From Pseudomonas marvdashtae (GTDB lineage Bacteria; Pseudomonadota; Gammaproteobacteria; Pseudomonadales; Pseudomonadaceae), in NCBI RefSeq assembly GCF_014268655.2, contig NZ_JABWQX020000001.1, positions 2,758,001 to 2,822,000 on the forward strand: a DNA stretch of 64,000 nucleotides. The letters run 5' to 3'. The position numbers were made by a program, and so were the translations under genes. Below the pieces are notes generated by a model that searched no databases, was not told the origin of the DNA, and was given only the letters and a program-made list of their open reading frames with translations. Shown here in pieces: positions 1 through 64,000 of this stretch. Every line of letters begins with the position of its first letter. Positions within the stretch are counted from its first letter, which is position 1.

Positions 1-3000
1 AGCTCTACGCCAGGATCACCGGCTGGCGCGACGGGGAGCGGGGCGAGGATGGCAGCCGTCAACGTATCCGGATTCCCATGCCCAAGGTTGCCTGGGGCAT
101 GGGTGATCTACGTGTAGAACCGTGGACCGCTTGCTACAACGAATGGCGCGGCCAAGTCCTCGACAACGCGGCTACGCTGATGGTCCCGACCCGGTATCTG
201 GACTGGCAGGCGCAGTTGGCTCGCCTTGCCTACTGGGAGAGCCTGGTCGAGCGTGCGTTGATGCTCGCCGCGACCTTCTTCCCGTTTTGTGCGCCCATCG
301 GCATGACGGCAGCGGCGGTAGGCGGCGTGCGCCTCGTGTACGAAATCTTCGAGGGCATCCAGGCATTCAATCAAGGGCATGCCCAGGAAGGCATCGAGCA
401 TATCTTCAACGTATTGTTCGGAATCGCTCAAGGTGCCTACCTGGGTTTTATCGGCGGCGCCATCGAGCCCATGCAAGTTCAGGATGGCAGCACGCGCTTG
501 TGGAATGGCGATGTCACGCCTTTCCAGGCGCGACGATTGCCACCCGTGGAGGCCGAGCAGGATGCCTGGGGTGTCTGGCGAACAATCGACAAGGCCTGGG
601 TGCGAATCGACGATCGATACTTCGAAGTCCAAGGCACCGGCGATGCCTTGAACCTGCGATTGCCCGTCGGGCACCGAGGCATCAGGCCTCCGCTGGCGTG
701 GAGCCGTGGCCGCGGTTGGCAATGGGCGCATCGTGACCCGATGCAGCGGGGCAACCTGGAGCTGGTGCGGTCCTTCGTCGAGACGCCTGGCGAACTCGAT
801 GACGTGACGATTCTTGCGCTGCAGCGTCAGGTCGGAATCAGCGAGGCACATCTGCGCTACCTGCAAGTCGAGGGACAGCCGTTGCCGGCCATATTCGCCG
901 ACGCGCTGGATGAGGCCCGAAACTGGCAATGGCTGCGGCATACCATCGAGCGTCTGCGTCGTGATGAGGCTCCAGGTGGCAAACATTTTCGGATCGTCCA
1001 GACACTGGTTGAACTGCCAGGCTGGCCGAAAAAATTGACGCTGCGTTATTACGACGAGGTGACGCTTTATCCCGTGGGGAATAAGGCCAACACACGTTCT
1101 GTTCGCCTGACCAAGGCTGACCTGGAGCACGATGCCTGGGCGTCCTACGTGCTGGTCAGCCTTGACTCGGATGAGCAGACCGCGATCCTCGGGCAAAGCA
1201 GCTTCGGCTTGCGTCCGGCGGAACGCAGTCATCTGCTGGCTCAACGCTGGGCCGAGCTATTGGAGCGCAACGCCGCTCGGCTGACCAAGGGCATGCGCCG
1301 ACCCATCTTGCTCGATCCTTTGGCCGCGCCAGTACGCCGAGCCTTTCCCGGCTTGCCGGAATCCATCGCCAATGAGCTTGCCCGGGAGACCACCGGCCAG
1401 GATCGACTGCGCTTGCTTGATGGCCGAGTGAATGAAGGCCTGGGCAAACGGTGCGCGCAAGCCTTGCGCGAGCTGCGCCTGAGCCGTGCGTTGGGTGCCT
1501 TGGCACGCGGTGAAAACAGCGGTGATCGTGATCGCATTGTCATGGGCCTGCTCGGCCGCTCGCCGCAGGCCCAAGGCCGGCTGCATTTGCGCCTATGGTC
1601 ACGGGAACTGAGAGGGCCGATCGAAGTGGAAGCAGAAGGCCCCATCAAGGTCATTCGCCAGGAAGACGATAAATACCGCCCCTTTGACGAATATGGTGAA
1701 GAGCTGGCTGGCCCCCTGGCGCTGGAGGAGGCCTTGCTCAGAGCCATGCCAGACGACGCGCGCCAGGCGTTGGGCTTGAATATCTGGGAAGCGGACAAGC
1801 TGCGCGCTCAGCTACTCGCCCAGGCACTGGAGGACCGGCAGGGATTGCGATCCTTTCTGTCGATGAAAGGCATCGGTGATGACGGCCCGCGTCCCCAGTG
1901 GCTGAATGGACGCTTGGGTTACCCGCTTAGCGGTCGCGGACGGATTCCGCTACAGGAATGGCACCAGGGGCTGGACCATCGACTCGAGCAACTGTATCCC
2001 AGCCACGCAGGCATAGCGTTGGGGCGGCTTCGGCTGACTTTGGCCGAGCAGGCGCGGCGCGAGGGGATCAGCCTGGAAGATTTGCTCGGCGGATTGGAGG
2101 CCCAATGGACTGCGCTTGACGAAGGATTGCATCATTGGGTAATTCATAATGAGGCCCATCATTCCGTGGAAAGCCTCTATGACACCGAGGCGCGAGTCCG
2201 CCAGCGCACCGCCGTGGCAGAGGAAATCCGCCGTGCCTGGCGGCGCGCACCCGACCCACATCGGGAGGGCGGCGAGATAAGCTTGCATTTGGAGGGGCAC
2301 GGCATCGGGCGGCTTCCTCCCATCAACGCGAATTTCGACCACATCGAAGAGCTGACGCTGGCGGACTTGAGCCTGGACGAAGATCCTTCGGATTTTCTCC
2401 GGCTGTTTCCCAACCTCGATATGCTGAGCCTGGACGATAACCTCCTCACGGCGATTCCCGTGGCAGTGGGCGAGCTGCGCGGGTTGATGGAGCTGTCATT
2501 GGGCCACAATCCCCTTGCCATCACCGCGGAGGTGTTTGCGCCTTTGCTTGGCGTCGATTCGGCGATTAATTTACGAGCCTTGGACCTGTCCGGCATCAGC
2601 AGTAACGCAGAATCGTCGACCAGCGCCGCAATGATCGCCGCCATCAATAGCCTGGCCGGGCTGCCTTCCCTGCGCGAGGTGGTATGGAGCGAGAACCTGC
2701 ATTTTACCCCCCAGGAGTTGCAGGCAATCACGGCCTTGCCCGGACTGCTCGCATTGGATCTCATGAGTTGTGGCCTGCGGCTGGATGAGGCAGGCAGTGC
2801 CTTTCTGCGCACGGCCACGTCGTTGAAAAGGTTGCGCTTGAACGGCAATAACTGCACCCATCTCCCCAGCCTGCCCGAACTGACGCAACTTCGGGAACTG
2901 GAACTGGCCAGAACCGGACTCGACAAGGTTCCGGCCCTGGCACTGACCGTGCTTGCCAATCCTTCAGAGAACGCTTTTCTTGACCTCAAGGGTAACCGCA

Positions 3001-4106
3001 TCAACAACATTCAGGACGAGCTGCTTCCCGCGCTTGGCGCCCGGCCAGATCCTGACGGCCTGGTATTGCTTCTTCACGATAACCCGCTGCCCAGTGCGCA
3101 GATCCAAGCGCTTCGCGTATTCAAGCTAGACGCTTTTCGCTACACGGTCGATGCCTGGTTGGACAGTTTTCCTACCTTCCAAAGTTCTCTGGAGGCGGCT
3201 CGCGACGAGGCCGGCAATCGGCGTTTCATCGATTGGTTCTCCACCGCGATGACCGAAGCCAGTACCCGCGCCGATACTGGGCTTTCCTACAACGACCGGG
3301 TGAGGGCCGGCGCGGTCCTCCAGCATTACACGGGTTATGGCACCGTCTACGCCGAGCTCGCGCCCCGGCTTGCGGACTTCGGCGAGCAACTGGAGGCCCT
3401 GCGCAGCCGCTTGCAAGCTCGCATCCTGGACCGGGAGCAGCCGGATATCGCGGAGTTGGAAGTGCACTTCACGATGTTCACTACGGTCCAGCGTGCCCGC
3501 TTTGCACCTCAACGCGTGCCTTTTGCAGGTTTTCTGAACGAGCATTACGACTATTGGAATTTCATTCTGACCGCCCGGTATCCCGATGCCGTCCAGCGCA
3601 ATGGGTGGATAACGCAAGAGCGCTTCATCGATTGGCTTAGCGCCGCCCAGGACAGTTTCGACAATAACGATCAAGCGGCTCGCGTCGGGGAAATGACCTG
3701 GCGCCCCTACCTTGGGCTGATGTCCCGGGACTGGGCCGATGGGCTGGCGATCTGGGATACGGTGGAAAACGATCTGGTGGACGCCTTCAGCGAACCGGTG
3801 GATCCGTCCGGTTGGCCCCAGGTGCTGCGGGACAACCTGGCGCAACCGGACGCCGGCTTGCCTAGCGCTTGGGAGTATGTCTCGGTGAACGGGCGGATGG
3901 CCTGGCGTCGGTCCAGCCTCGAGGCCGTGGCCGATGTGGATTGGGCCGCAGGCCAGCCGGTCAACCTCAACGACGACCAGTTCCGACGGACCATGGCCCT
4001 CTACCGCTCGGTCAAGAGCCGTGAAATGGATGCATTGGTTCGTCGCATCACGACCGATCTGGTCGTTCCCTGGTGGCCGGTGCGGGCGCCTGCTTCAACT
4101 GTCTGA
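1..4106 (+). CDS. Giant LRR protein with dermonecrotic-toxin-like region, 5' end outside window
   Basis: The reading frame is open from base 3, so the gene begins upstream and only about 1,367 C-terminal residues are visible. It aligns throughout with the next gene, from about residue 333 of that protein, at roughly two-thirds identity by eye. The visible part opens with a helical, hydrophobic stretch (FFPFCAPIGM, then VRLVYEIFEGIQAF). This resembles the membrane-active helical region of Pseudomonas DUF6543 'dermonecrotic toxin' proteins. A long mixed region follows, then leucine-rich repeats at about bases 2330-3120 (LSLDDNLLTAIPVAV, LRLNGNNCTHLPSLPEL), then a helical C-terminus. Many relatives end in a NEL-type ubiquitin-ligase domain that needs a catalytic cysteine; no cysteine occurs after the last repeats here. 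The role may be toxin or effector (inference). No secretion signal can be judged because the N-terminus is missing. Confidence 0.75.
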   Translation, partial: LYARITGWRDGERGEDGSRQRIRIPMPKVAWGMGDLRVEPWTACYNEWRGQVLDNAATLMVPTRYLDWQAQLARLAYWESLVERALMLAATFFPFCAPIGMTAAAVGGVRLVYEIFEGIQAFNQGHAQEGIEHIFNVLFGIAQGAYLGFIGGAIEPMQVQDGSTRLWNGDVTPFQARRLPPVEAEQDAWGVWRTIDKAWVRIDDRYFEVQGTGDALNLRLPVGHRGIRPPLAWSRGRGWQWAHRDPMQRGNLELVRSFVETPGELDDVTILALQRQVGISEAHLRYLQVEGQPLPAIFADALDEARNWQWLRHTIERLRRDEAPGGKHFRIVQTLVELPGWPKKLTLRYYDEVTLYPVGNKANTRSVRLTKADLEHDAWASYVLVSLDSDEQTAILGQSSFGLRPAERSHLLAQRWAELLERNAARLTKGMRRPILLDPLAAPVRRAFPGLPESIANELARETTGQDRLRLLDGRVNEGLGKRCAQALRELRLSRALGALARGENSGDRDRIVMGLLGRSPQAQGRLHLRLWSRELRGPIEVEAEGPIKVIRQEDDKYRPFDEYGEELAGPLALEEALLRAMPDDARQALGLNIWEADKLRAQLLAQALEDRQGLRSFLSMKGIGDDGPRPQWLNGRLGYPLSGRGRIPLQEWHQGLDHRLEQLYPSHAGIALGRLRLTLAEQARREGISLEDLLGGLEAQWTALDEGLHHWVIHNEAHHSVESLYDTEARVRQRTAVAEEIRRAWRRAPDPHREGGEISLHLEGHGIGRLPPINANFDHIEELTLADLSLDEDPSDFLRLFPNLDMLSLDDNLLTAIPVAVGELRGLMELSLGHNPLAITAEVFAPLLGVDSAINLRALDLSGISSNAESSTSAAMIAAINSLAGLPSLREVVWSENLHFTPQELQAITALPGLLALDLMSCGLRLDEAGSAFLRTATSLKRLRLNGNNCTHLPSLPELTQLRELELARTGLDKVPALALTVLANPSENAFLDLKGNRINNIQDELLPALGARPDPDGLVLLLHDNPLPSAQIQALRVFKLDAFRYTVDAWLDSFPTFQSSLEAARDEAGNRRFIDWFSTAMTEASTRADTGLSYNDRVRAGAVLQHYTGYGTVYAELAPRLADFGEQLEALRSRLQARILDREQPDIAELEVHFTMFTTVQRARFAPQRVPFAGFLNEHYDYWNFILTARYPDAVQRNGWITQERFIDWLSAAQDSFDNNDQAARVGEMTWRPYLGLMSRDWADGLAIWDTVENDLVDAFSEPVDPSGWPQVLRDNLAQPDAGLPSAWEYVSVNGRMAWRRSSLEAVADVDWAAGQPVNLNDDQFRRTMALYRSVKSREMDALVRRITTDLVVPWWPVRAPASTV

Positions 4107-4174
4107 AAAAACCGTTCTGAAAAAAACTGTGCCGGCTGCGTTCCTCCTGTCAGGGCGTCGTCAGTCGGCATGAT

Positions 4175-4194
4175 CGCCAGGTCATGGCCTGGCG
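4175..4194. other. Intergenic hairpin between the tandem LRR genes
   Basis: CGCCAGG and CCTGGCG form a 7-bp stem with a 6-nt loop in the 125-bp gap between the two giant genes. No T-run follows, so it is not a clear intrinsic terminator. It may stabilise or punctuate a joint transcript. Confidence 0.35.
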
Positions 4195-4231
4195 GTAACC
4201 ACTCAACAGCCCCCAAGGAAGGAGGTGAATC

Positions 4232-7200
4232 ATGTCCACCCTCAAGACCCATGTAGAGCTCATCCAGGCTCGCCTGCCTGGTTGGTTAACCCAAGCCACG
4301 CGAGCGAGCCAGGAGCGTTTGAAAGCGCTCGCCCAACAATTGCAACGCGACAGTGATGCGCTCAATGCGCTGGTCAAGGACTGGCCCGATCCTTACGACT
4401 ACACGCTCGATCAGCTCCAGGCCCAACCCGAAATGCAGGCCTGGGGCCCGGTGATAGGTGCGAGCGCGAAGGATGCGGTTCGCCGGGCACGGGTCAAGCG
4501 CGGCCCCTATGTGATCGACCCTTCATTGACCGTGGTGGAAGCCGCCATGGGAAATTTTCCGCCCGCCGATGCGGTCGTCAACAGCGACTTCGATAGGAAA
4601 GGGCAGCTCTACGTCCGACGCAAACCAGACGAACATTATCGATGGGGACAACGGTCGGATACGGTTGGCATGCCCCTGTCTCCCGCCCAATTCGCACAGG
4701 TGTGCCGACGTGTGGATGTCGGGGGCACCTACCGTAAGTTGCTTGAAAGCAAGTTGCCGCGTATCGCCGGCCAGGACGCTGCGGCTCCCACCGCTTACAA
4801 GGCTTATGCCCGCAGTCAGCTTGCCTATGATGCCTACGAGGCGAAGCTGGACGGGCGCCTCGATAAAACTGGCGAGCGGCTGCTGGCATCGGCCGGGGTG
4901 CAACTGGAGAATGAGCCGACGGTCCCCTTGGCGTGCGAGTTCAAGACGTTGGAACTGCTGTCGGTGCCGCTGTTTGGCGTGCGCGTCTACTGGGGCGTCA
5001 AGGGTGATGCCAAGGGCGTTCGCCCGGTGGTCCTGCACATGCCCAATGACGTCGTTGCACCGATCATGCAGTTTTCGAGCTTGCAGGCGATGTCGGCCGA
5101 GTTGACCGAGCGGGTGCGCAAACGCAGCTATCGCACAAGCCTGATGAATTACTTCCCGCTGCGCTTGCAGGCCGAACTGGGTATGGCCTTGCATGATCAG
5201 GTGGAGTGGGAAATAAAGGACAACCTGAATCTATTCCAGGAAATCAATGCCCGCATTAGCCATTGGCGCGAAGGCGAGCGGGGTGAAGACGACGGACGTA
5301 TTCGTGTGCCGGCGCCGCGCGTCGCCTGGGGCCTGGGCTATATCCGCGAAGAACACTGGAGCAATCGTTACCACGAATGGCGCGGGCACACCTTCGCCAA
5401 TGCCTCGGCGCTGATGGTTTCCACCACGGACAAGGACTGGCAGGCGCTCATGGATCGGCTCGAATATTGGGAGCGCATCGCTGAGCAGACGCTGATGCTC
5501 GCTGCCAGCTTCGTTCCGTTTTGCGCCCCCATCGGAATGGCGGCAGCGGCGGTGGGGGGCGTGCGGCTGGTGTATGAAATCTTCGAAGGCATCCAGGCGT
5601 TCAACGAAGGGCACGCGCAGGAGGGTATCGATCACATTTTCAATGTGTTGTTCGGCATCGCCCAGGGCGCCTACCTCGGATTCACCGGGGCGGCCATCGA
5701 ACCCATGCCGGTGAAGGATGGCACCCTGCGCTTGTGGAATGGCGACGTCACACCGTTCCAAACGCGGCGCCTGCCTGGCATGGAGGCCGAACAGGACGCC
5801 TGGGGTGTATGGCGCACGCCAAGCGAGGCGTGGGTCCGTATCGACGATCATTATTTTGAGGTCCAGGGACAAGGGAGCTCCGTGGAACTGCGGCTGCCTG
5901 CCGGGCATCGGGGAGTGACTCCGCCGCTGGAATGGAGCCGTACCCGCGGTTGGCGCTGGGCCCATCAAAATCCCCTGCACCGAAACAACCTGCAACTGGT
6001 GCACAACTTTGCCGAGACGCCAGCCGAGTTGGACGACAACACCCTATTGGCGGTGCAGCGGCAGGTCGGCATCAGCGAGGCGCATCTGCGGTATCTGCAA
6101 GTCGAGGGACGCCCGATGCCCGCTGTGCTCGCCGACGCACTGGTTGAAACGCGCAATTGGAGCTGGGTACACCGGACCATTCAGCGCCTGAAGCAGAATC
6201 AAGCGCCCGGCGAAGTGCATTTCCGTGGCGTGCAAATGCTCGCAGAACTTCCTGGATGGCCGCGGGACGTTGCGCTGCGCTATCACGACGGCGCGCAATA
6301 TTACCCGATGGGCAATCCCGCCAGCACGCGGGTGCTTTCACTGAGCAAATGGGACCTGGAAAATGACGCTTGGGCGGCCCGCATTCTGGATCGCCTCAGG
6401 ATGAATGAGCAAACCGCCTTGCTCGGACAAAACAGCTTCGGCCTGAGCCCACTGGAGCGCAATCGCCTGTTGGCTGGACGCTGGGCCCGGCAGTTGGAAA
6501 ACAATACGCAACGGATAATCAGCGACATGGCTTCCCGGCCTGAGCTTGATCCATTGGCTGCGCCCTTGGCGCGGGATTTCCCCGGCTTGCCCGCATCGAT
6601 GGCCAATGAGCTCGCCGGCCATGCGGCGGGCCGGGACCGGGCGCGTTTGCTGGAGGGGCGCGTGAGCGAGGGCCTGGGTAACCAGTGCGCCGAGGCCCTG
6701 CGTGAGCTGCGCCTGAGCCGTGCCTTGCGCAACCTGGAGCGCGGCGAAAGCAGCGTCGACCGGGATCGTCTCATCATGGGCCTGGTGGGCCGTGCCCCCC
6801 AGTTGCGTGGCCGGGTGCGGCTGCGCCTGTTTGCGCGTGAAGCGCCTCGCCCAATCGAGGTGGGTGAGGCCGGACCCTGGAAAATCATCCGCCAGGAGAA
6901 CGAGCAATATCGCGCCTTTGACGAGGAAGGCAACGAACTCGCCGATGCGCCGGGCCTGGAGGATGCATTGCTCAGGGCGATGCCGGACGATGCTCGCCGA
7001 GCCCTTGGCTTGAACATTTGGGAAGGGGCTACATTTCGGACCCGACTGCTTGCCCAAGCCTTGGAGGACCGGCAAGGACTGCGCCCCTTGCTGATGATGA
7101 AGCCCCACGGCCAGGGCGGGGCTGGGCTGCAATGGATCAATGAACGCTGGGGTTATCCGGCCAGCGGGCGCGGACAGCTGCCGCTGCATGTTTGGAACCG

Positions 7201-9331
7201 CGGCCTCGCGGCGCGTCTTGAGCAGTTATACCCATCCTATGCAGGGGAGGATCTGGAAATTCTCCAAGAGAGCCTCACCCAGGAGGCGACGCGCCACAAT
7301 ATCAACCTGGGAAACTTCGTTGCCCAACTGGAAAATGACTGGGCCACGCTCAACAACGAGCTGGATCAATGGGAAGCCCATCCAGGGCTGCACCATCCCG
7401 CTGAAGGCAATGTCAATGTCGAGGTCCGGCGCTCACAGCGCAGGGCGGTAGCCGCGCAAATTCGTAGCGCCTGGCAACGTGTGCCGGATCCAAGCAATGA
7501 AGGCAGCGACATGGTATTGCGGTTGGACGGTAGCAACATCGGGCGTCTGCCGCCGATCAGTGTGCGTTTCGAACACATCGAAGAATTGATCCTGATGGAT
7601 CTGGGGCTGAGCGAAGACCCTTCGGCCTTCCTGCGCCTGTTTCCCAATATCGATACGTTGTACCTGCAGGGCAATCAGCTCAGTGCGATACCCCTGGCAA
7701 CCGGTGAACTGCGCCAGCTGACGGACCTCTCATTGAGCATTAACCCACTCAATATGACCGCCGACGTATTTGCCCCCTTGCTCGGTCCCGATCTAGCGCC
7801 ACATCTGGAAATCCTGAGCCTGTCCCATGTCAGTAGCGGCACCGGGGCAGCGGCCAGCAGCGCGGTGGTCAGTGCTATCGGCCGCCTGGCCGAGCTTCCT
7901 TCGCTACGCGAGTTGGAATGGACCGACAACTTGCATTTTACCGAGCAGCAATTGCAGGCCATCACCGAGTTACCCCAATTGACTGCGTTGGATCTATCAC
8001 GCTGCGGCTTGCGTCTGGATGAGCAGGGGAGCCAATTCCTGCGAAGCGCCACCGCCCTGGAGGAGCTGAGCCTCAACGGCAATAACTGCCGGGATTTGCC
8101 AGACTTGCCTGAACTTGTTGCGCTACAGGATCTGGAACTGTCCGATACGGGGCTCAGACGGGTACCGGCGCTGGCATTGACGATGCTGTCGAGGTCATCG
8201 GCTATCGAAGTCGACAGTATCGACCTGAGCAGCAACAGCATCACCCAAATCCAGGACGACCTGCTGCCCGTTCTCGAACGGGTGCAAGGGGGCAGCGTTG
8301 GCGTATTGCTCGACGACAATCCGCTGCCCAGCACGCAAATAAACGCACTTCGCCAGTGGGATAACGGCGCTTTCAGATACACCGTCGACGATTGGTTGTA
8401 TATCAACCCGGGGCTACGGGACGCACTGGAAGTCGCTCGCGATGACGCCGTAAACCGTGGCTTCATCGACTGGTTTTCCGGGATGATGGGGGACTTGGAT
8501 GCCCATGCGGCAGTTGGCCTGACCTTCCAGGATCGCACGAGGGGTGCTCGCATTCTGGAGCATTTGATCGAGTATCAAAACGCGAATGAACCCTTACCCA
8601 CGATCGTTGCCGATTTCGATCAGCGGATGACCGAACTGCGCGTGCGTCTGCGGGACCGGACCCTGGACAGGGTAAAGCCGGACCTCTGGGAAATTGAAGT
8701 GCACATGATGATGTTCGAGTCGGTCCTACGGGCTCGCCTGGCACGGCAAGGTGTGCCGTTCGCAAGTTTCCTGGTTGACCAGCACGCCTATTGGACCCAC
8801 GTGCAGGTCGAGCGCTTTCCCGATGCCTTGGAGCGACCGCCCCATATGACCCGGGGGGCCTTCATCAACTGGCTCAGCGATGCACAGGACACCTTTAATA
8901 ACAACGATCAAAACCCTCGGGTCGGGGAAATGACCTGGCGGCCTTATCTCGGAATCATGTCCGATGCCTGGACGCAAGGCCTGGAGGCCTGGGAGGGCGT
9001 AGACGAAGCCATTATCGATGCCTACAGCGAATCGGTGAATCCGTCCAGTTGGCCCCAAGTGCTGCTGGATAACCTCGCACGGCCGGATGCCGACCTGCCC
9101 AGCGCGTGGGAGCAAGTCACTGAAAACGACCAGCTTGTCTGGCGCCGTGCGCCGCTCGAACCCGTGGCAGATGTAGATTGGACGGCTGGCGAACCAGTGA
9201 CCCTGACCGAAGACCAGTTGCGACGAACCATGGCGATCTATCGTTCGGTCAGGAGTCGGGAAATCGAGGCCCTGGTACGACGAATAACAGCAGACCTGGT
9301 CATTCCCTGGTGGCCGCAGCGACCGCGCTAG
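4232..9331 (+). CDS. Giant LRR protein with dermonecrotic-toxin-like region (1,699 aa)
   Basis: This is a complete paralogue of the preceding gene. The start is well supported by a near-perfect Shine-Dalgarno AAGGAGGTG four bases before ATG. Residues 1-330 form an amphipathic N-terminal region of the type seen in Pseudomonas DUF6543/dermonecrotic-toxin proteins. A hydrophobic helical block (TLMLAASFVPFCAPIGM, VRLVYEIFEGIQAFNEGH) lies near residues 410-460. LRRs lie near 1110-1370 (LYLQGNQLSAIPLATG, LSLNGNNCRDLPDLPEL, IDLSSNSITQIQ). The last 320 residues are helical and contain no cysteine, so the classical NEL E3-ligase active site is absent. There is no Sec signal peptide or obvious transmembrane anchor, so export would need a dedicated route. 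Transcription ends at a strong hairpin 20 bases after the stop. Function is inferred; an effector or toxin is likeliest. Confidence 0.8.
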   Translation: MSTLKTHVELIQARLPGWLTQATRASQERLKALAQQLQRDSDALNALVKDWPDPYDYTLDQLQAQPEMQAWGPVIGASAKDAVRRARVKRGPYVIDPSLTVVEAAMGNFPPADAVVNSDFDRKGQLYVRRKPDEHYRWGQRSDTVGMPLSPAQFAQVCRRVDVGGTYRKLLESKLPRIAGQDAAAPTAYKAYARSQLAYDAYEAKLDGRLDKTGERLLASAGVQLENEPTVPLACEFKTLELLSVPLFGVRVYWGVKGDAKGVRPVVLHMPNDVVAPIMQFSSLQAMSAELTERVRKRSYRTSLMNYFPLRLQAELGMALHDQVEWEIKDNLNLFQEINARISHWREGERGEDDGRIRVPAPRVAWGLGYIREEHWSNRYHEWRGHTFANASALMVSTTDKDWQALMDRLEYWERIAEQTLMLAASFVPFCAPIGMAAAAVGGVRLVYEIFEGIQAFNEGHAQEGIDHIFNVLFGIAQGAYLGFTGAAIEPMPVKDGTLRLWNGDVTPFQTRRLPGMEAEQDAWGVWRTPSEAWVRIDDHYFEVQGQGSSVELRLPAGHRGVTPPLEWSRTRGWRWAHQNPLHRNNLQLVHNFAETPAELDDNTLLAVQRQVGISEAHLRYLQVEGRPMPAVLADALVETRNWSWVHRTIQRLKQNQAPGEVHFRGVQMLAELPGWPRDVALRYHDGAQYYPMGNPASTRVLSLSKWDLENDAWAARILDRLRMNEQTALLGQNSFGLSPLERNRLLAGRWARQLENNTQRIISDMASRPELDPLAAPLARDFPGLPASMANELAGHAAGRDRARLLEGRVSEGLGNQCAEALRELRLSRALRNLERGESSVDRDRLIMGLVGRAPQLRGRVRLRLFAREAPRPIEVGEAGPWKIIRQENEQYRAFDEEGNELADAPGLEDALLRAMPDDARRALGLNIWEGATFRTRLLAQALEDRQGLRPLLMMKPHGQGGAGLQWINERWGYPASGRGQLPLHVWNRGLAARLEQLYPSYAGEDLEILQESLTQEATRHNINLGNFVAQLENDWATLNNELDQWEAHPGLHHPAEGNVNVEVRRSQRRAVAAQIRSAWQRVPDPSNEGSDMVLRLDGSNIGRLPPISVRFEHIEELILMDLGLSEDPSAFLRLFPNIDTLYLQGNQLSAIPLATGELRQLTDLSLSINPLNMTADVFAPLLGPDLAPHLEILSLSHVSSGTGAAASSAVVSAIGRLAELPSLRELEWTDNLHFTEQQLQAITELPQLTALDLSRCGLRLDEQGSQFLRSATALEELSLNGNNCRDLPDLPELVALQDLELSDTGLRRVPALALTMLSRSSAIEVDSIDLSSNSITQIQDDLLPVLERVQGGSVGVLLDDNPLPSTQINALRQWDNGAFRYTVDDWLYINPGLRDALEVARDDAVNRGFIDWFSGMMGDLDAHAAVGLTFQDRTRGARILEHLIEYQNANEPLPTIVADFDQRMTELRVRLRDRTLDRVKPDLWEIEVHMMMFESVLRARLARQGVPFASFLVDQHAYWTHVQVERFPDALERPPHMTRGAFINWLSDAQDTFNNNDQNPRVGEMTWRPYLGIMSDAWTQGLEAWEGVDEAIIDAYSESVNPSSWPQVLLDNLARPDADLPSAWEQVTENDQLVWRRAPLEPVADVDWTAGEPVTLTEDQLRRTMAIYRSVRSREIEALVRRITADLVIPWWPQRPR

Positions 9332-9351
9332 CTTCCCAACTGCGTAAATAT

Positions 9352-9374
9352 GAAGAGCCCCGACGGGGCTCTTC
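9352..9374. terminator. Bidirectional hairpin terminator
   Basis: GAAGAGCCCC and GGGGCTCTTC form a perfect 10-bp stem around the loop GAC. It sits between the converging LRR gene and methyltransferase gene, so it can end both transcripts. The T-tract is weak on both strands. Confidence 0.8.
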
Positions 9375-9381
9375 TCAAATG

Positions 9382-10335
9382 TCATTCAGCTCCAGGCGTA
9401 GCCTGCTTGAATACCAGCGCTTTCAGTCCGCAAGCCAGATCGGCGTCAGGAAACTCCGGCGGATTTTCCAGGCGCGCGTGGAATACAAGTCCCGGCGCTT
9501 CGCGCATGACGCCGTCGATGAGGAAATCCGGGCCGGTGGCCGGGTCGTTGCTGCAGGCCAGGACCGTGCCGCGAGCGGCCAGCAGTTCCGGCAGGCGGCG
9601 CAACACGCGCTGATAATCCTTGGTCAACAGAAAGCTGCCTTTCTGGAAAGTGGGTGGATCGATGATCACTAGGTCGTACGGGCCACTGTTGATCACCTTG
9701 CCCCAAGACTTGAACAAGTCGTGTCCCAGGAAACTCACCTTATCCAGGTCATGCCCGTTCAGCCGGTGGTTGTCGCGGCCACGACTCAGCGCCGCGCGGG
9801 ACATATCCAGGTTGACCACATGCTGCGCGCCGCCGGCAATCGCCGCCACGGAAAAGCCGCAGGTGTAGGCGAACAGGTTGAGCACGCGTTTTCCGGCGGC
9901 GTTGGACCGCACCCAGTCGCGGCCGTAGCGCATGTCGAGGAACAGGCCATTGTTTTGCTTCTTGCCCAAGTCGATTCGGTAGCGCAGGCCGCCTTCGGTC
10001 AGGGTCCATTCATTGATCGGTTCGCCTACTAGCCATTGGGTGAGGCTATCGGGCAGGTAGCGGTGCTGCACCGCCAGCGTATGGGCGGCGCTGTGCTGCC
10101 AGGCGGGCGAGGTGGGGAGGGTGCACAGCATTGACAGCAAATTCTCCAGCTGCGCCGCCTCGGGTTCCTTGAACAGCGAAACCAGTACCACCCCTTGCAG
10201 CCAATCGATGGTGATCTGCTCCAGCCCCGGCCAGCAGCGACCGCGGCCATGGAACAGGCGCCGGGTTTCTTCGGGCACCGATTCCAGGGCGGTCAGCAAA
10301 TGGGTATGCAGGGTTTGCAGTGCTTCAGGGTTCAT
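9382..10335 (-). CDS. Class I SAM-dependent methyltransferase, RlmI-like
   Basis: This 317-residue protein has the Rossmann-type methyltransferase fold in its C-terminal half. Motif I is VLNLFAYTCGFSVAA (residues 151-165), an acidic VNLDMSR follows near 175, and motif IV is DPPTF (226-230). This pattern matches the COG1092/RlmI group of RNA methyltransferases, and the ~110-residue N-terminal part would hold the substrate-recognition domain. It therefore probably modifies rRNA in the cytoplasm, although the exact base cannot be read from sequence. It is shorter than RlmI (about 400 aa) and lacks a visible PUA domain. It stands alone, ending against the bidirectional terminator, with a REP element just upstream of its start. 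The ribosome binding site is weak. Confidence 0.85.
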   Translation of the reverse strand: MNPEALQTLHTHLLTALESVPEETRRLFHGRGRCWPGLEQITIDWLQGVVLVSLFKEPEAAQLENLLSMLCTLPTSPAWQHSAAHTLAVQHRYLPDSLTQWLVGEPINEWTLTEGGLRYRIDLGKKQNNGLFLDMRYGRDWVRSNAAGKRVLNLFAYTCGFSVAAIAGGAQHVVNLDMSRAALSRGRDNHRLNGHDLDKVSFLGHDLFKSWGKVINSGPYDLVIIDPPTFQKGSFLLTKDYQRVLRRLPELLAARGTVLACSNDPATGPDFLIDGVMREAPGLVFHARLENPPEFPDADLACGLKALVFKQATPGAE

Positions 10336-10398
10336 CGGACAACGCCAGCGATTCGAAAGGCCGGCATTTTAACCGTAGGCGGACCGGGCGCAATCCCC

Positions 10399-10421
10399 GT
10401 GGCGAGGGAGCTTGCTCCCGC
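10399..10421. repeat. Solitary REP element
   Basis: A copy of the 23-bp imperfect palindrome containing GGCGAGGGAGCTTGCTCCC lies between the L,D-transpeptidase stop and the methyltransferase start. The same sequence recurs as inverted pairs at 22382-22473 and 24600-24726. It is typical of fluorescens-group Pseudomonas REPs. Confidence 0.85.
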
Positions 10422-10424
10422 TCA

Positions 10425-11201
10425 TCAACCCTCGCTGGCCGCCAGAATGCTCGCCACTTGTTGCGGCTGGCAATTCAGATAAGCCGAGCGCTTGAGCCAC
10501 GCCGGGTCGGGATACCAGGAAAACATGAATTGCCCGCCCTTGAGCTTGTCGATCACCTGGCGCGCCACTTGCGGCCGCACCGCAGGGCAACCCAGGCTGC
10601 GCCCGATACGGCCCTGGCGTGCGCTCCACAGCGGATTCACGTAATCGGCGGCATGGATGACGATGGCGCGGTCGCGGGCCAAGTCGTTGAAGCCCGGTTC
10701 AAGGCCATCCATGCGCAGCGAATAGCCATGGGCGCCCTGGTAACTTTCCTGGGTACGGAACAGTCCCAGGCTCGATTGATAACTGCCCAGGCGGTTGGAA
10801 AACTGCGTGGCGAAATTTTCCCCGGATTTCTGCCCATGGGCCACCAGGTCGCGCAGGACCAGCTTCTTTTGGCGCAGGTCGAAGATCCACAGGCGCCGGG
10901 CCGTCGAAGGTTGCGAATAATCGATCACGGCAAGATGGCGAGCCTGTCGGGCACCGTTCGCGACTGCGCACTGCATCGCACTCAAGGCACTTTTCAGCGC
11001 TTGGGGATTGAGTTCCGGCGCCGCGTGGGCGAGGCTGTTGTAAAGAGGTTGGGCGTTGAGCTTTGCCGCCAGCGCCGGGCTGCACATCAGGGCGAGGCCG
11101 GTGATGAGCAGACAAAGTTGGCGCAGTAGGCCCGATACCGGCGTAAACAGCTGAGGGCGGCGTTCGTTTGCGGCATCCCATCCGATTGTGTTTGTTTGCA
11201 T
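10425..11201 (-). CDS. Murein L,D-transpeptidase catalytic-domain protein (YkuD_2 type)
   Basis: The ATG at 11201 gives a 258-residue precursor whose hydrophobic segment (LLRQLCLLITGLALMCSPALAA, ending near residue 46) acts as a signal peptide. The catalytic block has VIHAADY (His183) and GRSLGCP (Cys205), the H...SxGCP signature of L,D-transpeptidases in the YkuD_2 (PF13645) family. Such enzymes act in the periplasm on peptidoglycan stem peptides. It is transcribed away from a second L,D-transpeptidase, with only 67 bp between the inferred starts, so the pair probably shares a control region. A longer frame could begin at a TTG at 11276, but that would run through the neighbour's start and signal region. 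Confidence 0.85.
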   Translation of the reverse strand: MQTNTIGWDAANERRPQLFTPVSGLLRQLCLLITGLALMCSPALAAKLNAQPLYNSLAHAAPELNPQALKSALSAMQCAVANGARQARHLAVIDYSQPSTARRLWIFDLRQKKLVLRDLVAHGQKSGENFATQFSNRLGSYQSSLGLFRTQESYQGAHGYSLRMDGLEPGFNDLARDRAIVIHAADYVNPLWSARQGRIGRSLGCPAVRPQVARQVIDKLKGGQFMFSWYPDPAWLKRSAYLNCQPQQVASILAASEG

Positions 11202-11268
11202 GATGATGGGTCGTACCTGTCGCAAAAATTCACCGTCAACGAGACGGCCATGGATTGGAGTAAAGCAG

Positions 11269-12831
11269 TTGTTCAAAAAGACCGCATGTTACCTGAGCCT
11301 TTTCTTGCTCGTTGCGCCATTGGTCGCTGCAGCCGAGGAGGGCGATCCAGCGCTGGCGCAAACCACATTGGCGCAGCTGTCGGTCAACTGCCCCGATCTG
11401 GCTGCCCGTGTCGACTTTCCGACAGTGATGAGCTTGCAGGCGCTATACCAGCAAAACGCAGGCCAGGCACTCTGGTCGAACGACGGGCGGTTACAGGCGC
11501 TGCAGGTCCAACTTCAACAATTGGCTGACGATGGACTGGATCCGGCGCGCTACAGCTTGCCGGACGAAGGCGCCTACCCGAATGCCGCCTGTACCGACAT
11601 CGCCATCAGCGAGCGTTATCTGCAGGCCCTGCACGACCTGCGTTTCGGTTATCTGCCTCAAAAGCGTCTGGAACCTGTCTGGAAAACCAATCCGCAGTTG
11701 CCGGACCGTCAAGCCATGGTGTTGCAATTCGCCGTGACGGGCCTGCACAACCCTGTCGAGGCTTTTGAGCAGGCCCGGCCGAGCCTCGACCTTTATCGCA
11801 ACCTGCGCGAACTCTACGCCCGTCAGCGGCAGCTGCCTTTGGCTGACTGGCAATCGGTGCCCGGTGGCTCGCTGTTGCAGCCGGACAAACGCGATGCCCG
11901 AGTACCAGCGCTGGCCCGTCGATTGTTCAACGAGGGTTACCTGAGCGTGCCGCCCCCCGAGACCGATGAGCATTACGGGCCGAGCCTTGTGGATGCGATG
12001 AAAAGCTTCCAACTTCATCATTCGCTGCAAGCCGATGGCGTCGTGGGGCCGTGGACCGTCACCGAACTGAACATCAGCCCGGCGATGCGCCGCGAACAGC
12101 TGCGCATCAACCTGGAGCGCATGCGCTGGCTGGCCCAGGACCTCGAGCCGGACAGCGTGCTGGTCAACGTCGCGGCGGCGCAACTGACGGTTTACCAGGG
12201 CGGCGCGCCAATCTGGCAAACCCGTACCCAGGTCGGGCGTGCCGAACGGCAGACGCCGCTGATCAAATCGCGGATCACGCGCTTGACGCTCAACCCCACG
12301 TGGACCATCCCGCCAACGATCATGCGCGAAGACAAGCTGCCCGAGATTCGTCGCGATCCGGAGTTTCTCAGCCGACATAACCTCAGGGTGCTCGACCGGG
12401 ACGGCATGCCGGTGGCGGTGGAGAATGTCGACTGGGACCACCCCGGCACGCTCATGCTGCGCCAGGATCCCGGTGCGAAAAACCCACTGGGCAAAATGGC
12501 GATCCGTTTCCCCAATCCGTTTTCCGTATACCTGCATGACACGCCTAGCCAGGCGTTATTCAGCAAAGGGCCGCGGGCGTTCAGCTCAGGCTGCGTGCGT
12601 ATCGAGCAAGTCATGCACCTGCGGGACTTGTTGGTGACTGCGGCCGAACGCACGCGCACCGACACTTTGCTGGCCAGCGAACTGACTCATGAGTTCAGGC
12701 TGGCCAAGCCCGTGCCGATCCTGCTGGGCTACTGGACCGCGCAGGCGGACAGCCAGGGGCGGGCGGTGTACGTCCCGGATATCTACCAACGCGATGCAGT
12801 CCTCTCTGCGGCTGGCAGCCGTGCGCTCTGA
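11269..12831 (+). CDS. L,D-transpeptidase with peptidoglycan-binding domain (YcbB/LdtD-like)
   Basis: The best start is TTG at 11269. It has GGAG eight bases upstream and gives an ideal Sec signal (LFKKTACYLSLFLLVAP, then LVAAAEE). In-frame ATGs further upstream would put a charged 27-residue tail ahead of it. The 520-residue product has an N-terminal helical scaffold, a peptidoglycan-binding-like repeat (FQLHHSLQADGVVGPWTVTELN region, split here as FQLHHSLQADGVVGP and WTVTELN) near residues 240-270, and a YkuD catalytic domain ending in HDTPSQALF...FSSGCVRI with catalytic Cys near 442. The order and length match the YcbB/LdtD family, which forms 3-3 crosslinks in periplasmic murein. It is divergent from another L,D-transpeptidase. 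Confidence 0.88.
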   Translation: MFKKTACYLSLFLLVAPLVAAAEEGDPALAQTTLAQLSVNCPDLAARVDFPTVMSLQALYQQNAGQALWSNDGRLQALQVQLQQLADDGLDPARYSLPDEGAYPNAACTDIAISERYLQALHDLRFGYLPQKRLEPVWKTNPQLPDRQAMVLQFAVTGLHNPVEAFEQARPSLDLYRNLRELYARQRQLPLADWQSVPGGSLLQPDKRDARVPALARRLFNEGYLSVPPPETDEHYGPSLVDAMKSFQLHHSLQADGVVGPWTVTELNISPAMRREQLRINLERMRWLAQDLEPDSVLVNVAAAQLTVYQGGAPIWQTRTQVGRAERQTPLIKSRITRLTLNPTWTIPPTIMREDKLPEIRRDPEFLSRHNLRVLDRDGMPVAVENVDWDHPGTLMLRQDPGAKNPLGKMAIRFPNPFSVYLHDTPSQALFSKGPRAFSSGCVRIEQVMHLRDLLVTAAERTRTDTLLASELTHEFRLAKPVPILLGYWTAQADSQGRAVYVPDIYQRDAVLSAAGSRAL

Positions 12832-12843
12832 TGGCGATCATGT

Positions 12844-13476
12844 TCAGGCGCATTCGACCTCGGCGCCGACGCGTGCCGTCTCGTCGGTCGTCGAGAACAG
12901 CCGCTGCCCGATTGCCTGGGCAGTGTCCAGGTGAGTCTTTGGGTCAACCGTTTCCGACTCGAGCAAGCGTTCGGAGCTCACTACGCGGGCCCCGCAGTAA
13001 TCGAAGATGCCATGTTCAATCTGGGTCACCATCGCCTGGTCATAGCCGTGGCGTTGAAAGCTGTCCGCGTCCGCGCCACCGACGGCCAACAGATGGACCC
13101 GCAGATGTCGGAGCTGCTGGGAGAATGACTCGCCGAGCCGGAAATCGAACGCCCAGCCGTTGGAAAATACCCGGTCGATCCAACCCTTGAGCAACGCCGG
13201 CATCGACCACCAGTAAATCGGATAGACCAGCACCAGCGCAGCGGCACGCTCGATCCTGGCTTGCTCGGCCAGCACATCGGCCGGCGGCGACGCCTCGCGG
13301 TGGTGAACCGCGTGGTCGGCGAAGCTGAAGCGTGGGTCGAACCCCTCAGTCGCCAGGTCGGCTATCTCGAACGTGTCGGCCGGATTGGCTTGGATGATTC
13401 CGTTGCCGACGGCTTGGGCCAGCGCATGGGTCAGGGAACGGGGATCATGATGGGCAACAACGATCAAGGCATGCAT
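12844..13476 (-). CDS. NAD(P)H-dependent quinone oxidoreductase, flavodoxin-like fold
   Basis: Starting at the ATG with AAGGAG seven bases upstream gives 210 residues. The N-terminal MHALIVVAHHDPRSLTHAL is the FMN/FAD phosphate-binding loop of the Flavodoxin_2 (NQO1/MdaB/KefF) family. VLVYPIYWWSMPALLKGW is its conserved flavin-contacting motif. The enzyme would reduce quinones or similar electrophiles by two electrons in the cytosol. It is divergent from a TetR regulator, and a double palindromic operator lies between the two genes. This arrangement suggests repression lifted by a reactive compound (inference). Length is normal for the family. Confidence 0.88.
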   Translation of the reverse strand: MHALIVVAHHDPRSLTHALAQAVGNGIIQANPADTFEIADLATEGFDPRFSFADHAVHHREASPPADVLAEQARIERAAALVLVYPIYWWSMPALLKGWIDRVFSNGWAFDFRLGESFSQQLRHLRVHLLAVGGADADSFQRHGYDQAMVTQIEHGIFDYCGARVVSSERLLESETVDPKTHLDTAQAIGQRLFSTTDETARVGAEVECA

Positions 13477-13528
13477 GTCGAATCTCCTTCTGGCATCACA
13501 CAACGTCAAGCGAGTATGCTTGGTTAAG

Positions 13529-13555
13529 TTACGAACAGTAAGTTACGGTTGGTAA
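13529..13555. promoter_or_regulatory. Double TetR-type operator
   Basis: Two adjacent palindromes of form TTAC-N5-GTAA (13529-13541 and 13543-13555) are separated by a single G, giving a 14-bp period. They sit seven bases before the tetR start and 53 bases before the divergent oxidoreductase. Two TetR dimers could bind side by side and control both genes. Confidence 0.65.
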
Positions 13556-13562
13556 AGTAAGC

Positions 13563-14189
13563 ATGTCAAGCACTGATGAACATTCACAGCCCTCTGCCGC
13601 ACCCCGTCGACGCTTGTCGCGTGCGGATCGCCAACGGCAGCTACTCGACGTCGCCTGGCGCCTGGTGCGGGAGGAGGGTAGCGAAGCGCTGACGTTGGCC
13701 CGGCTTGCGGAACAGGCAGGGGTTACCAAGCCTATCGTCTACGACCACTTCATTACCCGGTCAGGCCTCCTGGCAGCGCTTTACCAGGATTTCGATGGCA
13801 GGCAGACCGCGTTGATGGATGCTGCACTCCAAGCCAGTGAACCGACGCTGGAAAGCCGGGCGCAGGTCATCGCTTCTTCCTTCGTCGAATGCGTCCTCCT
13901 TCAGGGGCGGGAGATTCCTGGGGTCAGCGCGGCCTTGAGCAGCACGCCAGAACTCGAACGCATCAAGAGGGAGTACGAAGGGGTCTTCCTGGATAAATGC
14001 CGGGTGGTGCTGGAACCGTTCGCCGGAACCGGGCGCCTTTCCCAAGCGCGCCTGCGGGCGATGCTGGGGGCGGCGGAAGCGTTGTCCGATGCGGCGGCCA
14101 ACGGCGAAATCAGCGCGGACGAGGCCAAGCATGAGCTGTTTGAATGCATCGTTTCGATGGTCGAGCGGGCCGAAACCACGTCTGGGTGA
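13563..14189 (+). CDS. TetR/AcrR family transcriptional repressor
   Basis: This 208-residue protein has an N-terminal HTH at about residues 20-65 (LLDVAWRLVREEGSEALT, LARLAEQAGVTKPIVYDHF), the TetR_N signature. The C-terminal ligand-binding helices are not assignable to a known inducer class. It is divergent from the flavodoxin-fold oxidoreductase, and the two TTAC-N5-GTAA operators overlap its own promoter/leader, so autorepression and control of the neighbour are likely. The ribosome binding site is poor (GGTAAAG), consistent with low expression. Confidence 0.88.
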   Translation: MSSTDEHSQPSAAPRRRLSRADRQRQLLDVAWRLVREEGSEALTLARLAEQAGVTKPIVYDHFITRSGLLAALYQDFDGRQTALMDAALQASEPTLESRAQVIASSFVECVLLQGREIPGVSAALSSTPELERIKREYEGVFLDKCRVVLEPFAGTGRLSQARLRAMLGAAEALSDAAANGEISADEAKHELFECIVSMVERAETTSG

Positions 14190-14241
14190 TTCACTTTCCT
14201 TCAAGAAAAAACGAACCCCAGGCGCTTTTTCCGGTTCTTAA

Positions 14242-14271
14242 CTGATGTCCCCGGTTTAACAGGGACATCAG
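14242..14271. other. Stem-loop after tetR
   Basis: CTGATGTCCC and GGGACATCAG form a perfect 10-bp stem with a 10-nt loop in the 131-bp gap between tetR and the GH13 gene. No T-run follows, so it may end the tetR transcript with help, or shape the GH13 leader. Confidence 0.4.
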
Positions 14272-14320
14272 GCGGGGCTGCGGTCTTGCCCACCAAACAC
14301 TGCGATCAAAGGAGGCGACT

Positions 14321-15847
14321 ATGCCCAACTCCTTCCCTTCGCCCTGGTGGAAGAACGCCGTGATCTACCAGGTCTATCCTCGCTCTTTTGCCGATGCCAA
14401 TGGCGATGGCATCGGCGACCTCCCCGGACTGACGGCACGCCTGGACCACCTGCAGCGCCTGGGTATCGATGCGTTGTGGCTGTCCCCGGTGTACCGTTCG
14501 CCGATGTGCGATGCCGGTTATGACATCTGCGACTACACCGACGTCGACCCGCTGTTCGGCAGCCTGGCCGACCTGGACAACTTGATCGAGCAGGCCCACC
14601 GGCGCGGACTAAAAGTGTTGCTCGACTTCGTGCCGAACCACACTTCCGACCAACATCCGTGGTTCATCGAATCGCGCTCCAGCCGCGACAATCCCAAGCG
14701 CGACTGGTACATCTGGCGCGACCAGCCGAACAACTGGCGTGCCTCGATCGACGGCGGCAGCGCCTGGACCTGGGACGAAACCAGCCAGCAGTATTATCTG
14801 CATTTCTTCCTGCCGCAGCAGCCCGATCTCAACTGGCACAACCCGCAAGTGGTCGCTGCCATGCAACAGGTGCTGCATTTCTGGCTGGAGCGCGGCGTGG
14901 ATGGCTTTCGCGTCGATGTGGTGCATTGCGTCGGCAAGGACCAGAGCTTTGCCGACGACCCGCGCTGCATGGCGGGCGAAACCATGGTCAAGATCAACGA
15001 CCAACCTTACAGCCACGAGGTGCTGCGCGGACTGCGCCGGCTGGTGGACAGCTACCCCGGCGAGCGCGTGCTGATCGGCGAAGTGAATATCCGCTCCACC
15101 GCCCAGGTCGCGGCCTATTACGGCGCCAGTGACGAGCTGCACATGTCGTTCAACTTCCCACCGTTGGACGCTCCCTGGGATCCGGTGGTGTTGCGAATGT
15201 GTGTGCGCGAAGTGGAAAACGACTTGGGCCCGCTGCAGGCGTGGCCGACCTGGGTGCTTTCCAACCACGACAACAGCCGCCACCGCAGCCGGTACGGCGG
15301 CTCGTTGCGGCGGACCCGGGCAGCGGCGGTGATGTTACTGACATTGCGCGGGACGCCTTTTATCTACCAGGGTGAAGAACTGGGCCTGGAGGATACGCAG
15401 GTGACCGCCCAGACCCGCGTCGATCCTGGCGGGCGCGATGGCAGCCGGGCGCCGTTGCCATGGACGGTCCAGGCGCCTCACGGTTGGTCGGGGCAGGCGC
15501 CGTGGCTGCCTTTTGCACCCGATGCCGGCCTGTTATCGGTGGAAGCGCAAGAGCGAGCCACCGATTCCGTTTTGGCGCTGTACCGGCGGTTGCTGACGTG
15601 TCGGCGCAACAGCCGGGCGCTGCGGCTGGGCGAGTGGGAGGAACTGCCTTCGCACCCGCAGGTGCTGGCTTATCGGCGTCATTGCGACGGCGACGAACGG
15701 CTGGTCTGCATCAACTTCGCCGACAGCGAGCACGCGTTTCCCCTGGCCGATCCCTGGCGCGTGCAGATCGCCAGCGACGGGGCAGGCGAAGGCCAGCCCT
15801 TCACCGGCCGCCTGGCCGCCGAGCAGGCCCTGATCCTGTGTCGATAA
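14321..15847 (+). CDS. GH13 alpha-glucosidase-type glycoside hydrolase
   Basis: This 508-residue enzyme has the four GH13 regions. Region I is DFVPNHTSD (102-110), region II is GFRVDVVH with nucleophile Asp199, region III is IGEVN with acid/base Glu254, and region IV is SNHDNSR with Asp317. The QVYPRSFADANGDGIGDL opening and overall length fit the oligo-1,6-glucosidase/alpha-glucosidase branch. With no signal peptide it should act on imported or internal alpha-glucosides. A strong AAAGGAGG precedes the ATG. It is followed 23 bases later by a second GH13 gene, so the two are likely cotranscribed. Exact substrate (isomaltose, trehalose, sucrose) is not decided by the sequence. Confidence 0.88.
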   Translation: MPNSFPSPWWKNAVIYQVYPRSFADANGDGIGDLPGLTARLDHLQRLGIDALWLSPVYRSPMCDAGYDICDYTDVDPLFGSLADLDNLIEQAHRRGLKVLLDFVPNHTSDQHPWFIESRSSRDNPKRDWYIWRDQPNNWRASIDGGSAWTWDETSQQYYLHFFLPQQPDLNWHNPQVVAAMQQVLHFWLERGVDGFRVDVVHCVGKDQSFADDPRCMAGETMVKINDQPYSHEVLRGLRRLVDSYPGERVLIGEVNIRSTAQVAAYYGASDELHMSFNFPPLDAPWDPVVLRMCVREVENDLGPLQAWPTWVLSNHDNSRHRSRYGGSLRRTRAAAVMLLTLRGTPFIYQGEELGLEDTQVTAQTRVDPGGRDGSRAPLPWTVQAPHGWSGQAPWLPFAPDAGLLSVEAQERATDSVLALYRRLLTCRRNSRALRLGEWEELPSHPQVLAYRRHCDGDERLVCINFADSEHAFPLADPWRVQIASDGAGEGQPFTGRLAAEQALILCR

Positions 15848-15870
15848 ACTGTGTCGATAAGGAGTGACCG

Positions 15871-17496
15871 ATGAAAGCCAACTGGCACCGAAATACCTTG
15901 ATCTACCAGATCGACCCTTCCTTATTCTACGACAGCAACGGCGACGGCCGTGGCGACCTGAAAGGCATCATTCGCCAGCTCGATTATCTCCAGGCGCTAG
16001 GTGTCGGCGCGCTGTGGTTGATGCCCTTATACCGTTCGCCGTTCAAGGACGCCGGTTACGACGTCAGCGATTTCATGGCCCTGGACCCGCGCTTCGGCAG
16101 TGAGGAAGACCTGCGTCAGTTGATCGTCCAGGCGCGGGAACGGGGTATTCGGGTCATTCTCGAACTGGTGGTGCAACATACCTCCGACCAACATCCGTGG
16201 TTCCAGAGGGCACGACGTGACAAGAACAGCGTCTACCGCGACTACTACCTGTGGTCCGACGAACCGGTGGACGACGGCAACCAACCGATCTTTCCCTCGG
16301 TGGAGGACAGCATCTGGCGTTGGGACGAACAGGCCGGGCAATACTATCGGCATCTGTTCTATCGTCATGAACCGGACCTCAACCTGGCGAACCCGAAAGT
16401 CGTCGAGGAAATCGAGCGGATCATGGTCCATTGGCTTGAACTGGGGATCGCCGGCTTTCGCCTCGATGCCGCTTCGCACCTGGTCGAGCAGGCCGGTCGT
16501 GGGGATGAAGAGCAGGGTGTCTGGGTGCTGGACCGGTTATTCAAGTATATGACCCGTATCAATCCGGAAGGCGTGCTGATGGGGGAAGTGGACGTCGAAC
16601 CGGAGCGTTACAGCCATTACTTCGGCAGCGGCGAGCGCCTGGGCCTGGTCCTGGATTTCTGGGTCAATAATCATCTGTTCCTGGCCTTGGCCCGAGGCGA
16701 AGCCGAACCCTTGCGGCGTGCAATCAGCCAACGCCCCGCACCGCCTGACGGTGCCAACTACGCGGTGTGGCTGCGCAACCATGACGAACTGGACCTGGAG
16801 CGCTTGAGCGAGGAGGAGCGCGAAGAAGTCATGCAGTCGTTTGCCCCCCAGGAAAACATGCGCTTGTATGGCCGGGGTATTCGCCGCCGCCTGGCGCCGA
16901 TGCTGGACGGGAATGTGCATCGCCAGGCGCTGGCCCAGGCATTGCTGTTGTCGTTGCCGGGCACGCCAATCGTGCGCTATGGCGAAGAAATAGGCATGGG
17001 CGACGACCTTTCCCGCCCCGAGCGCCTGTCCGTGCGCACTCCGATGCAGTGGAACGATCAGGCCAATGCGGGCTTTTCTTCGAGCCAATCCCTGGCTGCT
17101 CCGGTGATCGATGAGGGCCCGTTCGCCTACACGAACTTGAATGTCGCGCACCAGCAGGACGATCCCGATTCCTTGCTGACTCGGACTCGCACGCTGCTAT
17201 TGGCGCGGTCGCGATTGACCGAGGTCGGCGACGGTAAGGCGCAACTGTTGTCGGTCAGCCATCCGGCGGTGTTCGCCATCGCCCACGTGTGCGACGACAC
17301 TTCAGTCATGTTGGCGAACCTGAGTGACGAAACGGTCGACGTGCAACTCGAGGAGATGGATGTGCAAGGCTTTGAAGAAGTGCTGGCGGACGGTCCGTAC
17401 CCGCACTCGCCAAAGTCGAGCCTGACGCTGCGTGGCTACGGGTATCGCTGGTTTCGCCGCACCGGTTCAAAACAGCAGCAACACCACGGCGAGTAA
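15871..17496 (+). CDS. GH13 protein resembling trehalose synthase/maltosyl enzymes
   Basis: This 541-residue protein opens with LIYQIDPSLFYDSNGDGRGD and carries nucleophile Asp199 (GFRLDAAS), acid/base Glu239 (MGEVD) and Asp305 (RNHDELD), so the catalytic triad is present. The layout, including RNHDELDLERL and TPMQWNDQANAGFS, resembles trehalose synthase (maltose alpha-D-glucosyltransferase) and its Pseudomonas 'alpha-amylase family' relatives. Oddly, region I reads ELVVQHTSDQHPW where the family has D-x-V-x-N-H; the Asp-to-Glu and Asn-to-Gln changes could alter activity. A good RBS (AAGGAG) precedes the ATG. Its last 30 bases overlap the convergent SDR gene. No secretion signal is present. 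Confidence 0.8.
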   Translation: MKANWHRNTLIYQIDPSLFYDSNGDGRGDLKGIIRQLDYLQALGVGALWLMPLYRSPFKDAGYDVSDFMALDPRFGSEEDLRQLIVQARERGIRVILELVVQHTSDQHPWFQRARRDKNSVYRDYYLWSDEPVDDGNQPIFPSVEDSIWRWDEQAGQYYRHLFYRHEPDLNLANPKVVEEIERIMVHWLELGIAGFRLDAASHLVEQAGRGDEEQGVWVLDRLFKYMTRINPEGVLMGEVDVEPERYSHYFGSGERLGLVLDFWVNNHLFLALARGEAEPLRRAISQRPAPPDGANYAVWLRNHDELDLERLSEEEREEVMQSFAPQENMRLYGRGIRRRLAPMLDGNVHRQALAQALLLSLPGTPIVRYGEEIGMGDDLSRPERLSVRTPMQWNDQANAGFSSSQSLAAPVIDEGPFAYTNLNVAHQQDDPDSLLTRTRTLLLARSRLTEVGDGKAQLLSVSHPAVFAIAHVCDDTSVMLANLSDETVDVQLEEMDVQGFEEVLADGPYPHSPKSSLTLRGYGYRWFRRTGSKQQQHHGE

Positions 17497-18450
17497 TCCT
17501 GCGACGGCGAACAACAGTGCTGACACCTGGGTCGAACTGAGGGCCAATGCCGAATCCCGCGAGCGGCCAGCGAACCGCCCGCGAGTATGGTGCAAGGATT
17601 GCTGCGACTCGAACAGATTGTCGGCTCGTTGGTTGTCATCATCCTCGTTGGTCATTTGCCCGGTGTAGGCGTTGCGGGCCAACAAGCGATCAAGCAGGCC
17701 CGGCATCAGGCACGTACCAACGATCGCTTTCAGGGAGGCGGTGCCCAGCCACAATTCCCTGGGCGTGCGCTTCACCACGCTGAAAATGGCCCGTGCCGCC
17801 ACGTCCGGATCATGAATCGGCGGCACCGGTTGCGGGCGCTTGCCCAATTTGTTGCGCGCCCAATCGAACTGCGGCGTATTGATCGCCGGCAACTGCACCA
17901 TGCAGACCCGGATGTCGCTGTGCTCATGGAGCAATTCGCAGCGCAACGAATCGGTGAAGCCACGCACCGCGAACTTGGCGCCGCAATAGGCCGCTTGCAG
18001 CGGAATGGCGCGATAGGCCAGCGCCGAGCCGACCTGGATGATCACCCCACGATTGCGCCGCCCCATCAGGTCCAAGGCCGCGAGCGTGCCGTGGACGGTG
18101 CCCAGGTAAGTCACCGCCGTGACTCTCTGGACCTCTTCGGCACCCAGTTGGCGGATAGGTGAAAACACGGTGACCATCGCGCAATTGACCCATACGCCGA
18201 CCGGCCCCAGCTCGCGCTCCATACGCTGTGCCGCTTCGAGTACCGCCTCGGCATCGGCGACATCGACGCTGATGCCCACGCTCATCGCACCCAACTGTTT
18301 CAATTCCTCTTGCGTGGCCGCCAGGCCTTGCTCGCCTCGGGCCAGCAACCCGACTCGATAGCCGGCGACGGCAAAACGGTGCGCGGTGGCACGGCCGACG
18401 CCAGCGGTGGCGCCACAGATCACGACGACAGGTGGGGTTCGCTCATCCAT
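17467..18450 (-). CDS. Short-chain dehydrogenase/reductase with C-terminal membrane tail
   Basis: The chosen ATG has GAGGTG six bases upstream; a GTG three codons earlier overlaps that SD and is less likely. The product of about 327 residues has the cofactor loop GATAGVGRATA, NCAM at the usual NNAG position, a catalytic serine in IQVGSALAYR and YCGAKFA (YxxxK), so it is a classical SDR that should use NAD(P)H. After the Rossmann domain comes a polar linker and a final hydrophobic helix (VSALLFAVAGLLAVVLLLF), suggesting tail anchoring to the inner membrane. Its 3' end overlaps the GH13 gene by 30 bases in convergent orientation. Substrate is unknown. Confidence 0.85.
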   Translation of the reverse strand: MDERTPPVVVICGATAGVGRATAHRFAVAGYRVGLLARGEQGLAATQEELKQLGAMSVGISVDVADAEAVLEAAQRMERELGPVGVWVNCAMVTVFSPIRQLGAEEVQRVTAVTYLGTVHGTLAALDLMGRRNRGVIIQVGSALAYRAIPLQAAYCGAKFAVRGFTDSLRCELLHEHSDIRVCMVQLPAINTPQFDWARNKLGKRPQPVPPIHDPDVAARAIFSVVKRTPRELWLGTASLKAIVGTCLMPGLLDRLLARNAYTGQMTNEDDDNQRADNLFESQQSLHHTRGRFAGRSRDSALALSSTQVSALLFAVAGLLAVVLLLF

Positions 18451-18459
18451 TGCATTCAC

Positions 18460-18707
18460 CTCTGATCAATAGCCCTATACCTGTGAAAATGGGTGCTGGC
18501 GATGGTTCAGGATTTTTGCGCGCGGGTCGCAGCGGCTGCACTTTTATGAAGCCGCGGGCGGGAGATCGCACCATCGCAAGGCAATCGGCGTGGGGCGCGA
18601 CAGCCCTGGTAGCACCGTTGGCGAAGTGCGTGCGCCAGTGGCCAAGTCCGCTCCCACAAGGGCTTTTCCTTGGGGACGGGCCCGTGGGAACGGTTGCGGC
18701 CCAAGCT
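18460..18707. other. Non-coding upstream part of the nirB control region
   Basis: No credible gene is seen in the gap between the SDR start and the sigma-54 promoter of nirB. Open frames here lack start signals and plausible protein sequence. It probably holds activator sites for NtrC-type regulation, but no clear GCAC...GTGC dyad could be assigned. Confidence 0.5.
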
Positions 18708-18723
18708 TGGCACGCTCGCTGCA
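18708..18723 (+). promoter_or_regulatory. Sigma-54 (RpoN) promoter for nirBD
   Basis: TGGCACG-CTCG-CTGCA matches the consensus TGGCACG-N4-TTGCA at every fixed base but one. The GG and GC doublets are exactly 10 bases apart. The start site would fall near 18734, giving a leader of about 200 nt. RpoN/NtrC control is expected for nitrite assimilation genes. Confidence 0.75.
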
Positions 18724-18810
18724 AGAACCTCCACAGGCCCACCGCGAACACAATCGAGTGGGCACCCCCGTCGGTCAACGATGATCGAGAGCCAGCAGGC
18801 CGGGGAATAA

Positions 18811-18868
18811 CGGTAGGTCCAGGCGCAGCCGCCGGGCCGATACCGCACAGAACAGGCAAAGACGCCTG
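18811..18868 (+). ncRNA. ANTAR (NasT-type) antitermination leader of nirB
   Basis: Two successive stem-loops precede the terminator. The first (18811-18845) pairs CGGTA-GGTCC-GGC with GCC-GGGCC-TACCG, with small bulges, around a 6-nt loop GCAGCC. The second (18853-18868) is CAGGC-AAAGAC-GCCTG with a hexaloop having A at position 1 and G at position 4. Paired hexaloop hairpins with A1 and G4 are the known target of ANTAR antiterminators such as NasT. The 3' arm of the second hairpin lies within the 5' arm of the terminator, so the two folds exclude each other. The first loop has G rather than A at position 1, which weakens that half. Confidence 0.75.
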
Positions 18869-18898
18869 GAACCGCAAGGTTTCAGGCGTCTTTTTTTT
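18858..18898 (+). terminator. Leader terminator (attenuator) before nirB
   Basis: AGACGCCTGGAACC pairs with GGTTTCAGGCGTCT around GCAA, a 14-bp stem with one G-U pair, followed by eight T residues. It lies 39 bases before the nirB start on the same strand, so by default it would stop transcription before the gene. It is the target of the overlapping ANTAR hairpin. Confidence 0.9.
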
Positions 18899-18936
18899 GC
18901 TTCCAGAACCGTGATTGGCTTTTGTCGGGTGCTTTT

Positions 18937-21498
18937 ATGAATTCCAACGTTGCTTCTCTGAACAAGCTGCAAACGCTGATCGTGATCGGCAATGGCATGG
19001 TCGGCCATCACTGCGTCGAGCAACTGGTCGAGCGCGGCGCGCTCAACCATTATCACGTGCATGTCTTCAGTGAAGAGCCGATGCGTGCCTATGACCGCGT
19101 GCACCTGTCCGAGTATTTCTCGGGTCGCGACGCCGAGTCCCTGGCCCTCGGCGAAGCGTCGTTGTACCAGACTCCGGGTGTCACGCTGCACCTGGGCGTT
19201 CCGGTACTGGAAATCGACCGCCAGGCGCGCCAGGTAGTCACTGCCGGGGAACGCATCAGCTACGACAAACTGGTGCTCGCCACCGGCTCCTACCCATTCG
19301 TGCCGCCGATCCAGGGCGCCGAAGGCGATTCCTGCCTGGTCTACCGCACCCTGCAAGACCTCGACGCGATCCGCGCCGCCGCGAGCAATGCCCGTCGTGG
19401 CGTGGTGGTCGGTGGCGGCCTGCTGGGCCTGGAAGCGGCCAACGCCCTGAAGACTCTTGGCCTGGAAGCCCACGTAGTGGAATTCGCGCCGCGCTTGATG
19501 CCGGTGCAACTGGACGAGCAGGGCGGCCTGGCCCTCAAGGCGCGTATCGAGAAGCTGGGTGTCGGCGTGCATTTGTCCAAAGGCACTCAATCGATCAGCG
19601 CCGGTGAGCAGTACCGCTATCGGATGAACTTCAGTGACGACGACTTCCTGGAAACCGACCTGATCGTGTTCTCCGCCGGTATCCGCGCCCAGGATACCTT
19701 GGCCCGCCAATGTGAATTGCAGATCGGCCCGCGCGGTGGCGTGGTGATTGACGACCTTTGCCAAAGCAGCGACCCGGACATCTACGCCATCGGTGAATGC
19801 GCCGCCTGGAATGGCAGCATCTTCGGCCTGGTCGCGCCGGGCTACCAAATGGCCCGTAACGTTGCGGCGCGCCTGTGTGGCGAGGCCGGCGAAGCGTTCA
19901 CTGGCGCCGACATGTCCACCAAGCTCAAGCTGCTCGGCGTTGATGTGGGCTCCATTGGCGACGCCCATGGCAGCACCCCGGGCTCGCGCAGCTTCCAGTT
20001 CATCGACCAGACCAGCGCCAGCTACCGGCGTTTGGTGGTGGATGCCGACGGCAAACGGGTGATCGGCGCGGTGCTGGTCGGTGACAACAGTTACTACGAC
20101 ACCTTGTTGCAGTACATGCAGAACGCAATCGCCTTGCCCAAGGACGCCGCCGCGCTGATTCTGCCATCGTCCGAAGGCGCTCCGACACTGGGCCCGGCGG
20201 CGTTGCCCGAAGCGGCGACGATCTGCTCGTGCCACAACGTCACCAAGGGTTCGATCTGCTCGGCCATCGACGGTGGCTGCACCGACCTCGGCCAATTGAA
20301 GTGCGACACCAAGGCCGGTACCGGTTGCGGCGGCTGCGCGGCGCTGGTCAAGCAGGTATTCGAACACGAGCTGATTGCCCGTGGCGTCAGCGTCGACAAG
20401 AGCCTGTGCGAACATTTTGCCTACACCCGCCAGGAGCTTTACGCCCTGGTGCGAGTGGAAGGGATCATCAGTTTTGAGGAGTTGCTGGCCAAGCACGGCC
20501 GCGGCCACACCGGTTGCGATCTGTGCAAGCCGGCTGTGGGCTCGATCCTCGCGTCGTGCTGGAACCAGCCGATCATGGACGCGCACCTGGTGCCGTTGCA
20601 GGACACCAACGACACCTTCATGGCGAACATGCAGAAAAACGGCACCTATTCGGTGGTGCCGCGCATCGCCGGGGGTGAAATCACCGCTGACAAACTGATC
20701 GCCATCGGCGTGGTGGCGAAGAAATACGACCTCTACACCAAAATCACCGGCGGCCAGCGCATCGACCTGTTCGGTGCCCAGTTGCACCAGTTGCCGGACA
20801 TCTGGGCCGAGCTGATCGAAGCCGGTTTCGAAACCGGTCACGCCTACGGCAAATCGACGCGCACGGTGAAATCCTGCGTGGGCAGCACCTGGTGCCGCTA
20901 CGGCGTGCAGGACAGTGTGCAAATGGCGCTGACCATCGAGGATCGCTACAAAGGCCTGCGCTCGCCACACAAACTCAAATTCGCAGTGTCCGGCTGCACT
21001 CGCGAGTGCGCCGAAGCCCAGAGCAAGGACGTTGGTGTGATCGCCACCGAGAAGGGCTGGAACCTCTACATCGCAGGCAACGGTGGCATGCGCCCGCGTC
21101 ACGCCGAGCTGTTCGCCACCGACCTGGATGACGTCACGCTGATCCGCTATATCGATCGTTTCCTGATGTTCTACATCCGCACCGCCGACAAGCTGCAGCG
21201 CACCTCGGTGTGGCGCGAAAGCCTGGAAGGCGGCCTGGATTACCTCAAGGACGTGATTATCCACGACAGCCTGGGCCTGGGCGCCGAGCTTGAAGCGCAG
21301 ATGCAACTGGTGGTCGACCGCTACGAATGCGAGTGGGCCAACGCCTTGAAAGACCCCGAGAAGCTCAAGCGCTTCCGCACGTTCGTCAACGACAAGCGTG
21401 GCGACCCGGACGTGCATTTCGTCCGCGAACGCGGCCAGCGTCGGCCGGTGCATGCCGGCGAACTTCACCTGATTCCCGTCACCGAGGAGGTGCTCTGA
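18937..21498 (+). CDS. nirB: Assimilatory nitrite reductase [NAD(P)H], large subunit
   Basis: This 853-residue protein reduces nitrite to ammonium in the cytoplasm. Residues 1-400 form the FAD/NAD(P)H module (LIVIGNGMVGHHCVEQL; VVVGGGLLGLEAANAL). A BFD-like [2Fe-2S] domain has C430, C432, C464 and C467. A second Cys-rich segment (GHTGCDLCKP) follows near 525. The sirohaem/[4Fe-4S] ligands are C647 and C653 (SCVGSTWC) and C687 and C691 (SGCTREC). Length matches E. coli NirB. The ATG at 18937 is preferred to an in-frame TTG five codons upstream. nirD overlaps its stop by ATGA. Expression is likely set by the RpoN promoter and ANTAR leader upstream. Confidence 0.96.
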   Translation: MNSNVASLNKLQTLIVIGNGMVGHHCVEQLVERGALNHYHVHVFSEEPMRAYDRVHLSEYFSGRDAESLALGEASLYQTPGVTLHLGVPVLEIDRQARQVVTAGERISYDKLVLATGSYPFVPPIQGAEGDSCLVYRTLQDLDAIRAAASNARRGVVVGGGLLGLEAANALKTLGLEAHVVEFAPRLMPVQLDEQGGLALKARIEKLGVGVHLSKGTQSISAGEQYRYRMNFSDDDFLETDLIVFSAGIRAQDTLARQCELQIGPRGGVVIDDLCQSSDPDIYAIGECAAWNGSIFGLVAPGYQMARNVAARLCGEAGEAFTGADMSTKLKLLGVDVGSIGDAHGSTPGSRSFQFIDQTSASYRRLVVDADGKRVIGAVLVGDNSYYDTLLQYMQNAIALPKDAAALILPSSEGAPTLGPAALPEAATICSCHNVTKGSICSAIDGGCTDLGQLKCDTKAGTGCGGCAALVKQVFEHELIARGVSVDKSLCEHFAYTRQELYALVRVEGIISFEELLAKHGRGHTGCDLCKPAVGSILASCWNQPIMDAHLVPLQDTNDTFMANMQKNGTYSVVPRIAGGEITADKLIAIGVVAKKYDLYTKITGGQRIDLFGAQLHQLPDIWAELIEAGFETGHAYGKSTRTVKSCVGSTWCRYGVQDSVQMALTIEDRYKGLRSPHKLKFAVSGCTRECAEAQSKDVGVIATEKGWNLYIAGNGGMRPRHAELFATDLDDVTLIRYIDRFLMFYIRTADKLQRTSVWRESLEGGLDYLKDVIIHDSLGLGAELEAQMQLVVDRYECEWANALKDPEKLKRFRTFVNDKRGDPDVHFVRERGQRRPVHAGELHLIPVTEEVL

Positions 21499-21881
21499 TG
21501 AGCCAGTCAAACGTCGTTCGTATTCCCGCTCGCGATCTCGCCCTGGAACCATTGCAATGGCGCGCCCTGTGCAGCCGCGAGGATCTGGTGCCCAATTCCG
21601 GTGTGGTCGCCTGGCATGACGGTAGCCAAGTGGCGCTGCTCTACCTGCCAGATGAGGAGAAGCCGCTGTACGCCATCGACAACCGCGATCCCAAGTCCGG
21701 CGCGAACGTGATCGGTCGCGGCTTGCTGGGTAGCATCAAGGGTGAACTGGTGATTGCTTCGCCGATGTACAAACAGCATTTCCGCCTGGAAGACGGGCAT
21801 TGCCTGGAATACCCGGAACAGCGCCTGCGGGTCTGGCCGGTGCGTTTGAACGGCGATGTGGTTGAGATTGGCGAAGACTGA
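21498..21881 (+). CDS. nirD: Nitrite reductase small subunit
   Basis: The start codon overlaps the nirB stop (ATGA), indicating translational coupling. The 127-residue product has the Rieske-like fold of NirD (WRALCSREDLVPNSGVVAW, then LYAIDNRDPKSGANVIGRG) but lacks the CxH...CxxH iron-sulphur ligands of true Rieske proteins, as is normal for NirD. It partners NirB in the NAD(P)H-dependent, cytoplasmic reduction of nitrite to ammonium. Confidence 0.95.
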   Translation: MSQSNVVRIPARDLALEPLQWRALCSREDLVPNSGVVAWHDGSQVALLYLPDEEKPLYAIDNRDPKSGANVIGRGLLGSIKGELVIASPMYKQHFRLEDGHCLEYPEQRLRVWPVRLNGDVVEIGED

Positions 21882-21912
21882 TTGCCGCTTTTTTTGAAGC
21901 TGGGGATGAACA

Positions 21913-22353
21913 ATGAAAACCGCTGCTCAATTGGTAAGACTCAAGAGCGTACAAAACCAGCAGGTCCACAGCATCGCCCCTGAGCAGACGGTGCTCGAAG
22001 CGCTGCAGATCATGGCCGAAAAAAACGTCGGCGCGTTGCCGGTGATCGAGAACGGCCAGGTCATCGGCGTGTTCAGCGAGCGCGACTATGCACGCAAGAT
22101 GGTTCTCAAGGGCCGCTCGTCAGTGGGCACGCCGGTACGCACCATCATGAGCGCACCGGTCATCACCGCCGACAGCCAGCAGAGCATCGACCGCTGCATG
22201 GAAGTCATGACCGACAGCCATTTGCGACATCTGCCAGTGTTGGACAACGGGCAGCTGATCGGCCTGCTGTCGATCGGCGACCTGGTCAAGGAGGCGATCG
22301 TCGAACAGGCGGATCTGATCCGGCAGTTGGAGCATTACATTCGCGGGCATTGA
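21913..22353 (+). CDS. Tandem CBS-domain protein
   Basis: This 146-residue protein is almost entirely two CBS motifs: the first spans about residues 10-70 (ALQIMAEKNVGALPVIENG, FSERDYARKM) and the second 75-140 (PVITADSQQSIDRCMEVM, LRHLPVLDNGQLIGLLS). CBS pairs bind adenine nucleotides and act as energy or ligand sensors. No catalytic domain is attached. It lies 31 bases after nirD on the same strand and may be part of that transcript. A GGGGATG precedes the ATG as RBS. Its partner protein is unknown. Confidence 0.9.
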   Translation: MKTAAQLVRLKSVQNQQVHSIAPEQTVLEALQIMAEKNVGALPVIENGQVIGVFSERDYARKMVLKGRSSVGTPVRTIMSAPVITADSQQSIDRCMEVMTDSHLRHLPVLDNGQLIGLLSIGDLVKEAIVEQADLIRQLEHYIRGH

Positions 22354-22381
22354 GCCCGCTATTCTCCCAGGAGCGGCTCTT

Positions 22382-22473
22382 GTGGCGAGGGAGCTTGCTC
22401 CCGCTGGGCTGCGCAGCGGCCCCACGATCTTACAGTCGCTGCGCAACTGAGCGGGAGCAAGCTCCCTCGCCAC
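22382..22473. repeat. Inverted pair of REP elements (REPIN-like)
   Basis: A REP (22382-22404) and its inverted copy (22451-22473) are separated by 46 bp containing GCTGCGCAGCGG-type pairing bases, so the whole can form one long hairpin. It lies between the converging CBS and AraC genes. Confidence 0.85.
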
Positions 22474-22497
22474 AACAGCGGTTCGCCGCCGAAACCC

Positions 22498-23535
22498 TCA
22501 CCCCAACATCAGCAACTGCCGGATCAGCTTCGGCGTACTACCCGTCCAGCGCTTGAACGAGCGGCGGAAATTGGCCGTGTCGTTGAAGCTCAGGTATTGC
22601 GCCACTTCCTCATTGCTAAAGCCCTTGACCTGATACAGGTACAGCGCCACGTGGGTATGCACCCGGTCCACTTGCTGCTGGAAACCGGTGTGATGTTTGC
22701 GCAATTTGCGCTTGAGGGTCGCCGGGCTCATGGCGAAGGCCTGGGCGGTCTGCTCCAGGCTGGGCGTCTGTTGCACGTTTGAGCGCAGGTAGTCGTACAG
22801 GCAATCGAGAAAACTGGCGGTAAACCCCAGTTCATCGAGTCGATCCCGGGCTTCGGTCCGTGCGACCTGGCCGGCGGTGGCCGAGACGTTGGGCCAGGGT
22901 TGCGCCAGGCAATGGCGGGGCAGGCGCATCAAGTCCAGCGGTCGATTGAATTGGCTGTGCTCGCCCAGGTTAACCCAATACTGCTCGACGTAACGCGGCT
23001 CGTCATGACGAAAGCTGCACTGCCAGGGCAGGCGCTCGCCGCTGAGCCAGGCGCTCATCGCCACCATCGACGTCATGCTCGCCTCCAACACGAAGCGCCA
23101 TTGCTCATCGGCCCCGCAGCTGTCCAGCCAGTGAACGTAGGCGTAATGCTCATCCAGCAACAGGCGCGGCGCAGCCAAGGGGCAGAGCAGGGCTTGTTGC
23201 TCGATCAAGGTTTCCAGTGCCTGGTGCAGATTCTGCGCGTGGCGCAAGGCATGGCTGGCCGGCCCGTAATGCCCGGGCAGCAGCCGCTGGCCGAAGAGAA
23301 AACTGCTGTCGCTGGCGTCCAGCAGGCGTCGGCTGTTGTCGATCAAACCGAGAAACTGCTGGGGGCTGATGCGGCTCTGGCCCGCCAGGATGTCCTCGTG
23401 AAACAGCCCGGTGCCGCGCAGCAAACGGTGGCTGTCGACGCCCCGCGACAGCGCCAGGTCGATCAACGCGGCTGGTTGATAGTGGCCCGGAATGAAGCGG
23501 CTGTCGGTTTCGTACCAGCAGGTCTTGACGGTCAT
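22498..23535 (-). CDS. AraC family regulator with arabinose-binding-like N-terminal domain
   Basis: This 345-residue protein has an Arabinose_bd-type (PF12625) sensory part at about residues 20-210 (HRLLRGTGLFHEDILAG; ISPQQFLGLIDNSRRLLD). Its C-terminal AraC HTH (TPSLEQTAQAFAMSPATLKR; FSNEEVAQYLSFNDTANFR) lies near 255-340. Related proteins regulate amino-acid or lipid catabolism, but its own targets cannot be inferred here. It starts eight bases after the GGDEF gene's stop, so the two form an operon read on the minus strand. Confidence 0.88.
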   Translation of the reverse strand: MTVKTCWYETDSRFIPGHYQPAALIDLALSRGVDSHRLLRGTGLFHEDILAGQSRISPQQFLGLIDNSRRLLDASDSSFLFGQRLLPGHYGPASHALRHAQNLHQALETLIEQQALLCPLAAPRLLLDEHYAYVHWLDSCGADEQWRFVLEASMTSMVAMSAWLSGERLPWQCSFRHDEPRYVEQYWVNLGEHSQFNRPLDLMRLPRHCLAQPWPNVSATAGQVARTEARDRLDELGFTASFLDCLYDYLRSNVQQTPSLEQTAQAFAMSPATLKRKLRKHHTGFQQQVDRVHTHVALYLYQVKGFSNEEVAQYLSFNDTANFRRSFKRWTGSTPKLIRQLLMLG

Positions 23536-23543
23536 GGGCGGCC

Positions 23544-24458
23544 TCAGGCGCTTTTCGCCAGGGTTTGCCGGGACTGGGCCAACCTCAGGTTCAGGCGCTT
23601 GAGCAGGGCTTGGGGGCTTTCGTCGAACGCCATGACCACCGCCGTGCCCGCACTCAGTTGCAAGCGCTCACCGTGTTGCCGGGTCTTGTGGGCCAAGCTG
23701 CGAATCGCCTGTTCAAGCTCCACAGCCAGCCGTTGCGCCTGGCTTTCGCCGGTATCGGGCAACAGCACCACAAAACGATCGCCAGCCAGGCGGCAGAGCA
23801 GGTCCTGGCGCCGCAAGTTGAGCACCAGCAGTTGGCTGACGGCCTGCAACACCGCATCGCCTTCGCCATGGCCGAAGCGCTGGTTGATGGCGCTGAAGTT
23901 GTCCAGGTCCAACGCGAGTAATGACAACGGTTGCTGCCGACGTCGGCTGTCTTCCAGGCTGGCGGTCAATTCGTGCTTGAGGAAATCCGCGCCGCCCAAT
24001 GGAGTGAGCTTGTCGAACAGACGGTGCTCGCGAAACAGTCGCTCGCGCTTTTCCATCTGTCCGTTGATCGCCAATTGTTCGCGGTGCCAATGATAAATCC
24101 CCAGCGTCAGCAAGATCATGCCCACCGGCATCGGTCCCGATTCCAGCCAGTGATCCCAAGTGATGCTTTCCGGCAGGCGAATGAACTCATCCAGGCTGTC
24201 GATCCACCACGAAAAAAAGATACAGCCCAGGCCCAGCACCAGGTAGTTGGTCACGCGACCGGCCGGGCGGCTTTTGAGCACCAGGCCCAGCCAGACCAAC
24301 GCCAGCAGCGCCGAGCCGCCTTCACCAAGGATGTCCAGCCAGATCCATTCCTCCAGCGGCTTGAGCGTTCCAGTGGCCAGGTGCAGGAGCAATCCAAGAT
24401 TGGCGGCCAGCAGGAGCAAGGCCAGTTTCAAGCGATGAGGGCGCAGCACGGAGAACAT
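23544..24458 (-). CDS. Membrane GGDEF-family protein with degenerate active site
   Basis: The ATG at 24458 has AAGGA eight bases upstream and begins MFSVLRPHRLKLALLLLAAN; an earlier ATG (24569) lacks an RBS. Four hydrophobic helices occupy roughly residues 10-145, then a GGDEF domain (LLALDLDNFSAINQRFGHG, AVSQLLVLNLRRQDLLCRL). The signature motif reads AGDRF instead of GGDEF: the third-position acid is kept but the fourth is Arg and the first Ala. It may be a weak or inactive diguanylate cyclase, or a c-di-GMP/GTP-sensing relic. It is the first gene of a two-gene operon with the AraC regulator. Confidence 0.82.
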   Translation of the reverse strand: MFSVLRPHRLKLALLLLAANLGLLLHLATGTLKPLEEWIWLDILGEGGSALLALVWLGLVLKSRPAGRVTNYLVLGLGCIFFSWWIDSLDEFIRLPESITWDHWLESGPMPVGMILLTLGIYHWHREQLAINGQMEKRERLFREHRLFDKLTPLGGADFLKHELTASLEDSRRRQQPLSLLALDLDNFSAINQRFGHGEGDAVLQAVSQLLVLNLRRQDLLCRLAGDRFVVLLPDTGESQAQRLAVELEQAIRSLAHKTRQHGERLQLSAGTAVVMAFDESPQALLKRLNLRLAQSRQTLAKSA

Positions 24459-24599
24459 GGCCGGAATCCTTTGCCAGAAGCGGAATGCGGCCCAGCACAG
24501 CAGATGGATGTGACAGCGCGGTGACGGCGGGTGAATGAAGTCGAGGGGTCGAATCAGCTCATCGGTCATGCGGATTTTTTCTCAGGCAACCCCGTTCCC

Positions 24600-24726
24600 G
24601 TGGCGAGGGAGCTTGCTCCCGCTCGCAGCAGCAGTCGTCAAACCGCTGCCTACTGTGTGCCTGGCGAAACGGGTTGGCTGGGTTGGGGCCGCTTCGCAAC
24701 CCAGCGGGAGCAAGCTCCCTCGCCAC
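24600..24726. repeat. Inverted pair of REP elements (REPIN-like)
   Basis: A REP at 24600-24622 and its inverted copy at 24704-24726 are separated by 81 bp. The pair sits between the divergent GGDEF operon and the phytate locus. The rest of the 460-bp intergenic space (24459-24918) holds the PHO box and no gene that can be supported. Confidence 0.85.
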
Positions 24727-24824
24727 AAGAGCCTCATATTGTCGGCATGTAGGCAGGTCATTTCAGCTCATTCCGTCATGCTCCACCCCCCAAACCAGCC
24801 GATTGCGGCCTCCAAGCCCAAACC

Positions 24825-24842
24825 CTGTCACAGAACCGTCAT
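24825..24842 (+). promoter_or_regulatory. PHO box (PhoB binding site) of the phytate locus
   Basis: CTGTCAC-AGAA-CCGTCAT shows two 7-bp repeats with 11-bp period. Each differs from the consensus CTGTCAT at one position. It lies 77 bp before the TonB-receptor start, with a possible -10 (TAGCGT) about 10 bp downstream. PhoB control would link the locus to phosphate starvation. Confidence 0.6.
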
Positions 24843-24918
24843 TGCCCACCCCTAGCGTGCCCTTCCAATTGCCGGGCGGTTGCCTGGCGGATTTTCGGAT
24901 TCCTGGGGGAGGACCACC

Positions 24919-27441
24919 ATGCATCACCGCACCAGCACTGCCGGACTCGTCGGCTTCACCTTCACCGCGCTGGCATTGGCCATTGCCAGTGAACGGCTGA
25001 GCGCCGCCGAGCAAGCGGCCACGGAGCACGTCGAAGTGGTTGGCCAGGCGGCCAGCATCGACCAGGCGCTGAAGGAACAGCGCAGTTCCGACAGCATCAA
25101 GAGTGTGGTGCATGCTGACGGCGTGGCTCAATTGCCGGACGAGAACGTCGCCGAAGCAGTGCAGCGCTTGCCCGGTGTGAGCGTCGAGCGCGACCAGGGC
25201 GAAGGCCGATTTGTCAGCGTGCGCGGCTTAGGCCCGGACCTCAACAGCGTGACCATCAACGGCACCCTCGTGCCAGCGCCGGAAAGCGAGCGCCGCGCCG
25301 TCGCGCTGGATGTGTTGCCCTCGGAACTGGTGCAGTCGCTCTCGGTGATCAAGACCCTGACTCCGGACATGGACGCCAATTCCCTTGGCGGCACGGTGGA
25401 TGTCAAAAGCCTCTCGGCTTTCGATCACAAGGGTCTGTTCTACACCGGCAGCAGCGAAGCCAGCTACGACAAGAATACCGGCCAGACTAGCCCGAAATTC
25501 TCCGGCGCCATCAGCGACCGCTTCAGCCTCGGCGACGGCATCGACAATTTCGGCGTGGCCGCGGCGCTGAGCTGGCAGAAGCGTGACTTCGGTTCCGACA
25601 ACGTCGAAACGGGCGGCGCCTGGGACTTCGAGCAGGGCCCACGACTCGAAGAACTGGAGATGCGTGACTATGACATTCGCCGGGAACGCGCCGGTGGCGG
25701 GCTGAATTTCGACTACAAGCCCGACGACTTCAGCAGCTATTACCTGCGCACGCTCTACAGTCGCTACAAGGACAGCGAAACCCGCAACGCCGCCAGCATC
25801 GCCTTCGACGACCCGCAAGCGGCGGGCGAGCTGGGTGCTGCCGAGGGCGAACGCAAACTCAAGCAACGTGAAGAAACCCAGGAAATCCAATCCTACGTGC
25901 TCGGCGGCGAACGCCTGTTCGGCCTCTGGACCTTGAGCGGCCAGGGCGGCTACAGCAAGTCCAGCGAAGACAGCCCCGGACACATCGCCGGCGCCACGTT
26001 CAAAGGCATCGACGGATTCGACGGTGGTTTCTACGACAGCGACAAGCCGCGCCCGATCATTGCTCCAGGCTTTTACGACCCGGCCAACTTCAGCCTCGAC
26101 AAGGTCGATTGGGAACAGCAGAAAACCACCGACACCGAAAAGAACCTGCGCCTCGATTTGGCCCGGGACTACGACCTGAATGGCTACGCCTCCCAGGTCA
26201 AGTTCGGCGGCAAGGTCAGCCGCCGCGACAAGGACAACGACCTCGACGCCTGGGTCTACGAGGACTTTGGCGACCTGGGCTTCACCGATGAACAGCTCAA
26301 TCTCGGCCAGTTCCAGAAGGGCAATGTGGATTACCGCCTCGGCCGGTTTGGCCCGGGCATCAGCGCCGACGCCATCAAGCAATTGCTCGGTGGCCTTGAC
26401 CGCGACCCGTTCTACGACGCGCAGGAATCGCGGGTCAATGACTTCACCATGAGCGAAGACATCAACGCTGCCTACCTGATGAACACCGTTGATATCGACG
26501 ACTGGCGCTTCATCGCCGGCATGCGCTACGAGGGCACCGAGTTCGAGGCCAAGGGCACCGGCGCCACCGATGGGGTGTTCACCGATACACAAACCCGTCG
26601 CAAGTACCACCATTGGCTGCCGGGCCTGCACGCCCGCTACCAGCTGGACAAGAATACCCAGGTGCGCGCGGCCTGGACCAAGTCCGTGGTGCGCCCGACC
26701 TTCGGCCAGTTGGCCCCGGGATTTGTCATTGATGATGACGAAGCGACTTTCGGCAACCCGGACCTCAAGCCGCTGGAGTCGAGCAACCTGGACCTGGGCA
26801 TCGAGCATTTCATGGGCCACGCCGGCACCGTTTCGGCCTTTGTGTTCTACAAGGACATCAAGAACTTCGTCTACAACACCGACCTGGCCGGCACCGGGGC
26901 CTGGACCGATTTCGCCGAGGCGCACAGTTTCGCCAACGGCGACAGCGCCAAGCTGTACGGCCTGGAACTGGCCTATTCGCAGAAGTTCGATTGGCTGCCG
27001 GCACCCTGGAACGGGCTGTTGCTGGGCGCCAACACCACCTTCAGTCGATCCGATGCCGAGATCGAAGGTTTCGACCAGGCCAGCGGCACCCAGCGCAAGC
27101 GCAGCATCGACCTGCCGAACCAGTCGGACACCGTCGGCAACCTCATGCTCGGTTGGGAGAACGACAAGCTGAGCCTGCGCTTGTCGGCCAACTACAAGTC
27201 GGCGTACCTCTATGAATTGGCGTCCATCAGCGACCGAGACCACGACCTGCACGTCGACGCCCAGACCTTCGTCGACTTCAGCGCCCGTTATTCGCTGACC
27301 AAGAACCTGCAAGTCAGTCTTGAGGCGCAGAACCTCACCGACGAGTCGTATTTCGTCTACACCGGCCATCGCTCCTATAACGGCCAGTACGAAGAGTACG
27401 GGCCGACATACAAGCTGGGGCTGACGTTTACCCATTTTTGA
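24919..27441 (+). CDS. TonB-dependent outer-membrane receptor linked to phytase
   Basis: A strong RBS (GGGGAGG) fixes the ATG at 24919, giving 840 residues. A signal peptide (TAGLVGFTFTALALAIASE) is followed by a plug domain with LPDENVAEAVQRLPGVSVER and RFVSVRGLGPDLNSVTING, the pattern of the Xanthomonas/Caulobacter-type TonB receptor group. The 22-strand barrel ends in the terminal Phe typical of outer-membrane proteins. A phytase gene follows almost directly, and ExbB/ExbD/TonB come after it. The receptor therefore probably imports phytate or its products, or another organophosphate, across the outer membrane (inference from context). No N-terminal STN signalling domain is present. Confidence 0.9.
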   Translation: MHHRTSTAGLVGFTFTALALAIASERLSAAEQAATEHVEVVGQAASIDQALKEQRSSDSIKSVVHADGVAQLPDENVAEAVQRLPGVSVERDQGEGRFVSVRGLGPDLNSVTINGTLVPAPESERRAVALDVLPSELVQSLSVIKTLTPDMDANSLGGTVDVKSLSAFDHKGLFYTGSSEASYDKNTGQTSPKFSGAISDRFSLGDGIDNFGVAAALSWQKRDFGSDNVETGGAWDFEQGPRLEELEMRDYDIRRERAGGGLNFDYKPDDFSSYYLRTLYSRYKDSETRNAASIAFDDPQAAGELGAAEGERKLKQREETQEIQSYVLGGERLFGLWTLSGQGGYSKSSEDSPGHIAGATFKGIDGFDGGFYDSDKPRPIIAPGFYDPANFSLDKVDWEQQKTTDTEKNLRLDLARDYDLNGYASQVKFGGKVSRRDKDNDLDAWVYEDFGDLGFTDEQLNLGQFQKGNVDYRLGRFGPGISADAIKQLLGGLDRDPFYDAQESRVNDFTMSEDINAAYLMNTVDIDDWRFIAGMRYEGTEFEAKGTGATDGVFTDTQTRRKYHHWLPGLHARYQLDKNTQVRAAWTKSVVRPTFGQLAPGFVIDDDEATFGNPDLKPLESSNLDLGIEHFMGHAGTVSAFVFYKDIKNFVYNTDLAGTGAWTDFAEAHSFANGDSAKLYGLELAYSQKFDWLPAPWNGLLLGANTTFSRSDAEIEGFDQASGTQRKRSIDLPNQSDTVGNLMLGWENDKLSLRLSANYKSAYLYELASISDRDHDLHVDAQTFVDFSARYSLTKNLQVSLEAQNLTDESYFVYTGHRSYNGQYEEYGPTYKLGLTFTHF

Positions 27442-27503
27442 ATACACCACAGATGCGGTGCACACGCATTGCTGAGTCTGGCTCCATGACAAGGATTTTT
27501 CCG

Positions 27504-29414
27504 TTGAATACAAAGCTGTCTTTTCCCAAGCAGTATCTGCTGACGATGTGGCTCAGCCTGCTGGCCGGCCAGGCCTTGGCGGCCCCGAGCCTGAAGTTGC
27601 AGCCCTGGGCACAGGTTTTCCCCGTGAATGCCCTGGCATTCCTGCCCGGCAACGGGGCGACCGAGCGTTTGGCGGCTGGTCGTGATGGCTTGCTGTTGCT
27701 CGATGCCAACGGCCGCGAACTGACGCGCCTGAAGGGCGGCTTTGAAGGCCTCGACACCCGCGCCCTGGGCCGCAACGTGCTGGTCGCCAGCCTCGACAGT
27801 CAGCGCCAGCAAGCGCTGCTGGTCAGCCTCGATCCACAAAAACGTCAGTGGAGCACGCCGCTGTACCTGCCGACGCGGGACTTTCCGGTGAACGGGTTGT
27901 GCCTGTACCGCGACGAAGCGAGCAACCTGTTCGTGTTTCTCGTGGGGGAAGAGGGCAAGGGCGAACAATGGCTGGTCGGCGCCGGCGAGCGGCTGAGCGA
28001 AACTGCCCAGCGCGTGCGCGGCTTGCCGCTGCCACCGGATGCCACGACGTGCCAGGTCGAGGACGGCGCGAGCCAGCTATTCGTCAACGAAGAACGCGTC
28101 GGCTGGTGGGCCTATCCGGCGGCGTCGGAAGCTGATGCGGTGCGTATCCCAGTGGCGATGCGCACGCCGTTCGGTGACATCGAACACGTCGCCGGCGCGA
28201 TGGCGACACTGCCGGGCGGCATGCTCGGACTCGACCCCGACGCGGCGCAACTTCACCTGTTCCAGCAAGAAGGCAGGGCCTGGATTGCGCAGGCCAAGCT
28301 ACCGCTGCCGGGCCTGAAGGAGCCGGAAAGCCTGGCGCTGCGTAAAACCGCAACCGGCGTTGAACTGCTGCTGCGTGACGACGACAACGGCCAGCTGTAC
28401 CAAGGCTTGATCGACTGGCAACCGACGCCGCTGGCCGTGCCGCCGAAGTTGCCCAGCGTGCCCGCCGTTGCCCAGAGCGAACCCGTGGCGCGCCAGGGCG
28501 ACGCCGCCGATGACCCGGCGATCTGGGTTCACCCGACCACGCCGGCGTTGAGCCGGGTCCTGGGCACCAACAAGAAGCAAGGCCTGCTGGCCTATGACCT
28601 GCAGGGCAAGCTGTTGCAGGAATTGCCGGTGGGGCGCCTCAATAACGTCGATGTCCGCTCGGGTTTCAAACTGGGCATACAGACCGTCGACCTTGCCGTC
28701 GCCAGCAACCGTGATCGCAACAGCCTCAGCCTGTTCACCATCGACCGCGCCAGCGGAGAACTGCGCGAAGCCGGCGAGATACCCACGTCGCTCAAGGAAA
28801 TCTACGGGATCTGCCTGTTCCAGCCCGCCGAAGGCGAGCTGTACGCCTTCGCCAATGGCAAGGACGGTCGTTATCTGCAATATCGCCTGAATGCTACGCA
28901 CGACATAGTCACGGGTGAGCTGGTGCGCCAGTTCAACGTCGACAGCCAGCCCGAGGGCTGCGTTGCCGACGACCAGCGCCAGCGTCTGTTTCTCGGTGAG
29001 GAAGACGTTGGTGTCTGGGCCATGGACGCCCGTGCCGATCAGCCGAGCACCTTGACCAGTGTGATCAAGGTCGGCCCGCAGTTGCATGCCGACGTCGAAG
29101 GCATCGCCCTGTACCGCAATGCCGGGCATGACTACCTCGTGGTGTCCAGCCAGGGCAACGACAGCTATGTGCTGCTCGATGCCGAGCCGCCTTACACCGT
29201 GCGCGGTGCTTTGCGGGTCGGCTTGAACGCGACCGCCAGAATCGATGGGGCTTCGGAAACCGATGGCCTGGAAGTCACCTCGGTGAACCTCGGTGGGCCT
29301 TGGAGCCAAGGGATGCTGGTGGTCCAGGACGGGCGCAAGCGCATGCCCGAGCAAGCTCAGAATTTCAAGTTCGTCCCGTGGGCCGACGTGGCGAAAGCCC
29401 TGGACCTGCCTTGA
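27504..29414 (+). CDS. Beta-propeller 3-phytase
   Basis: The most convincing start is TTG at 27504, with AAGGA eight bases upstream and an immediate signal peptide (LSFPKQYLLTMWLSLLAGQ); an ATG at 27486 would add six residues and lacks an RBS. The 636-residue protein has two propeller halves. The C-terminal half carries the beta-propeller phytase hallmarks DDPAIWVHPTTPALSRVLG, NNVDVRSGF and QPEGCVADDQRQRLFLGEED. The N-terminal half is more divergent. The double-propeller length is known for Pseudomonas phytases. The enzyme would release phosphate from Ca-phytate outside the cytoplasm. It follows the receptor gene by about 60 bases. Confidence 0.92.
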   Translation: MNTKLSFPKQYLLTMWLSLLAGQALAAPSLKLQPWAQVFPVNALAFLPGNGATERLAAGRDGLLLLDANGRELTRLKGGFEGLDTRALGRNVLVASLDSQRQQALLVSLDPQKRQWSTPLYLPTRDFPVNGLCLYRDEASNLFVFLVGEEGKGEQWLVGAGERLSETAQRVRGLPLPPDATTCQVEDGASQLFVNEERVGWWAYPAASEADAVRIPVAMRTPFGDIEHVAGAMATLPGGMLGLDPDAAQLHLFQQEGRAWIAQAKLPLPGLKEPESLALRKTATGVELLLRDDDNGQLYQGLIDWQPTPLAVPPKLPSVPAVAQSEPVARQGDAADDPAIWVHPTTPALSRVLGTNKKQGLLAYDLQGKLLQELPVGRLNNVDVRSGFKLGIQTVDLAVASNRDRNSLSLFTIDRASGELREAGEIPTSLKEIYGICLFQPAEGELYAFANGKDGRYLQYRLNATHDIVTGELVRQFNVDSQPEGCVADDQRQRLFLGEEDVGVWAMDARADQPSTLTSVIKVGPQLHADVEGIALYRNAGHDYLVVSSQGNDSYVLLDAEPPYTVRGALRVGLNATARIDGASETDGLEVTSVNLGGPWSQGMLVVQDGRKRMPEQAQNFKFVPWADVAKALDLP

Positions 29415-29477
29415 GCGGCGCTGTCATCAACCGGTCACGAACATCTCATGCAATAGCCGCCAGACAGGAGTTCAACC

Positions 29478-30185
29478 ATGCAAGCGACACTGGAACACAT
29501 GACCATCTGGGGCCTGATCAGCGACGCGAGCCTGCTGGTCAAGGCCGTCATGCTCACGCTGTTACTGGCCTCGCTGCTGAGCTGGTATCTGATCATCCAG
29601 CGCAGCGCGGTGCTGCAACGCAGTGAGCGTCAGTTCAACGGCTTCATCCAGCGTTTTCGCAGCAGCGCCGATTTGCTGCCGTTGTACCGCGAGACTGCCC
29701 AGGCGCGCGAAGAGGACGGCGGCGTCGCGCCGATTTTCCATGCCGGCTATCAGGCGTTCACCCAGCTGAACCTGCCTTCCGGTAACCCGGCGGTGGTGCT
29801 CGAAGGGGTCGAGCGTTCGCTGCACGTGGCGATCAGCGAGCAGGAAGTCCAGCTGGAAAAAGGCCTGCAATTTCTCGCCACCGTCGGCTCCGTCAGCCCA
29901 TACATCGGCTTGTTCGGCACCGTCTGGGGGATCATGAACGCCTTCCTCGGCTTGTCCCAAGTGCAGCAGGCCAGCCTGTCCACCGTCGCGCCGGGTATCG
30001 CCGAAGCCTTGATTGCCACCGCCATCGGCCTGTTCGCGGCGATCCCGGCGGTGGTTGCCTATAACCGCTTCGCGGCCCGTGGGCAAACCTTGCTGACCCG
30101 CTACTACGCCTTTGGCAACGAGCTGCAAGCGCGTCTGCACCGCAAGCTCCACGGTGCTCCGCTGAACCTGGCCACGGCCGCTTGA
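29478..30185 (+). CDS. exbB: MotA/TolQ/ExbB proton channel family protein
   Basis: This 235-residue inner-membrane protein has a first helix at about 20-42 (AVMLTLLLASLLSWYLII) and two more in the conserved channel domain (VGSVSPYIGLFGTVWGIM; ATAIGLFAAIPAVVAYNRF). These are characteristic of ExbB/TolQ. With ExbD it forms the proton channel that energises TonB. It has a good RBS (CAGGAG) and lies 63 bases after the phytase gene, followed closely by exbD and tonB. The Ton system therefore appears dedicated to the adjoining receptor. ExbB rather than TolQ is chosen because tonB, not tolA, follows. Confidence 0.92.
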   Translation: MQATLEHMTIWGLISDASLLVKAVMLTLLLASLLSWYLIIQRSAVLQRSERQFNGFIQRFRSSADLLPLYRETAQAREEDGGVAPIFHAGYQAFTQLNLPSGNPAVVLEGVERSLHVAISEQEVQLEKGLQFLATVGSVSPYIGLFGTVWGIMNAFLGLSQVQQASLSTVAPGIAEALIATAIGLFAAIPAVVAYNRFAARGQTLLTRYYAFGNELQARLHRKLHGAPLNLATAA

Positions 30186-30198
30186 GAGGAGAGGGCAG

Positions 30199-30645
30199 AT
30201 GCTAGTCAAGCCGCAACGCAAGCACGGGCCGAAGGCCGAAATGAACGTGGTGCCCTACATCGATGTGATGCTGGTGCTGCTGGTGATTTTCATGGTCACC
30301 GCCCCCATGCTGACCCAAGGCGTGAAAATCGAATTGCCCAAGATCGCCAACGAAGCCTTGGCCAATGACAGCCGCCAGCAGATCCTGACCTTGTCGGTGA
30401 AGGCCGAAGGTGGTTATTACTGGAACCTGGGCGGCGAGCTGGACACCCACCACCAGACCGACAGCGCCGTCGACCTGGACCAGATGCGCGCCAAAGTGGC
30501 TCAGGTGGTTGCACAGCACAGCGACACCCAGGTGTATATCCGCGCCGACGATCACGCTGATTACGGCCGGGTGGTGGCCGCGATGGCGGCTTTGCAGCAG
30601 GGCGGGGTGAGCAACCTGGGACTGGTGACCGAGGCACCGCGATGA
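30199..30645 (+). CDS. exbD: Biopolymer transport protein ExbD
   Basis: This 148-residue protein has a short cytoplasmic N-terminus, a single helix with the essential Asp (MNVVPYIDVMLVLLVIFMVT) and a periplasmic domain (YIRADDHADYGRVVAAMAAL). This is the ExbD/TolR pattern. It completes the proton channel with ExbB. The RBS (GAGGAGAG) is strong, the gap to exbB is 13 bases, and the stop overlaps the tonB start by ATGA, so translation is coupled. Confidence 0.93.
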   Translation: MLVKPQRKHGPKAEMNVVPYIDVMLVLLVIFMVTAPMLTQGVKIELPKIANEALANDSRQQILTLSVKAEGGYYWNLGGELDTHHQTDSAVDLDQMRAKVAQVVAQHSDTQVYIRADDHADYGRVVAAMAALQQGGVSNLGLVTEAPR

Positions 30646-31457
30646 CCGCCATGACATTTGAACGGGCGTCCCTGGGTTTTGCGTCGATGCCCGGTCCCGG
30701 GCTCTGGCGGAACACGCTGGCGGCGGGGTCCGCCGTGGTGCTGCACGCGGCGGTGGCAGCCTTGCTGACACTGGGGTGGACGGTGGAAAAACCCCAGGTC
30801 GAGACGCCTCGGGTGTTACGCACGCAACTGGTCATGCTGCCGCCGGCACCCGTGCCCGAAGCGCCCGCGCCAGCCCCCGTCCAGGAAACACGCGTGGCGC
30901 CAGAGCCGACGCCGGCACCGATGGAAACACCGAACCCGGCGCCGGCCAAACCGGCGGTTGACCCACGAGTCCAGGCTCAGAAGTTGGAGCAGGCCGCCCT
31001 TGCGCGCAAACGGCTAGAAGCGCAAAAACAAGAGCAACAGGCTGAACAGCAACGCGAACGCCAGCAAAGCGAGCGGCGCCAGCAGGAAGCCGAGCAACAA
31101 GCTGCCGAGCACCAACGCCAGGCGCAAGCGGCGCAGGCGCTGGCCCAGCAACGTCGCGCCGAGCAGGCCCGCGCGGCGGCGGCCGACAGTCGCAGCTATC
31201 TGCCCTTGAGCAAGGAAGCGCCGGACTACCCGCAACGGGCCCTGGACAAAGGTCTCGAAGGCGACTGCACCGTGGAATACAGCGTGACCCCTGACGGGCG
31301 CATCGATAACCCGAAGGTGCTCGACGGCTGCCACCCGCTGTTCATCCGGCCGTCATTGGCCGCCGCCCAGAGCTTTCGCTACCAGCCGCGAATCGTCGAT
31401 GGCAAGGCCGTCACGGTGCCAGCGGTGCGCAACACCTTTCATTTCCGGATCAAATAG
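30642..31457 (+). CDS. tonB: Energy transducer TonB
   Basis: This 271-residue protein has an N-terminal anchor (LAAGSAVVLHAAVAALLTLG) and a Pro/Ala/Glu-rich periplasmic spacer (about 60-115). A Gln/Arg/Glu-rich coiled-coil-like stretch (about 120-180) follows. The C-terminal TonB domain (DYPQRALDKGLEGDCTVEYS; AAQSFRYQPRIVDGKAV) includes the YP motif. It transmits proton-motive force to outer-membrane receptors, most likely the one encoded at the head of this locus. It overlaps exbD by four bases and ends six bases before the convergent receiver gene. Confidence 0.92.
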   Translation: MTAMTFERASLGFASMPGPGLWRNTLAAGSAVVLHAAVAALLTLGWTVEKPQVETPRVLRTQLVMLPPAPVPEAPAPAPVQETRVAPEPTPAPMETPNPAPAKPAVDPRVQAQKLEQAALARKRLEAQKQEQQAEQQRERQQSERRQQEAEQQAAEHQRQAQAAQALAQQRRAEQARAAAADSRSYLPLSKEAPDYPQRALDKGLEGDCTVEYSVTPDGRIDNPKVLDGCHPLFIRPSLAAAQSFRYQPRIVDGKAVTVPAVRNTFHFRIK

Positions 31458-31463
31458 CCACGC

Positions 31464-31976
31464 TCACCTTGGGTGTGTACCTGGATCCCCGTCGTGGGTG
31501 TTCCCGCAAGGATTGGCGTCAGCGGTGGGTCGATGCTGGCGCAACAGTTCGATTTGCTGGGATGGAACCAGGGTTCGCAACGCCTTGTAGAGCGCTCGGG
31601 TTTCCAACAGGTTCCAGACGCGCAACATGGTTTCCAGCGCGTCGAGGGGCTTGCTGATGAAATCCCGCGCGCCGAGTGCCAAGGCCCGCAAGCGCGTGTC
31701 GCGGGTGGCGTCGGCGGTCAGGACCAGGATCGGCAGGTAGTCGTTGGCCGGAATGCGCCGGTTGAGTTGCTCCAGCACGGCAAAGCCGTCGAAGGCAGGC
31801 ATGTGCAGGTCGAGGATGACCAGGTCCGGCTCGAAACTGTTGAACAGGTCCAGCGTGCGCAGGGGTTCGGTGCTGCTCAGTACGTTGTGCAGCCCTTCGC
31901 GGGCCAGCAACTGCTCCATCAGCTCCAGGTTGGGGCGCTGATCGTCGATGATCAGGATGCGCAAATCGTGGTTCAT
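31464..31976 (-). CDS. Single-domain response regulator
   Basis: The 170-residue product is a receiver domain with acidic pair D11/D12, phospho-acceptor Asp56 (DLVILDLHMPAFDG), Thr87 and Lys109 (FISKP). It has a 40-residue tail that carries no recognised output domain. It resembles the receiver part of RpfG-type regulators. Its start overlaps the hybrid-kinase stop (ATGA) and has GGAG five bases upstream, so it is made with that kinase and is probably an intermediate or output-protein-binding node of the same phosphorelay. Confidence 0.9.
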   Translation of the reverse strand: MNHDLRILIIDDQRPNLELMEQLLAREGLHNVLSSTEPLRTLDLFNSFEPDLVILDLHMPAFDGFAVLEQLNRRIPANDYLPILVLTADATRDTRLRALALGARDFISKPLDALETMLRVWNLLETRALYKALRTLVPSQQIELLRQHRPTADANPCGNTHDGDPGTHPR

Positions 31977-34285
31977 GCAGGCTCCGGTAAATAACGTTCG
32001 AGATGGCCCAGGAAGGCCTGGATATGAATAGGCTTGGTCAGGATCGCCGTGGCTCCGGCATCTAGCAGCGCGCGGTGGGCCAGGGCGCTGGTGTCAGCGG
32101 TAATCATCAGCACTGGCGTGGACGCGGTGGCTGGGGACTGGCGCAGGCGGCGCAAGACTTCCAGGCCTTCGAGGTCGGGCAAGGTCACGTCCAGCAGGAT
32201 CAGTTGCGGCACATGCTGGCGAGCCAGGTCCAGGCCCATCTGGCCTTGCATGCTCGACAACAGTTGGATGCCCGGACGGCGCTGCATCAGGGTCTCGATC
32301 AAGGCGAGGCTCGACAGGTTGTCTTCGATGCACAGGACTTTGCCGTCGAACTCGGTGCGCGGACGCGTCACTTCCAGCGCCACCCTGGGCGGCAGGTTGG
32401 AGCCGCTGACATGGGCACTGGGCAACCGCAGCGTGAAGCAGCAGCCGTGTCCCGGTTCGCTGCGCACTTGCAGGCTGCCTTGCATCATTTCCAGCAGGCT
32501 CTTGCTCAGGGACAGGCCGAGGCCGGTGCCCTCGACCTGGGGATCCGCGCCCAGGCGCTCGAAAGGCTTGAACAGTTGGCCCAACAGTTCCGGGGCGATG
32601 CCATGCCCGGTGTCGCTGATGGCAACGTTTACCGCCGTGCCCTCGACGGCGACTTCAATGCGCACCTCCCCGCCCGGCTTGTTGTACTTGATGGCGTTGG
32701 ACAGCAAGTTGAGCAGCACTTGGACCAGGCGCTGGCGGTCGGCGAGCACGCCGCTGCCCTCCGGCAATGGCGCAAGTTCGGCCAAGTGGATACCCGCATC
32801 GGCGGCCATGGGTGAAACCAGCGTCAAGGCTTCATGGAGCACAGCCGGTAGCGCGATCGGCTCGATGTTCAGCGGCAGCCGGCCGGCCTCGATCCGGGCG
32901 ATGTCGAGGACCTCGTTGATCAACGCCAACAAGTGCTGGCCGGCGCGCAGGATGTGGCTGACCTGCGGCCGCTGGCCGGCGATGGAGTCCATGTCCAGCA
33001 ATTGCGCGAAGCCAAGGATGGAATTGAGCGGCGTGCGCAATTCATGGCTCATGCGCGATAGAAATTCACTCTTGGCCCGACTGGCGCTTTCCGCTTCTTC
33101 GCGGGCGGTGCGCAGGGCGATCTCGGCGGTACGCCGGTCGGTGATGTCCCGGGTAATCTTGGAAAAGCCGCGCAAGGCGCCGGTGCCGTCGTACTGCGCG
33201 GTGATGACCACGCTGGCCCAGAAGCGGCTGCCGTCCTTGCGACAACGCCAGCCTTCCTCCATGTAATGGCCGTCGCGTGTGGCCTCGCGCAGGGCCATGT
33301 CCGGGTGCTCGGGACACTCTTCTGCCAGGTAGAACAGCGAAAAGTGCCGGCCGAGCACTTCCTGTTCGGTGTAGCCCTTGATCCGCTCGGCGCCAGCGTT
33401 CCAGGTGATCACGTGGCCCTTTGCGTCCAGGGCGAAAATCCCATAGTCCTTCACGCCATCGATGATCAGCCGCAGGCGTTCTTCGTTGTCGCGCAAGGCG
33501 CGCTCGCGCTCGGCCAGCAACTGCCCGGCTTCCACCAGGCGGGTGCCGAGTTGGCCGATTTCGTCCCGCTCCGGCGGTTGTGGCAACAAGGGTTGACCCA
33601 ACGCCAGGCGCTGGGCGTTGCCCTGTACTTGCTGGACCCGGGCAACGATGCCCTTGGACAGGAACAGCACGGCGACGACTGCACCGAACAATCCACACAC
33701 CGCCGCCAGCAGCGTGGCGAACAACAGCCGCATGCGCGTGGCCGAGGCGGCGGCGCTGCGGTCGGCGAGCAAGGCATCTTCGCGGATGCGCATGGCGCTG
33801 ATCTGTTCGCGCAATACGTCCAGCACCTGTTTGTTCTCGATCAGGATCGCAGTAATGGCTGCGGTGTCGTCGGCCTTGCCGGTGCGCAGGGCAAGCAGCC
33901 CCTGGAGTTTCTCGCCGATCAGCGGCGTGATGGTCTCCAGGTGCTCGCGCATCCTGGCGTCGCGGATATTGTGATCCAGGCGCTGTAACGCGGCCTGAAT
34001 CTTCGGCGTGGCCTGTTCATAGCCGGGCAGGAAGTCTTCGCGCCGGGTCAGCAGGTAACCGCGCACGCTGGCCGCGGCTTCGGCCAGCAAGGTATGCACG
34101 GCCTGGATATCACCCTGGACCAGCAGCACCCGGCGAACGTCTTCCTCGGCGCGGGCGGTCTGGCGTTCGGTGATGTAGATCAACACCAGCGACAGCAGCA
34201 GGACCACCAGCGGCAGCGAGATCACCACCAATGCCTTGCCACGCAACGGCAGGTCGGCCCAACGGCGGGCAGCGAGAAACCTCAT
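31973..34285 (-). CDS. Hybrid sensor histidine kinase (CHASE3-like, HAMP, PAS, HisKA, HATPase, REC)
   Basis: The 770-772-residue inner-membrane kinase has two helices (about 20-40 and 188-212) bracketing a CHASE3-like periplasmic domain ([19 protein letters not shown]). HAMP follows (to about 265), then PAS (275-390, [20 protein letters not shown]). HisKA carries [10 protein letters not shown] (His near 414-416). HATPase carries [10 protein letters not shown] and [10 protein letters not shown]. The C-terminal receiver has its Asp near 700 ([13 protein letters not shown]). The ATG at 34285 overlaps the upstream stop by ATGA; another ATG two codons earlier is possible. The gene is the third of four coupled signalling genes. 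Confidence 0.92.
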
Positions 34286-34950
34286 GGCCATTGTCCGCAG
34301 GGTTGGGCGACCAGCCCCAAGGCGACACCGCGCACCGCTGCCTGGGTGCGGTCGGCGGCGCCGAGCTTGCCGATGACTCGCTCGACGTGGGCTTTCGCCG
34401 TACCGGGGGCGATGCCGAGCTTCTCGCCGATCTCGCGATTGCTGAAGCCACTGGCGACCAGCCCCAGCACCTGGCGTTCACGGGTCGTCAGGGCCTGGAC
34501 CTGGCTGGTGCCGTTGGCGCCGCGCTCGGCCATGCGCCGCAGGAGGCGTGCGCTGACCGAACTATTCAGCGCTTCCTCGCCCTGGGCGACCCGTTTCAAG
34601 GCATCGAGCATCTCGGCGCGGCTGGCATCCTTGAGCAGATAACCAACGGCGCCAGCGCTGATGGCCGCTTCGAGGTGATCGGGGCTGTCGTCCATCGTGA
34701 AGATGATCACTTTGATCTGCGGCTGACGTTGCCGCAGGATGCGCGCCGCACCAAGACCATTGAGCACCGGCATGCGGATGTCGAGAATGGCGATGTCCGG
34801 TTGCAGCCGTTCGCACAAATCCAGCGCCTCCTGACCGTCGCTGGCCTGGCCGACGACCTCAAACCCTTCGGTGCCGGCCAGCATCGAGATGAATCCGGTG
34901 CGGGTGACTTCGTGATCGTCGGCCAATAACAGGCGCAGGGGACGGTTCAT
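34282..34950 (-). CDS. LuxR/NarL-family response regulator
   Basis: The ATG at 34950 with AAGGAG seven bases upstream gives 222 residues; a longer in-frame start has no support. The receiver has Asp57 ([14 protein letters not shown]), Thr/Lys signature positions ([15 protein letters not shown]), and a C-terminal NarL HTH ([39 protein letters not shown]). It is the only obvious DNA-binding member of the operon. It overlaps both neighbours by ATGA, and its natural partner is the HisKA_3 kinase just upstream. Target genes are unknown. Confidence 0.93.
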
Positions 34951-36131
34951 GATTGGGCTCCTTGGGCCGGCAGCGGCACGCTGGCCAACAATCGAGTGCC
35001 GCCACCGGGTTCGCTGCAACAGCTCAGCTGGCCGCCGAGCAGACTGGCGCGCTCCTGCATGGCCGCCAGACCGAGGTGAGAGGTGCCCTGGGTCTCGACA
35101 GGTGTTTCCAGGGCAAACCCCCGGCCATCATCCTCGACCCGCAGCGAGACGTGATCGTCGCGCACCGCCAATCCCAGGACAACATGGCTGGCCTGGGCAT
35201 GCTTGAGAATATTGTTGATGCCTTCCTGGGCAATGCGGAACAGCGCGATTTCGGCGTTCGGCGACAAGCGCGCCGCGCTGTGCTCGGCCCATTCCACCTC
35301 CATCCCGGCGTCGCGCAGGCGATCAGCCTCCTTGTCGACGGCGGTAAACAAACCGAAATCATCCAGCACATGGGGACGCAGGCCACCGATCAGCTGCCGA
35401 CTTTCACCGACGCAGCCTTGCGCCAAAGCCAGGATGGCTTGCAGCGCCTCGTCCAGCGCCGGCGGCAGAGGCGGACAGCGACCGGCAAACCCTTGCAGGC
35501 GCTGGTGCAGCCCGGCCAGGTTTTGCGCCAGGCCATCGTGCAGGTCATACGCGACACGTTTGCGTTCGTCTTCCTGGGCGCTGAACAAGCGATGGACCAG
35601 CTCGGACATGGTCCGCTCCCGGGCCTGGAGCGTCTGGAGCAGCCGGCTGTTCTCCAAGTGCGCCGCCAACAGCGTTGCCAGCAATTGCAGTGATTCGATG
35701 TCTTCGGCGTCGGGCGCGCCCAGCGGCACGCTGTTGCCCAGCAACAGCGCGCCGAACACCGCGCCATCGGCCCCACGCATGGGAATTTGCAGGACCTGGG
35801 CCAATGCGCTGCCAGGGCAATCGAGCCATTGCGGGCTTGGCGAGGGCGGATGAGCAAGGTTGGCGAGGACGTCGAGGCCATCGCTGCTGCCGTGGCTGGC
35901 GACCGTCTGCAACGGCGTATCCGGCGTCCACTCCAGCAGCAGGCCGTGGTCCATGGCGACGAACGCGCACGCGCGTTGCACCGCACGCTGGCGCATTTGC
36001 GCCAGTGGCAGCCGGGTCAGTTCATGCCCGGTGCCCAGCAACAGGCCCAGGCGTGCCGCCCGGCTTTGCGATTGGCGGTACTGGCTGCGGATCGCCAGGG
36101 CACTGCCAGGGTCATGGGGTGGGCTTTGCAT
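34947..36131 (-). CDS. Cytosolic GAF-domain sensor histidine kinase (NarX/HisKA_3 type)
   Basis: The ATG at 36131 with GGAG seven bases upstream gives 394 residues. The longer open frame upstream is non-coding in character. A GAF-like domain fills residues 30-165. Then comes a helix with the HisKA_3 site ([19 protein letters not shown], His198) and a HATPase domain ([43 protein letters not shown]). No transmembrane helix is seen, so the signal is intracellular. It heads the four-gene operon and likely phosphorylates the adjoining LuxR-type regulator. Confidence 0.92.
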
Positions 36132-36305
36132 GGGGAAACTCCAGCGTGGAAAGGAACCGGCCTGGTTCGTGATGGGCTCATTAGACCTTGTGATCGACAC
36201 CGGGCCTATCTGCCGAACGGCATAGGCGATTGGCACCGGTTGGCCGATGGCGAGCGCAGCGAACGCCGGCAAAGTGGGCTCATTGAAACCCAAAGGAACG
36301 CAACG

Positions 36306-36827
36306 ATGAAAATGAAAACCTGTGCCCTGGCTGCTTTTTTCCTGTTGGCTGCGCCATTTGTCCATGCCGTGGAGCCCGTGCCCTTCGTCTACCGCACCGT
36401 GGCCGAGCAGCCGCAGAACGTGAATGATCGCGAAATCGCTGGGTTGTTCGACCGTTGGAATGCCGCGTTGCAAACCGGCAGCGCCACCGCGGTGACCGGC
36501 CTTTACGCCCCGGATGCGATTTTGCAACCGACCGTGTCGAACAAGGTGCGCAGCACGCCGGCGCAGATCCAGGACTACTTCGACCACTTCCTGGCGGCCA
36601 AGCCTGTCGGCGTGATCAATTACCGGGAAATCCGTCACCTGGGGCCAGATGCAGCGATGGACAGCGGCGTCTACACGTTCACGCTGACTCAGGCCGATGG
36701 CACCCAGCGAGAAGTCCAGGCGCGCTATACCTTCCTCTATGAGCGCCTCGACGGCCAGTGGAAGATCATCAACCATCACTCCTCAGCCATGCCCGAAGTG
36801 CCGAAGACGCTGCATGCCAGTCACTAA
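36306..36827 (+). CDS. Secreted SnoaL-like (SgcJ/EcaC family) protein
   Basis: The start is the first of two close ATGs (AGGAACGCAACG upstream). The 173-residue product begins with a clear signal peptide (MKMKTCALAAFFLLAAPFVHA). The mature part is an NTF2/SnoaL-like fold of the SgcJ/EcaC or CaMKII-association type (FDRWNAALQTGSATAVTGLY; YTFLYERLDGQWKIINHHSS). Members bind small molecules or self-associate, and enzymatic activity is unproven. It is divergent from the GAF kinase with 174 bp between. Whether that operon regulates it is unknown. Confidence 0.85.
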   Translation: MKMKTCALAAFFLLAAPFVHAVEPVPFVYRTVAEQPQNVNDREIAGLFDRWNAALQTGSATAVTGLYAPDAILQPTVSNKVRSTPAQIQDYFDHFLAAKPVGVINYREIRHLGPDAAMDSGVYTFTLTQADGTQREVQARYTFLYERLDGQWKIINHHSSAMPEVPKTLHASH

Positions 36828-36894
36828 AGGGGCTGGTTTCATCCGGCGTGTTCGACATCGAGCCATTAAACCCTTGGATTAGCCCGCGGATATT

Positions 36895-36913
36895 AATTAG
36901 AATCAGTCTCATT
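36895..36913. promoter_or_regulatory. Fur box upstream of the ECF sigma factor
   Basis: On the minus strand the 19 bases match AATGAGAATGATTCTCATT at 17 positions. The site lies 30 bp before the sigma-factor start, where Fur would block transcription under iron sufficiency. Confidence 0.75.
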
Positions 36914-36942
36914 TAAGACATTCTTGCCCAGGGCCTCTTTAC

Positions 36943-37452
36943 ATGCTTGATGCAGCTAAGCCGGCGGAGCACGCCCTTCATGCTTTATACCGTGACCACG
37001 GCGGTTGGCTCGAAGGTTGGCTGAGGCGGCGCCTGGGCAACGCCTGGGATGCGGCCGACCTGCGCCAGGATACGTTTTTGCGGGTATTGTCCAGCGCCCA
37101 ACCGTTGGCTGACTTGCACGAACCCCGTGCTTATCTGCTGACGGTGGGCAAGAGGCTCCTGAGTAACTTCTATACCCGCCGCAACCTGGAACAGGCGTAT
37201 CTCGGCGCCTTGGCGAGCTTGCCTGAAGCCTGCGTCCCGTCCCCGGAGCAACGCTGGTTGCTGCTGGAAACCCTTCATGCTCTCGATGAACTGCTTGACG
37301 GCCTGCCGCCCTTGGTGCGGCGGGCTTTTTTGTGGAGCCAGCTCGAAGGGCTTGGCTATCGAGAAATCGCCGAGCGCTTGCAGGTGTCCGAGCGCACCAT
37401 CAAGCGCTACATGGCCCAGGCCTATGAGCATTGCCTGCTGGTGGAGTTTTGA
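36943..37452 (+). CDS. ECF sigma factor, FecI-like
   Basis: This 169-residue protein has sigma region 2 (LGNAWDAADLRQDTFLRVLS; PRAYLLTVGKRLLSNF) and region 4 (LPPLVRRAFLWSQLEGLGYR; IAERLQVSERTIKRYM). It belongs to the FecI/PvdS-type iron-starvation sigma factors. A Fur box lies just upstream, and a FecR-type regulator and a receptor with a signalling domain follow, so it should direct transcription of that receptor when the cognate siderophore is bound. Confidence 0.93.
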   Translation: MLDAAKPAEHALHALYRDHGGWLEGWLRRRLGNAWDAADLRQDTFLRVLSSAQPLADLHEPRAYLLTVGKRLLSNFYTRRNLEQAYLGALASLPEACVPSPEQRWLLLETLHALDELLDGLPPLVRRAFLWSQLEGLGYREIAERLQVSERTIKRYMAQAYEHCLLVEF

Positions 37453-38396
37453 TTCGCCAGGCACCGTCGCCCCAAGCCCGTGAAATCGCCCGGGCGGCGG
37501 CCCGTTGGTTGGCGAAGATCGAATCGGGCGAGGAGGGGGTCGATCACGCTGCGCTGCAACGCTGGCGCGAAAGCGACGCCAAGCACGAGGCTGCCTGGCA
37601 AAAAGCCCAGCGCTTGCGCCAACGATTCACCGAGGTTCCGCCTTCGCTGGGCATGGCAACGCTCGATCGCCCCGCATTGGCACGCCGCGCCGTGCTCAAG
37701 CGCGCCTTGGGCGTCGCCGCGGTGATGCCTGCCGCCTGGTTGCTGGGACGCCAATTGCCATTGGACGCCTGGCGTGCCGACCTGCACACCGCCACCGGCG
37801 AGCAACGTCGCTGGACGTTGGCCGATGGCAGCGCCTTGCAATTGAACACCGACAGCGCCGTGGACCTGGACCTTCGTGCGCGGCGCCTGGTGCTGGTACG
37901 CGGCGAAATCGCCCTCAAGGTTTCCGGCACCCAGCCATTGGCGGTGCAAACTCCCTACGGTGTCATCACGGTCAACCGAGGCGAAGCCTGTATCCGTCTG
38001 GAGGAGTTGACCTGCCAAGTGTCGGTACTCAGCGGTTCAGTCCAAGTGCAGCCATTGCACGGGCCAACGCTGGGGCTGGAGCAAGGCCAACAGGTCCATT
38101 TCCAAACCGCCGGCGTGGGCTCGACCAGCGGTTTCGACGTCATGCAGATGGGCTGGCGTGACGGGGTGCTGACGGCACAGAACCAGCCGCTGGGCGACTT
38201 CCTTCGAGAGCTGGACCGCTATCGCCCGGGCGTGTTGCGCTGGGACCAGGACTTGGAGTCGCTTCGGGTGACCGGCAGTTTCCGCCTGGAAAACACCGAT
38301 CGCATCCTCGCGTTGCTCTCGGCCAGCTTGCCCTTGCAAGTGCAGATGCGCACTCGCTACTGGGTCACCGTGACCCGGCGCAAAAATATCGCCTGA
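37449..38396 (+). CDS. FecR-family anti-sigma/sigma regulator
   Basis: The start is uncertain: a TTG at 37449 overlaps the sigma-factor stop as TTGA, and another TTG lies at 37431; no ATG fits. The ~315-residue protein has an N-terminal cytoplasmic DUF4880-like part (REIARAAARWLAKIESGEEG; HAALQRWRESDAKHEAAW). It also has a hydrophobic segment near residue 85-105 (LGVAAVMPAAWLLG) and the periplasmic FecR domain (TATGEQRRWTLADGSALQLN; YGVITVNRGEACIRLEE). It relays the receptor's signal to the ECF sigma factor across the inner membrane. Confidence 0.9.
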   Translation: MIRQAPSPQAREIARAAARWLAKIESGEEGVDHAALQRWRESDAKHEAAWQKAQRLRQRFTEVPPSLGMATLDRPALARRAVLKRALGVAAVMPAAWLLGRQLPLDAWRADLHTATGEQRRWTLADGSALQLNTDSAVDLDLRARRLVLVRGEIALKVSGTQPLAVQTPYGVITVNRGEACIRLEELTCQVSVLSGSVQVQPLHGPTLGLEQGQQVHFQTAGVGSTSGFDVMQMGWRDGVLTAQNQPLGDFLRELDRYRPGVLRWDQDLESLRVTGSFRLENTDRILALLSASLPLQVQMRTRYWVTVTRRKNIA

Positions 38397-38463
38397 TGCC
38401 TGTCCCCTTTTTTTGTCTCGCTTGTCATCCATGGCAACTGAACAAAAACGAGAGCGCTCTTCA

Positions 38464-40887
38464 ATGTCCGCAGTACTACCTTCGCAGTTGCGCCTGGCCA
38501 CGGCTGGCCGGCGTTCGTTGTTGAACCTGGGCCTCATGCTGAGCCTGAGCGCCAGTCCACTTTTCAGCTCATCCAGCCTGGCCGAAGACAACGCCCGGCG
38601 CAGCTATCAGGTTCCGGCCGGCAGTCTCAGCGCCGCGCTGACCCGGTTCGCCGGGCTGGCGGGGGTCAATCTCTCCGTGGACCCGGCTTTGGTGAGCGGG
38701 CGCGACAGCGCCGGGCTGGCTGGCGAATATGGTGTAGAGGAGGGCTTTGCCCGCTTGCTGCAAGGTTCCGGGTTGCAACTGCAACCGGTTGGTGAGCAGG
38801 CATATACGCTCATGCCAGCGCCGCAGGGCAATAGTCTGCAATTGGCGCCGACCTCGATTCTTGGCACCACCGATGCTTCGCAAGGCGAGCCGTACGCAGG
38901 CGGGCAAGTGGCGCGTCGTGGTTCCCAGGGTTTGCTTGGGTCGCGAGACTTCATGGAAACGCCGTTCAGCATGACCACCTACACCGGTGAAACGGTCAAG
39001 AACCTGCAAGCGCGGACCTTGGGCGATCTGGTCGCCAGCGATCCCTCTGTGCGCGCCACCAACCCGGCGGGTGGCCGCTTTGAGCAATTCTCTATCCGGG
39101 GGTTGAGCCTGTTCAACAGTGACGTGGCCTATAACGGTCTCTACGGCGTGCTGCCGACCTACACGATCGACATGGAAATGGCCGATCGCGTCGACATCCT
39201 CAAAGGCCCGACCCAGCTGATCAACGGCATCTCGCCGCGCGGCGGCGTCGGCGGCGGAATCAACGTGGTGTCCAAGCGCGCCACCGACAAGCCCATCACC
39301 TCCGTCACGGGCAGCTACGCCTCCGACAACCAACCCGGCGCGGCCGTGGACGTCGGCCGACGGTTTGGCGAGGACAACCAGTTTGGTGTGCGTTTCAACG
39401 GTGTGAAACAGTCCGGCGACACAGATTGGGACCATCAGAGCGTCGACCGCCAGATGGCCGTGCTGGGCCTGGACTTTCGCGGCGAACGCCTGCGACTCTC
39501 AACGGACATCGGGCACACCGAGCGCGAAACCGACGCGCCGCAGGAACGCGTCCAGGTGGCCGCCGCCGCGCCGGTCCCCCGCGCCAGTGATGTCAGTCGC
39601 AACTATGCGCAGCATTGGACCAAGGCGCGCACCGAGGACACCTTCGGCGCGGTGAACGCCGAATACGATCTCAACGATTCGGTCATGCTCTACGGCGGTG
39701 CCGGGGCACGCAAGAGCAATCACGACTTCCTGCGACACAACGTGGTGGTCAGCAATGCCGCTGGCGATTTTGCCGTATCGCCCCGTGATTTCACCCGGGA
39801 CGAAAACGTCCGCACGGCCAACGCGGGGGTGCGCAACTGGTTCCAGACCGGCCCGGTGAGCCATGAGCTCAACCTGGCCGCCAGCTACTTCTACATGGAC
39901 TTTGAAAACGGCGGCGCCCGCTACGCCAACGGCCGCAGCAACCTCTACGATCCGGTGCAGACACCCAAGCCAAACATCCCCACGCGCCCGGATGCCAAGG
40001 TCTACACCGAGAACCACTTCAGCGGCGTGGCGCTGTCCGACACCTTGGGCTTCTTTGACGACCGGCTGTTGCTGACCCTAGGCGCACGCTGGCAGCGGGT
40101 GGAGGTCGACGACTGGTCCAACGGCGTCAAAGGCCCCACGGCCTACGACGAAGAAAAAATCTCGCCGTCAGGCGGCATCCTGTTCAAAGCCACCGACAAG
40201 CTGTCGCTGTATGCCAACTACATGGAAGGCCTGAGCCAGGGCAAGATCGCACCGACGTCTGCCGATAACAGCGACGAAATCTTCCCGCCGTTCATCAGCC
40301 GCCAGGTCGAGATTGGCGCCAAGTACGACGCCGGAGCCCTGGCGGTCACCGCCGCGGTGTTTCGGATCAAGCAGCCGGCCTACGCGACCGACGCCACGAC
40401 GAACGACTTTGGCCCGAACGGCAAGCGCGAAAACACCGGTGTTGAATTGAGCGTGTTCGGTGAGCCCATCAAAGGCGTGCGCCTGCTGGGTGGGGTGATG
40501 TATATCGACAGTAAGTTGACCGACACCACCAACCCCGCCTTCGATGGCAACCGGGCGCCGGCCACGCCGGAATATAACGTCAATTTGGGGGCTGAGTGGG
40601 ACGTGCCGACGGTGCAGGGTTTGACCTTGACCAGTCGGGGTATCTATTCCAGTTCGCAGTATCTGGATCCTTCCAATACCAAGGAGATTGACTCCTGGGA
40701 GCGGTTTGACGTGGGGGCGCGTTATGCCTTCAAGGTGGATGACAAGCGCATTACCTTGCGCGCCAATGTCGAGAACGTGGCGGATAAGCGGTATTGGAGT
40801 TCGGCGGGGGCTTCGGATGACAGTGAGCCGGGGTTGACGTTGGCTACGCCGCGGACTTATCTGGTATCGGCTACTGTGGATTTTTGA
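38464..40887 (+). CDS. TonB-dependent siderophore receptor with STN signalling domain
   Basis: The ATG at 38464 gives an 807-residue precursor with a signal peptide (LLNLGLMLSLSASPLFSSSS). Residues about 45-115 form a secretin/TonB short N-terminal (STN) domain (YQVPAGSLSAALTRFAGLAG; LVSGRDSAGLAGEYGVEEG), the part that contacts FecR-type proteins. The plug (FSIRGLSLFNSDVAYNGLYG; VDILKGPTQLINGI) and barrel follow, ending in aromatic ATVDF. It is the third gene of a Fur-controlled sigma/FecR/receptor set. The ligand is unknown; hydroxamate or xenosiderophores are typical of the family. Confidence 0.93.
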   Translation: MSAVLPSQLRLATAGRRSLLNLGLMLSLSASPLFSSSSLAEDNARRSYQVPAGSLSAALTRFAGLAGVNLSVDPALVSGRDSAGLAGEYGVEEGFARLLQGSGLQLQPVGEQAYTLMPAPQGNSLQLAPTSILGTTDASQGEPYAGGQVARRGSQGLLGSRDFMETPFSMTTYTGETVKNLQARTLGDLVASDPSVRATNPAGGRFEQFSIRGLSLFNSDVAYNGLYGVLPTYTIDMEMADRVDILKGPTQLINGISPRGGVGGGINVVSKRATDKPITSVTGSYASDNQPGAAVDVGRRFGEDNQFGVRFNGVKQSGDTDWDHQSVDRQMAVLGLDFRGERLRLSTDIGHTERETDAPQERVQVAAAAPVPRASDVSRNYAQHWTKARTEDTFGAVNAEYDLNDSVMLYGGAGARKSNHDFLRHNVVVSNAAGDFAVSPRDFTRDENVRTANAGVRNWFQTGPVSHELNLAASYFYMDFENGGARYANGRSNLYDPVQTPKPNIPTRPDAKVYTENHFSGVALSDTLGFFDDRLLLTLGARWQRVEVDDWSNGVKGPTAYDEEKISPSGGILFKATDKLSLYANYMEGLSQGKIAPTSADNSDEIFPPFISRQVEIGAKYDAGALAVTAAVFRIKQPAYATDATTNDFGPNGKRENTGVELSVFGEPIKGVRLLGGVMYIDSKLTDTTNPAFDGNRAPATPEYNVNLGAEWDVPTVQGLTLTSRGIYSSSQYLDPSNTKEIDSWERFDVGARYAFKVDDKRITLRANVENVADKRYWSSAGASDDSEPGLTLATPRTYLVSATVDF

Positions 40888-40915
40888 GGGCTTTTTGGTT
40901 TTTGGGTTGGTGTGT

Positions 40916-41007
40916 ATATCCGTTTTTTTGGTAACGGCTGCTAATGGTTTCGCTTTTACAGCGAGTCACTTTCGATAGAGCGTGTATGGACCGGACACAT
41001 GGTTGAC
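40916..41007. repeat. Left arm of an interrupted 188-bp palindrome
   Basis: This 92-bp arm is complementary to 42217-42308 at 89 of 92 positions (mismatches at 40922, 40941 and 41003). Without the intervening IS the two arms plus GGGT would form a single 188-bp palindrome. The arm contains TACAGCGAGTCACTTT, a phrase I associate with Pseudomonas intergenic repeats. Confidence 0.9.
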
Positions 41008-41011
41008 GGGT

Positions 41012-42212
41012 GTGCGGGGACATGGTGGACACTTTTCAGCGAGCTAATTCGCCGGAAAGCCATCATGCCTTGGACTACGAGAGACACCATGAGCCTGAAA
41101 GGAAGAGTTCGTTGCCTTAGCGCGGCAACCCGGTAGCAACAAACGTGAGCTGTGTCGACGATTCGGTATCAGTCCGCAAACGGCGTACAAGTGGCTCGAA
41201 CGCTACGAGGCGCAGGGGCAGCCTGGTCTGCAAGAGAAGTCCCGCAGGCCAGCGACCAGCCCCAAACTGACCGAGGCCGCTTTGGAGGCTCAAGTCATCG
41301 CACTTAGGCAGGCCCATCCGGCATGGGGCGGACGCACAATTAGCAGCCTGTTGGGCAAGCGCATCGCTGCCAGCACTGTGACCAACGTCTTGCACCGGCA
41401 TGGCCTGATCCAACCCTCTCAGAGGGACCAAGCCGCAACGCTGCGGTTTGAACACGACGCGCCTAATGATCTTTGGCAGATGGACTTCAAAGGGCATTTT
41501 GCGCTGCAACAAGGTCGTTGCCACCCCCTGACCCTGCTGGACGACCACTCTCGGTTCAGCCTAGCCATTCAGGCTTGTGGCAACGAACGGGGAGCCACAG
41601 TGAAGGAGAAGATGATCGACGTTTTCCAGCGCTATGGCTTGCCGGCTCGTATTAACGTCGATAACGGCCCACCCTGGGGTTCGCCCCGCAATCCAGGAGA
41701 AATTACAGAACTAAGTATCTGGCTGATTCGCTTAGGAATCCGGGTCAGCTTCAGCCGTCCTCGCCATCCCCAGACCAACGGAAAGATTGAGCGTTTTCAT
41801 CGCTCTCTAAAAGCGGAAGTGCTTGATGGGAGGCATTTTTCTACACTGATGGACGCTCAATCGGCCTTTGATCGATGGCGCGAAGTTTATAACTTGCAGC
41901 GTCCTCATCAGGCGCTGGGCTACAAAGTGCCTATGGACCGCTATCGCACCAGTCCTTGGGCGTATCCGCAGCAACTATCCGACTTCGAATATGGTCCGGA
42001 TGATGTATTGGCCAAGGTTTATCACAGTCGATTCCGCTTCCAGAAACGCTACTTCAGCATCGCTAAAGGACTGGTTGGACAGCACATCGCAATACGCCCT
42101 AACGCCGAAAGCGATGGCTTGTTTGACGTCTATTTCTGCCATCATTTTTTACGGACCTTCGACATCAACAACCCTGACTACGGCGCATAATGTGTCCACT
42201 ATGTCTCCGCAC
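41012..42212. mobile_element. IS481-family insertion sequence (1,201 bp)
   Basis: The ends GTGCGGGGACAT and, inverted, GTGCGGAGACAT extend into 21-bp terminal repeats with two mismatches. The element is flanked by a 4-bp direct repeat GGGT (41008-41011 and 42213-42216), taken as the target duplication. Because bases next to it also match, an 8-bp repeat ACGGGTGT is seen and the exact edge is ambiguous by a few bases. It encodes one frameshifted transposase. The insertion lies at the exact centre of a long palindrome. Confidence 0.88.
41065..42190 (+). pseudogene. IS481-family transposase, frameshifted
   Basis: The natural start MPWTTRDTMSLK at 41065 runs into a stop within 24 codons. Skipping one base at 41101/41102 restores EEFVALARQPGSNKRELCRR and the open frame to 42190. 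Restored, the protein of about 375 residues has an N-terminal HTH (RRFGISPQTAYKWLERYEAQ) and a DDE core: WQMDFKGH, VDNGPPWGS and NGKIERFHRSL. This order is typical of IS481 transposases, normally a single frame. The extra G therefore probably inactivates it, although a truncated product from an internal TTG (41282) could carry the whole DDE domain. Confidence 0.85.
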
Positions 42213-42216
42213 GGGT

Positions 42217-42308
42217 GTCAGCCATGTGTCCGGTCCATACACGCTCTATCGAAAGTGACTCGCTGTAAAAGCGAAACCATTACCAGCCGTTACCAAAAAA
42301 ATGGATAT
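42217..42308. repeat. Right arm of the interrupted palindrome
   Basis: This is the inverted partner of 40916-41007, equal in length, with three mismatches. Beyond it, bases to 42330 (AAAAAAAAGCCCAACC) weakly mirror the sequence before the left arm, so the original repeat may extend slightly further. Confidence 0.9.
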
Positions 42309-42330
42309 TCACGCAAAAAAAAGCCCAACC

Positions 42331-42732
42331 TCAACCACCACCAAACAAATCACGCGAATCCAACAACCGCCAAGCAATCTCAGGCCGCTTCTCCAACCCC
42401 CGCCGAATCGCCGCCGGAATTGACTGGCGAATCTTGCGGCACAGCCCAGGCTGCTCATCAAACTCGATCGCAATACCCCGCATGGTCCGCACCTCGTTAA
42501 AACCAGGCTCAACGGTCAAACGCACCCCCAGATTCTCAAACAGCCGCTGCTGCAACCGCTCCAGCTCATCCAGGCTCTCGATATTCTCCAACCGCTCAAG
42601 CAGACGCTTCTCCTCCTGACGATTCAGGCAAAGGATGCGCAAATCGCTGCCCGGCGTTTGCAGCAACGCATCACGCCCACAATCACAGACGCCAGGCGGG
42701 CAGGGGGGACGGATTGGCATCGACGCGGTCAT
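42331..42732 (-). CDS. Conserved hypothetical protein with Cys-rich N-terminus
   Basis: Two close ATGs (42732 and 42720) are possible; the first gives 133 residues. The N-terminus RPPCPPGVCDC holds three cysteines (C11, C16, C18) that could bind metal. The middle is a charged helix pair (RQEEKRLLERLENIESLDEL), and the end reads PEIAWRLLDSRDLFGGG. I believe similar proteins are widespread in Pseudomonas but know no function. The long frame extending upstream is not supported. It lies beside the IS palindrome, divergent from the M42 peptidase. Confidence 0.7.
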   Translation of the reverse strand: MTASMPIRPPCPPGVCDCGRDALLQTPGSDLRILCLNRQEEKRLLERLENIESLDELERLQQRLFENLGVRLTVEPGFNEVRTMRGIAIEFDEQPGLCRKIRQSIPAAIRRGLEKRPEIAWRLLDSRDLFGGG

Positions 42733-42978
42733 GGGCTTCACAAGGTCTGCAACACAACAAAATCGCCTTCGACGTAGGGGCGTTCCACGCAATGTGATGC
42801 TTGGCGCCGCGCCGGTCAACCCTCCCGCTAGGCCACTTGTCCGCACCTTGGCAGGCCCCGCTCGTCAGTTTCGTCACGATCCGATCAAATTTTTCAGCGC
42901 CAGGCGGGCTCAAGAAGACAGACACGTCGCGGCCCGCTTCGTCAGGCGCCGCGCCCGAAAAAAAGGAGACCTCATTCG

Positions 42979-44049
42979 ATGCAACCCAATCCGACCACCT
43001 TAGCGCTGCTGGAAGAACTGCTGATGGCCCGCGGGCCTGGCGGGCAAGAGCAGGAAGTGCGCGATATCTGCCTGCGCGAGCTCAAGCCGCACTGCGACGA
43101 GACCTGGGTCGATCCGGCCGGCAATGTCGTCGGCCTGATCAAGGGAGCCCGTCCGACCGCCAGGTCCAATTCGCCAATCAGGATCATGGCGCACCTGGAT
43201 GAGATCGCCATGCTGGTCAAGCGCATCGAGCCCGACGGCACCTTGCGGGTGGTGGCGCTGGGCGGTGCCAACCCGATCAATTTCGGGGTATGCCCGGTGG
43301 ACATTCTTGGCGACCGGGATTTCATTCCTGGCGTGCTGTCGTTCGGGTCGATGCACAGCACCGGCGAAACCCACCAGGGCGCGGATGTGCTGTCGGGCAA
43401 CGTCAATTGGGGCGACGTTCATGTCATCACCCGTTGTTCCAGTGAGCAATTGCAAGCGCACGGGGTGCGTCCCGGGACGCGGGTGGTGCTAAGCCAGCAT
43501 TGGCGCCAACCTTTCCGGGTCGGCGATGCCCTGGCCGCGCATTTCCTCGATGATCGCGCGCCCATGGTTGCCTCCATCCAGGCCGCCACGTTATTGGTCG
43601 CGCGCCGTCAAGAGCTGGCGAGAGACGTGTATTTCGCCTTCACGACGCAGGAAGAAGAGTCCAATGCCGGCGCGCTCTATGCTGCCAGCCATCTGCCTGG
43701 GGATGTCACGGTGGCGGTTGAGGTTGGGCCGGTAGTCGCGGAATACGCGACTCGCCTGAGCATCGATCCGATCATCAATACAGGCGACCAGAATGGCTGT
43801 TACAGCCGCGATGTCGTCGACCAGTTGTACCAGGCCGGCAAACGCTGCGGACTGACGCCGCAGCTCGCGCTGCTGGTGGATTTTGCCAGTGACGCCAGTG
43901 CAATCATGAGCAGCGGGATTTCAGCCCAAGGCGGTTGTATTGCGATTCCGACCGAGAACACCCACGGTTATGAACTGATCGTGGACGGCAGTATCGAGGC
44001 CTGCGCGGCGACGTTGCTGGAGTTTCTGCTCGATCGCGCAGGTGGCTGA
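42979..44049 (+). CDS. M42-family metallopeptidase
   Basis: This 356-residue protein shows the M42/M20-clan dizinc aminopeptidase motifs: IRIMAHLDEIAM (His72, Asp74), FLDDRAPM at the bridging Asp, TTQEEESNAGA with the catalytic Glu and metal Glu, VAVEVGP, and IPTENTHGYE with the last His. Members are cytosolic, often dodecameric, aminopeptidases or endoglucanase-like annotations. A good RBS (AGGAGA) supports the start. It has no same-strand partner; a hairpin follows 18 bases after the stop. Confidence 0.9.
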   Translation: MQPNPTTLALLEELLMARGPGGQEQEVRDICLRELKPHCDETWVDPAGNVVGLIKGARPTARSNSPIRIMAHLDEIAMLVKRIEPDGTLRVVALGGANPINFGVCPVDILGDRDFIPGVLSFGSMHSTGETHQGADVLSGNVNWGDVHVITRCSSEQLQAHGVRPGTRVVLSQHWRQPFRVGDALAAHFLDDRAPMVASIQAATLLVARRQELARDVYFAFTTQEEESNAGALYAASHLPGDVTVAVEVGPVVAEYATRLSIDPIINTGDQNGCYSRDVVDQLYQAGKRCGLTPQLALLVDFASDASAIMSSGISAQGGCIAIPTENTHGYELIVDGSIEACAATLLEFLLDRAGG

Positions 44050-44067
44050 CACGCCACCGAGCTGAGC

Positions 44068-44090
44068 GTGGGAGCAAGGTTTGCTCCCAC
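44068..44090. terminator. Hairpin between M42 peptidase and NTF2-like genes
   Basis: GTGGGAGCAA and TTGCTCCCAC form a perfect 10-bp stem around GGT between converging genes. It resembles short Pseudomonas REP variants and can act as a terminator, though no long T-run follows. Confidence 0.65.
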
Positions 44091-44101
44091 GGTCCAGGCC
44101 C

Positions 44102-44581
44102 TTACAACCCCAGCTCGGAGAGCCCTGGATGATCGTCCGGGCGACGTCCCAGCGGCCAGCGGAACTTTCGCTCGCTTTCCTTGATCGGCAAGTCGTTGAT
44201 GCAGGCGAAGCGGTTGGCCATCAAGCCGTTCTCGTCGAACTCCCAATTTTCATTGCCATAGGAGCGGAACCAGTTGCCCGAGTCGTCGTGCCATTCATAG
44301 GCATAACGTACGGCGATGCGGTTGTCGGTGAACGCCCAGAGTTCCTTGATGAGTCGGTAATCCAGCTCCTTGGCCCATTTGCGGGTCAGGAAAGCCTTGG
44401 CTTCTTCCCGGTTGTGAGCGAACTCGGCGCGGTTACGCCATTGCGTGTCGAGGGTGTAGGCCAGCGAAACCTTCTGCGGATCGCGAGAGTTCCAGCCGTC
44501 CTCGGCCAGGCGGACTTTTTGAGTGGCCGTTTCGCGGGTGAAAGGCGGCAGGGGCGGGCGAACTTCAGCAGAGGATGACAT
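44102..44581 (-). CDS. NTF2-like protein of the DUF1348 family
   Basis: This 159-residue protein ([60 protein letters not shown]) matches the DUF1348/NTF2-superfamily pattern, small cone-shaped proteins of mostly unknown function. GGAG lies eight bases before the ATG. It is downstream of a TetR gene on the same strand with a 109-bp gap, so it may be that repressor's target. No signal peptide is present. Confidence 0.85.
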
Positions 44582-44690
44582 GGCTTATCTCCAATAAGGA
44601 ATGATGAGTTGCACTACTGTTTTAACGGCGTGTTTTTACAGCGTGCTTTTACGGCGGTCCTACGAACGAACCTGCGGATACGCGTGTCGC

Positions 44691-45257
44691 TTATTGTCCA
44701 GCCAGCAAGGTTTTCAGGACGTCCTGCGCTTGATCGGCGGCGTCGTGATCGCCCATGACCAAGGCCAGGGTGATGGCGCCGTCGATCAGGATCAGCACCT
44801 GTCGGGCCAGTACCTGCGGTTGTTCGACGCCGTGGTCAACGCACAGGCGGGTGATGTAGTCGAGCAGTTTCTGCTTGTGCATCTTCGCCACCTGGCGGAC
44901 CGGGTCCTGCGGATCGCCGGTTTCGCCGCTGGTGTTGATGAAGGCGCAGCCGCGAAAGCCTTCGCTGGCGAACCAACCCTTGAGCACCGCAAACAGATTG
45001 AGCAACCGCGCAGCCGGCGTCGGCGCCTTGTCCACCTCGCTGCTGAACCAGTGCATCCAGCGTTCGTCACGGCGCTTGAGGGCCGCGACCACCAGGTCCT
45101 CCTTGTTGGCGAAGTAGCGGTAGATGCTTTTCCTGGAGACGCCGGCGGTTTTCACCAACAGATCCATGCCGGTGGCCGCGATGCCATTTCTGTAGATCAG
45201 CTTTTCGGCGACGTCGAGGATGATATCTCGTGTTTCATTGCCAGTGGTTTCATTCAT
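44691..45257 (-). CDS. TetR family transcriptional regulator
   Basis: Starting at 45257 gives 188 residues with the TetR HTH at about 10-55 (ILDVAEKLIYRNGIAATGMD; TAGVSRKSIYRYFANKEDLV) and a C-terminal TetR_C-like ligand domain (LLNLFAVLKGWFASEGFRGC). A perfect palindrome lies 13 bases upstream of this start, which argues against longer starts at 45287 or 45338 that would read through it. It likely autoregulates and may control the downstream DUF1348 gene. Confidence 0.88.
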   Translation of the reverse strand: MNETTGNETRDIILDVAEKLIYRNGIAATGMDLLVKTAGVSRKSIYRYFANKEDLVVAALKRRDERWMHWFSSEVDKAPTPAARLLNLFAVLKGWFASEGFRGCAFINTSGETGDPQDPVRQVAKMHKQKLLDYITRLCVDHGVEQPQVLARQVLILIDGAITLALVMGDHDAADQAQDVLKTLLAGQ

Positions 45258-45269
45258 GCCACAAACAGT

Positions 45270-45283
45270 AGAACGATCGTTCT
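45270..45283. promoter_or_regulatory. Probable TetR operator
   Basis: AGAACGATCGTTCT is a perfect 14-bp palindrome just upstream of the tetR start. It has the size and symmetry of a TetR-dimer site and may also influence the divergent pssA promoter 100 bp away. Confidence 0.6.
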
Positions 45284-45383
45284 TCATGGTCAAATAATTT
45301 TTTCGTGGGCACGCGGAGGCCCAAAACCCTCGCGTCATGGTGTAAGCTCATCGGTTCTTCGGATTCGACCTTTTGCGAGCCCT

Positions 45384-46727
45384 ATGCCGTCGCTTTTCAA
45401 ACGCTCCCTGCTGCCCAAGTTGCGCAGCTTTGCACTCACCGCCGATGCCGTGACCATCCTTGATGGTGCCGCCGAATTCCGCCGTTGCCTGCTGGAAAAA
45501 ATCGCCCAGGCCACCCAGCGCATCTACATCGTGGCGCTGTATCTGCAACAGGATGAGGCCGGTCAGGAAATTCTCGATGCCTTGCATGCCGCCAAAGCTG
45601 CGCGCCCCGAGCTGGAGGTGGTCGTGGTGGTGGACTGGCTGCGTGCCCAGCGCGGCCTGATCGGCGCCAAGAAGCAGCCGGGCAATTCGGCGTGGTATCA
45701 GGAACAGACCCGCAGCCACGCCAGTGAAGTGCCGATCTACGGCGTACCGGTGCAGACCCGCGAGTTGTTTGGCGTGTTGCACTTGAAAGGCTTTGTGATC
45801 GACGATTGCGTGCTCTATAGCGGCGCGAGCCTGAACAACGTCTACCTGCACAAATTCGACAAATACCGCTACGACCGCTACCACCTGCTGCACAACACTG
45901 CGCTGGCCGATTCGATGCATCACCTGGTGCAACACGGTCTGATCACCTCCAAGGCCGTGCATCGCCTCGACCTGCCGAACCTGCCCAGCACCCGCAGCTT
46001 GCGCAACGACATCGGCGACCTGCGCAGTCGCCTCAAATACGCGACGTACGACACCACGGCTGGCAGCCTCGATAAGAATGGCCTGTCGGTCAGCCCGCTG
46101 CTGGGCGTCGGCAAGAACAACCCGCTGAGCCGGGTGATTGGCGAGCTGATCGACAGCAGCCGTCAGCAACTGACGATCTGCACGCCATACTTCAATTTGC
46201 CGTTGGCCGTGACTCGGGAAATCAATCGTGCGCTGGCTCGCGGAGTGCGGATCGATATCATCGTCGGCGACAAGACCGCCAACGATTTCTATATTCCGCC
46301 CAGCGAGCCGTTCAAGATCATCGCGGCGTTGCCCTATCTGTACGAAATCAGCCTGCGCCGCTTCGCCAAGCGCCACCAGCGCTACATCGACAGCGGGCAG
46401 TTGAACCTGCACTTGTGGCGTGACGGCGACAATACCTATCACCTCAAGGGCATGTGGGTCGACGACCGCTACACCTTGCTCACCGGCAACAACCTCAACC
46501 CGCGGGCCTTTCGCCTGGACCTGGAAAATGCCCTGTTGCTGGACGACCCCAAGGGCGAATTGCTCGGGCCGCGACAGACTGAGCTGGAGCAGATCTATCG
46601 GCACACCCGCCGGATCGAAAGCTACCTGGACCTGGAAACCCTGCCGGACTATCCGGCGGCGGTGGGCAAGTTCCTCAAGCGCGTCAGCCGGGTGCGAATA
46701 GAGCGTCTGCTTTACCGGATCCTGTGA
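45384..46727 (+). CDS. pssA: CDP-diacylglycerol--serine O-phosphatidyltransferase (PLD superfamily)
   Basis: This 447-residue protein has two phospholipase-D HKD motifs: HLKGFVIDD (His133, Lys135) followed by SGASLNN, and HLKGMWVDD (His353) followed by TGNNLNPRAF. Length and motifs match E. coli-type PssA (451 aa), which joins serine to CDP-diacylglycerol to give phosphatidylserine, the precursor of phosphatidylethanolamine, at the membrane surface. The ATG at 45384 is chosen because the upstream frame overlaps the divergent tetR. An AraC-type gene begins at or just after its stop. Confidence 0.92.
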   Translation: MPSLFKRSLLPKLRSFALTADAVTILDGAAEFRRCLLEKIAQATQRIYIVALYLQQDEAGQEILDALHAAKAARPELEVVVVVDWLRAQRGLIGAKKQPGNSAWYQEQTRSHASEVPIYGVPVQTRELFGVLHLKGFVIDDCVLYSGASLNNVYLHKFDKYRYDRYHLLHNTALADSMHHLVQHGLITSKAVHRLDLPNLPSTRSLRNDIGDLRSRLKYATYDTTAGSLDKNGLSVSPLLGVGKNNPLSRVIGELIDSSRQQLTICTPYFNLPLAVTREINRALARGVRIDIIVGDKTANDFYIPPSEPFKIIAALPYLYEISLRRFAKRHQRYIDSGQLNLHLWRDGDNTYHLKGMWVDDRYTLLTGNNLNPRAFRLDLENALLLDDPKGELLGPRQTELEQIYRHTRRIESYLDLETLPDYPAAVGKFLKRVSRVRIERLLYRIL

Positions 46728-46738
46728 ACGCCCGCGCC

Positions 46739-47755
46739 ATGTTGGAAAAAGACACCATTTCCATCCACTTGGTGCGCGAGGCGCTGTTGCAAAGCTGTGC
46801 CCCCGGCGCGGCGACCGATGAGGTGCTGCGCAAGGTGGGCATCGACCCGGCATTGCTCGACGATGCCCAGGCGCGAGTCCCGGCCCACGCCTATGCGCAG
46901 CTCTGGCGTTTGCTGGCCAGGCGTCTGGACGACGAATTCTTCGGCATGGACCCGCGCAAGCTCAAGTCCGGCAGCCTGGCCTTCCTGTGCCAGTGCGCCA
47001 TGGCCCAGCCAACGCTGGCGGCCGGGCTGACCGCGGGGCTGGGTTTCCTGTCGCTGATGCTCGAACACCTGCCGGCCCAGTGGGTCCGCCAGCAAAGCCT
47101 GGCGGAAATCGTCCTGCTGGAAGACGAGCAGGACCCGCGCCGGGCGTTTACCTATTTCACTTATTGGATGATCGTCCATGGCGTGGCCTGTTGGCTGGCC
47201 GGGCGACGCATTCCGATCCTGTCCGTCGAGTTGCGCTGCCCGGCGCCGGATTTCTGCGACGACTACCGCGTCATGTTCTCCCAGAACCTGCGCTTCGACC
47301 GGCCCCGTACCCGGATGATCTTCGCCGCCGATTGCCTGGACCTGCCCATTCGACGCAGCCCCGAGGAACTCAAGCGCTTCCTGGCTCGAGCCCCGGCGAA
47401 CATCCTGGTCAAATACCGCGACCCGCAAAGCCTCTCTAGCCGCATCCGCCAGGACCTGCGTCAGTTGCCCGCCGAACAGTGGCCGGAAACCGAGGCTTTG
47501 GCCCAGCAGCTGTGCGTTTCCGCCTCGACCCTGCGCCGACGCCTGGCGGAGGAGGGGCAAACGTACCAAGGCCTCAAGGACAGCGTGCGCAAGGAGCTGG
47601 CAATCGCCTGGCTGGCCGAGCCTGCTATCAGCTTCGTCGAAATCGCCTCGCGCCTGGGGTTTGCCGATGCCAGTTCGTTCTACAAGGCGTTTCGCAAATG
47701 GTCCGGGTCCAATCCGGGGCACTATCGCACGTTGATTCTCAACGACCTCAGCTGA
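46739..47755 (+). CDS. AraC family regulator with arabinose-binding-like domain
   Basis: The ATG at 46739 (MLEKDTISIHLVREAL) gives 338 residues; a GTG at 46724 overlapping the pssA stop is an alternative. The N-terminal part is Arabinose_bd-like (GIDPALLDDAQARVPAHAYA; FFGMDPRKLKSGSLAFL). The C-terminal AraC HTH has LAQQLCVSASTLRRRLAEEG and IASRLGFADASSFYKAF. It stands 168 bp upstream of the acyl-CoA operon and is its probable regulator, as in P. aeruginosa and P. putida clusters where an AraC gene adjoins the same genes. Confidence 0.88.
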   Translation: MLEKDTISIHLVREALLQSCAPGAATDEVLRKVGIDPALLDDAQARVPAHAYAQLWRLLARRLDDEFFGMDPRKLKSGSLAFLCQCAMAQPTLAAGLTAGLGFLSLMLEHLPAQWVRQQSLAEIVLLEDEQDPRRAFTYFTYWMIVHGVACWLAGRRIPILSVELRCPAPDFCDDYRVMFSQNLRFDRPRTRMIFAADCLDLPIRRSPEELKRFLARAPANILVKYRDPQSLSSRIRQDLRQLPAEQWPETEALAQQLCVSASTLRRRLAEEGQTYQGLKDSVRKELAIAWLAEPAISFVEIASRLGFADASSFYKAFRKWSGSNPGHYRTLILNDLS

Positions 47756-47896
47756 CCCGGTCCCCTGTTGACAGCCCTGCTGCCAACCATTGCCCGACAC
47801 CATGGCCAAAGCAGTCAAGCAATTTGAGGGCTTTGACCATTGCCGCCCAGGCCCTTCGGCGCGAGTATTTCCCTGCTATTCACGGTTCCCCCAACC

Positions 47897-47904
47897 AATA
47901 AAAA
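47897..47904 (+). promoter_or_regulatory. A-rich Hfq/Crc (CA) motif before the acyl-CoA operon
   Basis: AATAAAAA fits the AAnAAnAA motif recognised by Hfq-Crc in Pseudomonas. It lies about 20 bases before the start codon and just ahead of the RBS (AGAGGG), where it could block translation during catabolite repression. Confidence 0.45.
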
Positions 47905-47923
47905 GTACAGAGGGATTCTGGTC

Positions 47924-49588
47924 ATGCGCGATTACTCGTCCGCCACCTCGCAGTTCGATTACCTGCACACCGTCAATGCCGCCTTGCACGGCTCGCTCGA
48001 AGCGCTCAATGCCTGCGTCGAATGTTGCGATCGCCACGCGTTGCCGGGGCGCATCGCCTTGTTCTGGGAGGGCCGTGACGGCAGCGACGCGACCTGGACT
48101 TACCGCGACCTGCAGGACAACGCCGCGCGTTTCGCCAATTTCCTTCGAGCCCAGGGCGTGGGCAAGGGCGACAAGGTCGCCGGCCTGTTGCCGCGCAATG
48201 CGGAACTGTTGATCGTGGTGCTCGCCACCTGGCGTATCGGCGCGGTGTACCAGCCGCTGTTCACCGCGTTCGGCCCCAAGGCCATCGAGCACCGGCTGAC
48301 CAGCTCGGGCGCGCGAGTGGTGGTGACCGACGCCAGCAACCGGCCCAAGCTCAATGAGGTTGCCGACTGCCCAACCATCGTCACGGTCGGCGGCGACAAG
48401 GGCCAGGGCATTGTTCGCGGCGACTTCAGTTTCTGGGCCGAACTGGCCAACCACTCAAACCAGTGCGAACCGCTGATGCTGACCGGCGAGGATCCGTTCC
48501 TGCTGATGTTCACCTCCGGCACCACGGGGCCGGCCAAGGCGCTGTCGGTGCCGCTCAAGGCCATCGTCGCGTTTCAGAACTACATGCGTGACGCCGTGGA
48601 CCTGCGGCCCGAGGACGCGTTCTGGAACGTCGCCGACCCGGGCTGGGCCTATGGCATTTATTTCGGCGTGACCGGGCCACTGGCGCTGGGACATCCGATC
48701 ACGTTCTACGACGGTCCGTTCACCCTGGAAAGCACCTGCCGGATCATAAACAAGTACGGCATCACCAATCTGGCTGGCTCGCCTACGGCTTATCGCCTGC
48801 TGATCGCTGGCGGCGAGCAGTTCGCCCGGTCGATCAAGGGCAAGCTGCGCATCGTCAGCAGCGCCGGTGAGCCGCTGAACCCGGAAGTGATCCGCTGGTT
48901 CGCCGACAACCTGAACGTGGTCATTCACGATCATTACGGCCAGACCGAATTGGGCATGGTCCTGTGCAATCACCATGGTCTGGAGCATCCGGTGCACCTC
49001 GGTGCTGCCGGTTTTGCCTCGCCAGGCCATCGGATCGTGGTGCTGGACGAAAATCACCGGGAATTGGGCGTTGCCCAGCCCGGTATTCTCGCTGTCGACC
49101 GCAGCCAGTCGCCCATGTGCTGGTTCGCCGGTTATGAAGGCGGACCGACCAAGGCCTTCGTCGGCGATTACTACCTGAGCGGCGATACCGTTGAGCTCAA
49201 CCCCGACGGCAGCATCAGCTTCGTGGGGCGCAGCGACGACGTGATTACCACCTCCGGTTACCGCGTCGGTCCGTTCGACGTCGAAAGCGCGCTGATCGAG
49301 CATCCGGCCGTTGTCGAGGCCGCCGTGATTGGCAAACCGGACCCTGAACGCACCGAGCTGGTGAAAGCTTTCGTGGTGCTCAGCGCCCAATACCGCGCCG
49401 CGCCGGAGCTGGCCGAGGAGTTGCGCCAGCACGTGCGCCAGCGCCTGGCGGCCCATGCCTATCCCCGCGAAATCGAATTTGTCAGCGACTTGCCGAAAAC
49501 CCCAAGCGGCAAATTGCAGCGCTTTATCTTGCGCAACCAGGAAATCGCCAAGGCTCAAGAGGCAATGGCGAAGAACGTTTCAGCTTGA
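47924..49588 (+). CDS. AMP-binding acyl-CoA synthetase
   Basis: The ATG at 47924 gives 554 residues. ANL-superfamily signatures are present: P-loop [63 protein letters not shown] and the C-terminal lysine motif [15 protein letters not shown]. It activates a carboxylic acid to its CoA thioester via an acyl-AMP. It heads a five-gene operon (synthetase, SDR, thiolase, dehydrogenase, hydratase) ordered like P. putida PP_2213-PP_2217. Substrates are therefore probably 2-methylbutyrate or related short branched acids (inference). Confidence 0.9.
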
Positions 49589-49601
49589 ACCCAAGGAAAC
49601 C

Positions 49602-50366
49602 ATGATGCAGATCGACAACAAGATTTTCCTCGTCAGCGGCGGCGCTTCCGGCCTCGGTGCGGCCACCGGTGAAATGCTGGTCAAGGCCGGCGCCAAGGTC
49701 ATGCTGGTAGACCTCAACGCCGACGCCGTGGCCGCCCAGGCGCAAAAGCTCGGTTGCCGCAGCGTGGTGGCAGACATTAGCAACGAAGCCGCGGCCGAAG
49801 CGGCGGTCAAGGCCACCGTCGATGCGTACGGTGGACTGAATGGCCTGGTGAACTGCGCCGGTATCGTGCGCGGCGAGAAGATCCTCGGCAAGAACGGCCC
49901 GCATGCCCTGGCCAGCTTCAGCCAGGTGATCAACGTCAACCTGATCGGCAGCTTCAACCTGCTGCGCCTGGCGGCGGCGGCCATCGCCGAAACCGAGGCC
50001 AGCGCCGACGGCGAGCGCGGAGTGATCATCAATACCGCGTCGGTGGCAGCTTTTGACGGTCAGATTGGCCAAGCCGCCTACGCGGCATCCAAGGGCGCGA
50101 TTGCCAGCCTGACCTTGCCCGCCGCTCGCGAACTGGCACGTTTCGGCATCCGCGTGATGACCATTGCCCCCGGCATTTTCGAGACCCCGATGATGGCCGG
50201 CATGACCCCGCAGGTGCGCGATTCCCTGGCCGCCGGCGTGCCGTTTCCGCCGCGCCTGGGCAAACCCGCCGAGTACGCCGCGCTGGTCCGGCATATCATT
50301 GAAAACAGCATGCTCAACGGTGAGGTGATCCGTCTCGACGGTGCCTTGCGCATGGCAGCCAAGTAG
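49602..50366 (+). CDS. fadB2x: Type II 3-hydroxyacyl-CoA dehydrogenase (HSD10-like SDR)
   Basis: Two adjacent ATGs (49602 and 49605) follow AAGGA; the product is 254 or 253 residues. SDR motifs are [21 protein letters not shown], the catalytic Ser in INTASVAAF and YAASKGA. The sequence follows the HSD17B10/type II 3-hydroxyacyl-CoA dehydrogenase pattern ([29 protein letters not shown]). In isoleucine breakdown it would oxidise 2-methyl-3-hydroxybutyryl-CoA with NAD+. The symbol follows the P. putida gene in the same position and is an inference. Confidence 0.88.
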
Positions 50367-50376
50367 GAGAATGTTC

Positions 50377-51564
50377 ATGTCAAACGATCCGATTGTCATC
50401 GTCAGCGCCGTCCGCACCCCCATGGGCGGCTTCCAGGGCGAGCTGAAAAGCCTCACCGCGCCACAATTGGGTTCCGCCGCGATCAAGGCCGCCGTGGAGC
50501 GAGCCGGCATTTCGCCGGAGGCGGTTGAAGAAGTGCTGTTCGGTTGCGTTCTCGCCGCGGGGCAGGGCCAGGCACCGGCACGCCAGGCGGCACTGGGCGC
50601 CGGGCTCGACAAATCGACCCGTTGCACCACGCTCAACAAGATGTGCGGTTCGGGCATGGAAGCGGCGATTCTCGCCCATGACATGCTCGTCGCCGGCAGC
50701 GCCGACGTCGTGATCGCCGGCGGCATGGAGAGCATGTCCAACGCCCCGTACCTGCTGGACCGCGCCCGCAGCGGCCTGCGCATGGGCCACGGCAAAGTGC
50801 TCGACCACATGTTCCTCGACGGCCTCGAAGACGCCTATGACAAGGGCCGCCTGATGGGCACCTTCGCCGAAGATTGCGCCCAAACCAATGGCTACAGCCG
50901 TGAAGCCCAGGATGCCTTTGCCATCGCGTCCACCACCCGCGCCCAGCAGGCGATCAAGGACGGCAGCTTCGACGCCGAGATCGTGCCGGTGCAGGTCATG
51001 GTCGGCAAGGAGCAGGTCACCGTGCGTCACGACGAGCAGCCGCCCAAGGCGCGCATCGACAAGATCGCCACGCTCAAGCCAGCCTTTCGCGAAGGCGGCA
51101 GCGTGACGGCGGCCAATGCCAGTTCGATTTCCGATGGCGCCGCGGCCCTGGTGCTGATGCGCCAGAGCCAGGCGCAACAGCGCGGCTTGACGCCGCTGGC
51201 GGTCATTCGTGGGCATGCGGCGTTTGCCGACGCCCCAGGCTTGTTTCCAACCGCGCCGATTGGTGCGGTAAAGAAATTGATGGGCAAGACTGGCTGGTCG
51301 CTGGACGAGGTCGACCTGTTCGAGGTCAACGAAGCCTTCGCCGTGGTGGGGCTGGTGACCATGGACAAGCTGGAAATTCCCCATGACAAGGTCAACATCC
51401 ACGGCGGCGCCTGCGCGTTGGGCCACCCGATCGGCGCGTCCGGCGCGCGAATCCTCGTGACCCTGTTGTCGGCCCTGCGCCAGAAGGGCCTCAAGCGCGG
51501 CGTCGCGGCCATCTGCATCGGCGGCGGCGAAGCCACGGCCATGGCCGTTGAATGCCTGTACTAA
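50377..51564 (+). CDS. fadAx: Acetyl-CoA C-acyltransferase (thiolase)
   Basis: The ATG at 50377 has AGGAGA at proper distance; an earlier ATG at 50371 sits too close to it. The 395-residue enzyme has Cys90 (LNKMCGSGM), the His loop GGACALGHPIGASGARI and the second Cys in AAICIGGGEATAMAVE, the full thiolase signature. It would cleave 2-methylacetoacetyl-CoA to propionyl-CoA and acetyl-CoA, or act on straight 3-ketoacyl-CoA. It is the third gene of the operon. The symbol is inferred from the P. putida context. Confidence 0.92.
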   Translation: MSNDPIVIVSAVRTPMGGFQGELKSLTAPQLGSAAIKAAVERAGISPEAVEEVLFGCVLAAGQGQAPARQAALGAGLDKSTRCTTLNKMCGSGMEAAILAHDMLVAGSADVVIAGGMESMSNAPYLLDRARSGLRMGHGKVLDHMFLDGLEDAYDKGRLMGTFAEDCAQTNGYSREAQDAFAIASTTRAQQAIKDGSFDAEIVPVQVMVGKEQVTVRHDEQPPKARIDKIATLKPAFREGGSVTAANASSISDGAAALVLMRQSQAQQRGLTPLAVIRGHAAFADAPGLFPTAPIGAVKKLMGKTGWSLDEVDLFEVNEAFAVVGLVTMDKLEIPHDKVNIHGGACALGHPIGASGARILVTLLSALRQKGLKRGVAAICIGGGEATAMAVECLY

Positions 51565-51576
51565 GGAATCACCACC

Positions 51577-52704
51577 ATGCTTGCGACTGAAGAACAAACC
51601 CAAATCCGCGACATGGCCCGGCAGTTCGCCCAGGAGCGCCTGAAACCGTTCGCCGCCGAATGGGACCGCGAACACCGTTTTCCTCGGGAAGCCATCGGTG
51701 AAATGGCCGAGCTGGGCTTTTTCGGCATGTTGGTGCCGGAGCAGTGGGGCGGCTGTGACACCGGTTACCTGGCCTATGCGATGACCCTGGAAGAAATCGC
51801 CGCCGGCGACGGTGCCTGCTCGACCATCATGAGCGTGCATAACTCGGTGGGTTGCGTGCCGATTCTCAAGTTCGGCACCGATGAGCAAAAGGAGAGATTC
51901 CTCACGCCCCTGGCCAGCGGGGCGATGCTCGGCGCCTTCGCCCTGACCGAGCCCCAGGCTGGATCGGACGCCAGCAGCCTGAAGACTCGGGCGCGGTTGG
52001 AGGGGGACCATTACGTGCTCAACGGTTGCAAACAGTTCATCACCTCCGGGCAGAACGCCGGGGTGGTGATCGTGTTTGCGGTCACCGACCCGAGCGCCGG
52101 CAAGCGTGGCATCAGCGCCTTCATCGTGCCCACCGATTCACCGGGCTACAGTGTGGCGCGGGTCGAGGACAAACTCGGCCAGCACGCCTCCGACACCTGC
52201 CAGATCCTGTTCGAGGACGTGAAGGTGCCAGTGGGCAATCGGCTCGGGGAGGAGGGCGAGGGCTACAAGATTGCCCTGGCGAACCTGGAAGGCGGGCGGG
52301 TCGGCATCGCCGCGCAGTCGGTGGGCATGGCCCGGGCAGCGTTCGAAGCCGCTCGCGACTATGCGCGCGAACGGCAAAGCTTCGGCAAGCCGATCATCGA
52401 GCACCAGGCCGTGGCGTTCCGCCTGGCCGACATGGCGACCCAGATCGCCGTGGCGCGGCAGATGGTCCACTATGCCGCCGCGCTGCGCGATGACGGCCAG
52501 CCGGCGCTGGTGGAAGCGTCCATGGCCAAGCTCTTCGCTTCGGAAATGGCCGAGAAGGTCTGCTCCATGGCGTTGCAGACACTGGGCGGTTACGGTTACC
52601 TCAACGACTTCCCGCTGGAGCGCATCTACCGCGACGTGCGGGTCTGCCAGATCTATGAAGGCACCAGCGACATCCAGCGCATGGTCATTTCGCGCAATCT
52701 TTGA
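51577..52704 (+). CDS. Acyl-CoA dehydrogenase, short/branched-chain type
   Basis: This 375-residue flavoprotein shows the family signatures [17 protein letters not shown], the FAD-binding [10 protein letters not shown] region, [20 protein letters not shown] and [15 protein letters not shown] with the catalytic Glu361. A good RBS (AAGGA) precedes the ATG. In this operon the likeliest step is 2-methylbutyryl-CoA to tiglyl-CoA, with electrons passed to ETF. A second acyl-CoA dehydrogenase is encoded in the converging operon. Confidence 0.92.
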
Positions 52705-52717
52705 ACAGGAGTCACGC

Positions 52718-53491
52718 ATGAATTACGAAACGATTCTATTGGAGATCAAGGACCGCGTCGGCCTGATTACCCTCAACCGTCCCCAGGCGCTGAACGCCCT
52801 GAATGAGCAGATCGTCAGCGAGCTGAACCAGGCGTTGGACAGTCTGGAAGCCGATCCGAAGATTGGTTGCATCGTCCTGACCGGCTCGAAAAAAGCTTTC
52901 GCCGCCGGTGCCGACATCAAGGAGATGGCCGAGCTGACCTATCCGCAGATCTACCTGGACGACCTGTTCAGCGACAGCGACCGCGTCGCCAACCGTCGCA
53001 AGCCGATCATTGCCGCTGTGAATGGCTTTGCCCTGGGTGGCGGCTGCGAGCTGGCGTTGATGTGCGATTTCATCCTGGCTGGCGATAACGCCAAGTTTGG
53101 CCAGCCGGAAGTCAACCTCGGCGTGTTGCCGGGCATGGGCGGCACCCAGCGCCTGACCCGTGCGGTGGGCAAGGCCAAGGCCATGGAAATGTGCCTGACC
53201 GGGCGCTTTATCGATGCGGTCGAAGCGGAGCGCTGCGGCATCGTCGCACGCATCGTTCCGGCCGATGAGCTGCTCGACGATGCATTGAAAACCGCGGCGT
53301 TGATTGCGTCCAAATCCGTGCCCATCAGCATGATGATCAAGGAAAGCGTCAACCGCGCCTTTGAAGTCAGCTTGTCGGAAGGCGTGCGTTTCGAACGCCG
53401 GGTATTCCACGCCGCATTTGCCACGCAGGATCAGAAGGAAGGCATGGCCGCATTCGTGGCCAAGCGTGCGGCGGAGTTCCAGGACAAGTAG
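52718..53491 (+). CDS. Enoyl-CoA hydratase
   Basis: The ATG at 52718 (CAGGAG upstream) gives 257 residues. The two catalytic glutamates Glu111 ([11 protein letters not shown]) and Glu131 ([19 protein letters not shown]) are spaced as in crotonases, and the oxyanion-hole segment [11 protein letters not shown] is intact. It would hydrate tiglyl-CoA or short enoyl-CoAs, completing the beta-oxidation-like set in this operon. It corresponds in position to P. putida fadB1x. A perfect palindrome follows 11 bases after the stop. Confidence 0.93.
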
Positions 53492-53502
53492 CCTTGACTG
53501 AC

Positions 53503-53538
53503 CCCCATGGCGAGGGAGCAAGCTCCCTCGCCATGGGG
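53503..53538. terminator. Perfect 16-bp inverted repeat between converging operons
   Basis: CCCCATGGCGAGGGAG and its exact inverse flank CAAG. The core is a REP-type sequence converted to a perfect hairpin. It lies between the two converging acyl-CoA operons and can terminate both, though T-runs are absent. Confidence 0.75.
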
Positions 53539-53544
53539 ATTTAT

Positions 53545-54696
53545 TCACACCAGGTAGTGCTTGAGCTCTCGGGCAATGACCATCCGCTGGATCTCGCTCG
53601 AACCCTCGTAGATCTGGGTAATCCGCGCATCGCGGTAGTAGCGCTCCACCGGATAATCCTCGAGGTAGCCATACCCACCGTGGATTTGTATCGCCGAGGA
53701 GCAGACCTTTTCGGCCATCTCCGAGGCGAACAGCTTGGCCTGGGAGGCTTCCGACAGACAGGGTTTGCCGGCGCTGCGCAGTCGTGCGGCGTGCAGAATC
53801 AGCAGTCGGGCGGCGTTCAGGCGAGTGTGCATGTCGGCAAGCAGGTTGGCGATGCTCTGGTGCTCTATGATCGGCTTGTCGAACTGCACCCGGTCGCGGG
53901 CGTAGGCCAGGGCCGCTTCGAAGGCAGCTCGGGCGATGCCAAGGGCTTGGGCGGCGATACCGATGCGACCACCTTCGAGATTGGAAAGGGCGATGGCCAG
54001 GCCCTTGCCCCGCGCGCCCAATAGATTGGCTTCGGGGACGCTGCAGTCACTCAGGGTGACCGCGCAGGTGTCCGACGCGCGAATGCCCATCTTGTGTTCG
54101 GTGCGATCAACGATGAACCCAGGGGTGTCGGTCGGCACCAGGAACGCCGAGATGCCTTTCTTGCCCAGATCCGGGTCCGTCACGGCAAAGACAATCGCCA
54201 GTTTCGCGCGCTTGCCGTTGCTGACGAACTGCTTGGCACCATTGATGACCCATTGGCCGTCGCGCAATTCGGCCCGCGTGCGCAGATTGTGCGCCTCGGA
54301 GCCGGCCTGGGGTTCGGTCAGGCAGAAACAGCCAATCGCCTGGCCGCTGGCAAGGTCGGCCAACCAGGTCTTTTTCTGTTCGTCGGTGCCGAAATTCAGG
54401 ACCGGACCGCAGCCCACCGAATTGTGGATGCTCATCAGTGCGCCGGTCGCACCGTCGCCCGCGGAGATTTCTTCCACGGCCAAGGCGTAGGCCACGTAAT
54501 CGACATAGGTGCCGCCCCATTCTTCGGGCACCACCATGCCCAGCAGGCCCAGTTCGCCCATCTTCGCCACCAGACCATCGTCGATCCAGCCGGCTTTTTC
54601 CCAGGCCTGGGCGTGCGGCGCGATTTCGCCACGGGCAAAATCACGAGCCATGTCGCGGATCATCACTTGTTCTTCGGTCAGCTCAAGGTCATGCAT
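53545..54696 (-). CDS. Acyl-CoA dehydrogenase (isobutyryl-CoA type by context)
   Basis: This 383-residue protein has the acyl-CoA dehydrogenase signatures [54 protein letters not shown] and [15 protein letters not shown] with Glu364. It starts three bases after the 3-hydroxyisobutyryl-CoA hydrolase gene. The pairing suggests isobutyryl-CoA to methacrylyl-CoA in valine breakdown (inference). It resembles but is not identical to the dehydrogenase in the opposite operon. Confidence 0.9.
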
Positions 54697-54699
54697 GAT

Positions 54700-55806
54700 T
54701 CAATTCCCGTGGTAGTCGAAGCCGTCGAAGAAACTCGCCACATGATCGGCGTCCAGCGCCTCCAGGGTCGGTGGATTCCAGCGCGGATTTTTGTCTTTAT
54801 CGATCAGCAAGGCGCGCACGCCTTCGATCAGGTCACCGCGCTCGAACCATTGGCGGTCCAGGTGCAGTTCCAGGGCAAAACAGTCTTCCAGGCTCAGGCG
54901 ACGGCCGCGACGCAACATCTCCAGCGTCACCGCCATGGCCAAGGGCGAACGGGTTTCCAGCAGTTCGGCGGTTTTCAGTGCCCATTCATGGCTGTTGGCG
55001 ACCGTGACCTGGCGCAACTGCTCGACCATGCTGGGCACATCGGGCAGCGCGAAGAAATGATCGATGGCCGGCCGCAAGTCGGCCAGGGGCGGGGCAGGGA
55101 GCTGCTGTACCGCCAGCTTGGCCAGCAGGCTTTGCAAATCCTTGAGCGGTGCGTCGTGCCATTCCAGGCGATCGAGACGCTCGTCGAGTTGTGCAAGCTT
55201 GCGGCTGTCGAGATACCAGTCGGCCAGTCCGCAATACAACGCGTCGGCGGCGCGGATCTGCACGCCGCTGACGCCCAGGTAGATGCCCAGCTCACCGGGG
55301 ATGCGCGGCAGGAAATAGCTGCCGCCCACGTCCGGGAAGTAACCGATACCAACCTCGGGCATGCCCAGCCGGCTGCGTTCGGTCACCACCCGCAGGTCGG
55401 CGCCTTGTACCAGTCCCATGCCGCCGCCCAGCACAAAGCCGTCCATCAGCGCGAGGATCGGTTTGCGGTAGTGGTGGATCGTCAGGTCGAGGGCGTATTC
55501 TTCGACGAAGAAATCTTCATGCAGGGTGTCGCCCTGCTTGTGGCTGTCGTACAGCGAGCGGATATCGCCGCCGGCGCAGAACGCCTTGTCGCCGGCGCCA
55601 CGCAGCACCACGGCGCGGATCTGCTGATCGCTGGCCCAGGTATCGAGTTGCTGCTGCAAGCTGCGCACCATGCCCAGGGTGAGGGCATTGAGGCCAGCGG
55701 GGCGGTTCAGGGTCAAGTGGCCGATGTGGTTACGGACCTCGACCAGCACTTCGTAAGGCGCGGTTTCGATACCGCCAGCGGCTTGGGATGAAACCTGAAC
55801 TGTCAT
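54700..55806 (-). CDS. 3-hydroxyisobutyryl-CoA hydrolase (HIBCH-like)
   Basis: The ATG at 55806 has GGGAG six bases upstream; the longer frame is unsupported. The 368-residue product is a crotonase-fold protein, much longer than enoyl-CoA hydratases. It carries the HIBCH-type segments AFCAGGDIRSLYD, FVLGGGMGLVQGADLRVV and PEVGIGYFPDVGGSYFLPR, and a long C-terminal extension. It would hydrolyse 3-hydroxyisobutyryl-CoA in valine degradation. It heads a two-gene operon with the acyl-CoA dehydrogenase; an AACAATAA motif precedes its RBS. Confidence 0.9.
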   Translation of the reverse strand: MTVQVSSQAAGGIETAPYEVLVEVRNHIGHLTLNRPAGLNALTLGMVRSLQQQLDTWASDQQIRAVVLRGAGDKAFCAGGDIRSLYDSHKQGDTLHEDFFVEEYALDLTIHHYRKPILALMDGFVLGGGMGLVQGADLRVVTERSRLGMPEVGIGYFPDVGGSYFLPRIPGELGIYLGVSGVQIRAADALYCGLADWYLDSRKLAQLDERLDRLEWHDAPLKDLQSLLAKLAVQQLPAPPLADLRPAIDHFFALPDVPSMVEQLRQVTVANSHEWALKTAELLETRSPLAMAVTLEMLRRGRRLSLEDCFALELHLDRQWFERGDLIEGVRALLIDKDKNPRWNPPTLEALDADHVASFFDGFDYHGN

Positions 55807-55822
55807 CGCTAACTCCCTGCTT

Positions 55823-55830
55823 TTATTGTT
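55823..55830 (-). promoter_or_regulatory. Hfq/Crc (CA) motif before the valine-type operon
   Basis: On the minus strand AACAATAA matches AAnAAnAA exactly and lies about 5-10 bases before the GGGAG RBS. A similar motif precedes the opposite acyl-CoA operon, consistent with joint catabolite repression. Confidence 0.5.
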
Positions 55831-55935
55831 CTTTGTAAATTTCGTCGCGCGTATCGGGATCGTAACAGCGCAAATTTGCATTGCACAACCGGGATACATG
55901 CAGGTCCTTTCTGCATATTTATAGCAGGCATGAGG

Positions 55936-56643
55936 TCAACCGCGACCCGACAGCACCTCGGTGATGCTGCGGCGCTTGGCATAACGCTCGCTGGTATGGA
56001 TTAATTGCTCGAGATCTTCGGGGGTTACGTCGAAAAACGCTTCCATTTCCTCAAGTGCCAGTTTCAAGTCTTCGGCGGTAATGGCCTGGCGATCGATGGG
56101 CGGGTGGTCGGCCGGGATGACCGCTACCGGCTCGCTGGCACGCTTGGGGTAACGCACGCGGGTGAGGTTGTTATAGGCCAATGCGAACGCGAGCAGGCCG
56201 CAGCCAGCCAGCATCGCAGCACCGAGCGCCTGCCAATCCAGCGCAACGATGGACGGATCGGCCAACACCAATGTCGCCGCCAGCGCGCCCGCCGGAGGGT
56301 GCAGGCAACGCAGCCAGCACATCAACACCAGCGCCATGCCGGCGGCCAGGCAAGCGCTGCCCAGCGTGCGGTCGAGCACATGGGCCACCAGCAACGCCAG
56401 GACGGAGGCGCACAGATAACCGCCGAATATTGACCAAGGCTGGGCGAGGGCACCCGACGAGACCGCAAACAGCAGCACTGCGGAGGCCCCGAGTGGGCCG
56501 ATCAGGTGTTGCGCCACTTCCAGGCCGAACACTTGGCCACAGAGCCAGACACTGAACATTGTTCCCAGGGCCATGCCGATGGCGGCGCGGCTCCACTCGG
56601 TGGGACGGGTATTGATGGCAGCGGGGAACCAGCGAGAAAACAT
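55936..56643 (-). CDS. HPP-family integral membrane protein
   Basis: The ATG at 56643 gives 235 residues; a TTG five codons earlier is possible. The N-terminal 165 residues form four or five hydrophobic helices with the family signature LHPPAGALAATLVLADPS. A soluble acidic C-terminal tail (AEDLKLALEEMEAFFDVTPE) follows. HPP proteins include nitrite transporters in plastids and cyanobacteria, but the substrate here is unknown. It stands alone between the HIBCH operon and ugd. Confidence 0.85.
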   Translation of the reverse strand: MFSRWFPAAINTRPTEWSRAAIGMALGTMFSVWLCGQVFGLEVAQHLIGPLGASAVLLFAVSSGALAQPWSIFGGYLCASVLALLVAHVLDRTLGSACLAAGMALVLMCWLRCLHPPAGALAATLVLADPSIVALDWQALGAAMLAGCGLLAFALAYNNLTRVRYPKRASEPVAVIPADHPPIDRQAITAEDLKLALEEMEAFFDVTPEDLEQLIHTSERYAKRRSITEVLSGRG

Positions 56644-56667
56644 TAAGCGAGAATCCAAAAAACGAAC

Positions 56668-56706
56668 AAAAAAAGGGGCTTACGGGAAAATCCCTGAAAG
56701 CCCTTT
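56668..56706 (-). terminator. Intrinsic terminator after ugd
   Basis: Read on the minus strand, AAAGGGCTTT pairs with AAGCCCCTTT, with an inner GGGA/TCCC stem, and is followed by a run of T residues. It lies about 65 bases past the ugd stop. Confidence 0.7.
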
Positions 56707-56734
56707 AAGTGTTCCAACAGTTGGGGGAGGAACG

Positions 56735-56902
56735 ATGAACAGTGTGCCGCTCACGACCTTCGCTTACAAATTCATATTAATGCTGCTTGAGTGCACTTAT
56801 TTTGATGTAAGGAGGCTCGTGCGCGCTTGGACGCCTCAAACCATGCCTGCTGGGCGATGGGCAAGTCCCGCGATTGTCCTCGGCCCATCGGGAAATAGGT
56901 AA
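56735..56902 (+). CDS. Possible small protein antisense to the ugd 3' end
   Basis: A 55-codon frame beginning MNSVPLTTFAYKFILMLLE has a strong SD (GGGGGAGG) six bases before its ATG. Its last 130 bases lie opposite the ugd coding end. The early part is hydrophobic. Nothing I recognise matches it, and it may be chance; the RBS is the only positive sign. Confidence 0.2.
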   Translation: MNSVPLTTFAYKFILMLLECTYFDVRRLVRAWTPQTMPAGRWASPAIVLGPSGNR

Positions 56903-58196
56903 AGCCTTTGTCGGCCATGCGATCCGGATCGTAGAGGTTTCGTCCGTCAAAAATCACCGGCGCCTTGAGTCGTTGCTGGATCAGTTCGAAATCCGGCGCC
57001 TTGAACGACTGCCATTCGGTGCAGATGATCAGCGCGTCGGCCCCTGCCAAGACCGATTCCGGCGTGCCCATGAGCATCAGCTTCGATTCATGGGGATAAA
57101 GCCTTTGGGTCTGTTGCATGGCTTCCGGGTCAAAGGCGCGGACGCTGGCCCCGGCGGCCCACAACGACTCCAGGAGCGTGCGGCTGGGGGCGTCGCGCAT
57201 GTCATCGGTGTTGGGTTTGAAGGCCAGGCCCCACAGCGCAAAGGTCTTGCCCCGCAGATCGCCGTTATAGAACGCGTTGATGCGTTCGAACAGCTTGTGT
57301 TTCTGGCGCAGGTTGACGGTTTCCACCGCTTGCAGCAGGTCGCTGGAGCAATGCGCTTGCTCGGCGGTGTGGATCAGGGCGCGCATGTCCTTGGGAAAGC
57401 AGGACCCGCCGTACCCGCACCCTGGATAAATGAAGTGGTAGCCAATGCGTGAGTCGGCGCCGATGCCCTGGCGCACCGACTCGATGTCTGCGCCCAAGTG
57501 TTCGGCCAGTTCGGCGATCTGGTTGATGAAGCTGATCTTGGTCGCCAGCATGCCGTTGGCCGCATATTTGGTCAGCTCGGCGCTGCGTACGTCCATGAAC
57601 AGGATGCGGTCGTGGTTGCGGTTGAACGGCGCGTACAGTTCGCGCATGGTTTCGCGTACGTCCTCGCGCTCGCAACCGATGACGATGCGATCAGGGCGGC
57701 GGCAATCGGCGACGGCCGAGCCTTCCTTGAGAAACTCAGGGTTGGAGACGATATCGAACTGCAGCAAACGCCCGGCCTTGAGCAGGCATTTGTCGATGTG
57801 GGCCCTCAGGACATCGCCGGTGCCCACCGGCACGGTGGATTTCTCCACCACCACGACGGGGCGTATACGATAACGGGCGACCGCTTCGCCGACGGCCAGG
57901 ACTTGGCGCAGATCCGCCGAGCCGTCGTCGCGCGAAGGGGTGCCGACGGCGATGAACAGCACCTGGCCATGCTCCACGGCGATCTGTTCGTCACAAGTGA
58001 AATGCAAGCGTCCGGCTTCAAGCCCCTCGCGCACCAGCGCCGCCAGCCCTGGCTCATAAATACTGACCTGGCCCTGGCGCAGGGTTTCGATCTTCTGCGC
58101 ATCGATGTCCATGCACACCACGTCATGGCCCACTTCGGCCAACACGACGGCTTGCACCAATCCAACGTAACCACTGCCGAACACGCTGATTTTCAT
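56772..58196 (-). CDS. ugd: UDP-glucose 6-dehydrogenase
   Basis: The ATG at 58196 with AGGGAG upstream gives 474 residues. The NAD-binding loop FGSGYVGLV, VGTPSRDDGSADL, EKSTVPVGTGD, SNPEFLKEGSAV and the active-site CGYGGSCFPKD (Cys266) are all present. The C-terminal domain carries ALWGLAFKPNTDDMRDAPS. It oxidises UDP-glucose to UDP-glucuronate with two NAD+, feeding exopolysaccharide or lipid A sugar synthesis. The end is about 20 residues longer than common (ASLHQNKCTQAALI). It is monocistronic, with a terminator downstream. Confidence 0.95.
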   Translation of the reverse strand: MKISVFGSGYVGLVQAVVLAEVGHDVVCMDIDAQKIETLRQGQVSIYEPGLAALVREGLEAGRLHFTCDEQIAVEHGQVLFIAVGTPSRDDGSADLRQVLAVGEAVARYRIRPVVVVEKSTVPVGTGDVLRAHIDKCLLKAGRLLQFDIVSNPEFLKEGSAVADCRRPDRIVIGCEREDVRETMRELYAPFNRNHDRILFMDVRSAELTKYAANGMLATKISFINQIAELAEHLGADIESVRQGIGADSRIGYHFIYPGCGYGGSCFPKDMRALIHTAEQAHCSSDLLQAVETVNLRQKHKLFERINAFYNGDLRGKTFALWGLAFKPNTDDMRDAPSRTLLESLWAAGASVRAFDPEAMQQTQRLYPHESKLMLMGTPESVLAGADALIICTEWQSFKAPDFELIQQRLKAPVIFDGRNLYDPDRMADKGFTYFPMGRGQSRDLPIAQQAWFEASKRARASLHQNKCTQAALI

Positions 58197-58302
58197 GGCG
58201 GACTCCCTGGACCATCCCGAGCGGGCGCAACCCGCGGCTCGCCGCAGTGCGCCCATTCGAGAATAGGGCGGGGATGTTGCAGTTCACTGACAGGTCCGGG
58301 GG

Positions 58303-59223
58303 CTAACCTTCGTGCAGACGGTATTGCGCCGGCAGTTGCGCGACGAATTCATCGACCACGTCCCGCGTCAGGCTGACGATGTCTTCAACCCGCTCCATGC
58401 CGGCGCCAGTGCGCCAGCTGGCAACGATATCCATCACCGACGGCAGCGGCACACCGTCTACCAAGGTCAAGGTGCCTTGGCTCAGCTCGCCCACCACCAA
58501 CGCCGCAGGCATGGCGCCGATACCAAATCCATCGCGAACCAGGCGGGTAATGGCCGATGCCGAGTTCACGCAGTTGATACGCGGCGAGACGACGTTGGCT
58601 GAGTGCAGCATGTTGAGAAGGTCCTGGTGCGGCCGTGAGTTGCGCGAAAACGTCACGACGCGTTCCTGGGACAGATCCTCCAGCGAAGCGTAGTGCCGGT
58701 CATACACGGAGCCGGTACGCGCCACCCAATGCATGGGATAGCGTGTCAGGAGGGTGTTGCGCACGCTGTCCAAACGCAGGATGTCGGTCTGGAAAATGAT
58801 GTCCTGGTAGCCTTTTTCCAGCTGCGAGCAGAGGTTGCTCGCGGTATCGGCGGTCAGTTCGATTTCAAGCGCCGGGTAGCGCTCCATCAGCCGCGTCACC
58901 AAGGGACTGAGCCAGGTGTGGATCACCGTGTCCATTGCGCCGATGCGGATCCGCCCGCGCACTTGCCGCGGGTCCTTGATCACCGCTTTCATGCTCTGCA
59001 TGGTGTCCATGATGCGCTCGGCGTATTCCAGCACCCGCTGGCCTTCGGAGGTGAGCGAGACACCTTTGGAATCGCGCACGAACAGGCGCACGCCCATTTC
59101 ATCTTCCAGGGCCGCGATCCGGCTGGAAATGGAGGCCTGGGTGGTGAACAATTTTTCCGCCGTCAGGCGAAAACTCTTGAGGCGGGCGACCCAGACGAAG
59201 GTTTCGAGAAACTTGATATTCAC
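58303..59223 (-). CDS. LysR-type regulator (first of a twin pair)
   Basis: This 306-residue LysR protein has its HTH at residues 1-60 (KFLETFVWVARLKSFRLTAE; TTQASISSRIAALEDEMGVR) and a substrate-binding domain. It is strikingly similar to the regulator at 60752-61690 along its whole length (for example DTVIHTWLSPL in both). It lies just downstream of the SnoaL-like and DUF1445 genes on the same strand, so it may be cotranscribed with them. Inducer unknown. Confidence 0.92.
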   Translation of the reverse strand: MNIKFLETFVWVARLKSFRLTAEKLFTTQASISSRIAALEDEMGVRLFVRDSKGVSLTSEGQRVLEYAERIMDTMQSMKAVIKDPRQVRGRIRIGAMDTVIHTWLSPLVTRLMERYPALEIELTADTASNLCSQLEKGYQDIIFQTDILRLDSVRNTLLTRYPMHWVARTGSVYDRHYASLEDLSQERVVTFSRNSRPHQDLLNMLHSANVVSPRINCVNSASAITRLVRDGFGIGAMPAALVVGELSQGTLTLVDGVPLPSVMDIVASWRTGAGMERVEDIVSLTRDVVDEFVAQLPAQYRLHEG

Positions 59224-59254
59224 TGGGACGCTACCTCGCAGCGGTCGTGGCGAT

Positions 59255-59812
59255 TCAAACCGGGCCCCGAACGGGGGCGAGGGGATTGATCACGTACTCA
59301 AACACCTCTTCAAGCGCGGCTGGATCCGGCGCGTTATCGACCGCCGCTTCCGGGCGGCACCATGGATAATCCAGCCGCGATGCCCAAGCCATGACCCTCG
59401 GCAAATCAGCCGCGGGCAGGGTCTTCATGTGTTCGATGGTGATGGTCAGTCGTTCGGCCAACCTCGATTGCGGATCGAACGACCAGTCGTACAGGCCACA
59501 ACCGACTCGCGCTTCACCGCTGTTCTTGTCTGACATCGCCACCAGCCATTTGCACTGGAACGTGTCGGCGTCTGCCAGCGGTGGGGGCGCCAGGCAGAAC
59601 GTATAGACGTTTTCGAAGGCCTGGCCAAAACGGCTGACCAATACGTCGCCAATCGCGGCGCGGCCTTCGACATGGTCGGGAAACGCGATGGAACCGGTGC
59701 GCACGACCATGTCCAGGATAGCCACCGACGTAAAGGCCTGGCCCAGCAGATGGGGGCGGTTGCCGTCCTTGGCGCTGATGTAGTGTTGGATCGATAACCG
59801 AGCGGTGTTCAT
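59255..59812 (-). CDS. SnoaL/NTF2-like hypothetical protein
   Basis: This 185-residue soluble protein has an NTF2-like character: a conserved helix and sheet (VEGRAAIGDVLVSRFGQAFE; WLVAMSDKNSGEARVGCGLY) without catalytic motifs I can name. It lies 31 bases before the LysR gene and 38 bases after the DUF1445 gene, all on the minus strand, which suggests one operon. Function unknown. Confidence 0.75.
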   Translation of the reverse strand: MNTARLSIQHYISAKDGNRPHLLGQAFTSVAILDMVVRTGSIAFPDHVEGRAAIGDVLVSRFGQAFENVYTFCLAPPPLADADTFQCKWLVAMSDKNSGEARVGCGLYDWSFDPQSRLAERLTITIEHMKTLPAADLPRVMAWASRLDYPWCRPEAAVDNAPDPAALEEVFEYVINPLAPVRGPV

Positions 59813-59850
59813 CGCGTGTCCTTCAGGTTGAAAAACTGCCTTGTTCGATT

Positions 59851-60654
59851 TTACAACTCACTGTTCCACAGGTCCGTCACCAGCATGCAACCCGGCGCGT
59901 GGGTGATGCACAACGGCGGACGAGACGCCTGGACCACCGATTGGGGCGTTACGCCGCAAGCCCAGAACACTGGTACTTCATCCGCTTCGACCGGCACCGC
60001 ATCACCGTAGTCCGGCGCGTCCAGCGACCGAATGCCGATCAGCGCAGGGTCGCCGATGTGTATTGGAGCGCCGTGGACGTTGGGCATGCGCCCGGTGATC
60101 TGGATTGCCTCGATCGCCGCGGCGGCTTTCATCGGCCGCATGGTCACGACCATTTTGCCAGACAGCCGCGCGGTCGGGCGGGTATCGATGCTGGTGCGGA
60201 ACATGGCGACATTGCGCCCCAGGTCGATGTGCCTCAGACGGATACCGGCCTCCAGCAGCGGTTGCTCGAAGGAGAACGAGCAGCCGAGGGCGAAGGCCAC
60301 CAGGTCATCCTGCCACAGGTGTTCGATGTCCAGCGGCTCTTCGCTCAACTCGCCGTGGCGGAAGACCCGGTAGCGGGGCACCTCGTGGCGAATATCGATG
60401 GCAACGCCGAGGTTGCGCAGGAACGGGTCGCCGGGTTCGCTGACGTCGAGCACCGGGCAGGCCTGGCGATTGAGGGTGCAGAACCGCAGGAATTCGTTGG
60501 CCCAGTCACCCGGCAGGATCACGATGTTGGCTTGCACCCGACCCTGGCCCAGGCCGCTGGTATGGCCTTGGTATCGACCGGCCGCGATGTTCTGGCGCAA
60601 GGCTTGGGGCGAACAAGGCTGCAACTGTTCGAATGAAAGGGCTGACGGGCTCAT
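59851..60654 (-). CDS. Putative hydro-lyase, DUF1445 (UPF0317) family
   Basis: This 267-residue protein has the DUF1445 features [20 protein letters not shown] near the start, the [13 protein letters not shown] block, [17 protein letters not shown] and [11 protein letters not shown] with conserved cysteines. Related proteins are annotated as hydro-lyases, and one branch as D-glutamate cyclase. Its start is 22 bases from a TTTCTAA-N9-TTAGAAA dyad that fits a LysR site. It begins a probable operon with the SnoaL-like and LysR genes. Confidence 0.88.
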
Positions 60655-60675
60655 CTTGGGATCTCCATGGGTCTT

Positions 60676-60698
60676 TTTCTAATAAACCCTTTTAGAAA
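60676..60698. promoter_or_regulatory. Candidate LysR binding dyad
   Basis: TTTCTAA-N9-TTAGAAA is a perfect 7-bp inverted repeat containing the T-N11-A LysR pattern. It lies in the 97-bp gap between the second LysR gene and the DUF1445 start. Confidence 0.5.
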
Positions 60699-60751
60699 AT
60701 CAGCACGACGGCGTCCAACAAGGAAAATCGGTACCCCCCGACAAGTAAAAG

Positions 60752-61690
60752 TTATTCAACGCTCGACAGGCCCGGTGCCGCCACCATGCGCTGCGGTCCC
60801 ACGTCCGTGGCGTATTGGCAAACCACCTGGCGACTCATCTGTACGATGCTCTCGATCAGTTCGAGCCCAACCCCCGCGCGCCACGAGGCCACGACATCGA
60901 GCTGGGGCAGGGCGGTGCCAGGCTCCAGTTGAATCAACTCGCCCAGCGCCAGGGATTTTGCCACCAGCGCCGCCGGCAACGCGCCAATGCCGAAACCGTC
61001 GCCGATCAGCCGCGTCATCGCCGATACCGAGTTGACGCAACTGACCCTCGGCGCGCTGACGCCGTGGGCATGCAACAGGCTGAGCACATCCTGATGGGGC
61101 CGTGAATGTTTGACGAACGTGATGATGCGCTCGCTGGCCATGTCCATCAGCGAGGCATAGGGCCGGGCATAGATCGATTGGCTGGCGGCGATCCAGTGCA
61201 TCGGGTAATGGCCCAATTCCAGGTTGCGCACGCTTTCGTGGCGGACCAGGTCCGTTTGGAACGCGATGTCCAGGTAACCTTTTTGCAGCTGCTCGCACAG
61301 GTTGCGCGCCGCGTCCGCGGTGATTTCGATCTCGATGGCGGGGAAGGCCTGCATCAGCATCGACATCAGCGGACTGAGCCACGTATGAATCACCGTGTCC
61401 ATCACGCCAATGCGCACCAAACCCTGTTGCGGGGCGCTTTTGTCCAACGACTGCTTCAGGGCACGCTGGACCTCGAGCATCTGCTCGGCATATTCGAGCA
61501 CCTTGATGCCTTCGGGCGTCAGCGACACGCCACGCGAGTCACGCACGAACAGGCGCAGGCCCAGTTCGTCTTCCAGCGAGGCAATCCGACTGGAAATCGC
61601 CGCCTGGGTGCTGAACATTTTCTCCGCGGTCAGGCTGAAGCTTTGCAGGCGCGCAACCCAGACGAAGGTTTCGAGGAACTTGAGATTCAT
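60752..61690 (-). CDS. LysR-type regulator (second of a twin pair)
   Basis: The ATG at 61690 gives 312 residues; the longer upstream frame covers the divergent porin's promoter region and is rejected. The HTH (KFLETFVWVARLQSFSLTAE; STQAAISSRIASLEDELGLR) and effector domain are close to those of the regulator at 58303-59223. It is divergent from the OprD porin with a 250-bp control region, and upstream of the DUF1445 operon on its own strand, so it may control either. Confidence 0.92.
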   Translation of the reverse strand: MNLKFLETFVWVARLQSFSLTAEKMFSTQAAISSRIASLEDELGLRLFVRDSRGVSLTPEGIKVLEYAEQMLEVQRALKQSLDKSAPQQGLVRIGVMDTVIHTWLSPLMSMLMQAFPAIEIEITADAARNLCEQLQKGYLDIAFQTDLVRHESVRNLELGHYPMHWIAASQSIYARPYASLMDMASERIITFVKHSRPHQDVLSLLHAHGVSAPRVSCVNSVSAMTRLIGDGFGIGALPAALVAKSLALGELIQLEPGTALPQLDVVASWRAGVGLELIESIVQMSRQVVCQYATDVGPQRMVAAPGLSSVE

Positions 61691-61831
61691 GGGGGTTCTC
61701 TTGGCGTTTTCGTTCTTATGGTTGCAATTGTTACTCCAGGTCGAGCCTGAGCGGGCATCAAATTTTCTTATGCCCAAGCATGCCTTTTTCCCGTTTGACG
61801 CGCTGATGGGCCGCTGGGAAGAATCCGCCCC

Positions 61832-61855
61832 ACGACGCCCCGCCGGGTGCGTCGT
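61832..61855. other. Hairpin in the LysR/OprD intergenic region
   Basis: ACGACGC and GCGTCGT enclose CCC-GCC-GGG, giving a stable stem in the 250-bp divergent region. It may shape the porin leader or be a protein site. The rest of this region holds no supported gene. Confidence 0.4.
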
Positions 61856-61940
61856 CCCAACGACACTGCCCCACACAATAAACGAGGCGCGTACGCCGTC
61901 CCCGAAGGGACCGCTCGTGCCCAAAAAAAAGGAGCACCCC

Positions 61941-63182
61941 ATGCCCCGTTTCATCGCGATCCGCTGGCGCGGTACACCGGCCGGTACCTTGCTCGGCCTC
62001 GGCCTGCTCGGCGCGCCGATAGCCCACGCCGACTTCTTGGGCGACAGCAAAGCCAGCCTGGAGGCCCGCAACTTCTACTTCAACCGTGATTTCAGGCAAG
62101 AGGGCGCTCGGGACAAGGCCGAAGAGTGGGCGCAAGGCTTCTTGTTGCGCATCGAGTCGGGGTACACCGCCGGCGCCCTTGGTATTGGCTTGGATGCCTT
62201 GGGCATGGCCGGTTTCAAACTGGATTCCGGCGGCGGTACGGCGGGCACCAATTTGTTGCCCGCGGATTTGTCCGGCGGCTCCCAGGACCGCTACGGCGAA
62301 GTCGGCCTGACCGCCAAGATGCGCCTGTCCAACAGCACCCTGAAAGTGGGAACGCTGCAGATCAAGGACCCGGTCGTGAACTCCAACGACACGCGCCTGT
62401 TGCCGGGAACCTTCAAGGGCGGGCTGCTGAGCGTCCAGGAAATCGACCGTTTGAAACTGACCGCCGGGCAGCTCACCCAGATCAATTTCGTCGACTCCAC
62501 CGACTACCAGGACATGACCGCCAACCGCATTGGCGGCACCAGCGACCGCTTCCAGTTCGCCGGAGCCGACTATCAGTTCCTGCCGAATTTCACCGCTCAA
62601 TACCGGTATGGCAAGCTTGCGGACGTCTATCAGCAGAACTACCTGGGCTTCGTCCATACCCTGGATCTGGGCGCCGGGCAGTCGTTGAAAAGTGACGTGC
62701 GCTATTCGCGCAGCACCGAGGACGGCAGTTTCCGCGCCATCGATAACCAGGCATTCGGTGCGCTGTTCACCTACAGCCTTGGCAGCCACGCCCTGGGCCT
62801 GGGCTATCAACGCATGAGCGGCGACGATCCGTTCCCGTATATCTCGCGCAGCGATCCCTACCTGGTCAACTTCGTGCAAATTGGCGATTTCGCCAATGTC
62901 GACGAGCGCTCCTGGCAGGCCCGGTACGACTACAACTTCGCCGCCCTCGGCGTGCCAGGGCTGACCTTCATGACCCGCTACATCAGCGGCGACAACGTCC
63001 AGCGCAGCGCCGCCGGCGAGGGCAAGGAATGGGAACGCAACACCGACATCGCCTATGTCATCCAGGACGGTACGTTGAAAGGGCTGGGTTTGAAATGGCG
63101 CAATGCAACGGTGCGCTCGAACTTCGGCAATGACCTGGATGAGAACCGGCTGATTGTCAGTTACACGATGGCGCTGTGGTGA
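61941..63182 (+). CDS. OprD-family outer-membrane porin
   Basis: The ATG at 61941 follows AAGGAG and gives 413 residues with a signal peptide (TPAGTLLGLGLLGAPIAHA). The OprD family pattern is clear: DSKASLEARNFYFNRDF, EEWAQGFLLRIESGYTAGAL, GIGLDALGMAGFKLDSG, and a final aromatic strand ending MALW. Such porins take up specific amino acids, aromatic acids or other carboxylates. Its neighbour LysR regulators and a run of eight A residues right before the RBS (a possible Hfq/Crc site) suggest substrate induction and catabolite control. Confidence 0.93.
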   Translation: MPRFIAIRWRGTPAGTLLGLGLLGAPIAHADFLGDSKASLEARNFYFNRDFRQEGARDKAEEWAQGFLLRIESGYTAGALGIGLDALGMAGFKLDSGGGTAGTNLLPADLSGGSQDRYGEVGLTAKMRLSNSTLKVGTLQIKDPVVNSNDTRLLPGTFKGGLLSVQEIDRLKLTAGQLTQINFVDSTDYQDMTANRIGGTSDRFQFAGADYQFLPNFTAQYRYGKLADVYQQNYLGFVHTLDLGAGQSLKSDVRYSRSTEDGSFRAIDNQAFGALFTYSLGSHALGLGYQRMSGDDPFPYISRSDPYLVNFVQIGDFANVDERSWQARYDYNFAALGVPGLTFMTRYISGDNVQRSAAGEGKEWERNTDIAYVIQDGTLKGLGLKWRNATVRSNFGNDLDENRLIVSYTMALW

Positions 63183-63200
63183 CGCCCCGCTGGGCGACCA

Positions 63201-63968
63201 TCATGCCTTGACCCAGCGCTGACGGCTCCAACTGCTCAATGTGTCGACGGTGAAGACCAGCACCAACATGGCCAGGATCACCGTGCTGCCTTGGGCTTCC
63301 TGGAACAGGCTGAGGCTGACATAGAGCATCTGGCCCAGGCCGCCGGCACCGACAAAACCCAATACGCTGGCCATGCGTATGTTGTTTTCCCAGCGGTACA
63401 GCGTGTAGGCCAATAGCTGCGGCATCAGGTTGGGCAGGGTGCCGTAGCAAAAAGCCCAGAGCGCGCTGCCGCCTTGCAGGCGAATGGCGTCGGCGGCTTG
63501 CGACGGGGTGTTTTCCAGCGCCTCGGCAAACAGTCGGCCGAGCACTCCGACGGTGTGCAGGGCCAGTGCCAGCGTGCCGGCATTGGGACCGAGTCCCGCG
63601 GCGAACACCATCAACGCCGCCCACACCAGTTCCGGCACCGCGCGCAACGCGTTCAGCAACAGGCGCGACGCGCTTTGCAGGGGCCAGCCAAGTCGCCCGG
63701 CGGCAGGCAGCGCCAATGCCAACCCCAACACCGCCGCGAGCAGCGTGCCAACAGCAGACATGGCGATGGTTTCCAGCGCGCCGTGGCCGACTGCCTTCAG
63801 ATAGGCCGGGCTCAGGTCGGGGCTGAGGAAGCGTTGCGCATAAGCGCCCATTTGCTTGAGGTTGGCGTTGTCAGCCAACGCCCCCAGGTCGATGCTCAGG
63901 TAGGCAAACGAGGCAACGACCGCCGCGCCAATGCCCAGCAGCATCAGCGTGTTGAGCAAGCGATTCAT
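63201..63968 (-). CDS. PhnE-type ABC transporter permease
   Basis: The ATG at 63968 has GGAG six bases upstream; a TTG four codons earlier is unlikely. The 255-residue inner-membrane protein has about six helices and the permease EAA-type loop (ADAIRLQGGSALWAFCYGTL). RWENNIRMASVLGFVGAGGL near the C-terminus is typical of phosphonate/PhnE-PtxC permeases. It overlaps the end of another gene upstream by ATGA, so it is a downstream part of an uptake operon that continues beyond the window. Substrate could be phosphonate, phosphite or a related anion. Confidence 0.9.
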   Translation of the reverse strand: MNRLLNTLMLLGIGAAVVASFAYLSIDLGALADNANLKQMGAYAQRFLSPDLSPAYLKAVGHGALETIAMSAVGTLLAAVLGLALALPAAGRLGWPLQSASRLLLNALRAVPELVWAALMVFAAGLGPNAGTLALALHTVGVLGRLFAEALENTPSQAADAIRLQGGSALWAFCYGTLPNLMPQLLAYTLYRWENNIRMASVLGFVGAGGLGQMLYVSLSLFQEAQGSTVILAMLVLVFTVDTLSSWSRQRWVKA

Positions 63969-64000
63969 GCCAGCCTCCAACGCAGCAGGCGACTGAGCTG
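63965..64000 (-). CDS. 3' end of an upstream gene, probably a transporter component
   Basis: A frame ending QLSRLLRWRLA and TGA overlaps the PhnE-like start codon by ATGA. Only 11 codons and the stop are visible. The basic C-terminus fits a second PhnE-like permease, but this is inferred from the coupling and usual phn gene order. Confidence 0.5.
   Translation of the reverse strand, partial: QLSRLLRWRLA

Follow-up and report, generated by a model that had tools for sequence, protein, structure and literature searches.

How an insertion sequence (IS) came to lie in the middle of a long, almost perfect palindrome between two convergent genes is the question raised by the locus considered here. 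The palindrome is part of a stretch of DNA from the focal genome, G000, which is 64 kb long and is referred to as the window; other G numbers indicate genomes compared, and L numbers individual loci or copies. A first-pass annotation had described an IS inserted exactly in the center of a 188-bp palindrome, with duplication of GGGT, and had suggested that the transposase recognizes the tip of an extruded hairpin or that a mobile repeat served as the landing site. The observation was partly confirmed and the interpretation partly supported. The mirror symmetry is real, with 40916-41007 and 42217-42308 being complementary at 89 of the 92 positions, and GGGT is indeed present on both sides (Table 1). 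The inverted repeat is continuous into the IS (40907-41035 versus 42189-42317, 90%). Inverted pairs of 20-mers less than 2 kb apart formed three clusters in the window, one of which was the focal palindrome, and 20 mononucleotide shuffles of the window gave one such hit in total. The other two clusters, at 22380-22475 and 24600-24726, are short hairpins with GAGGGAGCTTGCTCCC arms and the look of REP doublets (REPIN-like).

Table 1. Features of the focal locus, with positions as counted in the window
Feature	Position	Strand	Evidence or remark
TonB-dependent receptor gene, left neighbor	38413..40887	+	Pfam Plug, TonB barrel, STN
Left outer arm (67 bp) of the two-armed dispersed repeat, ATATCC...GTCACTTTCGATAGAGCG	40916..40982	+	Repeat matches in G000; complementary to the right arm at 65/67 positions
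Left hairpin tip ATAGAGCG, loop of the target hairpin	40975..40982	+	Uninterrupted at G000:C9:12-44
IS481-family insertion sequence, 1259 bp	40983..42241	+	Ends set by homologous copies
Left terminal inverted repeat	40983..41032	+	43/50 match to the right one
GGGT, taken as target duplication in the first-pass annotation	41008..41011	+	Inside the left terminal repeat
Transposase gene, integrase core	41065..42190	+	Frame broken once near the start
Right terminal inverted repeat	42192..42241	-	43/50 match to the left one
Second GGGT (ACCC in the right terminal repeat)	42213..42216	+	Inside the right terminal repeat
Right outer arm (67 bp) of the dispersed repeat	42242..42308	-	Complementary to the left arm at 65/67 positions
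Right hairpin tip CGCTCTAT	42242..42249	+	Reverse complement of the left tip
Right neighbor ORF, 171 aa	42331..42846	-	Convergent with the receptor gene

The IS and the repeat surrounding it

The limits of the IS had been placed at 41012-42212, which was wrong. When 40975-42250 was used as the query against 398 genomes of the genus, with at most 2 candidates scored per genome, matches were found in 28 genomes, the own genome included, and full-length homologues with 66-91% identity aligned from query position 3-9 to 1267-1276. Query position 9 corresponds to 40983, where TGTATGGACC begins, and position 1267 to 42241, where GGTCCATACA ends. With 40983-42241 as the query and at most 15 candidates scored per genome, 29 listed copies in 11 genomes spanned positions 1-1259. 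The resolved copies start with TGTA and end with TACA, and the DNA just outside differs between copies. The ends of the homologous alignments and this divergence outside TGTA...TACA therefore place the IS at 40983-42241. GGGT/ACCC is a mismatch block within the terminal repeats of the IS and had been misread as a target site duplication (TSD); it was ruled out as such because of its position. The 92-bp arms do not hold together as one unit either, since the inner 25 bp are IS terminal repeat and only the outer 67 bp are host repeat.

Judged from its sequence, the focal IS is assigned to the IS481 family, on the basis of the family model score of its intact relative L116, the integrase core, and the TGT...ACA terminal repeats. 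The intact relative scored 293 bits with the family model (NCBIfam NF033577; cut-off, 224 bits), and the focal open stretch alone reached 217 bits, slightly under the cut-off, because the frame is broken near the start of the transposase. Residues 12-374 of the focal transposase are 94% identical to those of an intact relative. Pfam indicated rve and rve_3 in the focal transposase; HTH_28/29/32 and LZ_Tnp_IS481 were found in four relatives, so that the HTH is known here from these relatives. The focal copy does not possess the single intact transposase ORF that is present in the relatives. Its flank comparison gave no TSD beyond 2 bp, which is CG, compared to the IS481-family TSDs of 2 to 15 bp stated in the excerpts of PMC10045372. 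The IS is present as a single copy in G000 (one match at E 0.001), and this, together with the broken transposase frame, indicates that the focal site is probably a fossil. A separate locus, L154 (G023:C1:3017965-3018320), contains both IS ends only about 350 bp apart and is possibly an internally deleted, MITE-like derivative.

The outer-arm repeat had 22 matches in G000 at E values up to 10, with 19 of these below 1e-6, both focal arms counted. Each repeat arm contains a small hairpin, GTCACTTT...AAAGTAAC, and arms are often paired in inverted order, 0.1 to 5 kb apart and with varying contents. Uninterrupted hairpins gave 265 matches in 10 genomes (per-genome counts complete), including the focal tip hairpin at G000:C9:12-44, and many of the hairpins among the matches listed stand in inverted pairs. 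An Rfam scan of 40000-43200 gave no match, a literature search with the sequence letters of the repeat gave no related paper, as judged by title and abstract, and the excerpts of PMC4666352, on triplex repeats, contained nothing useful. The hairpins at L003, L005, and L014 in G000 run on into CAAATGTATGGT and not into the more usual CAAAACGCTTTTGCCCC, which suggests a second version of the two-armed repeat. At L105 (G000:C1:3038180-3040390), a two-armed repeat was seen by eye to contain a chorismate mutase-like ORF, as if the repeat were able to carry cargo.

The neighborhood of the focal site was compared with that in other genomes of the genus. DNA matching 42335-42860 is present in 228 of the 398 genomes; a Pfam scan of the right neighbor ORF at E 0.001 gave no match. 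Among 29 other loci with this ORF, those that contained the receptor gene in the same stretch were taken as syntenic, which yielded 10 loci (G035 and the genomes of L080-L083, L086-L088, L090, and L093). Arms and IS were both missing from the junction in all 10, as the empty-site comparison proposed in the first-pass annotation has now revealed. This absence indicates that the two-armed element is itself probably an insertion between the convergent genes. In the two loci closest by the right neighbor ORF, L075 and L076, the stretch covered does not contain the receptor gene. Intergenic inverted repeats sit most frequently between convergent genes, as stated in the excerpts of Silby et al. 2009 (PMC2718517). 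At the L086 junction (G112), a different palindromic repeat of the CTCTGTACGAAAAGCC type was seen by eye in the same convergent gap. Immediately upstream of the receptor gene in the window, at 36943-38396, are sigma-factor-like and FecR-like ORFs (by eye).

Insertion sites of related elements

Copies of related elements were collected by similarity of the IS, not of the flanks. They comprised the copies from the genus and 80 loci obtained by transposase alignment in GTDB genomes, which were the best 80 of 511 relatives and included 4 without recognizable ends. From the 45 genus copy/flank rows, three wrong pairings (L120 at 974 bp, L128 at 1379 bp, and L037 at 922 bp) were dropped. Loci with a flank of less than 20 bp were excluded, sites with equal 20-nt flanks were merged, and in the case of two possible end positions, the one giving a TSD was chosen. 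The resulting first set contained 99 distinct sites, 63 of them with an exact TSD of 5 bp or more. In the refined set, 9 of the 99 sites were removed, at which an inner repeat had been mistaken for the end, and 1 was added, leading to 91 sites, 64 with a TSD of 5-10 bp; some of the remaining rows without a TSD may still carry wrong ends. Additional genomes gave one new distinct site, L299, and L292 and L293 were merged due to 20-nt flanks identical to those of known sites.

A perfect stem of at least 4 bp was flush with the TSD at 37 of the 63 exact-TSD sites of the first set, compared to 0.53% of 12,600 positions chosen at random from the loci analyzed. Pairing the left and right flanks of different copies gave 10.4% with at least 4 bp, because the stems resemble each other. 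When a distance of up to 4 bp from the TSD edges was allowed, a stem of 6 bp or more was present at 51 of the 63 sites (control, 2.7%) and missing at 12. In the refined set, a stem of at least 6 bp was flush with the TSD at 36 of the 64 sites, and at none of the 64 when the TSD was shifted by 1 or 2 bp. These 36 sites are termed “flush.” The insertion sites have repeat families in common and do not represent independent cases. Relatives of the IS often insert at the tip of a small hairpin in a repeat arm, at a fixed point in several copies. The dispersed repeat as a landing site, as the first-pass annotation had it, is thus backed by the relatives, and so is a preference for hairpin tips, although the usual target is the small hairpin of one arm and not the center of a 188-bp palindrome.

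Hosts of the flush sites include Pseudomonas, Azotobacter, Paraburkholderia, Acidovorax, Rhodoferax, Hydrogenophaga, Undibacterium, Iodobacter, and Cupriavidus. The relatives of the IS that often insert at hairpin tips are from Pseudomonas and several Betaproteobacteria. A class-wide sample gave matches in 4 of 369 genomes, including G000, with the ends of four other loci unresolved.

The TSD lengths at the 36 flush sites were 5 bp (1 site), 6 bp (20 sites), 7 bp (4 sites), 8 bp (6 sites), 9 bp (3 sites), and 10 bp (2 sites). Permutation of these lengths among the sites left a mean of 12.9 sites flush, with a maximum of 21 in 2000 permutations. As a measure independent of the TSD, the spacing of the words ACTTT and AAAGT was used, which were found nearby in 27 of the 36 flush sites. 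The TSD length was this spacing minus 4 in all 15 sites with the TSD 2 bp inside both words, spacings of 10, 11, 12, 13, and 14 bp corresponding to TSDs of 6, 7, 8, 9, and 10 bp; the remaining 12 of the 27 sites, largely betaproteobacterial, had an offset of 4-6 bp. Three copies in G268 (L116, L025, and L052), 100% identical over 1259 bp, possess TSDs of 9, 8, and 7 bp at spacings of 13, 12, and 11 bp, respectively. Different TSDs with the same IS also occur in G306, where two copies have TSDs of 8 and 9 bp at spacings of 12 and 13 bp, the third listed copy there (L027) being without a TSD, and in LB400, where L214 and L215 have TSDs of 7 and 6 bp at spacings of 17 and 16 bp. One exception is L026 (G296), with a TSD of 8 bp where the rule gives 7 bp, the length found at its identical sister L053 with the same hairpin sequence. 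Apparently, it is the hairpin and not the enzyme that determines how much DNA is duplicated, which is unusual. Identical copies with 7-, 8-, and 9-bp TSDs that match the spacing of the borders would provide a testable reason for the scattered TSD lengths of IS481 elements. A literature search that covered few subscription journals found no report of a TSD length following the target hairpin.

Several relatives lie outside this rule. In the subgroup of G203, G254, and P. fluorescens PfAR1, a 5-bp TSD is located beside the axis of CCCTCTCCC/GGGAGAGGG hairpins. Three of the six sites in G200 (L123, L158, and L159) are without a hairpin, but part of a half-site is retained there and the TSD is of 6 bp as before. 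No hairpin was seen by eye in the flanks of the plasmid copies from E. coli/E. marmotae (L273 and L275, the same site) and Acidovorax (L276); L288, the same site as L245, also has none, and L297 is without a TSD. The subgroup, G200, and the plasmid copies indicate that the length rule is a tendency of a part of the IS481 family, not of all members.

Evaluation of what the transposase recognizes needs to consider that the borders of the flush sites are conserved in sequence, with G/C at −1/+1 in 31 and T/A at −3/+3 in 35 of the 36 sites. This makes two TTTG/CAAA half-sites in double-stranded DNA, with flexible spacing and without a structural role of the hairpin, a full rival to recognition of a hairpin. 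Such half-sites, which would fit either history of the focal site discussed below, may well be what is used. They would agree with the strong border consensus, with the hairpin-free sites of G200, and with TSD ends that track the sequence borders even at those 16 of the 36 sites where one (13 sites), two (1 site), or three (2 sites) further pairs could form inside the TSD. On the other hand, 26 distinct versions of the 11-nt left stem occur among the 36 sites, and TSDs of 6 to 10 bp that follow a spacing would be unusual for a fixed transpososome.

Alternatively, a group of IS481 transposases may recognize an extruded hairpin or cruciform by its tip, with the stem setting the borders of strand transfer and hence the stagger. 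This is conceivable but rather doubtful; the TSD is strictly the unpaired loop in only 20 of the 36 flush sites, and both this number and locus L258, described below, weaken the case. The stagger at which DDE transposases cut their target is generally regarded as almost constant. If the target sets the stagger, such an IS481 transposase would be a DDE transposase without a fixed target-duplication length, and repeated attack on neighboring tips would eliminate the intervening DNA and create long palindromes with a central IS.

A possible history of the focal site

A single insertion into the ordinary hairpin with this loop would have left ATAGAGCG in the same direction on both sides of the IS, and the inner side of the arm would come next. 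The focal site looks different: ATAGAGCG on the left of the IS is opposed by its reverse complement CGCTCTAT on the right, and outward of each tip follows the outer side of a repeat arm. Inverted tips without a TSD are the layout expected from tip-to-tip joining, and a deletion is favored. The focal copy probably joins the tips of both arms following loss of the interior, leaving an IS481 element, now with a broken transposase, in a two-armed element between convergent genes. The 188-bp palindrome is more likely a secondary product, in which two tips were joined and the interior was lost.

The events may have occurred as follows. A two-armed inverted-repeat element would first have been inserted between the two convergent genes, and the IS would then have entered the tip of the small hairpin in one repeat arm, with TTTG...CAAA borders in the flush class. 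The IS ends would join at two borders symmetric about the hairpin axis, with the duplicated target spanning the loop and sometimes 1-3 closing pairs, and with a TSD length that follows the distance between the borders, as demonstrated on the relatives. The copy in one arm may subsequently have become linked with the tip of the other arm. Either an IS end would have attacked this second tip, which would be an adjacent deletion, or two copies in the same direction, one in each arm, would have recombined. Both routes would remove the interior and result in the order arm and tip, IS, tip and reversed arm, without a TSD.

Mirror junctions were found elsewhere at L152 and L153 (G023), L265 (Mesorhizobium), and L299 (P. 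xenovorans LB400). L152 and L153 are joined tips from two neighboring hairpin units. At L299, the collapsed mirror is exact over the 60 nt tested, and the TSD, CGGCCG, is palindromic itself. In LB400, an IS is also present in a single arm of one element (L295) and in both arms of another (L284 with L293). An IS in both arms was seen only there and in opposite orientation, in which case recombination would invert and not delete. A locus showing the focal element before loss of the interior was not found among the loci compared.

As another explanation, the IS may have been inserted directly at the center of a pre-existing palindrome of the two outer arms, with later inversion of one TSD copy by gene conversion between the two ends or with a TSD of only 2 bp. 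This course of events is less likely, but has to be taken seriously as an alternative. Uninterrupted, collapsed palindromes of the arm repeat, for which the first-pass annotation had proposed a search, exist in 12 of the 398 genus genomes, including G000 (C3:5336-5375), and the joined focal arms fold at −73 kcal/mol (DNA parameters). L258 (Caballeronia), with a direct, non-palindromic 6-bp TSD and a mirror match of 85% between its arms over 40 nt, looks like such an event. At L225 and L240, the tips are inverted although the hairpin sides are ordinary, so that a tip can become inverted in another way, such as conversion between the ends. Direct insertion, however, accounts for the inverted tip only with a second step. 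Solo palindromes are also infrequent in comparison with ordinary hairpins; the same 10 genomes contained 2 and 265, respectively, as counted with search patterns that differ somewhat in length. Moreover, GTGAG on both sides, as at L299, occurred in none of 10 uninterrupted hairpins in LB400; five with GTAGG on both sides are uninformative by pattern. L258, L225, and L240 on the one side and the rarity of collapsed palindromes on the other make the deletion a preference and not a proof.

It is very improbable that the mobile unit includes the 67-bp arms, whether as long terminal repeats or as a MITE moved in trans by the transposase. The arms are present on both sides of the IS, the entire unit is absent from the 10 syntenic loci, and such a relation was proposed for the R0/R2 repeats of SBW25, according to the excerpts of Silby et al. 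2009 (PMC2718517). The resolved copies of the genus, however, begin at TGTA, mostly lie within one hairpin, and have outer sequences that differ between the two sides, and the arm repeat is common without any IS. The first-pass annotation had named arms carried by other copies as evidence for long terminal repeats; this applies to the inner 25 bp only, and the copies without the outer 67 bp ruled out arms of this kind. A MITE mobilized by the IS was rejected as well, since repeat arms and IS ends differ in sequence and meet at 40982/40983.

An assembly artefact can hardly be responsible, although G000 is a draft genome in 18 contigs with one related arm at a contig end (C9), because the window is interior to a 4.36-Mb contig and like configurations are present in the 4-contig genome G023 and in the LB400 chromosome. 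Tip-to-tip joining with loss of the interior, the preferred history, would represent a simple route for an IS to delete the interior of an inverted repeat and to end up central in a palindrome without a TSD.

Comparison with known elements

Targeting of REP or palindromic units is known from IS1397, ISKpn1 (IS3), IS621, ISPpu9/10, ISPa11 (IS110), and ISPsy8 (IS3), and the transposase appears to determine the target in the case of IS1397 and ISKpn1 (PMC1525189). These elements belong to other IS families, and the excerpts of this article do not describe a TSD length tied to a hairpin. IS481EU or Banshee of parabasalids is similar in that several TSD lengths occur in one element, left unexplained by the authors in the excerpts of PMC10045372; in contrast, these are about 4, 15, and 25 bp, and the main text is without “palindrom” or “hairpin.” The same article states that elements of one superfamily tend toward similar TSD lengths.

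The R0, R2, and R178 repeats of P. fluorescens are also intergenic inverted-repeat units, mostly between convergent genes, in the excerpts of PMC2718517. The R2 ends flank the PFLU5832 element, which is listed as an IS481 copy in those of PMC11708052. The 67-bp arm family was matched to no named family, with the consensus of R0, R2, and R178 outside this comparison.

ISEc19/yagA of E. coli is an annotated member of the IS481 family with the same transposase family. The IS481 of SBW25 (PMC11708052) resembles the focal group in its transposase family, its long inverted repeats (49 bp in SBW25), its fixed insertion point in a palindromic repeat (REP), and one copy without a TSD; TSD-less IS copies are also a subject of that article. 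The authors had mistaken a 4-bp sequence inside the element for the TSD, which is the same trap as GGGT at the focal site. The excerpts of the SBW25 report differ from the data presented here in that neither TSDs following a hairpin nor tip-to-tip junctions are described. REP targeting by the SBW25 IS481 was known already; for the TSD length rule, no report was found in the literature searched.
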